A DNA stretch of 37,055 nt, from the NCBI GenBank assembly GCA_035623075.1, contig DASPUC010000053.1, positions 1 through 37,055 on the forward strand, in the 5' to 3' direction. The stretch comes from Nitrospiraceae bacterium. GTDB lineage: Bacteria > Nitrospirota > Nitrospiria > Nitrospirales > Nitrospiraceae. The notes under the pieces were generated by a model. That model was given only the letters and a program-made list of their open reading frames with translations, was not told the DNA's origin and ran no database searches. Numbering within the stretch: position 1 is the stretch's first letter; each line of letters starts with the position of its first letter. The translations under genes and the position numbers were made by a program. Of this stretch, positions 1 to 37,055 are shown piece after piece.

Positions 1-76
1 GGCCCTTGCTCAGGGCGACTTCGGCTTCACGCAATTTGGCGAGGATCTGTTCGACGGTGTGACGGAAACGTGGCAT
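1..76 (-). CDS. IS3-family transposase OrfA, N-terminal fragment cut by the window edge
   Basis: The minus strand opens an ORF at 76 whose first residues read MPRFRHTVEQILAKLREAEV. This matches the start of the small helix-turn-helix protein (OrfA) of many IS3-family elements, which binds the element ends and is normally fused to the DDE integrase OrfB by frameshifting. A strong Shine-Dalgarno sequence (AAAAGGAGGG) lies just before the ATG. Only 25 codons are inside the window, so neither OrfB nor the far end can be seen and intactness is unknown. The family is named from the motif alone. Confidence 0.75.
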   Translation of the reverse strand, partial: MPRFRHTVEQILAKLREAEVALSKG

Positions 77-138
77 ATGGCCCTCCTTTTGGCCCGACCC
101 TAACATACAGGGTGGACCGGATTAAGGGGGCTAGGTCA
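77..138 (-). mobile_element. Probable terminal region of the IS3-type element
   Basis: Between the transposase start and position 138 the sequence is non-coding. Read on the minus strand it begins TGACCTAGCCCCC, and a TG dinucleotide at the outer tip is usual for IS3-family inverted repeats. The outer boundary at 138 is inferred from this and from the distance to the OrfA start. The partner repeat and the target duplication lie outside the window, so the boundary cannot be confirmed here. Confidence 0.4.
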
Positions 139-219
139 CTAGAACCTGGCCACGAGAACGGTTCAGAGAGCCTTGTCTCAATGCCTCTCGGAAGGCAGTG
201 CAGTCAGGAGTAGTGGGCC

Positions 220-1656
220 ATGCGCATCGTCACAGACATTGGCGAAGGAGCTAATCATCAGGTACCTGTTGGGACATTGGACCGTCTAGCTCAACGGGTG
301 TTCGTTATCTTACTGCTGGTGTACGGGTCCTCGTGCGCGCAGCCACAGCTCATTGAAGACTCTAAACTTAACCAACACAAAATCCACGATATCGTGAGCA
401 GGGCCAGTTATGCCTCGGGATTATCTGTAGACCACCCGCTGTCGGTCAAATTGGTCGATCGAACCGAGCTACAGGAGATTCTCCACGAAAGCGCGAACGC
501 CACGATACGATCCGATGTCTCAGCAGCGAGGCAAGATGGGCAGAATGCGATGGGGTTTCCTCAAGGGAGCCAGAAGGCCGAAGGGCACGTGGCCATCTTG
601 TCGCGGACAGCTGGAGGACTCTATGTCCCGCGGACGCAAACTCTTTATATTCTCAGTGAGCACACGCGTTCCGCTAAAGGTAACATCCAGCTCAAATCAC
701 TCGGCACACTCGCTGATGACACTACGCTGGCTCATGAGGCTATCCATGCACTCCAGCACATTCACTATCCCGAGATTTTTGAGCTATCTGAGACAGTATG
801 GCAGCAGCAGGCGGACGCCGCTATCGCACTTCAAGCGGCCATCGAGGGGGATGCCGGCCTCTGGTCGGCGCAGTCATTGGGGTTCCTCGCCAGGGCACGG
901 GATCCGGAAGAGGTCCTTGATGCAGCTCGGGCGAATGACCTGGGGGCACTGAGTGATGCACCACCCCTCCTTCGTGAGCGGATTGCATTTCCCTACACCT
1001 ACGGCTATCGGTTCGCGTACCACGAAGGCAAAAAAGGATTGGTACCTCCGCCGGCGTCGACCGAGCAGATTATTCACGTCAAGGATGGCGGGAGGCGCCC
1101 ATTTCTGGCGATCGATCTATCCGATTTTGGTTCGTTGCTTGAGACGAAGGGATGTCGGATTCTTTTTCAAGATACGATGGGTGAGCTCATGCTCTCTCTG
1201 TGGCTTCGTAGCCTTCATTCGACCACCGACCAAAATGTATGGGAGGGGTGGGATGGAGACCGTTGGATTGCAGCTGACTGCGATAATTCGCGAGAAGTCG
1301 CCTGGCTGACCAGCTGGGACACGGAACAGGACGCGAAAGAATTCGAGAGTTTGTTTGCTGTTATCGCGACGGATTTCCAGCGCCGTGCCGATCTGAAATC
1401 AGTCTTGGCATCCAAACGGGACGGACAGGAAGTCATAGTCGCGAGCGGAGGCCTCTGGCCAGAGATTGGCGACCTGAGACGGCTCGCCAAACGGGCACGA
1501 GTCACGACCCGCGCGGAACTCGCGGCGCATTTTACGAAAGCCAAGAAAGAAACCGATTTGTCGGCACAAGGACCCCTCACGATCAACGAAGCTGTTCGAA
1601 CGGGAGCCGCTAACTCGCAGATGCCAGGCGAGCGAACTGGTGCTTCATCCCGTTAA
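220..1656 (+). CDS. Putative HExxH zinc-protease-like exported protein
   Basis: The 478-residue product has a hydrophobic segment at about residues 27-38 ending in GSSC, so it is probably exported and perhaps lipid-anchored, although the lipobox is imperfect. Residues 172-176 form HEAIH, followed at 209-211 by the acidic EGD of an IEGDA-like motif. This HExxH...EGDA layout occurs in a group of uncharacterised secreted metallopeptidase-like proteins in which the acidic residue could be the third zinc ligand. An AGGAG lies 11 bases before the ATG. The 3' end overlaps the convergent transglycosylase gene by 47 bases. Substrate is unknown. Protease activity is inferred from the motif only. Confidence 0.75.
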   Translation: MRIVTDIGEGANHQVPVGTLDRLAQRVFVILLLVYGSSCAQPQLIEDSKLNQHKIHDIVSRASYASGLSVDHPLSVKLVDRTELQEILHESANATIRSDVSAARQDGQNAMGFPQGSQKAEGHVAILSRTAGGLYVPRTQTLYILSEHTRSAKGNIQLKSLGTLADDTTLAHEAIHALQHIHYPEIFELSETVWQQQADAAIALQAAIEGDAGLWSAQSLGFLARARDPEEVLDAARANDLGALSDAPPLLRERIAFPYTYGYRFAYHEGKKGLVPPPASTEQIIHVKDGGRRPFLAIDLSDFGSLLETKGCRILFQDTMGELMLSLWLRSLHSTTDQNVWEGWDGDRWIAADCDNSREVAWLTSWDTEQDAKEFESLFAVIATDFQRRADLKSVLASKRDGQEVIVASGGLWPEIGDLRRLAKRARVTTRAELAAHFTKAKKETDLSAQGPLTINEAVRTGAANSQMPGERTGASSR

Positions 1657-2458
1657 CCCGTGCGAGGTAGGTGCCGACGTCGTGATCGCCGCAGCGCTGA
1701 TGGAATGTGAGCCGGAACCCACGGCTGGCATAGGCATTGCCGGCTGAGGCACCACAGAGATGGATCAGCGCGGCGAGATCCTGCTTCCGCTTCAACGTCG
1801 CAGGTGCAAGCCGCCGGTGCGTCAGTGCGGATGTCACCTGTCGATCGAGCAAGGCGGCAGTCAATTCGATCGCGTGGCTTGGCAGGATGCGCGTGTAGAG
1901 GCTGTTGAACCAACACGAGTGCAGGTCGTGCCAGGGTCCATCCTCGACGACCACGTGATTGTGAATGCAGTAGCGCTTCCCCTCTTGAAAGGTTCCAGCG
2001 GTGATCTGGTACATACCGACCGCACTCGATGCCGGTTGGTACAGCTCCAAGGGATTCCACGTCAGACGCCACCGCCAGTACGTCCTCGCCACAGGATTAC
2101 CACCGCCCTCAACCTGAGCCAATGCGGCGAGCAATTCAGGCGTAATGACCGACGTCGAGTGCTCGCGAAAGAGCGGTCCATACTGTCGCCAGATCTCACG
2201 CGGGCTCTTGTCGAGCGTGTCGTCGAATGGGAAGAAGACTTCGGTCGGCTTGTTGACCGTCTGGAACAGCCAGTTCACCGTAAGCCAGACGAACAGCAGG
2301 ATGACTCCGCCAGCTATAAGTCGGACCGCCGGCGGGTGTCTGGCCATCGTGTTTCTGACCGCACGCGCCCACAGCCGAATGAAACGCAGGACAAACTTGA
2401 GATTGATATGATGCTTGCGCCGTCTTCGGGGAGCGCGCGAGTGTGACCAGGATACCAT
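1610..2458 (-). CDS. Membrane-anchored lytic transglycosylase (SLT domain)
   Basis: The 282-residue product has a basic N-terminus, one transmembrane segment at about residues 48-66 and a periplasmic SLT-like domain. The likely catalytic glutamate is E117 in AQVEGGGNP, followed by the AVGMYQIT motif (the GxxQ element of SLT folds) and several cysteines. Such enzymes cleave the MurNAc-GlcNAc bond of peptidoglycan to leave 1,6-anhydro ends. The start at 2458 keeps a long cytoplasmic tail of basic residues; a later ATG (MARHPPAV, about residue 38) would also leave the membrane anchor. The 3' end overlaps the convergent gene at 220-1656. Confidence 0.8.
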   Translation of the reverse strand: MVSWSHSRAPRRRRKHHINLKFVLRFIRLWARAVRNTMARHPPAVRLIAGGVILLFVWLTVNWLFQTVNKPTEVFFPFDDTLDKSPREIWRQYGPLFREHSTSVITPELLAALAQVEGGGNPVARTYWRWRLTWNPLELYQPASSAVGMYQITAGTFQEGKRYCIHNHVVVEDGPWHDLHSCWFNSLYTRILPSHAIELTAALLDRQVTSALTHRRLAPATLKRKQDLAALIHLCGASAGNAYASRGFRLTFHQRCGDHDVGTYLARVNGMKHQFARLASAS

Positions 2459-2552
2459 TCTCTAACTATAACCGAAAACAACCGGCCTCTTTGTCCGTCC
2501 TGAAAAACTCAGATATCATTACTTTAACTGTCAATGGGTCCAGTATTTGGGA

Positions 2553-2816
2553 ATGGGTGGCTACTATCATCTTGTCGATACGATTATTTTATCCGAGCCC
2601 AATGTCGTCTTTGAACTGAACGGCAAGTTCTTCCGCAAGCGTTCCGAGCTATTCTCAACACACCGCATGATCACGACGATGGGCGATCGGTTAGCGGAGG
2701 CGCAACAGGGATTCATTCCCCGGAGCATCATGCAATTCTCCACCGACCTGACGCTCGGCAAACGCACCGTGCCCCCGCTCTCCATGCCGTCGGCAGTTCC
2801 GACCGGAGCAAATTAA
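2553..2816 (+). CDS. Small hypothetical protein
   Basis: An open frame of 87 codons starts at an ATG (MGGYYHLVDTIIL); an in-frame TTG two codons earlier is also possible. No family is recognised, and there is no signal peptide or transmembrane segment. No clear ribosome binding site is seen, and an overlapping minus-strand frame (2567-2785) is also open. It lies between the transglycosylase gene and the patatin gene. The amino-acid mix looks protein-like rather than shadow-like, but support is weak and this may not be a gene. Confidence 0.35.
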   Translation: MGGYYHLVDTIILSEPNVVFELNGKFFRKRSELFSTHRMITTMGDRLAEAQQGFIPRSIMQFSTDLTLGKRTVPPLSMPSAVPTGAN

Positions 2817-2883
2817 CGGGTCGAGCACACCAGTGCTACTGCTCCGATCGTTGCCACGTCGAAATACACGTATTCCCTAAACG

Positions 2884-2909
2884 ACACACGTAATCTCTCT
2901 TGCGTGTGT
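2884..2909. promoter_or_regulatory. Inverted repeat upstream of the patatin gene
   Basis: ACACACG (2884-2890) and CGTGTGT (2903-2909) are perfect inverted copies separated by 12 bases. The site is about 40 bases before the patatin-like gene, so it could be an operator or a leader hairpin. No promoter boxes could be firmly assigned. Confidence 0.3.
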
Positions 2910-2949
2910 TCTTCCCGCCTCCTACAATTGGCTCTGCTGAGAGGCGTCA

Positions 2950-4317
2950 ATGTCGTCACACCTCCCGCACCAGTCGAAGAAAATAATTCACCGCCCAATG
3001 TTTCACGGCGAGAAACTGCGCGCCAGCATAGGGCTTCTCTGTTTGCTCGTGGCGATCGGAAGCTGTCAGATTCTACCAGGGCACTGGCGACCGGGATGGA
3101 ATCAACCGTGGCCTCCTAACACGCCGGTGCCCGAAACGGCCGGCTCATGGAAGCTGACCGATCTCGAGACAAAGGATGGTCGGTTCATCGCCCTCGCTAT
3201 CTCAGGCGGCGGGAGTCGAGCGGCCAACTTCGGCGCCGCCGTCATGCTGGAACTCCAGCAACGGGGGCTGCTGGATCAAGTCGATGTCATCTCGGGTGTC
3301 TCCGGTGGCACACTTCCGGCTGTGTATTATGGACTCGGGGACAAGGCCGGGGCCTTTACGGAGCCGGCGGTGCGCGAGGCGTTGGGCTACGATTTTCAGA
3401 CCAGTTGGATTCGCCGGTGGTTCCTGCCGCAGAACATCTTTCGCTATTGGCTGTCCGACTTCACCCGGTCGGATATTATGGTCCAGGTCTTCAACAATCA
3501 GCTCTACCACAAAGCCGCCTTTAGAGACCTTCGGTCTCATCCCAAGATCCTGCTCAATGCGACCGTCCATAATGATCACACGCGCTTCACCTTCACGGAC
3601 GAACGCTTCGCAGCGCTCCATTCGGTGCTCGCCACCTATCACGTCGCCAATGCGGTGAATGCGTCATCCGCGTTTCCCGGTGCGTTCCAGGATGTCACCC
3701 TGGAGTGGTATGACCAGCACCCGCCCCAGTATGTGCATCTGTATGACGGCGGTCCGATCGATAATCTCGGCGTCCAGGCCATCCTCGAATACATGAATCG
3801 GAACATTTTGGGCACCTCGCTCGATCGTCTGTTTCCCGATGGATGTGTGATGTTCGTCATTGATGCGACGCCGGCGAGCGAGCATCCTGATCTCAACACG
3901 GAAGAGTCCAGTCGTAAAACTATTGACTATTTAGTCGACACGAACGCGCTGGACGCGATGGACGCCATGTTGATGGAATCGCGCCGAACCCTGCTCGCGC
4001 GAATGGGGATTCCAGTCGAAAAACAGGACCAGGAGATGCGGGGCCGGCTACCCGTGAACGATCCCCATCAATGCGGCTGCGAAGTGCGCCATGTTTCACT
4101 CCGGCATCTGATGTATGCGGGGGAACCAGACGATACAGAATTGGCCGAGCGCGTGACGCGGATCAGGACGAAGTTTTGGATTGGCGAGGAGGAACAGAAT
4201 GATCTTTTTCAAGCCGCGAAGCTGATGATGAAGCTGCTCGACGACAAGCATCTGCTCTCGGACGCGTCGATTAAGATCCCGTGCGAGAGTGGAACAACAC
4301 AGAAACCTCCTGCCTGA
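2950..4317 (+). CDS. Patatin-like phospholipase lipoprotein
   Basis: The patatin fold is shown by three elements in order: the oxyanion loop SGGGSRA, the nucleophile elbow GVSGG with S118, and the DGG motif with D266, which together form the Ser-Asp dyad. These enzymes hydrolyse acyl esters of phospholipids or other lipids. A signal sequence ending in LLVAIGSC predicts a lipoprotein, so it probably acts on the envelope side. The ATG at 2950 has a GAGAGG five bases upstream; a second ATG at 2998 gives a shorter, more typical signal peptide but lacks a clear ribosome site. The C-terminal third (about 330-455) has no recognised domain. Substrate is unknown. Confidence 0.88.
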   Translation: MSSHLPHQSKKIIHRPMFHGEKLRASIGLLCLLVAIGSCQILPGHWRPGWNQPWPPNTPVPETAGSWKLTDLETKDGRFIALAISGGGSRAANFGAAVMLELQQRGLLDQVDVISGVSGGTLPAVYYGLGDKAGAFTEPAVREALGYDFQTSWIRRWFLPQNIFRYWLSDFTRSDIMVQVFNNQLYHKAAFRDLRSHPKILLNATVHNDHTRFTFTDERFAALHSVLATYHVANAVNASSAFPGAFQDVTLEWYDQHPPQYVHLYDGGPIDNLGVQAILEYMNRNILGTSLDRLFPDGCVMFVIDATPASEHPDLNTEESSRKTIDYLVDTNALDAMDAMLMESRRTLLARMGIPVEKQDQEMRGRLPVNDPHQCGCEVRHVSLRHLMYAGEPDDTELAERVTRIRTKFWIGEEEQNDLFQAAKLMMKLLDDKHLLSDASIKIPCESGTTQKPPA

Positions 4318-4389
4318 CAAATCCTCTGTGATGTGACGCATCTATCTCCTTCGAGCGGCTTACCAGCGTTGCAGGAAAGGGAGTGGCCA

Positions 4390-4854
4390 ATGAAATTCCT
4401 ACAAGAACTGCTGAAAGGCGTCCTGTGTATGAGCATGACAATCGCGTCCCTTCCCGCAGTGTCAGCTCAAGCGGGCGAAATGCTGGTGACGAAACCGAGC
4501 CATTATTCAGTTCCCGAGACAATCGACCGGATCGAGAAGGCGGTCACGGCGAAGGGGATGCGTATCTTTGCCCGGATTGACCATGGCGGGGAAGCAAAGA
4601 AAGTGGGATTAGAGATGAAGCCCACCGAGCTACTCATTTTCGGCAACCCGAAGGGAGGCACACCTCTCATGGTGGCCAAGCCAACGGCTGCGATTGACCT
4701 CCCCATGAAAGCCCTGGCGTGGGAGGACAAGGACGGCAACGTGTGGCTCACCTATAACTCGCCCGAACTACTGCGGCAGCGACACGGCGTGCCGGCGGAA
4801 CTCCTATCCAAACTCGATTCCGTGGGCGCACTGCTCGAACAGGCAGCGGAGTAG
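4390..4854 (+). CDS. Exported DUF302 family protein
   Basis: The 154-residue product has a signal peptide with likely cleavage near SAQA, then a DUF302 domain: it opens with a TKPSHYSVPETIDRIEKAV-like helix and contains the LLIFGNPKGGTPLM core and the LAWED..GNVWLTYNSPE segment. DUF302 proteins are small and of unknown biochemical role, often periplasmic. The ATG at 4390 follows a GGGAG and places the signal peptide correctly; an upstream in-frame start at 4333 would add residues that do not look coding. It follows the patatin gene by 72 bases and may be co-transcribed. Confidence 0.88.
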   Translation: MKFLQELLKGVLCMSMTIASLPAVSAQAGEMLVTKPSHYSVPETIDRIEKAVTAKGMRIFARIDHGGEAKKVGLEMKPTELLIFGNPKGGTPLMVAKPTAAIDLPMKALAWEDKDGNVWLTYNSPELLRQRHGVPAELLSKLDSVGALLEQAAE

Positions 4855-4876
4855 GGTTCCGATAAGTCAAAGTTGA

Positions 4877-5362
4877 TTAGATCGGAGATGGTATCGCTGA
4901 CTTCGTCGCCTCGCGATATTTGGTGAAGCAGATGAGGTCCAGATGGTGGTAGTGGTTGGGCAGCATGGTTTCCGCCTTGTAGCCCAGACTCAAGAAAAAC
5001 TGAATGTTCCTGGCCGTCCGCAGCATGGTGCAGGCATAGAACTTATGGGCATCGGTGGTGACCCGTTCAATTTCCCTCACCAACCCCTTTCCCACGCCAT
5101 GCTTCTGGTGGGCTGGACTCACCGAGAGCAACCGGATCACGCATACACCAGCGACCGTCCAAAAGCGCACTGACCCAACAATCACTCCCTCTACCTCAGC
5201 GACGAGGATACGTTTGTCCTTGGCATCGTTCCTCAGACTGTCGAGTGTCTCCGTGGTCCAGGCGCTTACCTCGTAGACGGTGGAGTATTCGCCAAAGGCA
5301 GCCTGCTGTACCTGTAGCAGGGGTGCGAAATCAGCTTCCGTCGCTGGTCTGATACGAATCAT
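4877..5362 (-). CDS. GNAT-family N-acetyltransferase
   Basis: The product begins MIRIRPATEADFAPLLQVQQ, the usual first strand and helix of GNAT enzymes, and continues with the central VEGVIVGSVRFW strands and the acetyl-CoA loop around HQKHGVGKGLVREIE (Q/RxxGxG/A-like). It transfers an acetyl group from acetyl-CoA to an amine; the acceptor cannot be told. The start at 5362 has AGGAG nine bases upstream. The open frame runs on to 5434 but the extra residues are not GNAT-like. It is convergent with the DUF302 gene. Confidence 0.85.
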   Translation of the reverse strand: MIRIRPATEADFAPLLQVQQAAFGEYSTVYEVSAWTTETLDSLRNDAKDKRILVAEVEGVIVGSVRFWTVAGVCVIRLLSVSPAHQKHGVGKGLVREIERVTTDAHKFYACTMLRTARNIQFFLSLGYKAETMLPNHYHHLDLICFTKYREATKSAIPSPI

Positions 5363-5559
5363 TGAGAGCGGCTCCTGGCTGGTGGCCGTCACCTCGCGAT
5401 CGAGAAGATAGCAGAGCCTGGCCCCTTCTTCCATCTGCCGCGGGCACGTCAGTCTGGACCGAAGCAGGATTGAAAAAGTAGAATAGCTTCCTCTCGTTCC
5501 TTTAAGCAGGAGGGAGCGTCGTTCCAGTCAGGCAAGCGTTCAAATCGAGGAGAACCACC

Positions 5560-5862
5560 ATGAAAATGCTCACGCTGATCTGCAGGGAGGGAATTGAGGA
5601 TGAGACCCGGGCGATGTTGAGTGAATTAAACATCACGGGATATACCGTCATTTCTGGCGTGTTAGGCAGCGGCATCACCGGAACGGTGACGGGGAAAGCC
5701 TGGACTGATCGAAACACGTTATACCTGATAGCATTAGATGATGCCCACATGGCCAAACTCGTGGACGCCGTGCGAGAACTGCATACCAGGCTGGTTCAAG
5801 AAAACGACGGCCACGAGGTCCGATTCAAAGCCTTCGTCCAGCCCTGTGAAATGATCGTGTAA
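5560..5862 (+). CDS. PII-like nitrogen-regulator family protein
   Basis: The 100-residue product has the size and pattern of PII-like trimeric signalling proteins, opening with a beta strand (MKMLTLICREGIEDE) and ending in the KAFVQPCEMIV segment found in a PII-like group linked to transporters. Classical GlnB has a uridylylated tyrosine in the T-loop; here the loop (GVLGSGITGTVTG) is short and lacks it. It probably binds a nucleotide or small ligand and modulates a membrane partner. No ammonium transporter or efflux gene is adjacent. GAGGAG sits well before the ATG. Confidence 0.75.
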   Translation: MKMLTLICREGIEDETRAMLSELNITGYTVISGVLGSGITGTVTGKAWTDRNTLYLIALDDAHMAKLVDAVRELHTRLVQENDGHEVRFKAFVQPCEMIV

Positions 5863-5884
5863 TCATCTGGCGGCGAAATCCCTG

Positions 5885-5903
5885 CTTCGCGCAAATGGCG
5901 AAG
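5885..5903. terminator. Short hairpin after the PII-like gene
   Basis: CTTCGC (5885-5890) pairs with GCGAAG (5898-5903) around a 7-base loop, 22 bases past the stop codon. There is no U-run, so a role in termination or 3' end protection is only possible. Confidence 0.3.
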
Positions 5904-5941
5904 GGCTACTGCAATGGAGTGAAAAGGGAGACGCAGCGAAA

Positions 5942-6628
5942 GTGCGTGAGTCGGGAAGGACCTGTCTACTGCGTCAGTCTGAACTCTTGAACAAGCCTCG
6001 ACCTGTCGCTGTAACAAAGGTCATCGCGAGTGCCCTGCTTGGGGGACTCCTGGCCGTCCTGCACGCGGGACCGACGTTGGCGGACGGGGAATTTGCGCCG
6101 TCCTCCGTCGCCAAGGGTGTGCTCCTCGTGGCCAGCCCTTCACTGGCTGATCCGAACTTCCGCCAATCCGTCCTGCTCATCTTGGAGCACGGTCCTGAAG
6201 GAACACTCGGACTTATTCTGAATCGGTCTACGAACGTCCTCTTATCCGATGCCTTGCCGGACCTTACCGTACTAAAGGGGACCAGCTACCGACTATTTGC
6301 TGGTGGGCCAGTCGAACCAACCCGTCTTCTTCTGCTGTCCCGACTCAAGGAACCTTCGGCAGACGTGCGATCGGTGTTCGACGGGGTCTATGTGGGCGGC
6401 ACACCCGACGTTCTGGAGCGCATCATTACGCAAGCAAAACCGACCGAAGCGTTCCGGGCGTTTGCCGGATACGCCGGCTGGGCTCCGGGACAGCTGGCTT
6501 ATGAGATGCTCGAGGGTTCATGGGCAGTCCTGCCGCCGGATTCGTTCAACATCTTCGACAAGGATCCAGCCACGCTCTGGCCGGACAGCATCAGCCGTCT
6601 CCAGGCACCCAGGGTCATCTCGAATTAG
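5942..6628 (+). CDS. Exported YqgE/AlgH (UPF0301) family protein
   Basis: From about residue 55 the product matches the YqgE/AlgH family: KGVLLVASPSLADPNFRQSV, the GTLGLILNRST strand, the FAGGPVEP turn and FAGYAGWAPGQLAYE. The family is named for AlgH of Pseudomonas, and its biochemical role is unclear. Unlike typical cytoplasmic members of about 185 residues, this one has an N-terminal extension with a hydrophobic segment (about 28-44) and an AGPTLADG site, so export is likely. The start is a GTG with GGGAGA upstream; a TTG at about 5987 would give a neater signal peptide. Confidence 0.82.
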   Translation: MRESGRTCLLRQSELLNKPRPVAVTKVIASALLGGLLAVLHAGPTLADGEFAPSSVAKGVLLVASPSLADPNFRQSVLLILEHGPEGTLGLILNRSTNVLLSDALPDLTVLKGTSYRLFAGGPVEPTRLLLLSRLKEPSADVRSVFDGVYVGGTPDVLERIITQAKPTEAFRAFAGYAGWAPGQLAYEMLEGSWAVLPPDSFNIFDKDPATLWPDSISRLQAPRVISN

Positions 6629-6739
6629 GGGTAGCTCGGGTGGGTAGCGTGGCTTATCCCCCGCGCTCGCCATCCGCGTGGACGCAAGCAAGGACAGATC
6701 GATACAGGGCTTGATGTACTGGAGAAGTCGGCAGACTGC

Positions 6740-7309
6740 CTACTCTTTGACGTCGAAGTGCACGCTTCTGTTCTTCTGATGGCATTCGCCATTCTGTTGG
6801 AAACAGAGGGGACGGTCCTTCCCATAGCTCGTCGTCTTGAGCGTAAGCGGAATGCCTAAATCCTGAAGATATGCCTTTACGTTCTTGGCCCGACGTTCTC
6901 CCAACACCAGATTGTACGCGGCCGTTCCCACTTCGTCTCCGCGGCCTTCCAGAAGCAACCGCGTGACACCTTCCTCCTGAAGCCGCTTGGCATTCGCCTC
7001 CAGGACTGGCAGCGCATCTTTTCGGAGAGTAGCTTGATCAAAATCAAAGAGCACATCCGTCAACGACCCTTTGGGCAGTCCGGTTTCATTGCGAGCGGTC
7101 AAATCCGCGCGACGGGTCTTTGAACGTGCGGTATAGACGCCGAGGTCTACAGGAGGAATATCCTTGATCGCCGGTTCGTCGATCAGTTCCTCATCATCAG
7201 CCAGCAGCTCATCTCCGGTTCCAGACCCAAAAAGGCTTGCACACCCCTGACCCAGCAGGCACGCAACGGCCAACATCCCCATGACAGTGAAGTGCGGTGT
7301 CTTTCGCAT
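6740..7309 (-). CDS. Pal-like OmpA-domain lipoprotein
   Basis: A lipoprotein signal (LLGQGC, C near residue 23) is followed by an acidic linker and a C-terminal OmpA/Pal domain. The domain contains VLFDFDQATLR, the LLLEGRGDEVGTAAYN loop and GERRAKNVKAYL, whose aspartate and arginine in this family bind the diaminopimelate of peptidoglycan. It should tether the outer membrane to the cell wall. No tolA, tolB or ybgF gene lies beside it, so it is an orphan Pal paralogue or a member of a split set. The domain ends in CFQQNGECHQKNRSVHF, with two cysteines that could pair. Confidence 0.9.
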   Translation of the reverse strand: MRKTPHFTVMGMLAVACLLGQGCASLFGSGTGDELLADDEELIDEPAIKDIPPVDLGVYTARSKTRRADLTARNETGLPKGSLTDVLFDFDQATLRKDALPVLEANAKRLQEEGVTRLLLEGRGDEVGTAAYNLVLGERRAKNVKAYLQDLGIPLTLKTTSYGKDRPLCFQQNGECHQKNRSVHFDVKE

Positions 7310-7781
7310 TGTGCCCTCCCTCTACACAGTGTGAGGCTAGCTCAATCCTCACTGAAAGGCGACCGTTTTGACGTTTTTCCACGCGAGTCATTCCGGGCAA
7401 CGTCGAAGATCTGCTCAAGCAAAGATCCTGATGATATGTGTCGTTGCGGAAGCAGACTATCTTCATCATGTAAGAGACGCCGCACCGGGCGTGGTCTTTG
7501 CGTGTTCCAAGGGCCGGTTATCCTCAGCAAGAACCCGTAGCTGTGGATAGCTATTTGGATACCTCGGAATATTGCTAGCTCGTGCAGCACCAGGGGGCTT
7601 GCAGGTGGCTGAAATCTGAAAAGTCAATAGTCAAATGTGCCGTAATTCTATAGAGCAATCCAGCGACCCCAAGATATAGGGGCAATCGCTCGCCAAACCC
7701 AATGCTTAATAATTAGGCAATTCGCTCGCTGAGCCGCCGCTTCTGGTCATTAAAGGCCTGAACGGGAGTTTGTTCACAGAG

Positions 7782-7790
7782 TTATCCACA
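7782..7790 (+). promoter_or_regulatory. Perfect DnaA-box consensus
   Basis: TTATCCACA matches the DnaA box exactly and lies in a long intergenic region with two near-matches about 240-265 bases to the left. No dnaA, dnaN or gidA gene is nearby, so an origin role is not supported by context; a DnaA titration or regulatory site is equally possible. Confidence 0.4.
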
Positions 7791-7884
7791 GAGACTGTGA
7801 CTAGGCAATTCTCACGCCATGAGGATTCGAACTGCCGTAAAAATGTGTGTAGTCGTCACCAATGCCGCTTGTCACACGGGGGAG

Positions 7885-8030
7885 AAGTCCACGTGAAAAT
7901 GTCCAGGCGGTGAAATTGAAACGGCGCCATGAACCGTTTCAACCGTAAGAACGCGGCGAGAAAAGAGTGTCGGAAAACATTTCGTTTCGACCGGGCGCGG
8001 GGGCCATTTCGTTTTTACCGCAGTGCACTT
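7885..8030. mobile_element. Possible relic of an IS21-type element end
   Basis: The stretch holds AGTCCACGTGAAAATGTCC, then GCGGTGAAATTGAAACGG and, further on, GGCCATTTCGTTTTTACCGC. Similar short phrases occur in the non-coding parts of IS21-family elements. No istA or istB frame remains. The assignment is from memory of motif style only. Confidence 0.25.
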
Positions 8031-8123
8031 TTCGGTTGTTCTCTCCGTCTGCTTGACACTTTTCCGCTACCAGCTTAGCCTTTCACGAATCTCTCGCACC
8101 GCATCCTAACCAGGAGGTTTGCC

Positions 8124-8546
8124 GTGGGGAAGATCAACTGGGGGAAAGTGCTGCTTGGAGGTCTCGTCGCTGGAGTTATCATCGACGTGGTTGAGGGGAT
8201 TCTGGAAGGAGTGATCCTGGGACCGGAATGGCGACAAGCGATGCAGGCCTTAGGGCACCCGCTCCAAGAAACTGGTGGAAAAATGGCGCTGCATGTCTTG
8301 CTGGGACTCGCCTATGGACTTTCAGCGGTGTGTCTGTACGCAGCGATTCGACCTCGTTTCGGTGCCGGCCCGAAGACTGCCTTCTACGCGGGAGCTGGTG
8401 TGTGGGTGCTCGGCAATCTTCTTCCTTCCGTGAATTGGGGGCCGCGGGGACTTGTGCCAGGCCATTTGATTGCAATCGCCGTTGCCGTTGGGCTCGTAGA
8501 GATCGTCGCGGCTACTGAAGCGGGAGCCTGGTTTTACCGGGAGTAA
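8124..8546 (+). CDS. Hypothetical four-helix membrane protein
   Basis: The 140-residue product has about four hydrophobic segments (around residues 8-30, 52-72, 84-100 and 113-132) and no recognised domain. It starts with GTG behind a very strong AGGAGG. A glycine-rich first helix (KVLLGGLVAGVIIDVVEGIL) and a charged loop around residues 35-50 are the main visible features. It stands alone, with long gaps on both sides. Function is unknown. Confidence 0.75.
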   Translation: MGKINWGKVLLGGLVAGVIIDVVEGILEGVILGPEWRQAMQALGHPLQETGGKMALHVLLGLAYGLSAVCLYAAIRPRFGAGPKTAFYAGAGVWVLGNLLPSVNWGPRGLVPGHLIAIAVAVGLVEIVAATEAGAWFYRE

Positions 8547-8826
8547 AGAGTTGGATTGAGGAACCGGGGCTTCTCCTCATTGAATCGAGAACTGGAAACA
8601 GTGCCAGAAACCGTTCCACCTCGTCTCTGGACAGCCTTGATTCGATCTTAGCCTGGTTGCATTCCTCGTGAAGGCCGCCTAGGCTATAAGTGATTCATTC
8701 CACCACATCATTACGAGGCTGCAAGGTACGTCGCCGTGATGATGACTTCACACTTACTTTGCTTCAGCGCGAAATATGTTCTACCGGAGAATACCCGCGC
8801 TGTGCGGGCGGGTAGAGGAGGGTCTG

Positions 8827-9240
8827 ATGGCCGATGTGATTCGAACTGCCCACTATTTCAAGGTGACCATTGCGGATAAGTCAGGGACATTAGCTCACAT
8901 GTTGGGCCCACTCCACGACGCCGGCGTGAACCTGCTGGCGGTACATGCGTTTCCCAGGAATCGTCGCACCCAAGTGGATGTGGTGCCAGAAGATTCTCCT
9001 GCCTTCACGGGTATTGCGAAATCATTGAAGTGGAAGATGCAGGGCCCGAAAGTGTGTTTCTTGGTGGAGGGTGATGATCGGCCCGGAGCGCTGGTGGATC
9101 TGACCGGCCAACTTGCTTCAGCCAAAATCAACCTGACCGCCGTGACCGCTGTGACGTCCGGTCAGGGACGCTTTGGCGCCATCCTGTGGGTCAAGACGAA
9201 GGAGGTCAAAAAGGCCGCCAAAGTATTGGGCACTGGCTAG
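8827..9240 (+). CDS. Tandem ACT-domain protein
   Basis: The 137-residue product is made of two ACT domains. The first (about 8-65) has TIADKSGTLAHMLGPLHDAGVNLL; the second (about 72-130) has VEGDDRPGALVDLTGQLASAKINLT. ACT domains bind amino acids or similar ligands at their interfaces and regulate enzymes or transcription. Here no catalytic domain is attached, so it is a free-standing ligand sensor. The ATG at 8827 sits 4 bases after GAGGAGGG; an in-frame ATG at 8776 would add residues coded by a hairpin-rich leader. The next gene is convergent. Confidence 0.85.
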   Translation: MADVIRTAHYFKVTIADKSGTLAHMLGPLHDAGVNLLAVHAFPRNRRTQVDVVPEDSPAFTGIAKSLKWKMQGPKVCFLVEGDDRPGALVDLTGQLASAKINLTAVTAVTSGQGRFGAILWVKTKEVKKAAKVLGTG

Positions 9241-9246
9241 ACCGGT

Positions 9247-9277
9247 GCCGTGTCATGAATCGTGAACGGCGCATTTT
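9247..9277 (+). terminator. Likely terminator after the ACT gene
   Basis: GCCGT (9247-9251) pairs with ACGGC (9266-9270), and TCA/TGA extend the stem inward past a bulged G. A short run of four T residues follows at 9274-9277. The site lies between two convergent genes. Confidence 0.5.
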
Positions 9278-10068
9278 CAGGAATTCTGCAGCACGAGGCG
9301 ACGAACTGTTACCACACCGAGTAAATACAGCAGAGCAAACGGGCTGGTGAATATCAGAACGAGTGGAAACAGATTGCTGCCGGCGAACAGGGCATATGCT
9401 GTATAGATCAGCACGCCGACCATCGGCACAACAGGCACAGCCGCCGCAAGGCGCCAGCCGTCGCGATACCGCCGAAGCAGGGTAATCTGGACAATGACAT
9501 AACCGGGCACGGCCCATGGCAGCAGAAAGACCAAGTGTTCCCACCAGGAAGTCGGACGGTTCATGTAAGCGTTATATTCGGCTTTATGGCGCCCCTCGTT
9601 CTCAACCCGAAAGTGTGCGACCCACGAAGCCGGAAGACGCGAGTTCGGCTGCTTGATGCCAGTCCATGTCAATTCGACGGGAAGCTCTGCCTGTGCTACC
9701 CGCGTGCCTTTGTCTTCAGCCCTGACGACGATTTTATCGACTCGTGCGGGTTCGGTGTAGGCCACCCACACATTCGTCTCTCCGTTGCCCGGTTCGTAAA
9801 GCGGCGATCCACTGTTGATCGAAGGTACGCGCTGGTGTCCAAAGAAGGCGTCGACATAGATTCGAATCGCCCGATCCGTCTCGTAGCCGATGTGCAGATG
9901 AAACTCCTCCCAGTGTCCTAATGTCGAAGGCGTCGGTGGATCGGTCTCGATCACCTGAATCCGCACCTCTCCAGCCGCAGGCTGATGGATCAGTAAGAGA
10001 AGCAGGAATGGAATGACCCATTTCAGACTGGCGACAGTCCGGTATCGGTGGGTTGATTGAAGGAACAT
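9277..10068 (-). CDS. Hypothetical exported protein with C-terminal membrane helices
   Basis: The 263-residue product has a signal peptide (residues about 14-33, cleavage near PAAGE), a beta-rich extracytoplasmic region (about 34-175) and three hydrophobic segments in the C-terminal third. No family is recognised. The periplasmic part contains regular strands that could form an immunoglobulin-like sandwich, but this is inference. The start at 10068 lacks a strong ribosome site. It is convergent with the ACT gene. Confidence 0.65.
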   Translation of the reverse strand: MFLQSTHRYRTVASLKWVIPFLLLLLIHQPAAGEVRIQVIETDPPTPSTLGHWEEFHLHIGYETDRAIRIYVDAFFGHQRVPSINSGSPLYEPGNGETNVWVAYTEPARVDKIVVRAEDKGTRVAQAELPVELTWTGIKQPNSRLPASWVAHFRVENEGRHKAEYNAYMNRPTSWWEHLVFLLPWAVPGYVIVQITLLRRYRDGWRLAAAVPVVPMVGVLIYTAYALFAGSNLFPLVLIFTSPFALLYLLGVVTVRRLVLQNS

Positions 10069-10206
10069 AAGACCAACTGAAGCAAAACCACAAGCAGACG
10101 TCTAGCTAAAATTGTGAAACGACCTCTGACCCAAAGAAGTGATTCAGTTCCAAGGCCCTGCCAAGAATCTTGGTCCATAATGATCTTGGCGCCTGAGGCG
10201 TTCTAT

Positions 10207-10410
10207 TCATAATTTTCCGAAACAAAACATAAGTGCGGTTGCAAGCAATATATAGGAGACAATCGTTGACCAATACAGCCACGGCTCCTCATCACGTCCA
10301 AACATGCGTCCCCAGTAACGATATCGGCCGTAAATTTGCCTAGCCTTGACGCCGTAAATCACGTAACTAAGCAATAGAATGCCAAGTAATTTGAATATGC
10401 CACAGCTCAT
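10207..10410 (-). CDS. Small two-helix membrane protein
   Basis: The 67-residue product has hydrophobic segments at about residues 5-20 and 47-65, joined by a basic, tyrosine-rich loop (RQIYGRYRYWGRMFG). No family is recognised. The surrounding DNA (10200-10450) is richer in A and T than its neighbours, which may mark recent transfer or a promoter-rich stretch. There is no clear ribosome site before the ATG, so the call is moderate. Confidence 0.5.
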   Translation of the reverse strand: MSCGIFKLLGILLLSYVIYGVKARQIYGRYRYWGRMFGRDEEPWLYWSTIVSYILLATALMFCFGKL

Positions 10411-10613
10411 TGGTGTATCAATTAATATTTTACCGCGGCAATTTTAATAGGGAATAGAAAAAGGGGTTGAGATTCTTCATGGGATCGTCTCGCCACACGC
10501 AGCTGTTGGTCTTCTGAAGTACAACCATTCCGTCATGCCTTCATGCGGCTTGACGCTGTGACCCTTCGCACATTAGCATTCCGCTTGCTTCGGGATCTTT
10601 GGGGGTACCGGCT

Positions 10614-10997
10614 TTGTTCAGACTCAGACCATTTCTCGTGTTCGCCCTCGCGCTTGTTACGGTCGTCCGTTCATCTTTGCCTGTCCAGGGGCTGCAGGAG
10701 GATGCCAAATTCGTCGCGATCGAGGAGAACGGCGCAAAAATGTGGCGGGGTGGCGGGACGATTAATCTGAAGGCGCAGGGTATCAGGCCGCTCACGTTCA
10801 AGGTGATCAATACACTGACCACAGAGCACGGGTTCACGATTGATTCGATGAAGGTGAAAGAAGTGATTCAACCCGGCGAGGAAAAGAACATTGACGTTCC
10901 GCTCGCGGATATTGACAGGACCGTTTCGGCTCACCGCGCATACTGCCATCTCCATCCCAAGCACGTCGCCGCCGCGTTTGTGGTAACGATGAAATAA
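10614..10997 (+). CDS. Nitrosocyanin-like cupredoxin
   Basis: The exported product (127 residues from a TTG start) has an N-terminal signal peptide and a single cupredoxin domain. The C-terminal half resembles nitrosocyanin, the red copper protein of ammonia oxidisers: TTEHGFTID, then VKEVIQPGEEK, then AYCHLHPKHVAA. Known nitrosocyanin binds copper through Cys, two His and a Glu. Here E71, C111 and H114 match, but the second histidine falls at H117, two residues nearer the cysteine than in nitrosocyanin as recalled. No ATG is available in frame; the TTG at 10614 follows GGGGG, and a TTG at 10599 is the alternative. It stands alone. Electron transfer or NO chemistry is inferred. Confidence 0.75.
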   Translation: MFRLRPFLVFALALVTVVRSSLPVQGLQEDAKFVAIEENGAKMWRGGGTINLKAQGIRPLTFKVINTLTTEHGFTIDSMKVKEVIQPGEEKNIDVPLADIDRTVSAHRAYCHLHPKHVAAAFVVTMK

Positions 10998-11195
10998 GTC
11001 TCGTCAGGAATGGACCAAGGCCCAGGCTGAGGGAGAGCTCTTTCAGCCGCACGGTGACCGCCTCGTCCGCTCGTGGTGTCCGAAATACACGCATTTCTCC
11101 CACTCCTCGGATGAGCGCTTCCCATATTGATTTTTGAGGTCCCTTGTTTTAGCGTACCGACGGTTTCCTGCAACGTCGTCTCGGAGTACTGGATC

Positions 11196-11687
11196 ATGGG
11201 CTCCGAAAACTCCGACAAGGGTAACCCGACGATACAAATTCTTGTGGCTGTCCTCGGACTGGTCGGTGTCCTGGGTGGGGCACTGATCGCCAATTGGGAC
11301 AAGGTGTTTCCTCGCGCGGAGCCTCAGATGGCTCCCGCTCCTGCCAAGACGGATGCTCCCAAGCCTTCCCCTTCAGATACACCGCGCCGGAGTCCAGCAA
11401 CCGCTCCTCCAGCCGTGCGAAGCGTGAATATCAGTGGCGTGTGGCGCGATGTGAACGTGGGAACCGTCTATCAGGTTTCTCAGGACGGCCAGTCATTCCG
11501 CTTCTCCGGCACCCATCCGACTTTCGAGTCATCCGGTGTCGGTACGATCCGTGGACACACTCTGGAAAGCTCGTATCAGACGCGCTATCGGCAGGGCGGG
11601 ATTTCAACAGGAAATTGTGCCGGGGAGCTCTCTCTCGATGCCAAACAGATCGTCTCCCGATGCCTGGATTCAGCGACCGGCCAATAG
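11196..11687 (+). CDS. Hypothetical membrane-anchored protein
   Basis: The 163-residue product has a short cytoplasmic head, one transmembrane segment (about 14-34), a Pro/Ala/Ser-rich linker (about 40-75) and a small C-terminal domain beginning NISGVWRDVNVGTVYQVSQD. That domain looks beta-rich, like small secreted proteins that test an extract, but no family is recognised. The ATG at 11196 has GGAG nine bases upstream. The open frame extends to 11127 without a better start. The gene is convergent with the DUF4136 pair. Confidence 0.65.
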   Translation: MGSENSDKGNPTIQILVAVLGLVGVLGGALIANWDKVFPRAEPQMAPAPAKTDAPKPSPSDTPRRSPATAPPAVRSVNISGVWRDVNVGTVYQVSQDGQSFRFSGTHPTFESSGVGTIRGHTLESSYQTRYRQGGISTGNCAGELSLDAKQIVSRCLDSATGQ

Positions 11688-11714
11688 ATTTCCCTCGTCG
11701 TCCGGTAACGCGAA

Positions 11715-12272
11715 TTACTTGGGCGGGAAATGGGACAACATCTCATGAACGATGGTTCTGATCCGCTCGTCCCGTTCTTCGGACGTGAGTCCCGGGTCAA
11801 CTTCGCCGGCCGCGGTGCCACGCCAGGCCAGTTTGTTCGAAGCCGCGTCGATAATATCGATCAGTAAAGTGCCGGTCGTATAGGGTTGGGGCTCACCGCC
11901 CGTTGGCGCACCGCTTGACGACCGAGTTGTCAGGCGCGGAGCGTGCTCGTCGGAAAAATGCTGTGTGACATCCGCGACCATATCTTTCACGCCGACATGG
12001 TAGGCCACATAGAAATCCGGCTTTTTATCACCAGACGTCGTATAGCCCTTTAAGCGCAGTTGCGCTCCGATGACGGTTCGGAGGCGAATATTGACCTGCG
12101 AGTTGTCCACACGCCTGTCACCGGTCTTCTCTTGTTCGCCCGGCATCCATGTGTAGGTGTGATAGCCGCTGAAATTTGCGCTAGGGTCGTAGTCGTACCC
12201 GATCTTCGGTGATGCACAGGCTGCCGCAGCCGCCATCAGCAGGAATGCGCATACTGATTGCTTCCATATCAT
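11715..12272 (-). CDS. DUF4136 lipoprotein, downstream copy
   Basis: A signal sequence ending in AAAAC predicts a lipoprotein, then a DUF4136 domain starts with PKIGYDYDPSANFSGYHTY and runs through DKKPDFYVAYHVGVKDMV, TLLIDIIDAASNKLAWRGTA and the DERIRTIVHEMLSHFPPK tail. DUF4136 proteins are envelope lipoproteins of unknown function. An AGGAG precedes the ATG. It follows the paralogue at 12306-12845 by 33 bases on the same strand, so the two form an operon from a local duplication. Confidence 0.9.
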   Translation of the reverse strand: MIWKQSVCAFLLMAAAAACASPKIGYDYDPSANFSGYHTYTWMPGEQEKTGDRRVDNSQVNIRLRTVIGAQLRLKGYTTSGDKKPDFYVAYHVGVKDMVADVTQHFSDEHAPRLTTRSSSGAPTGGEPQPYTTGTLLIDIIDAASNKLAWRGTAAGEVDPGLTSEERDERIRTIVHEMLSHFPPK

Positions 12273-12305
12273 CTTGAACTCCTGAGACTCGCTTTCCCAG
12301 GCGAG

Positions 12306-12845
12306 TTACTTGGGTGGGAAGTGAGCGAGCATGGCTTGGACGACGCCGTTGATGCGTACGTCTCGCTCCTCGGGCGTCATGCCAGGATCAATTTCCGCCA
12401 ATGCGGAAGCTTGCCAGACCACCTTTTTTGATGCGGCATCGATGATGTCGATGAGGAGCGCGCCTTCTTTGTACGGCTGTACGTCCCGAACTGTAGTGAC
12501 CGTGCCGTACGCCCGATCGCCGATGTAATTCCGCGCGGTGGTTTCCTTCATCATATCCTTTACTCCCACATGATAGGCCACATAGAAGTCCGGAGTACCA
12601 TCGGCGGGCGCTGTATAGCCTTTTGAGTTGAAGTGTGCGCTTATGGTTGTTCGAATGCGGGTATCGACAAGCGAATTGTCCAGGCGTTTGTCGCCGGTCG
12701 CCTCCTGTGTGCCCGGCACCCATGCATAGGTATGGTAGGTGCTGAAATTCGTGCTGAGATCATAGTCGTATCCGACTTTCGGTGACGCACAGGCGACGGC
12801 CGAGGCCATCAAGAGAAAGGAGCATAGGAGGTGTTTCCATCTCAT
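12306..12845 (-). CDS. DUF4136 lipoprotein, upstream copy
   Basis: This is a paralogue of the next gene downstream: MRWKHLLCSFLLMASAVAC is a lipoprotein signal, followed by PKVGYDYDLSTNFSTYHTY, DGTPDFYVAYHVGVKDMM, ALLIDIIDAASKKVVW and a tail ending in LAHFPPK. The middle region, around the conserved VKDMM segment, differs most between the copies. The start codon has no strong ribosome site. It is probably the first gene of a two-gene operon. Role in the envelope is unknown. Confidence 0.9.
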   Translation of the reverse strand: MRWKHLLCSFLLMASAVACASPKVGYDYDLSTNFSTYHTYAWVPGTQEATGDKRLDNSLVDTRIRTTISAHFNSKGYTAPADGTPDFYVAYHVGVKDMMKETTARNYIGDRAYGTVTTVRDVQPYKEGALLIDIIDAASKKVVWQASALAEIDPGMTPEERDVRINGVVQAMLAHFPPK

Positions 12846-13061
12846 CGCAGTATGTTGGCGGGCGATACTAGCAGAACGAAGGGCGCAAGAGAAGATGCCG
12901 TCCCACCGGCATTATCTTATCGGGCTGGAAGATAGTGAGGATATCGGGTAGTGTTTTCGTCCGCCCGCGCGCTCAATTCTCACGGCAACCGTGGCGGCGA
13001 TGACTGCCCGATTGACAGAGAGCCATGGCCCCAGTAGGCTAACGATATGAGAGGGTTTTCC

Positions 13062-13382
13062 ATGTGGGTTCTTCTCACGTTCTTCCTCGTGTTTGCAGCC
13101 GTGACTCAAACGGAAGCCATAGAAGGCTCCCAGTCGAACGCAGCCACTGAGGTCAAGGGTGATGTGCTGTACTGGGACGCTGATGAACTGGTTATAAAAG
13201 AGATGTCTGGTCGTGAGGCACGTCTGCGCGTGACCGCTGAGACAAAAATCGACGGAGCCTCGGGACGCTTGAAGACCGGAGACAAGATCGCTGCACAGGT
13301 CACGTCCGAGGGGCGTGCCCTCTCCATCACGTTGCAGATTCCGGACAGCGGAGTCGCTCCCACCCAACCTGGCTCACGCTAA
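13062..13382 (+). CDS. Small exported protein, DUF5666-like
   Basis: A signal peptide (cleavage near TEA) leads to a beta-rich domain of about 75 residues containing VKGDVLYWDADELVIKE, then TKIDGASGRLKTGDKIAAQV. This pattern is like the OB-fold DUF5666 type. The ATG at 13062 follows GAGAGGG by six bases and is preferred to the ATG at 13047. A similar small secreted protein lies at 15355-15681. Function is unknown. Confidence 0.72.
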   Translation: MWVLLTFFLVFAAVTQTEAIEGSQSNAATEVKGDVLYWDADELVIKEMSGREARLRVTAETKIDGASGRLKTGDKIAAQVTSEGRALSITLQIPDSGVAPTQPGSR

Positions 13383-13487
13383 CCAGTCGTACGCCGACGC
13401 CTAAAAGAAATGAATGAATGCGATCTGATGTGGGCGCTCGACCGCGCCTTGTTCGGTGTGTTGCTGGGCCTTGTTGCCTGGAGGGGG

Positions 13488-13814
13488 TTAGCTGTGCCCG
13501 ACTTTGGTTTCGAGCCGTTGAAGGGTGTGGTCCAACCGTTCTTGATGGGGAGAAGTGATCGACTGGAACTCGATGCCGATCCCCTGTGTGCTGCACCAGC
13601 GGACGACGGCATGTTCGATCAGGATCGGAATTACCTCCCCCGGAACATAGAGAAGAAGATCCACTTTCATACCTGCGATGGCCCGAAGGGAACTTTCAAG
13701 CCGACATCCTTTGCGTGAGAGATCCAGCGATTTCGTAATCCGATGGAGGTGGTTCTGGTAACCAAGGGTGCCGGAAAAGGATGCTGGGAATCGAGGATGT
13801 TGTCGCACGACCAT
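13488..13814 (-). CDS. PilZ-domain protein
   Basis: The 108-residue product is a single PilZ domain. RQHPR at residues 4-8 matches the RxxxR motif that grips cyclic di-GMP, and DLSRKGCRL matches the DxSxxG motif. It should change conformation on binding c-di-GMP and act on a partner such as a motility or exopolysaccharide system. A GAGG lies before the ATG. No cyclase or phosphodiesterase gene is nearby. It is convergent with the exported protein at 13062-13382. Confidence 0.88.
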   Translation of the reverse strand: MVVRQHPRFPASFSGTLGYQNHLHRITKSLDLSRKGCRLESSLRAIAGMKVDLLLYVPGEVIPILIEHAVVRWCSTQGIGIEFQSITSPHQERLDHTLQRLETKVGHS

Positions 13815-14086
13815 AATGGCACCTCTTCTGCGGTCTTCCCGCGGGTCGCACTATTACTCTAATGATTGGGTTATGCAGAGGTGATGCCAATCTGACGCGT
13901 GGATGACCGTCTTTTCGCTCGTGATTCTGCATACTTGAATCTGAGTTGGTGAGACAGACCTGTCCATTCGTGATCACCGGTGAAGGTGATCGAGAACGCC
14001 GGCGCGATGTTGGGAAAGTCACTCCTTTTCGCCGCCTGCACGGACTGATTGGGTTGGCAGGCTAAACTCGGGAGCGACGCAAGGCC
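13815..14086. other. Non-coding gap with a short inverted repeat
   Basis: No gene is supported. Around 13970 there is a repeat, GATCACC then GGTGATC six bases later, in a phrase (GTGATCACCGGTGAAGGTGATC) that again recalls IS non-coding ends. A TGGCAC...TGC sequence at 13817-13831 resembles a sigma-54 promoter, but no plus-strand gene follows it closely. Confidence 0.4.
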
Positions 14087-14251
14087 CTAATTCTTTCTAC
14101 ATCCCGGGTCATTACCCGGCAGCTCGGCGATTTTTTGATCCTCGAGCGGCACCGGCGCACAGCCGTGACCCTTTTCGCGGGCGAAGTCGAAGTTGGACGC
14201 CGGCTGATGACAACTGAAACACTTCACGCCCTGGCCAGCTGGTTCCACGCT
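14087..14251 (-). pseudogene. Orphan c-type cytochrome tail with CxxCH motif
   Basis: On the minus strand an open frame reads GVKCFSCHQPASNFDF and continues to a TAG stop at 14087. CFSCH is a heme c attachment site, and the layout of a CxxCH about 40 residues from the end recalls the C-terminus of cytochrome P460 and related monoheme proteins. There is no signal peptide, no ATG and no good start; the frame begins just after the TGA stop of the membrane protein at 14252-14728. It is best read as the remains of a cytochrome gene whose 5' part is lost. The family is tentative. Confidence 0.5.
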
Positions 14252-14728
14252 TCATTTCTTCGCCGTTCCAGCCGTCCCTGAAGCATGCTGAACTGGTCGA
14301 GGGGTCGACCCATCCTCAGCCTTGCCGAGAAAGTGGACCGGTTCTTCGCCCCTCAAATGGGCTGGTCGCAGGATGTAAGTCCCATAAACGCTGGTAGTCC
14401 AGATGTTCTCTGCGGTTGTTGAGTTTCCCCCGGAAAACGCGTATCCCAAACCACCGACGACGCTGCCCGCGATCGCAAACGCGCTTTTGGCGGCACAATA
14501 GGGGATCGTGAGCAGCCAACTGGCTACTTGTATCCCTGTATCGTCTGAACCGTCCGTCCCAGCCACCTGATCGCTGGCCAGGGTTGATCCTGGTGGGATC
14601 ATATTCAAGCCCATGACGATCACGATAAGAATGGCGGCAACGGATCTGCTCCATTTTCCGATGCGATGCGTCTGAGGGACAATCAGATATTTGAGAAGAC
14701 TGCTTCCTTCAACATGTTGGTCGTTCAT
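14252..14728 (-). CDS. Hypothetical protein with two membrane segments
   Basis: The 158-residue product starts with MNDQHVEGSSLLKY behind an ideal AGGAGGTG. It has hydrophobic segments at about residues 30-48 (possibly an uncleaved signal ending near TLASD) and 70-98 (glycine-rich, ASWLLTIPYCAAKSAFAIAG). The C-terminal half includes WTTSVYGTYILRPAHLRGEE and then a low-complexity tail. No family is recognised. It lies 22 bases downstream of the SlyD-like FKBP gene on the same strand, so the two are probably co-transcribed. Confidence 0.65.
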   Translation of the reverse strand: MNDQHVEGSSLLKYLIVPQTHRIGKWSRSVAAILIVIVMGLNMIPPGSTLASDQVAGTDGSDDTGIQVASWLLTIPYCAAKSAFAIAGSVVGGLGYAFSGGNSTTAENIWTTSVYGTYILRPAHLRGEEPVHFLGKAEDGSTPRPVQHASGTAGTAKK

Positions 14729-14750
14729 CACGCACCTCCTGTGTAGACTC

Positions 14751-15257
14751 TCATGAGGGATCATCGACTCGCAAAATCTTAATCTTCACTATGACGGTTT
14801 TCCCCGCCAGCGGATGATTGTAATCCACCACTGCAGAAGTGGTTGATAACCGGATTACCGTCGCCTGATGACCGGCGCGATCCTGAAGGACGTCTCCCTC
14901 TTTAATTTCGGCAGGCAAGTCTCTCCTTGGGACGATTTTCTCTTTCTGCACGTCATACAGACCGAAGCCTTCCTCGGGAGATAATTCCACTTTCTTCTCG
15001 TCTCCGGTTTTCATGCCCCCGACCTGTCGTTCCAACGCCGGCAGCAGTTGGTGTTGTCCTTGAACGAAACGACCAAAGTCTCGGACTTCGAAGCCTCGTT
15101 CACCGGGAACAGTGATCTGATAAAAGAACATGACGCTTGAGCCCTCGGCGATCCGGTGAGACTCTGCGGCGAAGTTCGGCTGAGCGATCAGCCCGAATCC
15201 TGTCAGCACAGTCAGCATTGCGGCTAGGGTACTTGTCTTCCAAGGGCCATTCTTCAT
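14751..15257 (-). CDS. Exported SlyD-like FKBP peptidyl-prolyl isomerase
   Basis: The 168-residue product has a signal peptide (likely cleaved near NFAAES) and an FKBP domain of the SlyD type. The SlyD features are the EEGFGLYDVQKEKIVPR segment, an inserted-flap region and VVDYNHPLAGKTV. It would catalyse proline isomerisation or chaperone folding in the periplasm. SlyD is normally cytoplasmic and has a His-rich metal tail; both differences are seen here. The ATG at 15257 follows GGAGGGAGTT; the open frame runs further upstream without FKBP character. Confidence 0.87.
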   Translation of the reverse strand: MKNGPWKTSTLAAMLTVLTGFGLIAQPNFAAESHRIAEGSSVMFFYQITVPGERGFEVRDFGRFVQGQHQLLPALERQVGGMKTGDEKKVELSPEEGFGLYDVQKEKIVPRRDLPAEIKEGDVLQDRAGHQATVIRLSTTSAVVDYNHPLAGKTVIVKIKILRVDDPS

Positions 15258-15354
15258 AACTCCCTCCATCAGAATTCTTCGGTGGCTGTCTCCGGACGGC
15301 GGTGTGATGCCTGGTTGGTGCTGCAGGCAATCCACCATTGTCTCGTCTCTTGTG

Positions 15355-15681
15355 TCATGGTTTGAGATCATCCCGGGATTGGATGTGTTCGGACCGAGGT
15401 TCCTGAGACAGTTTGGTGATCTTGACAATCCGCTCGCTCAGGTCGATTTCGATACTGACGTGATCACCCTTGGCCACCGGTTCCTTGGTCAAGAGGTTCG
15501 GATCTGCTACCGGCAAAATCCAGGTTTGCCCGTCTCTGGTTTGGAGCGTAATGGTCCGCTGGACCTGATCAACGCCGACGACGGCGCCGGCGAAGGTCGT
15601 CGCGGCGTCGCTGGTGAGTGCCGTCGCGCCCATGACGCAGAGCAGACAGATGGTCGTAATGGCGACCTTTGTCGTTTTCAT
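15355..15681 (-). CDS. Small exported beta-rich protein
   Basis: A signal peptide (cleavage near SDAA) is followed by a domain of about 80 residues containing FAGAVVGVDQVQRTITLQT, a TWILPV segment and the KGDHVSIEIDLSERIVKI end. The fold looks like the OB-type DUF5666 pattern and resembles the protein at 13062-13382. GGAGG lies seven bases before the ATG. It lies about 100 bases upstream of the FKBP gene on the same strand and could share its transcript. Function is unknown. Confidence 0.75.
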   Translation of the reverse strand: MKTTKVAITTICLLCVMGATALTSDAATTFAGAVVGVDQVQRTITLQTRDGQTWILPVADPNLLTKEPVAKGDHVSIEIDLSERIVKITKLSQEPRSEHIQSRDDLKP

Positions 15682-16142
15682 CGTTGTACCTCCAATTCAG
15701 AACACGGTGGTTATCTGTGCACGAAACATCCCAACGGCCTTCTTGTTTGCCATTCATCCAAATGTTTCGAGGTGTGCCTTGGCCGATGAAAGCGCAATTC
15801 GTTTGCCAAATGTGCGTGAGGCAAAAAACGGTAAGTATTGCCGAGGGTTTGAGAGGCTGGCCTATCTGGGAGGAATTACGGCTCAGCGGGCATCTCGTCC
15901 CTGGTTTCGATAACGGCTCAACTAAATGGCTTGAATTTCTGCAGGGATGTGGATTCTGACATTCTGTCTTGTTCGGATAATTTTTCCCATTCCGGAGTGA
16001 GGGGCGTTTTTCGGAAGTACCGGAAATATCACAGGATTGAATTTGGTACTGATTATGCCCTTTAGCTTGGTGTGCTGGAAAAATCGGTCGGCCTCAGTGG
16101 AGACAGTGTCTGGTGAACCCGAGATAATGCCTGGTGAACTGT
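15682..16142. other. Intergenic region without a recognised gene
   Basis: About 460 bases separate divergent genes. Several short frames are open but none has a ribosome site and a protein-like sequence together. The part near 15980-16060 is richer in A and T and could hold promoters for the plus-strand lipoprotein. No clear hairpin or repeat was found. Confidence 0.4.
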
Positions 16143-16670
16143 ATGTCGCTGCTCGGATTGATCATGGGTCTACTCCTCTATGGATGTGTTAGTTTCGATG
16201 TTGATATCGGGGAGTCCACACAGGTAAGCGGATTGTCGAATACGCAATTCGAGGATGAAGGAGAAAAGAACCTTGCCGCGATTCGCGCCATGCTCATTGA
16301 GGAACACCAACGGGTCTCGGTGGCACCCGACTCGGACAACAAGCGGAGCCCTGAACCGGAGGCACGTCCATGGCCGCCCGATTGGCTAGCGTCGTATTTC
16401 GAGCCGCAGCGCTCGTCCTTGAATAAGTCAGACCTCACCCCTGCCTACATCCCACCTTTCTTGCCCTCACTTTCCAAGCGTCGGACGGTTCTTCCGGACT
16501 CTAGGGCAAAGATACCCAGGGTGATGGCGCCACCCTCTCGTGGCGTTGAAAGCGACTCGGGACCTCGTGTTCCCCCGTATACGTCATCTGCGCCGATTGA
16601 GTCCGCCTATCCCGGATCGAGCCGGTGCGTCCCGGATATGATCGGTGGGCAACGGTGCCAAGCCGACTAA
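16143..16670 (+). CDS. Proline-rich lipoprotein of unknown function
   Basis: The N-terminus (MSLLGLIMGLLLYGC) is a compact lipoprotein signal with the lipidated cysteine at about residue 15. The mature part is charged, then proline- and serine-rich (about 70-175), ending in a segment with two cysteines (SSRCVPDMIGGQRCQAD). No domain is recognised and the composition suggests little stable fold. An in-frame GTG three codons upstream (16134) is an alternative start. No strong ribosome site is seen. Confidence 0.6.
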   Translation: MSLLGLIMGLLLYGCVSFDVDIGESTQVSGLSNTQFEDEGEKNLAAIRAMLIEEHQRVSVAPDSDNKRSPEPEARPWPPDWLASYFEPQRSSLNKSDLTPAYIPPFLPSLSKRRTVLPDSRAKIPRVMAPPSRGVESDSGPRVPPYTSSAPIESAYPGSSRCVPDMIGGQRCQAD

Positions 16671-17050
16671 GACGTTGTAGATTTCGAGGTGAGGAATTTT
16701 TAAGGCCAGCCTAATTCCCGGCTAATGCTGACTGGTTATGCTCAAGTCAGCCATTGGAGCTTAACCATGAATCCTCTGGGAATGCGGGTCTACTTGACAG
16801 CGATGGCCATGTTCGTTTCGTCCCTTTTCGCGCGATCCAGTGCAACTCGCTCTCGAGCGCGGCACAAGGCTCCTCCCTAATCAGTCAAATCGTCTCTTTG
16901 CCCGCATGGAAATTGGAACAGCGTCGGAAACCTGTGCAGCCTGAACACCCAATGCCGCCTCGCCGGCCGCACGCCGGTTCGAGGAGACGAACCTTCGACA
17001 TTTAAAAAGTTCGGAAGTCTATCACCGAAGAGCGAGCAGCAGAGACGGGA
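16671..17050. other. Gap with a possible broken small secreted protein gene
   Basis: An ATG at 16767 opens a 37-codon frame beginning MNPLGMRVYLTAMAMFVSSL, which looks like a signal peptide, and stops at a TAA. In the next frame an open stretch continues to 17003 with a plausible mature sequence (SQIVSLPAWKLEQRRKPVQP). The two could be one small secreted protein broken by a frameshift, or chance frames. Confidence 0.3.
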
Positions 17051-17700
17051 TCAGAATCGGTAGTTGATCTCAACAATATGCATGTCCACGCCAAGGCTGG
17101 TTGGACCGTATACGCCGGCATCGGAAAAATGCTGGAACCGGTATCCGGCAAAAAACCCAGGAAATAGGTTGAAACCGATGCCGGCTTTACCCACGATCTG
17201 CGCGGGACCACCAAAGTTCTGCGCGCCATATTTGTAGTTGCTAAAGAATGCGGCACCACCTTCAACGTCAATGGAAACCATTTCGTCCGGACTGCTCAAT
17301 GCCAGGCATGGCACCAGGGTTACCATGAGGCCGGTGTCTCCCGCTGCTGCAAGTTCCCCGGCCGAGGTCAGCAATCTCATGTCAAGTCTCATGCGGGTGA
17401 CCCTCTCCTGCCAACCCCACGGAAGCCCAAACAGCGCCGCAACGTCATACTGCTGAAACTCTTCCTTCTGATCCTTCCCAATGGGAGATTTGCCACTCAC
17501 GCCCAACCGAGGGCCTATCCCCGGATCAAGGTGATAGGCCTTGATTGCTCCTCGCGGAATGGGAACTCGCGGGGTGCGTCGAGTTGTGGACTCGACCCGA
17601 TGATCACCATGGGTTCCGCGAAACTGGACGAAGCAGATAAGAGAGCAAGCACGAGGCTCAGGGCCAGGGAACAGACAAGCGGACGAGTTATTACGCTCAT
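17051..17700 (-). pseudogene. PagL-like lipid A deacylase, probably frameshifted
   Basis: The 3' part (17051 to about 17560) encodes a beta-barrel-like sequence with KAYHLDPGIGPRLG and the C-terminal RFQHFSDAGVYGPTS, matching the active-site HxS region of PagL-type acyloxyacyl hydrolases, which remove a 3-linked acyl chain from lipid A. The 5' part (17700 down to about 17570) encodes a good signal peptide (VLALLSASSSFAEP) in a different frame. Both frames read APR/TPR near the same C-run at about 17570, so a one-base deletion there joins two halves of one gene. A start at 17506 would be only a TTG and would lack the signal peptide. A sequencing error is possible. Confidence 0.6.
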
Positions 17701-17795
17701 CCAGCGACCTGTCTGCCGCCGGCGGTTGGCAATACGTGGCTTGAGGCTCGTGGAATGCGATGACTCTGGAGGGCCATGACGATCTGACCGCAATG

Positions 17796-17826
17796 CTAAT
17801 GAGACGTGAGAGAGCACGTGCATTAG
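17796..17826. promoter_or_regulatory. Two-step hairpin between divergent genes
   Basis: CTAATG (17796-17801) pairs with CATTAG (17821-17826) and inside it ACGTG (17804-17808) pairs with CACGT (17815-17819), leaving a small internal loop and a 6-base loop. TGC/GCA can extend the base. It lies between the PagL-like gene and the DUF429 gene and could be an operator or leader structure. Confidence 0.45.
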
Positions 17827-18024
17827 AGCATCGAGCGTGCCGCGTCCTTAGGTCACGAGTTCTTGCGGGATTTCTTCAACAGAAGGGGCACTTGCACATG
17901 GCTGCATCAAGCACTTCGCGTCCCGTTGGGCTCGCGATTGATCAAAAAAGTCCGAATCGAGGGAGAAACTCCATCAGCATCCATTGCCGTCTCTGCTAGA
18001 ATCACCCCTCTCACAAGGAGCCTT

Positions 18025-18654
18025 ATGGCACGCCGGACACCGCCGGTCATTGTCGGGATCGATCTCGCCGGTTCTCCGCGCAGGCCGACGGGGCTGTGCC
18101 TGTTGGAAGGCTGCACTGCCGCCGCCCGCATCGCGTTTACCGACGACGACATTCTCGACGCAGTTCGGCGCGCAAGACCCGATCTTGTGCCCATTGACGC
18201 TCCGCTGAGCTTGCCCAAGGGGCGGCGCACCATCCACGACCGCTCAGGCGAGCATTTGCGGGACTGCGATCGTGAACTCCTCCGGCTAGGGATCAGATTT
18301 TTTCCCATCACGCTCGGTCCGATGCGGATGCTGACTGCGCGCGGACTTGGGCTCAAACGCAAGCTTTGTGCGATGGGCTACCGCACCGTCGAGTGCTACC
18401 CGGGAGCCGCGCAAGATGTGTGGGGGCTTCCTCGTCAACACCGGAACTTGCACGGGCTCCTCACGGGACTCAGGAAACTGGGGATACGAGGGTTGAGAAG
18501 GACGGCTACCGGAGATGAACTGGACGCTGCGACGGCCGCACTTGTTGGCCGGTGGTTTTTGTTAGGTCAGGGAACGATGCTTGGTGGAGAACATGGAATT
18601 CTGATCCCGGCCATGGCGGACACCACGCGGAAGCGGGAGATGAGAACAGACTGA
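18025..18654 (+). CDS. DUF429 family protein, RNase H-like fold
   Basis: The 209-residue product has the acidic motifs expected of DUF429: VIVGIDLAGS near the N-terminus, VPIDAPLSLPKG and, near the end, TGDELDAATAALVG. The family is predicted to have an RNase H-like fold and may act as a nuclease; this is not proven. AAGGAG lies four bases before the ATG at 18025. The open frame extends upstream to 17863 but the added residues are basic and non-conserved. No partner gene is evident. Confidence 0.85.
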   Translation: MARRTPPVIVGIDLAGSPRRPTGLCLLEGCTAAARIAFTDDDILDAVRRARPDLVPIDAPLSLPKGRRTIHDRSGEHLRDCDRELLRLGIRFFPITLGPMRMLTARGLGLKRKLCAMGYRTVECYPGAAQDVWGLPRQHRNLHGLLTGLRKLGIRGLRRTATGDELDAATAALVGRWFLLGQGTMLGGEHGILIPAMADTTRKREMRTD

Positions 18655-18773
18655 CTCTTTCACACTTGCCTGCGCCGGGCTCATTTCAGAAACCGATCGG
18701 GCACGGGACGGAGATCTTTCTCCAGGTCCAGAGTCGGTCCACTCGAGGAAACTCCGGGATCACTCACCGGATT

Positions 18774-19016
18774 CTAGCCAAGATCTCTATCGAGGCTTTT
18801 TAGAATCTCGTCGGGGCTCTTTGTACCGGCAAAGTCACGAAGGACCGTCGGGTCCGCTGGTACACTCGGCCCTCCCGGCGCCCCGACGGTCGGAGCTGTT
18901 CCAGGACGGTCATTGACTCGAAAATCACCGCTCGGGCCCACTTGGCTCTGTTGCGCATGAGCGGGGATGCTGGCGAATGTCAAACTGCTGAGGAGCAGAA
19001 GTGTGAGCCATCTCAT
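18774..19016 (-). CDS. Small exported protein of unknown function
   Basis: The 80-residue product has a signal peptide (MRWLTLLLLSSLTFASIPAHA) followed by a short Gly/Pro-rich mature region and a C-terminal DEILKSLDRDLG helix. GGAGG lies five bases before the ATG at 19016, which is preferred over the ATG at 19028. No family is recognised. It is divergent from the Tag gene. Confidence 0.65.
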   Translation of the reverse strand: MRWLTLLLLSSLTFASIPAHAQQSQVGPSGDFRVNDRPGTAPTVGAPGGPSVPADPTVLRDFAGTKSPDEILKSLDRDLG

Positions 19017-19189
19017 CGTGTCCTCCATCGTGTCGAGGCGGGAGACATGTAAAGTCAGGTTAATGTATCACGCTGGTGAACCCGGATATAGACGAGCATC
19101 TGGAGTTCCTCGACGCGCACCATAGTTGCCCGATTTCCTCTACTCTTCTAGAATCCGGCTGGCTTCTGGGTCGAACGATTGCCGTTAAT

Positions 19190-19780
19190 ATGGCCAAGAC
19201 CAGCACGTCGTTTTCCGACACCAAGCCCCGCTGTCGATGGGTCGGGGGGAAACCGCACTTCATCCGTTATCATGACCAGGAGTGGGGTGTACCGGTCCAC
19301 TCCGATCGAAAACATTTCGAGATGTTGCTGCTTGAAGGGGCCCAGGCAGGGTTGACGTGGGAGACGATTCTGCTCCGGCGTGCGGGGTACCGCAAGGCCT
19401 TCGCGCAATTTGATCCTGTGAAGGTGTCACGGTTTGGGGCAACGAAAAAAGCGTCGCTTCTCAAGAACCCTGGGATCATTCGCAATCGATTGAAGATCGA
19501 GTCGGCCGTCATCAATGCGCGGGCGTTTCTCGCCGTGCAGCGGGAATTCGGGTCGTTTGATCGCTATGTCTGGCCGTTTATCGGCGGGAAACAAAAGATC
19601 AATCGGTGGAGAAGCCAGTCACAGGTGCCTGCTACAAGCAGGGAAAGTGACGCGCTTTCCAAAGACCTTACGAAGCGCGGTTTTCGTTTTGTCGGGAGCA
19701 CCATCATCTATGCCTATATGCAGGCCACCGGGATGGTGAACGATCATACGTTGGATTGTTTTTTGCGCCAGCGCGCCTGA
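19190..19780 (+). CDS. tag: DNA-3-methyladenine glycosylase I
   Basis: The 196-residue product matches Tag along its length: CRWVGGKPHFIRYHDQEWGV at the N-terminus, LLLEGAQAGLTWETILLRR in the middle and FRFVGSTIIYAYMQATG at the end. The four zinc ligands seen in E. coli Tag fit here as C15, H28, H186 and C190 with the same spacings (13 and 4). It removes 3-methyladenine from DNA in base-excision repair. The start at 19190 keeps the ligand region near the N-terminus; the frame is open upstream to 19076 without conserved sequence. No strong ribosome site is seen. Confidence 0.93.
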   Translation: MAKTSTSFSDTKPRCRWVGGKPHFIRYHDQEWGVPVHSDRKHFEMLLLEGAQAGLTWETILLRRAGYRKAFAQFDPVKVSRFGATKKASLLKNPGIIRNRLKIESAVINARAFLAVQREFGSFDRYVWPFIGGKQKINRWRSQSQVPATSRESDALSKDLTKRGFRFVGSTIIYAYMQATGMVNDHTLDCFLRQRA

Positions 19781-19840
19781 TGCGTCGTGCTTGGCGAGCT
19801 ATTCCCGATCGCGTTCGACATTGGTTGCAAAGGAGGACTG

Positions 19841-20191
19841 ATGGGCTGGTGGATGATGGTGACGGGCATGGTCCTGCTGGTGGCCGATGGATCGGGGGTC
19901 GCGGCGGGAACTAACCCTGCTCACCAGAAGCTAGCTGCCATGTCAGAAGTCGATCGAAGCGAGGTGTTGGCCATCTTTGTGGAGGGCAGCGGGCAGCCAT
20001 GCCGGACCGTCGCGCGTACGTTCTTTCAAGGTCTCGATTCAATCGGGAATGCCATCTGGAACGTCGAATGTGAGGGAGGTCAGTCCTATGTGGTCGAGAT
20101 CAAGAACGACGCTAAAGGGTCGACCCTGGTCATCAATTGTCGAACCCTATATGCGGCGGGCGGCGGCAGATGTTTCAAGCGGTTGGAATAG
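19841..20191 (+). CDS. Small exported protein of unknown function
   Basis: The 116-residue product has a signal peptide (MGWWMMVTGMVLLVADGSGVAA) and a mature domain of about 90 residues with four cysteines (GQPCRTVAR, WNVECEGG, LVINCRTL, GGRCFKRLE), which could form two disulfides. No family is recognised. GGAGG precedes the ATG at 19841. It follows the Tag gene by 60 bases on the same strand. Confidence 0.68.
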   Translation: MGWWMMVTGMVLLVADGSGVAAGTNPAHQKLAAMSEVDRSEVLAIFVEGSGQPCRTVARTFFQGLDSIGNAIWNVECEGGQSYVVEIKNDAKGSTLVINCRTLYAAGGGRCFKRLE

Positions 20192-20236
20192 ACTCTTCAT
20201 TCTTGCTCTTACCCTGATCCTCGGAGCAATGGAGTC

Positions 20237-21454
20237 ATGAACATGAGAGCGGTACGCTGCTGCATCGCGGGTGGCGGGCCGGCTGGGATGATGCTGGGTC
20301 TCTTGTTGGCTCGAGCGGGCGTCGAGGTGTTGGTTCTCGAGAAGCACGTCGATTTTCTCCAAGATTTCCGTGGCGACACGATCCATCCGTCCACTCTCGA
20401 GGTGATGCACGAGTTGGGACTACTGGAACGGTTGCTCATACTGCCGCACCAGAAAGTGCCGCGGATCAACGGACAGGTGGGCGACCTGGCCCTGACCGTC
20501 GCGGATTTTTCTTCACTCTCGACACAGTGCCGTTACATTGCCTTCATGCCGCAATGGGATTTTTAGAACTTCCTTGCTACCGAAGGAGCACGGTATTCCA
20601 CTTTTCATCTTCGAATGCAGACGGACGTGACAGACCTTTCGCTCGAGGGAGACCGTGTGGTGGGGCTCAAAGCGACGACTCCGGACGGTCCCTTGGAGGT
20701 ACGCGCAAACCTGACCGTCGGCGCGGACGGCCGGCACTCAATCGTTCGCTCGCGTGCCGGTTTGTCGGTTGAAGAGTTTGGGGCGCCCATGGACGTGTTG
20801 TGGTTTCGATTGTCCCGCCGCCCAGGCGATCCGGAAGATCCGATGGGCCGGTTCGATACCGGTCGGATTTTTGTCATGCTCAACCGGAGTGACTATTGGC
20901 AGTGCGGCTTCGTAATTCCGAAAGGATCACGGGGACAACTTCAGGCAAAAGGGTTGTCGGCGTTTCGTACCGCCGTTGCAGGAGTCGCACCGTTTGTGGC
21001 CGATCGCGTCGGCGAGCTGCATGACTGGGAGTCGATCAAGTTGCTCACCGTGCAGGTCGATCGGTTACGGCAGTGGTATCGGCCTGGTTTGATCTGCATC
21101 GGCGATGCAGCCCATGCCATGTCGCCGGTCGCCGGTGTCGGGATCAATCTCGCCATTCAGGATGCAGTGGCCACGGCGAACCTCCTGGCGGGGCCGTTAG
21201 GCACCGGTCGATTGACCACCGAAGATTTGCAGTTGGTACAACGGCGGCGCGAATGGCCTACTCACATGACGCAGCGGATGCAACTGTTCATTCAAAACCG
21301 GGTCATCAAACCCGTGCTGGACAATGCGGCTCCGCTCTCACCTCCGCTGGCGTTCCGGCTGCTGGCGCGATTTTCGGTCCTCCGCCGGATTCCCGCCCGG
21401 CTCATCGGGATGGGCTTTCGTCCCGAACACGTCCGAACACCAGCCGTTCTGTAG
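20237..21454 (+). pseudogene. FAD-dependent monooxygenase interrupted by one in-frame stop
   Basis: The gene encodes a p-hydroxybenzoate hydroxylase-type flavoprotein: the N-terminal CCIAGGGPAGMMLGLLLARA binds FAD (GxGxxG), and GLICIGDAAHAMSPVAGVGI is the second FAD motif with its GD pair. The sequence is interrupted at 20564-20566 by a TAG after PQWDF, yet the same frame continues at once with NFLATEGARYSTFHLRMQTD, so the frame is intact across the stop. A TTG-to-TAG change in a Leu codon is the simplest reading. Downstream, re-initiation at the ATG at 20615 would give only the C-terminal two thirds. Substrate is unknown. Confidence 0.85.
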
Positions 21455-21532
21455 AAAAAAGAGGATTCCAGCGGGAGGAGCGCTAGCTGCAAGGAAATTT
21501 TCGAGCGTGACTGAATACTAGTGGTTAACGGA

Positions 21533-22765
21533 CTAGGACGAATTCACGAAAGCTTTGCGTGACGCAGTTACTTTTTCCAGGTAATGGCGTGTTTCTTGGT
21601 AGGGCAAGTGTTGTCGTAAGTACTCATAGACCGCGCTGGGTTGCAAGCTATTGATCTGATTGAGTGCAGCGGTAGTATCTTTCGAAAAGGTTCGATAGAC
21701 ATTGTGTGGGCCGGTGTTGTACGCGGAGATGACACAGTACTCACGGGAGACCGTGTTGGATATCTCCTCCAGTTGGTTGAAGGTCAACACATTCAGGTAG
21801 GCGGTGCCTAGCTCGATGTTGTTCGCGGGATCGAATAGATAGTCTCGCGACGGAGTGACGTCTTTACCCTTGGCGCGCCGGTAGGCCTCCCGCCCACCAC
21901 TCGAGGGAACGAGTTGCATGAGTCCGTACGCCGGCGCTGAGCTGACGGCGTAGGGGTTGAAGTTGCTCTCCGTCCGAATGATTGCGAAGACCAGACCCGG
22001 ACTGATTTGGTATTGTTTGGCAAATTGCTGAACCGCCGGCCGGTATTTCTCTGCCTGCTTCACCGAGAAATTCGAAACCATTCGGATCATGACCACGTGG
22101 GCTGTTTTCTTTGCTCCGTTCTGGTCGACCTCTCGCGTGCTGGCTTTCTTCTCGACGAGATAGGTAGCAAACGATTCGGCTTCGGCGGGTGTACGGATGG
22201 GCTTGCCCTGTTGATCAAGGACGAGGCCCGAGAGGTAGGGTTCTTTGTCGCCAGTAAGCGTGATGTCTTTGTCAGAAAATAGATCGACGGAACGAGGATC
22301 CTCCGGAGTAAGAAGAGTCGTCACGATGGCATTCTTGAGACTGGTCTGCGGAGATTGCTCATCGAGGGTTTCGACTGAGATTTCGCCGGTGTCGAAGTTC
22401 ACGATCGCCCGGCTCCGATAATTTTGTGTGTACTTCACATACTTCTTCTGCTCGGGCAATTTGACTTCTTTCTTCCCCCATTTTTCTCCGACTTTGACCC
22501 CCAATGCATCGAGGAGCGTCTCCAAGTCTTTTTGGGCCGTGCGGATGTCTTTCAGCAGGGCTTCAGGGTCGCTTGCATATTGACCGAGCCGCTTCTTGGC
22601 GATCTGCGAGGGATTTTTCCCTGAAGCCAGGTCAATGATGTCGTGACCGGTCTTGCTCGTAAGGGCTCGTTCAGCTCCCGTGAGCAGTCGGTCCGTTGAC
22701 TCGCAACTGACTGTTGCGGACAGAACACTCATGACGATGATGGAGATGCCGATCGAAGGTCGCAT
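21533..22765 (-). CDS. mltC: MltC-like membrane-bound lytic murein transglycosylase
   Basis: The 410-residue product has an N-terminal signal with a cysteine near residue 21 (weak lipobox), an MltC-type N-domain (about 60-240) and a C-terminal SLT domain. The catalytic Glu is E266 in IIRTESNFNPYAVS, followed by SAPAYGLMQLVP and the YNTGPHNVY motif. MltC cleaves glycan strands from the outer-membrane face. The start has no strong ribosome site. It is followed by a second peptidoglycan-related theme in the region (the SLT gene near 2 kb). Confidence 0.88.
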   Translation of the reverse strand: MRPSIGISIIVMSVLSATVSCESTDRLLTGAERALTSKTGHDIIDLASGKNPSQIAKKRLGQYASDPEALLKDIRTAQKDLETLLDALGVKVGEKWGKKEVKLPEQKKYVKYTQNYRSRAIVNFDTGEISVETLDEQSPQTSLKNAIVTTLLTPEDPRSVDLFSDKDITLTGDKEPYLSGLVLDQQGKPIRTPAEAESFATYLVEKKASTREVDQNGAKKTAHVVMIRMVSNFSVKQAEKYRPAVQQFAKQYQISPGLVFAIIRTESNFNPYAVSSAPAYGLMQLVPSSGGREAYRRAKGKDVTPSRDYLFDPANNIELGTAYLNVLTFNQLEEISNTVSREYCVISAYNTGPHNVYRTFSKDTTAALNQINSLQPSAVYEYLRQHLPYQETRHYLEKVTASRKAFVNSS

Positions 22766-22866
22766 GGATTTATTCTACAGGATTTGCTCCGGACACCAAA
22801 CCGTTAAGTCAAGGAAGCCGCGGTCCTCCGATCCTTGTGTGAGTAATGAGGAGCAGCGAGAGGCGG

Positions 22867-22895
22867 ACCGGGCGTGCTTCGTCTCCACGCCCGGT
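22867..22895 (-). terminator. Ten-base-pair terminator-like hairpin
   Basis: ACCGGGCGTG (22867-22876) pairs perfectly with CACGCCCGGT (22886-22895) around a 9-base loop, between the MltC gene and the FKBP gene. Three Ts follow on the plus side. It lies just past the stop of the FKBP gene on the minus strand, so it could end that transcript, but the minus-strand U-run is poor. Confidence 0.55.
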
Positions 22896-22906
22896 TTGTA
22901 AAGCGA

Positions 22907-23581
22907 CTACTGTTTGACGATATCGAGGAGCTCGACTTCGAACACGAGCGTCGCACCTGGCTTGATAAGCGGCGGGGCACCCTTATCGCCGTAAGCCAAA
23001 TTCGCCGGGCACACCAATTTGCTCTTGCCGCCGACTTTGATCTGCTGCACTCCCTCCGTCCAGCACTTGATGACTTGATTTAACCCGAACGTGGCCGGCT
23101 CGCCTCGCTTGACCGAACTGTCGAACACGGTGCCGTCAATGAGGGTACCGTGATAGTGCACTTTCACCGTGTCCGTGGCTTTCGGGTTCGCCCCTTTGCC
23201 TTCCTTGACCGTGATGATGATGGCGCCGGATTCAGTTTTCTTTGCACCTGATTCCGCGGCGGCCTTTGTGAGAAACGCGGCGCCCGCTTTCTTCTCACTT
23301 TCTGCCGCGACCGCGCTGCGCGCCTGTTGGAGCTGTTGGATTTTGGGGCCGAAGACCTGGAGGTCCACTTTCGGCGGCCGCTTCAGGACTCCGTCGGTGA
23401 GGCCTGATTTGACGAAATCCAGTTCGGCCTCGCTGAACATAAAGGTGCTCAAAGACTGGCTGATCGCCAGTCCCACAGCATACAGTGTTTTTTGGTCGTC
23501 GTTCGTCGGTTCAGAAGCCGCAAAGGCGGAGGGAGGTCCAACGCAGAACCAGAGCATCAGCGCTGAGAGCAAAACGTGCAT
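22907..23581 (-). CDS. Periplasmic FKBP peptidyl-prolyl isomerase, Mip/FkpA type
   Basis: The 224-residue product has a signal peptide (cleavage near AFAAS), an N-terminal dimerisation-type domain (about 25-110, including [12 protein letters not shown]) and a C-terminal FKBP domain with [45 protein letters not shown] and [11 protein letters not shown]. It catalyses cis-trans proline isomerisation and helps fold exported proteins. The ATG at 23581 follows AAGGG; the frame extends to 23620. The stop is followed by a strong hairpin. Confidence 0.92.
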
Positions 23582-23731
23582 GGGTAACCCTTTCTGTAAG
23601 TGTGAAAGGAGCACAATCATCCATCGTCATCACCGCGGAGTTTTGTAGGGTACGGGATACGGCCGTTGTCCTCAAGACAATAATACGGTTTGATTGTGAA
23701 CGACCAAAAGGGAATGGTCTAGACGTTCCGG

Positions 23732-24256
23732 TCAGCGATGACCCCAATGACGGTAGCCGAAATACCGCGGGCCGTAAAAATAGGGGCGATAGAAATAGGG
23801 TGGTCCATAAAACCAGGGGCGACCGATATATACCCCGATCCCGACCGGAGGATAACCGTACACCAGAGGATATCCATACACTGGAGGATACCCATATAGA
23901 GGAGGAGCGGCCTGGATGATGGGGGAAGGGGCGACTTGAGATTGACTGGTCGCGTTAGCCGACGCCTGACGATTCATCTGGGCCTTCATTTGATCGACTG
24001 TTTCCTGTTGGGATTGCACTTTTCCCTGAAGAGAGGCGATCTGCTCTCGTTGCGCTTGCACGAACGCCGCCAGACAACGGGTATGGGCCTCGCCTGAATA
24101 GCCGGAACATTCCCATGGACCCTGTGGATCATTCGCTCGTGCCGGCGTCGTGGAAATGAGGACGATGCCTAGGCCGATGATACTCACAATTAGCTGCCGA
24201 GCAGCTGTCGAGGTCTCTGACAAAGGGCTCAGCCAACGGGCCGTGTTCTGTATCAT
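23732..24256 (-). CDS. Exported protein with coiled coil and Tyr/Pro-rich tail
   Basis: The 174-residue product has a hydrophobic N-terminal segment and cleavage near ARAND, a short cysteine pair region (PWECSGYSGEAHTRCLAAF), a coiled-coil stretch of about 40 residues rich in Q and E, and a C-terminal tail with repeated GYP/VYGYPP units and then Phe/Tyr/Pro/Arg. Such tails occur in surface or matrix proteins. AAGGAGGG precedes the ATG. No family is recognised. Confidence 0.75.
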   Translation of the reverse strand: MIQNTARWLSPLSETSTAARQLIVSIIGLGIVLISTTPARANDPQGPWECSGYSGEAHTRCLAAFVQAQREQIASLQGKVQSQQETVDQMKAQMNRQASANATSQSQVAPSPIIQAAPPLYGYPPVYGYPLVYGYPPVGIGVYIGRPWFYGPPYFYRPYFYGPRYFGYRHWGHR

Positions 24257-24461
24257 GGGCTTCCCTCCTTGTTCAGGCTCTTAGCTACACCCTACCACGA
24301 GAAAATCGAAGATAGTAGGGGTGCGACTGCTGGGTCGATCTCAGTTTCTTCTCACGTTGCGCGATCCTTCGTCTCTGGATACAATCCTCCCGCATCTGAA
24401 GTCGTTTCTCATGTATATATTTTCGCGGTGGCAGTTTTCTCTTTATCGAAAGGGGTAGGTT

Positions 24462-25010
24462 ATGGTTCGTCTGTGGTGCCTATTGATATCTGTTATGCTG
24501 ACAACGCAGGGATGGGCCGCGGAGTTTCAGCTGAGCAGTCCAACGATCAAAAGCCAAGGCAAAATCGGCCAGGAACATGTGTTTGCAGGATTCGGATGTA
24601 GCGGGGGAAATGTGTCGCCGGCTCTACAGTGGCAGGGAGCGCCGAAGGATACCAAGAGTTTTGCATTGACGGTCTACGATCCGGATGCTCCGACCGGCAG
24701 CGGCTGGTGGCACTGGGTTGTCTTCAATTTGCCTCCCACGCTGAACTCGCTGCCCGCCAATGCAGGAAAGCCAGAGGGTAGTGCCGCGCCCGCAGGCAGC
24801 ATCCAGAGCATCACCGACTTCGGTCAGCCTGGCTATGGCGGGCCTTGCCCACCGGCGGGGGACAAGCCCCACCGGTACATCTTCACGCTCTATGCGTTGA
24901 AACTCGACCAGGTTCCTTTGAAGAGTGATGCGTCCGGAGCGATGGTGGGCTTTTACCTCAACCAAAACATGATTGCCAAGGCATCCTTCATGGCCTTCTA
25001 CGGGCGTTGA
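24462..25010 (+). CDS. Exported YbhB/YbcL family (Raf-kinase-inhibitor-like) protein
   Basis: The 182-residue product has a signal peptide (cleavage near GWAAE) and a PEBP fold: [19 protein letters not shown], the [19 protein letters not shown] motif and [12 protein letters not shown]. Proteins of this family bind phosphorylated or small anionic ligands and are of unclear role in bacteria. The next gene begins 9 bases after its stop, so it is probably co-transcribed with the symporter. Confidence 0.92.
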
Positions 25011-25019
25011 GCCCGTCTG

Positions 25020-26510
25020 ATGATTCTGGCATTCGTCATCCTCTATCTCCTTCTCTCCGTGGGGATCGGCCTCTATGCGGCTACGCGCGTCCACAGTGCG
25101 AAGGATTTCGCCGTAGCTGGTCGTTCATTGCCTCTACCGATCGTTACGGCCACGGTGTTCGCGACCTGGTTCGGTGCGGAAGCGGTGCTGGGCATGCCAG
25201 CAACCTTCGTCAAAGACGGACTGCGCGGTGTCGTCGCCGATCCATTTGGAGCGAGCCTCTGTTTGATTCTTGCGGGATTGTTTTTTGCGCCTCGTTTCTA
25301 TCGATTGAATTTGCTCACCGTCGGGGACTACTACCGGATACGCTACAATCGAACGGTGGAAGTCCTGTGCACCCTATGCGTCGTGGCCTCCTATCTTGGC
25401 TGGGTGGCTGCACAATTCAAGGTGTTGGGATTGGTGCTTAATGTCGTGACGAACGGGGGGGTCAGTCAGAAGATCGGTATGGTCATCGGGGCAGGGATTG
25501 TGCTGACCTATACGACGTTCGGCGGCATGTTTTCTGTCGCGATTCTCGATTTTGTACAACTCGGTGTCATTCTCGGAGGGTTGCTTTACATTGTCTCGGT
25601 CATCAGCGATCTCACAGGAGGCGTCGGGACAGTGGTCGCCCATGCCGCTCAAGCCGGGAAATTGGAATTCTTTCCCCCGGCAAGGCTCAATGCGTGGATC
25701 CCGTTCGTCGGTGCCGGTATCACGATGATGCTGGGTTCGATTCCGCAGCAGGACGTTTTCCAGCGCATCACGTCGGCCAAGGACGAACGGACAGCGGTCC
25801 AAGGCTCGGTACTCGGCGGGGGGCTCTACTTTGTGTTCTGCTTTGTCCCGATGTTTCTTGCCTATGCGGCAACATTGGTCGACCCTGCAAAGTTCGGTGC
25901 GCTGCTCGAGCAGGATTCGCAGCTCGTCCTGCCGACTTTAATTCTTCAGCACACACCGATCGTCGCACAGATTCTCTTCTTCGGCGCGGTGTTATCAGCG
26001 GTGATGAGTTGTTCAAGCGCGACCTTGCTCGCCCCGTCGGTTGCGCTGAGCGAAAACGTCATTAGACGCGCGCTGCCCGGCATGACCGACTGGCAGTTCT
26101 TACGGATGATGCGGTTCGTGCTGGTCGGGTTTGCCTGCGTAGTGCTGACGATTGCGCTCAGTTCCAATTCCAGCATCTACATGCTCGTCGTGAACACGTA
26201 CAAGGTAACGTTGGTGGCTGCCTTCGTTCCCTTGTGTGCCGGCCTCTACTGGTCGAAGGCGACGACTCGAGGGGCGCTCTGCGCAATCGTGGCCGGCCTG
26301 ATGACATGGATCGGGTGTGAACTCTTTGGGTCGCCGGACTCCATGTGGCCGCCACAATTGGTCGGCTTCCTCATGGCCGTCGCAGGCATGATTATGGGAT
26401 CGTTGCTGCTGCCGCTCGGTGGCTCTCCGTTATTGCGACCGATCGGCGACCCTTCTCTCCGTGTTGGTTCACCTACGGTGCCGCTCACGACTATTGATCG
26501 TAACGAGTAA
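25020..26510 (+). CDS. Sodium:solute symporter (SSS family)
   Basis: The 496-residue product has about 13 hydrophobic helices and the SSS pattern: AGRSLPLPIVTATVFATWFG near TM2, the VGDYYRIRYNR loop, and later LGSIPQQDVFQRITSAKDE and AVMSCSSATLLAPSVALSEN. Members couple Na+ to uptake of solutes such as proline, pantothenate or carboxylates; the substrate cannot be told from sequence. It follows the YbhB-like gene by 9 bases and has no independent strong ribosome site, so translation is probably coupled. A hairpin follows the stop. Confidence 0.92.
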   Translation: MILAFVILYLLLSVGIGLYAATRVHSAKDFAVAGRSLPLPIVTATVFATWFGAEAVLGMPATFVKDGLRGVVADPFGASLCLILAGLFFAPRFYRLNLLTVGDYYRIRYNRTVEVLCTLCVVASYLGWVAAQFKVLGLVLNVVTNGGVSQKIGMVIGAGIVLTYTTFGGMFSVAILDFVQLGVILGGLLYIVSVISDLTGGVGTVVAHAAQAGKLEFFPPARLNAWIPFVGAGITMMLGSIPQQDVFQRITSAKDERTAVQGSVLGGGLYFVFCFVPMFLAYAATLVDPAKFGALLEQDSQLVLPTLILQHTPIVAQILFFGAVLSAVMSCSSATLLAPSVALSENVIRRALPGMTDWQFLRMMRFVLVGFACVVLTIALSSNSSIYMLVVNTYKVTLVAAFVPLCAGLYWSKATTRGALCAIVAGLMTWIGCELFGSPDSMWPPQLVGFLMAVAGMIMGSLLLPLGGSPLLRPIGDPSLRVGSPTVPLTTIDRNE

Positions 26511-26518
26511 TGGCGACG

Positions 26519-26537
26519 AACGCTGCTACTCAGCGTT
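26519..26537. terminator. Hairpin between convergent genes
   Basis: AACGCTG (26519-26525) pairs perfectly with CAGCGTT (26531-26537) around CTACT, starting 9 bases past the symporter stop. A T-rich stretch follows on the plus side. It separates the symporter from the convergent response-regulator gene and could terminate both. Confidence 0.55.
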
Positions 26538-26615
26538 GCTTCTATTCCGGGACGAGACTGGAAACTCGGTTGCCATGGAAGCGGAGAAATGAATGGAGAA
26601 AGCCGGTTTCGATGG

Positions 26616-26978
26616 TCAGTGGTTCAACGTATAGCGGACCAGGCGGCGGACTTCGTCAACCGTAAACGGTTTTTGGAGGATCTCTCGCGCTCCGAACAGT
26701 TTGGCTATACTCAAAAAATTGCGATCACCGGTGGCCCCGGTCATGGCGATGACTTTGGCGTCGAGAAATTCACGCGTGAGTTCCAGCGTGACGTCCATGC
26801 CGTCCCGGGCTGGCATGAGAATATCGGTGATGATGAGATCAGCAGGTGCTTGGCGATACAAGGTGAGTCCTTCTTGCCCATTGGAGGCTTCGCGCACCTC
26901 GTGCCCGTCCTCCTCCAGGATTCGGCGCAGCAGATGGCGGACTGGATCTTCGTCGTCAACGATCAGAATCGTAGCCAT
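26616..26978 (-). CDS. Single-domain response regulator
   Basis: The 120-residue product is a lone receiver domain: the acidic pocket at D8-D9, phospho-acceptor D52 in ITDILMP, T in MTGATGD and K in LQKPFT. It has no output domain, so it probably relays a phosphate or acts by protein contact like CheY. AGGAATT lies before the ATG. It is followed on the same strand by no kinase within the local genes; the nearest kinases are at 31.5-35.2 kb. Confidence 0.92.
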   Translation of the reverse strand: MATILIVDDEDPVRHLLRRILEEDGHEVREASNGQEGLTLYRQAPADLIITDILMPARDGMDVTLELTREFLDAKVIAMTGATGDRNFLSIAKLFGAREILQKPFTVDEVRRLVRYTLNH

Positions 26979-27019
26979 GAATTCCTGGGGTGGATGTTAC
27001 AGGAACACGGACTCAAAAC

Positions 27020-27265
27020 CTAGGCTGCGTGGGCGGTAATCGATTCAGCTCCGAGATGTACTTCCTCGTCCCCGTAGTTGGGTTCACTGACCGCACATGC
27101 CCGCAGTTCTTCCTGGGCAAGCTGGCGGTTCCGCTCAATCATCGGATCGTAGACATGACCGCAATTCATACAGCGCCAGCCTGTCATCCACATGTGTCCG
27201 ATCGTGCCCTCGAAATCCATGAAATGGTCTTTGACCATCAGGCCGTGACAGCGTCGACAGTTCAT
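27020..27265 (-). CDS. Small zinc-ribbon-like protein
   Basis: The 81-residue product has two CxxC pairs, C3/C6 (CRRC) and C32/C35 (CMNC) followed by GH, a typical four-cysteine zinc knuckle. The rest (about 45-81) is charged and low in structure. Similar short proteins recur in Nitrospira genomes as recalled, with unknown role. AAGGAG lies before the ATG. It is followed by a response-regulator gene on the same strand. Confidence 0.78.
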   Translation of the reverse strand: MNCRRCHGLMVKDHFMDFEGTIGHMWMTGWRCMNCGHVYDPMIERNRQLAQEELRACAVSEPNYGDEEVHLGAESITAHAA

Positions 27266-27507
27266 GATCGCTCTCCTTGGTTACAGCCTAGGAATTCGTG
27301 CGCTCTATGACCTAAGATAACGTAATTGGCGCTGAGCAAAAGACCCGGAGGAGGTAACCCGGAAGAGGGGGGATGACGATATAACTACTTGAACAATAAG
27401 GGGAGTGTAGGTGTGGTCTATGGGAGGACGAACATTCGGTGGTGAATGATAGACAGGGATGGGTACGTGATTCTGCTGAACCTTGCTGAGTACGGCCTCG
27501 CTTGGAC

Positions 27508-27882
27508 TCAGACTCGTGCGGTGAGCACGCTTTGGAGAGCTGCCACCAGCCCTTCGATCTTAACGGGCTTTTGCACGTAAGCGGCTGCGCCAAGACGCCG
27601 CGCCTTCTCTTCTGCTTCCTGTGGATCACGGGCGGTGACCACGATTACAGGAATGTCACTCAAGATTCGATTGCGTTTTAGAAGTTCAAGAACATAAAAC
27701 CCATCTCCTCCAGGCAATCCTAGGTCTAGGAGGATGGCCTGAGGTTGATGGTGCCTGGCCACACTGATGGCCTGCATTCCATCGGCGGCCCAAACGGGAT
27801 AGTAGTCGTGAGCCTTGAGGGCGGCGCTGAGCAAGTGCCAGCTATCGACCCCATCGTCGATTATGAGAATTTTTGGTTTCAT
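27508..27882 (-). CDS. Single-domain response regulator
   Basis: The 124-residue product is another lone receiver domain, with D9-D10 in the acidic pocket, phospho-acceptor D53 in LLDLGLPGGDGF, T in VVTARDP and K in VQKPVKI. It differs clearly from the receiver at 26616-26978, so they are not a recent duplicate. GAGAGG precedes the ATG. A 242-base gap to the zinc-ribbon gene holds no clear gene. No output domain is attached. Confidence 0.92.
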   Translation of the reverse strand: MKPKILIIDDGVDSWHLLSAALKAHDYYPVWAADGMQAISVARHHQPQAILLDLGLPGGDGFYVLELLKRNRILSDIPVIVVTARDPQEAEEKARRLGAAAYVQKPVKIEGLVAALQSVLTARV

Positions 27883-28148
27883 GAAGGACCTCTCTTCGTG
27901 AGTTGTTCTTCCTTCCTCCAGACCGAGCCCCTTTAAGACAAAGGTATCTGACCCACTAATTCTTGCCAGACCAAAAAGGGGTACCTCGAAAGGGGAGCAC
28001 GACAGCAGTCTTTCCCTGACACACTCACAATAGCGGCCTTGCCCAGGCTCCCATAGGCCGAATAGGCGTCATACCCGTTTCCTCGCATCGGTTTTGCGGC
28101 GCTCTCGTCGCTTTCGTCCCGTTCCTCGGTTATGCTGTACAGAGCCGC

Positions 28149-30449
28149 ATGGGTCTACGAATACCTTCACGATGGGTGGCGCGAGGTGCCATGGGTCTGG
28201 CTGGCATCGCGGCTGCCCTCTGTGTGACGATCGCGTTGTACGGGGCCTATCTCGCCACGTTCCTGGACCTGCCGAAAAGCGAAGACCATCCGCCGCTCCG
28301 TCTGTATAGTGCTCCCTTCCTCTTGCAGACCAATCTGTCGGTCACCGAAGCCCGCGTGTTCGATCGACTCCAACGACTGGGCTATCATCGGACGCCCAAA
28401 CAGGTCGAAGCTCCGGGGGAGTATCAGCTCACGGATGAGGCACTGACGATCTACCTGCACGCGCAGCCTGAGGAGCACGCGAAAGCAACCGTCATTCGAC
28501 TCACCCTCGATCAGGATCGAATCACCGAAGTTCTGTCGGTGACCGAGGGGGCGCTCGTCTTCCCTGTTTATCTTGAGTCGGAACTGATCAGCGGACTGCG
28601 AGGCGAGTCGCGCCAAGTTCGTGAATGGATTCCTTTGACTCAGATTCCGCCTCGACTGATCGAGATCATCGTCGCCATCGAAGATCATCGCTTCTATTCG
28701 CACCCAGGTATCGATCCGATCGCGATCGGTCGGGCGCTGTGGAGGAATCTCACGAAAGGCGATGTGGTGCAGGGCGGAAGCACAATTACGCAGCAGTTGG
28801 CCAAGAATCTCTTTTACACACCGCACCGCACCATAGTGAGAAAATTCAAGGAGGCTCTGGCCGCCCTGGTCATGGAGGCGAAATACAAGAAGGCGGACAT
28901 CTTGGAGAGTTATCTGAATGAAATCTATCTTGGCCAGGCCGGGTTTGTGTCGATTTACGGCGTCAGTGAAGCAGCCCGTCGGTTGTTCGGAAAGTCTCTC
29001 GGGGAACTTCGCGTGGAGGAAATGGCGCTGATCGCGGCCTTGATCAAAGGTCCCAACACCTACGCGCCGGCGAAACATCCGGACCTCGCCAGACAACGTC
29101 GGGACGTGGTATTACGCCGGCTGCGAGAGGTCGGACTCCTGACCGAGGAAGAGTGGACCCTTGCGATTAACCAGCCGATGCGGGTGGTGCCGCCGGAGGA
29201 TGTGATGAGCGGCGCACCGAATTTCGTGGACGCAGTCTTGCGGCAGGTTGAAGACACTCTGGGCGCGCCGTTGCCTGAAGGGTTACGAATCGACACTACG
29301 CTCGATCCGATGATTCAACAAGCGGCCATCGAATCGTTGGAGAAAGGGCTGGTACGACTGGAAGCAACGCACCAGCAGCTGAAACAGACGGAGGAGCCGT
29401 TACAAGGAGCTGTGATCGTCCTGGACCCGAGGACCGGATCTATTCTCGCCATGGTCGGCGGACGTGATTATCGCCGCAGTCAATTCAACCGGGCGGTGCA
29501 AGCCCATCGTCAACCGGGCTCATTGGTTAAACCGTTCGTCTACCTTGCGGCGCTTGAGGCGGCGCGCGAGGGAGACGCCGTGGCGTTCACCTCGGCAAGT
29601 CTCCTGGCAGACGAGCCGGTCACCTTTGAGTCGGAAAAGGGGCAATGGGCACCACTGAACTATGATCGCCAATTCCGCGGACATGTCACCTTACGTCAAG
29701 CCTTGGAACAGTCCCTAAACGTGCCGGCTGTGAGGGTTGCTCATGCTGTCGGCACCAAACGAATCGTTCAACTTCTGCACCGACTCGGAGTGAGCAGCCC
29801 GATCTCCGAGGATCTGTCCATGGTCTTGGGGAGCTCTTCCGTCTCCTTATTGGAGATCACATCGGCGTTCGGCGGGATTGCGAATGGAGGAGTGGCGGTT
29901 CATCCGACGGCGGTCCGCATAGCACGAGATCGACAGGGAGATTCCGTGTGGAGCGGGATCCCGGATCGGTCTCAGGCTGTATCGCCTCAGGGCGCCTACG
30001 TGCTGACGTCGTTGCTTGAAGGGGTGATTCAGCGGGGAACGGCTACGAAGGCCAAAGTGATGGGTCTGCAGGGCGCTGTGGCGGGAAAAACCGGGACGAC
30101 CGATGGGTACCGAGATGCCTGGTTCGTGGGATATTCATCAGACCTCGTCATCGGCGTCTGGGTGGGTTTCGACGACGAACGTCCTGTCGGTCTCACTGGC
30201 GCGCAGGCGGCGCTGCCGATCTGGATCGACATCGCCAGACGGGTGATCCCTTCACGGACTCCGACGTTCGTCATGCCGACCGGAGTCGTCACACGTACTG
30301 TCGATCCGAAGACCGGTCAACTCGCCACCTCCCAATGTCCGGAACAGGTGTCGGAGGTCTTCGTCGAAGGGACGGAACCCACTGTGTATTGCGAAGTCCA
30401 CGGCGGTGGGATCTGGGAACGATTCCGGCGGACTTTTGGATTCTCCTAG
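28149..30449 (+). CDS. mrcB: Bifunctional penicillin-binding protein, PBP1B type
   Basis: The 766-residue product has one N-terminal transmembrane helix, a UB2H-like region (about 60-115), a GT51 transglycosylase domain with catalytic E178 in AIEDHRFYSHPG and GGSTITQQLAKN, and a transpeptidase domain with S458 and K461 in GSLVKPF, the SLN motif and K647 in GKTGTTDG. It builds and crosslinks peptidoglycan. UB2H in E. coli PBP1B binds the lipoprotein LpoB, so such a partner may exist here. The ATG at 28149 is used; an ATG at 28191 would shorten the cytoplasmic tail. A bactofilin gene follows 59 bases later. Confidence 0.95.
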   Translation: MGLRIPSRWVARGAMGLAGIAAALCVTIALYGAYLATFLDLPKSEDHPPLRLYSAPFLLQTNLSVTEARVFDRLQRLGYHRTPKQVEAPGEYQLTDEALTIYLHAQPEEHAKATVIRLTLDQDRITEVLSVTEGALVFPVYLESELISGLRGESRQVREWIPLTQIPPRLIEIIVAIEDHRFYSHPGIDPIAIGRALWRNLTKGDVVQGGSTITQQLAKNLFYTPHRTIVRKFKEALAALVMEAKYKKADILESYLNEIYLGQAGFVSIYGVSEAARRLFGKSLGELRVEEMALIAALIKGPNTYAPAKHPDLARQRRDVVLRRLREVGLLTEEEWTLAINQPMRVVPPEDVMSGAPNFVDAVLRQVEDTLGAPLPEGLRIDTTLDPMIQQAAIESLEKGLVRLEATHQQLKQTEEPLQGAVIVLDPRTGSILAMVGGRDYRRSQFNRAVQAHRQPGSLVKPFVYLAALEAAREGDAVAFTSASLLADEPVTFESEKGQWAPLNYDRQFRGHVTLRQALEQSLNVPAVRVAHAVGTKRIVQLLHRLGVSSPISEDLSMVLGSSSVSLLEITSAFGGIANGGVAVHPTAVRIARDRQGDSVWSGIPDRSQAVSPQGAYVLTSLLEGVIQRGTATKAKVMGLQGAVAGKTGTTDGYRDAWFVGYSSDLVIGVWVGFDDERPVGLTGAQAALPIWIDIARRVIPSRTPTFVMPTGVVTRTVDPKTGQLATSQCPEQVSEVFVEGTEPTVYCEVHGGGIWERFRRTFGFS

Positions 30450-30508
30450 GTCTTTTTTTCACGGATGGTGTAAGCTGTCATCAAGTTGAACGGACAAGGG
30501 AGTCATGC

Positions 30509-30952
30509 ATGAAGAAACCCGGCTTCACTGGCGACGACAATATCACGCTCTTGGCGAAAGGCGTCGAGCTGAAGGGGGAGATTCGCGTCGAGGGCACGGT
30601 CCGGATCGACGGGTTTCTGGAAGGCAACATCCAAACCAAGGGGCAGGTCATCGTCGGCGAAGACGGGCTCGTCCAAGGCACGATTTCGGCTGGGACCATC
30701 ATCAGTAGCGGCCGCATCAAGGCGACCGTTACGGCCATCGAGCGGATTCAGCTGCTCAAGACCGCGACCCTAATCGGAGAGGTGCATACCCCGATTCTGA
30801 TGATGGAAGAAGGGGCTAAGCTCCAGGGGACAACTGACATGGGAGTTGCGGCCTGGCCGGAGGAACTCCCCAAGTTACCGGGGACGGTCCGCAGTCTCTC
30901 GGCACGACGGACGAAGCAGGTCGTTGCGATCGACCACGAGCCGCGCAGCTAG
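30509..30952 (+). CDS. Bactofilin
   Basis: The 147-residue product matches bactofilins (DUF583): it starts with DDNITLLAKGVELKGEIRVE and has the repeated short strands of the beta-helix, VEGTVRIDGFLEG, VGEDGLVQGTISAG and KATVTAIERIQLLKTATLIG. The C-terminal 40 residues are charged and flexible. Bactofilins polymerise at the membrane and often guide local wall synthesis, so its place right after the PBP1B gene fits. The ATG at 30509 is chosen over an open frame from 30335, whose extra part is not bactofilin-like. Confidence 0.92.
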   Translation: MKKPGFTGDDNITLLAKGVELKGEIRVEGTVRIDGFLEGNIQTKGQVIVGEDGLVQGTISAGTIISSGRIKATVTAIERIQLLKTATLIGEVHTPILMMEEGAKLQGTTDMGVAAWPEELPKLPGTVRSLSARRTKQVVAIDHEPRS

Positions 30953-31035
30953 TCGCATCGTAGAAGACTCGTCTCTCCACCCGTTCTCCATTCCACTTTT
31001 CCTTCATCCAATGCCCGATCAATCGACGGTGTCGA

Positions 31036-31632
31036 TTATTTCTCGTCCAGTGGGATGGTAATCGCGATTCCACCCATCACGTCATTGAGCTTGAAATCTC
31101 TCTTCGGACTGAGCGGGTGGGTGTTATGACAGGTCACGCAGGCGACGGCCACGGCTCGGTCCGGGTAGATTGCCTGGTAGTAACGTTTTTGTCCGCTGGT
31201 GACGATACCTGCGACCGGACGATCCGGCTGACGAGCGAGGGTCTGTAGAGCCTTCCGCTCGAATTCCGTGGCTGGCCCGTTTCGCTGATAGATGGGGGAA
31301 AGGCCGATGAGGCGGAATCGAATGCCGGTGCCTCCTTCGGCGACAGCCCTGCCTGATTGCTGGAGAAACTGTGCGGGCAGTGGAAGGGCATTATCCTGTT
31401 CCCAATGTTCTGCTGCGATGACGATATGTTTTTCTTGCATCCGATTCACGATTTGGCTGGTATAGATCGTCCGATCCGCCTGAATGACGGCATGTACGTA
31501 GGCCGCTACCTTTTCGGCGTGGATGGCGGCTGCGGGGGCCTCACTCTTCGCATCAAGCGACGCGGCGGAGGTTGCTGATGCTAAGAGGAAGAGGATGGAT
31601 GCGGTGCTGATTGAACGCCCGACGCGGTCCAT
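31036..31632 (-). CDS. Periplasmic DUF3365 protein with c-type heme site
   Basis: The 198-residue product has a signal peptide (cleavage near TSAAS) and a DUF3365 (Tll0287-like) domain, ending with ACVTCHNTHPLSPKRDF in which C165, C168 and H169 form a CxxCH heme c site. Related heme-containing domains act as redox or gas sensors. The ATG at 31632 follows an ideal AGGAGG. The gene overlaps the end of the membrane kinase gene by 52 bases on the same strand, so it is the last gene of the sensory operon. Confidence 0.88.
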   Translation of the reverse strand: MDRVGRSISTASILFLLASATSAASLDAKSEAPAAAIHAEKVAAYVHAVIQADRTIYTSQIVNRMQEKHIVIAAEHWEQDNALPLPAQFLQQSGRAVAEGGTGIRFRLIGLSPIYQRNGPATEFERKALQTLARQPDRPVAGIVTSGQKRYYQAIYPDRAVAVACVTCHNTHPLSPKRDFKLNDVMGGIAITIPLDEK

Positions 31633-34121
31633 GTTGCCTCCTCTGGCCCCAAGGATGAATGGATCACCGGCAAGCTGATCGTGCAGCATACCCCCCCACG
31701 ATCCAGATTCTCAACGCGGATGTCGCCGCCGAACTTTCGGATGATCCGTCGAGCGACTGTCAGTCCCAATCCTGAGCCTTCCCCTTGTCCTTTCATGGTG
31801 AAAAACGGATCGAACACCTTTGAAAGGTGCTCGGACGGAATCCCACGCCCAGAATCCTCAATCGTGATGATTACGGCCTTATTGTCAGCACTGGTCGCGA
31901 CGCGAAGCGTCCCAGGACCCGGCATCGCCTGAACGGCGTTCGTCAGGATGTTCATAAACGCTTGGCGGAGTTGCTCAGGGCTTGCTGAAACTCGGGTTCG
32001 ACATGCGTAGTTCTTGTGAATCTCCAAGCGACTGAGATCCTGCGTCGTCTGCAATGCCGTCAGTGCCTGATCGAGCTCCAGGTGAATATCGACAGGAGTA
32101 AGCCGAGTCCCCGTATCGCGCGTAGCCACGCCGGTAAAGTCTCGGATGATCGCCGCCATGCGTCGTCCGTGCTGGACAATGTCGCGGGCATGAGCCTTGA
32201 CGTGATCGAGGTTGACCTCCTCTTGAATGGCCTCTCCGAGTCCCAGGATGCCGAAGAGCGGGTTGTTCAGCTCGTGGCCGATGCCGGCAGTGAGGATGCC
32301 GAGGCTGCCGGATTTTTCCGCCTGGATGAGTTGGTCTTGTAAACGACTTTCGTCCGTTGTATCGCGCAATACAAGACCAACGCGAGAGCCTTCGCCCGGC
32401 CGTCCGTCAGTTCGAAACCACTCATAATGGTAGACCCGCTGCCCCAAACGCAGTTCGCTCCGTCCGTCTGTGCGGGCGCCCGTGAGTGTCGGCGCGAGAG
32501 GATCACGAGGTTCCTTCACCAACACATCCGCTGCTTTTTCCGTCGTCGGCAGACCTGTATCCTCCCGTTCCTGAAATTCCTTTCGTAGGCGCTGTTGTGT
32601 CGGAGCGTCGAGTGGCAAGATGTCGAAGAGACTTGTGGAGGGCGAGAGAGACGCCGACAACCCCAATGACTCCTGTGCGGCGTGATTCACGTATTGCACC
32701 TGTGCCTGGGCGTCAACCATGAGAATAGGTGTCGGCACTGCGCTCAGGATCTGATCGGTTGATCGCTCAAGAGACTGGACTTCTTGAGTCTTCAAGGCGA
32801 CTTGATCCGTGAGACCAGCGAATGCGGCTTCCAGCTGTTTGTTCATCCGGTTGAAATCATCGGCAAGGGCTTCCAACTCATCGCCGGTCTGAATCTGGAT
32901 CGACTGCCGCAGTTCACCTCGCCCAATGGATTCCGCAGCCTTTTGCAGTTGGCGGATCGGCAGCACGATCCGATTGGCTGCCAGATACCCGAGGGCCACG
33001 AGTAGACAGACGGCAACCAGTCCAAAGATGCTCATCCAGGTAAAGAGATGGTGGATCGGAGCAAACAATTCGTCGGAGGATTGCCAAACAAAGGTGTTCC
33101 AGCTGCCCTCTTCGAGCCTACCGTTCGTGGCTCGGCTGGTTTCTGGAAGCGGTGCGAATCCGATGATCGAAGTCGAGTGCCCACCATGGCCGTCGCTCGG
33201 GGCGGCGACCCAACCGGGATAAAAGGGAGTCACGAGCGGGATCAGCGATAGATCGGACAAACTGACTCCGGTGGGAAGAATCGGACAGCTCATCACAATG
33301 CCTCGACTGTCGATCAGCATCACGTGTCCAGTTTTCCCGAAGCGGATGGGTTGGATCGAGGGGGAGAAAAACTCCTTGGCATCGATGACGCGGTGGAGCA
33401 CCCCGACGACCTCGTAATGGAGGCTGTCCATGATCGGGACTGAGAGGGTAAATGCATAGGTTTCCGCCCGTTCATGATAATAGACATCTTCGATGTACAA
33501 CTGACCGACCCCTTTGTGATACGCGCCGATCCACCAGGGTTCACTGCCATTCGAATAGTTGGGACGGGTGGTCAATGCCGCCACGAGCGAACCTTGCGTA
33601 TCTGTGACAAATAAGAGTTTCGTGGCCGCTCGGACGACTTGGGGCAGGAGCTGCTCTTGCTCACTTTGGGAGCCGCTGTAAAAACTGCGAAGCAGGTTGG
33701 CCAAGTGGCTGCCTGTCACGGCCTTGACGATGCCGGGTTCCTTCGCATCCCATTTGGCGGCAGCATCGTTGATGGTTGCACGAACGGCGCGCAGGCTCTT
33801 CTGATCTCGGAGATTGTTGAGGTTATCGCGCCGACGTTCCAATTCGGTGACAATAGTCGGATCTCGCGCGATGCGCGATGTACGGGCGACTTCCTCGGCT
33901 ACCAGGATATCCAGCTTTCGGGCTGTCTCCGCAGCCAGTGCCTTAAAGCTTTCGCCGTTGACTTCCTGGATTTCTCGGGATCCCTGCCAGAACGCCATCC
34001 CCAATCCGACAAGCAAGGGAAGGACTCCGACCATCAGCATCGATAAGATCAGTTTCGGTTGAAGCCCCCAACCCTTGCGAGGGCCGATCCTGGATGGATT
34101 TGGTGATGCCATAACACTCAC
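31581..34121 (-). CDS. Membrane sensor histidine kinase with Cache, HAMP and PAS regions
   Basis: The 846-residue product has TM1 (about 23-45), a periplasmic dCache-like domain (about 50-350), TM2 (about 360-385), a HAMP segment (IVLPIRQLQKAAESIGRGEL), a PAS-like domain (about 460-580), a dimerisation helix with phospho-acceptor H616 in GIGHELNNP and a HATPase domain with the N box, DSGRGIP and GEGSGLGL. The start is a GTG that overlaps the stop of the upstream kinase gene, with an ATG three codons later. It probably senses a small periplasmic ligand. The gene downstream encodes a heme protein. Confidence 0.93.
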   Translation of the reverse strand: MSVMASPNPSRIGPRKGWGLQPKLILSMLMVGVLPLLVGLGMAFWQGSREIQEVNGESFKALAAETARKLDILVAEEVARTSRIARDPTIVTELERRRDNLNNLRDQKSLRAVRATINDAAAKWDAKEPGIVKAVTGSHLANLLRSFYSGSQSEQEQLLPQVVRAATKLLFVTDTQGSLVAALTTRPNYSNGSEPWWIGAYHKGVGQLYIEDVYYHERAETYAFTLSVPIMDSLHYEVVGVLHRVIDAKEFFSPSIQPIRFGKTGHVMLIDSRGIVMSCPILPTGVSLSDLSLIPLVTPFYPGWVAAPSDGHGGHSTSIIGFAPLPETSRATNGRLEEGSWNTFVWQSSDELFAPIHHLFTWMSIFGLVAVCLLVALGYLAANRIVLPIRQLQKAAESIGRGELRQSIQIQTGDELEALADDFNRMNKQLEAAFAGLTDQVALKTQEVQSLERSTDQILSAVPTPILMVDAQAQVQYVNHAAQESLGLSASLSPSTSLFDILPLDAPTQQRLRKEFQEREDTGLPTTEKAADVLVKEPRDPLAPTLTGARTDGRSELRLGQRVYHYEWFRTDGRPGEGSRVGLVLRDTTDESRLQDQLIQAEKSGSLGILTAGIGHELNNPLFGILGLGEAIQEEVNLDHVKAHARDIVQHGRRMAAIIRDFTGVATRDTGTRLTPVDIHLELDQALTALQTTQDLSRLEIHKNYACRTRVSASPEQLRQAFMNILTNAVQAMPGPGTLRVATSADNKAVIITIEDSGRGIPSEHLSKVFDPFFTMKGQGEGSGLGLTVARRIIRKFGGDIRVENLDRGGVCCTISLPVIHSSLGPEEATWTASGVQSAPHPSSSS

Positions 34122-35161
34122 CGTTGCGAAACAGTCTCTTGCGTCAGAAACGTCAGCGTAAACGTCGAACCCTTATCGACTTCGCTGTCGACTGCGATGC
34201 TCCCGTGCATTTCATGGACGATGTTTCGAACATTATATAACCCCAGTCCCGTCCCTTTCCCCGGGGGTTTGGTCGTGAAAAACGGCTCGAATATTTTCTC
34301 CTTCAACTCCGGTGCGATCCCGCAGCCGGTGTCGGAGATTCGAACGTCGACCGTATCGGCCGTCACGCGGGAATCCAGAGTCAACGTTCCGCCGACGTGC
34401 TCCATGGCGTGGACAGCATTCGTGATGAGATTCACGAACACGTGCAAGAGCTCATCCGGGTTGCCGCGGACGGCGGCTCCTTGCGTATAGTGCTTGACGA
34501 CGTCGATATCATGGAGTCGGGCTGCGTAGCGAGCTATTTTAAGTGCCTCGTCGAGCTTCCCGTTGATCGAAACAAGGCTTCCATCCGAAGCGGACGATTG
34601 ACGGGAATACCGTGTCAGGTCTTGGCAAATGGCTGAGGTCCGCTTGACGGCGTCCACGATTTCTCGGGCCTGTTCCTTGATGGTGGGAAGGTCACGTTCT
34701 TCGATCAGATTCTCGGCCAAGCCCATGATCAGCTGAAGAGGATTATTGATGTCGTGTGCGATACCGGTTGCAAACGATCCGATCCCGGCCAACTTTTCCG
34801 CCTGCATTAATTCAGCTTGCAACGCCGATTCATGCTGGATGATCTGCCAGAGCAGGCGGGACGCCGAACCACTCAATAACTCTGTCGTTGTCGGTTTCTG
34901 CGTGCGCAGAACCGCTTCCATGCCGGGATCGCCCGTGACATCGAGAATCAAGCCGATCTCAGGGTTCCGGACCAGTGCCGCGACATCGGTGGTCACGGGG
35001 ATCTGATACTCGCGGGCGCGCTGCAAGCCGGGCGCGCGCGGATCACGATCGGCGATCCCGACGACCTCGATAGACGAAATCTGATGGAACAAGTCCAAGA
35101 GCGCTCTGCCTCCGCGCCCTGCTCCCACGATCGCGACTTTCGTGGGGAGAGCAATGTCCAT
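34118..35161 (-). CDS. Soluble histidine kinase with N-terminal Rossmann (NAD-binding) domain
   Basis: Residues 1-105 form a Rossmann-type domain with VAIVGAGRGGRALL (GxGxxG) and an acidic end to strand 2 (GIADRDPRAP), as in NAD-dependent dehydrogenases and CoA-binding proteins; a DVTGDPGME segment follows. Residues 115-190 hold the dimerisation helix with H136 in GIAHDINNPLQL, and 230-340 hold the HATPase domain with DTGCGIAP and GKGTGLGL. There is no transmembrane segment. The layout suggests a cytosolic redox or cofactor sensor. It ends with a stop that overlaps the next kinase gene; AAAGG precedes the ATG. Confidence 0.92.
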   Translation of the reverse strand: MDIALPTKVAIVGAGRGGRALLDLFHQISSIEVVGIADRDPRAPGLQRAREYQIPVTTDVAALVRNPEIGLILDVTGDPGMEAVLRTQKPTTTELLSGSASRLLWQIIQHESALQAELMQAEKLAGIGSFATGIAHDINNPLQLIMGLAENLIEERDLPTIKEQAREIVDAVKRTSAICQDLTRYSRQSSASDGSLVSINGKLDEALKIARYAARLHDIDVVKHYTQGAAVRGNPDELLHVFVNLITNAVHAMEHVGGTLTLDSRVTADTVDVRISDTGCGIAPELKEKIFEPFFTTKPPGKGTGLGLYNVRNIVHEMHGSIAVDSEVDKGSTFTLTFLTQETVSQR

Positions 35162-35262
35162 GATGACGGCCTTTCGTGTGTGCTAGTCACAGCTGTGCGA
35201 CTGAGGGGGAATGATGAGCGGTGCTCCTCCTCAGCCGCACAGAGGATGGTTGTCGGGCTCTA

Positions 35263-35697
35263 TTAGAGCCTTGCCAACTCCCGTTCCTCCATCGCACGCC
35301 GGACTGCCTCTTTCAATTTTTCTCCCTCGACGGGCTTGACGAGATAATCCACGACGCCTTGCCGTAAGAATGAAGTCGCCATGTCGGTATCCGGGAATCC
35401 AGTCAGCACGATCAAAGGAACGCGCGGATAATTGCTGCGGAAGTAGGCGATCGCCTCGGCTCCGTTGATCTTCGGCATACGGATGTCACAGATGACGACG
35501 TCCAGCAGGAGGCGGTTCTCTCCTTCATTGATCGCCTGAATGGCCTTTTCTCCATTTTCGGCCTCGATCACCTCATACCCGGCCTTTTGCAAGGTCATTC
35601 TTACTACTTTGCGGATATCCGGCTCGTCGTCGACGACGAGAACCCGGCCGTTGCAAGCCTCACCTCCAGTGAAGAATCCAGATTTGAACTCGGTCAT
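35263..35697 (-). CDS. Response regulator of the sensory operon
   Basis: The 144-residue product has a short head (about 15 residues) and a receiver domain with VVDDEPDI, phospho-acceptor D71 in ICDIRMPKING, T in LTGFPDTD and K in LVKPVEGE. No DNA-binding domain is attached, so it probably passes phosphate to, or interacts with, another protein. A very strong AAGGAGG precedes the ATG. The gap to the Rossmann kinase gene is 101 bases, the widest in the operon, and it is probably the first gene. Confidence 0.92.
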   Translation of the reverse strand: MTEFKSGFFTGGEACNGRVLVVDDEPDIRKVVRMTLQKAGYEVIEAENGEKAIQAINEGENRLLLDVVICDIRMPKINGAEAIAYFRSNYPRVPLIVLTGFPDTDMATSFLRQGVVDYLVKPVEGEKLKEAVRRAMEERELARL

Positions 35698-35922
35698 GTC
35701 GTCCTCCTTCGCGGTTGGTTAAGGTTGATGTGTCACTTCGTGTATTTCCTTCCGTCGAATTCTCACCGTTGCCCCTACATTCAGCCATTCAGCAATGGGC
35801 GTGCCAGAATGGTTTGAGAGAAACCTTCTTGATTTCGAGCCAATTTGAATATGTCCACCCTACGATTCCGCATGTCCAGGCTGAAATGCACCACCATGTG
35901 CTGAGATCCACCACCATCAGGC

Positions 35923-35997
35923 TCACCAAATCCGACGCAGCAGGAGCAAGGCACCGACCAAGAGGACAGTGGCCGTCAGGGTCATCACCACGTTCAT
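35923..35997 (-). CDS. Tiny single-span membrane peptide (24 residues)
   Basis: An ATG at 35997 has an ideal ribosome site (AAAGGAGGTGATCA) and starts MNVVMTLTATVLLVGALLLL, ending in RRIW and a TGA stop at 35923. The whole peptide is one hydrophobic helix with a positively charged end, as in small membrane regulators such as KdpF or CydX, although it matches neither by sequence. It is on the same strand as the sensory operon, 225 bases upstream of the response regulator. Translation is inferred from the ribosome site and the helix. Confidence 0.65.
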   Translation of the reverse strand: MNVVMTLTATVLLVGALLLLRRIW

Positions 35998-36291
35998 TGA
36001 TCACCTCCTTTGTGCCCGCCTGCGCCTGTTCCCCAGTCCGTGAATACCAAGTTTCATACCGTGCAGCGTGGTGGGACGCTGAGATGCCGGATGCACTAGG
36101 TTTTTCAGCTGTTAGTGAATGAAAGGTAGGAAGGTCATAAGCATGTCGGTTCACGGGAAAACTGATCGGATTCGATTCGGACTGAATACAAATGGATTCC
36201 CTTTCCGAGAGGACCGGTATCGGGTGGCATGTGTGAGCAAATTGCGTTTCCGAAAGGCACTGAGGTATTCTGCCAGCAGGGAGGAGGTTCA
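35998..36291. other. Divergent intergenic region
   Basis: About 290 bases lie between the tiny membrane peptide (minus) and the BolA gene (plus). No gene is supported; promoters for both directions must be here or nearby, but no clear boxes were identified. A GTG at 36229 is in frame with BolA yet adds residues that are not BolA-like. Confidence 0.4.
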
Positions 36292-36531
36292 GTGATTACG
36301 TCTGAGGTGCTCACCGAATACGTTCGACGAACGATGCCGGATGCTACGGTGACGGTAACGGATCGGACAGGAACGATGGACCACCTCAAGGTTGTGGTGG
36401 TGTCTGAGTCGTTTCGCGGGAGGAACCTCCTCGACCGGCATCGGCTGATTTATCAAGCACTCGATATCCCCTTGAAGGACGGACGCATTCATGCGTTAGA
36501 ACTCACGGCTAGAACAAAGGATGAAAGCTGA
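36292..36531 (+). CDS. bolA: BolA family protein
   Basis: The 79-residue product covers the whole BolA fold: EYVRRTMPDATVTVTDRTGT, then HLKVVVVSESFRGRNLLDRH and YQALDIPLKDGRIHALEL. The HLKVVVVS segment and the conserved RHRLIYQAL helix match the class. BolA proteins pair with monothiol glutaredoxins to bind [2Fe-2S] clusters. The GTG at 36292 follows GGGAGGAGG and is preferred to GTG 36229. The glutaredoxin gene starts 35 bases downstream. Confidence 0.92.
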   Translation: MITSEVLTEYVRRTMPDATVTVTDRTGTMDHLKVVVVSESFRGRNLLDRHRLIYQALDIPLKDGRIHALELTARTKDES

Positions 36532-36566
36532 TAGTTGCTGGCTAACAGCGACTAAGGAGACAGACC

Positions 36567-36890
36567 ATGGCGGATCCAATCGAAGACGAAATCCAGAAGG
36601 AAGTCAAAGCTCACAAGATATTAATTTACGGCAAGGGCACCAAGCAGATGCCGATGTGCGGCTTCACACGCGAGACCATGCAGTTCTTCGATAAGTACGG
36701 GTACCCGTATGAAGTGATCGACGTCTTAACCCAGCCGGCCAAACGAGAAGCGCTCACGAAAATGACCAATTGGCCCACCCTGCCCAAAGTGTTTATCGAC
36801 GGCACCTTCTATGGGGACACCGACATTCTGGATCCGATGGCGGCCAAGGGCGAGATTGAGCCGCTGCTGAAAAAAACGTTTGGAAAATGA
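36567..36890 (+). CDS. grxD: Monothiol glutaredoxin, Grx4 type
   Basis: The 107-residue product has the Grx4 pattern: KILIYGKGTKQMPMCGFTRE, NWPTLPKVFIDGTF and the GDTDILDPM glutathione-binding end. The active site is CGFT rather than the usual CGFS. These proteins bind a [2Fe-2S] cluster with glutathione and transfer it to targets, commonly with BolA, which is encoded just upstream. AAGGAG precedes the ATG. A large inverted repeat follows the stop. Confidence 0.95.
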   Translation: MADPIEDEIQKEVKAHKILIYGKGTKQMPMCGFTRETMQFFDKYGYPYEVIDVLTQPAKREALTKMTNWPTLPKVFIDGTFYGDTDILDPMAAKGEIEPLLKKTFGK

Positions 36891-36909
36891 CAGTCGGTTG
36901 AAGAGATTA

Positions 36910-37006
36910 AGGAGGGCGTCTGTCAAACTCTCCTGCTCGTGGAACGCGCACGAACGGAATGTGCCCGTCCGACACGCACACTCGAGAGTTCAACAGACGC
37001 CTTCCT
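36910..37006. repeat. Long inverted repeat with two inner hairpins
   Basis: The arms at 36910-36932 and 36984-37006 are inverted copies that match at 20 of 23 positions, with one further G-U possible. Between them lie two smaller stems: TCGTG with CACGA (about 36938-36953) and TGTGC (36960-36964) with GCACA (36976-36980). The overall shape is a three-way junction of about 97 bases. It starts 20 bases past the glutaredoxin stop. It could be a terminator, a structured RNA or a dispersed repeat. Confidence 0.65.
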
Positions 37007-37055
37007 GCTGTTTGTCACGCTGGAGAGGATGGAAAAGAGCGGCTGTCATGCTTTT

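Follow-up and report, generated by a model that had tools for sequence, protein, structure and literature searches.

The window analyzed here, a 37,055-nucleotide stretch of a Nitrospiraceae genome assembly (GCA_035623075.1, contig DASPUC010000053.1), carries on its forward strand at 10599-10997 an open frame for a 132-residue cupredoxin with a predicted Cys-His3 copper site. Alignment with orthologs confirms that this open frame is a real gene. The orthologs share 51-62% identity with it and are found in Nitrospirae metagenome assemblies such as NS_1, NS_4, NS_12, and FW300_bin.52, among others. Differences from one of them, L061, are distributed 39/24/66 over the three codon positions, and this third-position excess suggests a protein under selection. 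The G+C content of the gene is 0.55, compared to 0.56 for the window. An earlier note on this DNA had reported a TTG start, and the frame is confirmed, but the TTG codon at 10599 is preferred over the noted one at 10614, which would yield a product of 127 residues, since with the upstream codon the N-terminus equals that of L061 in length; the stop codon is at 10995-10997. Residues are numbered here from TTG 10599, so that E76, H77, C116, H119, and H122 are the E71, H72, C111, H114, and H117 of the earlier note. Residues 1-31 (10599-10691, forward strand; MGVPALFRLRPFLVFALALVTVVRSSLPVQG) are predicted to form a signal peptide, based on the sequence and on alignment with L061 over its length, with a putative cleavage site at the end of this segment. 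The N-terminal region is hydrophobic, and the predicted model places a helix of low confidence at residues 10-25. Minus-strand ORFs overlapping the gene were rejected as genes, as the reverse of 10614-10997 contains one stop and their ortholog matches are only mirror images.

The gene is isolated, as had been noted previously: its neighbors in the window never recur beside its orthologs. Upstream lies a divergent ORF and downstream a same-strand ORF, neither of which could be assigned to a family. No conserved gene neighborhood was detected around the window gene or its orthologs, and thus no redox partner is named by the neighbors. No RNA families or tRNAs were found in the window, and a comparison to plasmid records returned no match. 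Elsewhere in the window, two adjoining DUF4136 genes on the reverse strand (11715-12845) are probably a tandem duplication, and the reverse strand at 31036-35161 holds sensor genes, in which a dCache/HAMP/PAS histidine kinase adjoins a Tll0287-like protein and another histidine kinase.

The closest known counterpart of the encoded protein is nitrosocyanin (NcyA; structures 1iby, 1ibz, and 1ic0), and the evidence supports its assignment as a nitrosocyanin relative that lies outside that family proper. The nitrosocyanin equivalog model TIGR03096 was the sole notable NCBIfam match to the window protein as a single sequence, with a score of 26.1 bits (E 5.8e-6) against a curated cut-off of 142.85 bits, indicating that the protein is not nitrosocyanin proper. 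A profile built from 20 family members and searched against solved structures identified 1iby with an E value of 1.4e-23, and matched Bacillus Cupredoxin_1 at 2.6e-11 and nitrous-oxide reductase at approximately 1e-8; alignment with nitrosocyanin, suggested in the earlier note, therefore bears out the relationship, with other cupredoxin families weaker in sequence. Pfam Cupredoxin_1 (PF13473) scored the window protein at 20.2 bits (gathering threshold 27), and 19 of the 20 relatives match this model at E 0.001 or better.

The predicted model, in which the core has pLDDT values mostly of 87-97, is a Greek-key beta sandwich of cupredoxin type, and on this model the fold class is that of a mononuclear cupredoxin. 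A fold search returned 259 chains with Z of at least 8, cupredoxins being at the top, and again placed 1iby nearest at Z 12.1, superposing 91 residues with an rmsd of 2.1 Å at 26% identity. Next came Bacillus 4hcg_B and Brucella FtrB (8vuk), both with Z 11.3 and hence less than 1 Z unit behind, so that the fold by itself is not decisive. The Bacillus anthracis Cupredoxin_1 structures (4hcf, 4hcg, and 4hci) resemble the window protein in fold, with Z of 11.0-11.3 in effect tied with nitrosocyanin, and carry an SEHTF strand, but their sequence match is the weaker one by the profile. Features shared with nitrosocyanin include the C-x-L-H-P motif, a distal His as candidate fourth ligand, and an xGFxID strand; the PGE turn also listed in the earlier note is not among them, as 1iby reads AGE there. 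The description as nitrosocyanin-like thus holds for kinship, where family model and profile, and by less than 1 Z unit the fold, rank nitrosocyanin best, and fails for membership by the TIGR03096 score. Other Nitrospirota genomes give a similarly divided answer: the wider family is widespread in them, but the TIGR03096 cut-off was passed in none of 295.

The predicted copper ligands are His77 of the HGF sequence (10827-10829), Cys116 as the thiolate (10944-10946), His119 at Cys +3 (10953-10955), and His122 at Cys +6 (10962-10964), all on the forward strand and assigned from the alignments. The last three fall in the motif C-H-L-H-P-K-H, giving a C-x2-H-x2-H arrangement. Nitrosocyanin has C-x2-H-x4-H instead (CQLHPKniH in 1iby), with the distal His at Cys +8, and the profile alignment shows this as a two-residue insertion in nitrosocyanin between the His at +3 and the distal His. 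The earlier note had remarked on this difference of six versus eight residues; comparison with 1iby confirms it and shows it to be a family-wide feature, as the longer spacing was found in no collected relative. In the same alignment His77 falls without a gap on Glu60, the copper ligand of nitrosocyanin, so that the window protein has a His in place of this Glu. An alignment of 20 members spanning Nitrospirota, Elusimicrobiota, Myxococcota, Binatota, Actinomycetota, and Coatesbacteria shows N71, H77, G78, C116, L118, H119, and H122 to be invariant, together with the start Met.

A wider family set of 147 rows, for the most part taken from 295 sampled Nitrospirota genomes, allowed intact and decayed members to be compared. 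All four ligand residues (His, Cys, His, His) are present in 108 rows, and the His at +6 is found in all of the intact members. Trp49 (10743-10745, forward strand) is conserved in 126 of the 147 rows. The residue preceding the HGF His, Glu76 in the window protein (10824-10826, forward strand), is by contrast not a predicted ligand; among the 108 intact rows, 76 have E there and 18 have D, and the other 14 carry A, V, T, K, or Q. Another 37 rows are decayed, and in each the first His and the Cys are gone together (replaced by R/D, Q/N or S, or Y/N), while the acid is retained in 34 of them. In L042, an outlier, the +6 position is Met (C-x2-H-x2-M, the spacing of amicyanin), and the L052 row is spurious. 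A motif count made without alignment found 109 sequences with HGF..CxLHxxH, and none with the nitrosocyanin spacing or with EGF. The tree requires at least six state changes, with L042 counted among the lost rows, and provides four independent pairs that all change in the same direction; these agreeing pairs are suggestive but are too few for significance (sign test, p 0.125). With the adjacent acid variable, the HGF His constant, and the ligands lost together, the data are most naturally read as a Cys-His3 site in which His122 is the fourth ligand, and the sequences most likely describe such a site on a loop of amicyanin length with His replacing the axial Met. His122 could alternatively play a second-sphere role rather than an axial one. 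The His directly following the Cys was rejected as a ligand, as this position is H in 101 rows and Q in 43.

The host genome encodes three members of this family: the window gene, an intact 159-residue paralog with EHGF and CHLHPAH motifs, and a decayed copy with DRGF and DHLNPKD. The intact paralog, which belongs to a longer type and keeps the Cys-His3 residues, is on contig C24 (L002, 1486-1965), where its neighbors encode NusA, RimP, a DUF192 protein, a ferredoxin, and a methyltransferase and do not indicate a redox partner. The decayed copy, also of the longer type, is on contig C29 (L003, 1372-1851) and has lost all four ligands (to R, D, N, and D). The frequency of such decayed copies in the family suggests that a metal-free form may have been retained for some use. 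A third subtype is represented in L044 (1624-2085) and L046 (1233-1679), with the first His and the Cys changed to Q and S/N and the last His kept; an intact relative, L072 (6650-7045), is found in an NS_11 assembly. The nitrosocyanin model also touches a second cupredoxin in the host genome, on contig C9, which is of another, more conventional kind that ends in Met.

The two types in the host differ in their distribution. Within the host's family, 78 of the 79 genomes sampled have a match to the long paralog type, and the short type seen in the window was found within that family only in the host genome (one genome of its genus) and otherwise in NS-type lineages, with which it clusters with tree support of 100/98. 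The short type may have been either acquired from NS-type lineages or retained in the host. Ammonia monooxygenase (AMO) is absent from the host genome, which is 99.93% complete; the same search yields AMO hits for 27 of the 118 family genomes, and the wider cupredoxin family occurs both with and without it. Because AMO is absent from the host and the wider family is near-universal in Nitrospirales, a link of the window protein to ammonia oxidation is unlikely. The earlier note had seen a bearing on nitrogen metabolism; for ammonia oxidation this is not supported. Contig C26 of the host carries adjacent genes for DMSO-reductase-type proteins of 1148 and 429 residues (L176, 1567-6390), which score far below the NCBIfam type II family cut-offs; they have the sizes of Nitrospira NxrA and NxrB and are probably these two subunits. 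Together with a NirK-like protein encoded in the same genome, these subunits suggest that the host is probably a nitrite oxidizer. The gene ncyA is described as known only from ammonia-oxidizing bacteria (PMC6967387), and the lack of TIGR03096 matches above cut-off among the 295 Nitrospirota genomes is consistent with this. In Nitrospina, Nitrospira, and Kuenenia, the NXR cluster is reported to include two cupredoxin-like proteins (PMC3578206).

We propose that the window gene probably encodes a small periplasmic cupredoxin of one domain, in which His77, Cys116, His119, and His122 would hold a single copper and which would serve as a single-electron shuttle; the protein is related to nitrosocyanin but retains a His at the place of Glu60. 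Following export to the periplasm and cupredoxin folding, Cys116, His77, and His119 would provide the usual type-1 trigonal set, and His122, located on a C-x2-H-x2-X loop where a weak axial Met usually sits, would act as a closer and stronger axial ligand. By analogy with azurin engineered to carry an axial His, the site may be of type 1.5 or resemble type 2, with a green or red color and a lowered, low-to-middle potential, and act in one-electron transfer in the periplasm; nitrosocyanin would differ in presenting Glu60 where its relative in the window keeps a His. As no conserved neighbor names a partner, electron transfer would be the default function for this fold.

Several known copper sites offer comparisons. 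Amicyanin, whose type 1 blue copper site has a C-x2-H-x2-M loop, shares the ligand-loop spacing and the canonical first His, but the window protein has a His for the axial Met and is closer in sequence to nitrosocyanin. The azurin ligand loop is longer; Met121His azurin nonetheless resembles the predicted site in having a Cys and three His with a His in the axial place, although that protein was engineered whereas the arrangement in the window protein is natural and conserved in its family. CuA domains, as in nitrous-oxide reductase and cytochrome oxidase subunit II, share the HGF first ligand and the cupredoxin fold, with profile matches of 1e-8 and weaker, but have a binuclear site with two Cys on a longer loop, an arrangement that is absent from the window protein. 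Mutation of the axial Met is reported to turn blue copper sites green or red, with Met121His azurin classified as type 1.5 (ref 20 in PMC4059628). In a laccase, replacement of the axial Met by His left the potential similar (371 vs 357 mV) with a loss of efficiency (PMC6487685).

In the earlier note the glutamate adjacent to the HGF His had been taken as a ligand, which would make the protein a true nitrosocyanin with a His2-Cys-Glu red copper site formed by Glu76, Cys116, His119, and His122. Nitrosocyanin is indeed the closest known structure, and 94 of the 108 intact members, the window protein among them, have an acid immediately before the His. However, it is the neighboring His that is invariant and aligned on Glu60, and the acid behaves unlike a ligand, being missing from 14 members with intact sites and kept in 34 of the 37 paralogs that have lost theirs. 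With a score of 26 bits against a cut-off of 142.85 in addition, we regard this reading as very improbable. A role as a copper carrier or store, in which the Cys-His3 set would hold Cu(I) for periplasmic copper enzymes such as NirK or oxidases with no electron transfer, seems unlikely. The four ligands would make a strong set, the copper-handling cupredoxin CupA and the metal-binding domain of CopA are included among the fold matches, and the family is distributed across nitrifiers with copper enzymes; yet carriers of the CupA/CopA type use other ligand sets, and no copper-homeostasis gene adjoins the window gene or its orthologs.

There is also a slight chance that the site is catalytic, with NO or some other small molecule as its substrate, and is a Nitrospira counterpart to the NO oxidoreductase role proposed for nitrosocyanin. 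Such a function would fit the kinship with nitrosocyanin and the presence of the wider family in nearly all sampled genomes of the host's family, and comammox Nitrospira lack ncyA, for which another candidate has been called for (PMC6478695). Against this, the family is just as present where AMO is absent, the window subfamily was found within the host's family only in this genome and otherwise in NS-type lineages, a fourth protein ligand would leave the copper without an obvious open position, and even for nitrosocyanin the role has yet to be proven. The preferred reading of the window protein is thus still that of a Cys-His3 electron-transfer cupredoxin.

Taken together, the nitrosocyanin-related family extends beyond the window gene, is undescribed, and does not track ammonia oxidation, which removes the suggestion that the window gene brings the nitrosocyanin of ammonia oxidizers into Nitrospira. 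A search of open-access papers found no CxxHxxH cupredoxin. Nitrosocyanin has been described as the sole type-2 (red) cupredoxin characterized in detail (PMC4059628), and widespread relatives with a His for the Glu ligand provide a natural comparison for the origin of the red site. They also offer a predicted natural case of an axial His as a copper tuner, previously studied in engineered azurin, and the near-universal presence of the family in Nitrospirales, in intact or decayed form, points to an uncharacterized periplasmic copper protein in nitrite oxidizers. More tentatively, and with considerable doubt, this Cys-His3 family, unnamed in the libraries searched, may be the source of nitrosocyanin, which would have gained two residues in the loop and exchanged the His for Glu; the members of the family would then provide natural green or red copper sites, other than that of nitrosocyanin, for periplasmic electron transfer in nitrite oxidizers. 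One tree nests nitrosocyanin in the wider family (support 89), and a second, built with NosZ CuA outgroups, places it as weakly supported sister to the whole family (85/54). Two unusual members were also encountered in the survey. The L042 protein, a 172-residue product of a reverse-strand frame, combines THGF with C-x2-H-x2-M and so links the two loop versions, that with Met and that with His, and L070 (7854-9158) encodes a 435-residue protein in which an N-terminal Cys-His3 cupredoxin domain is followed by further sequence in an unusual fusion.
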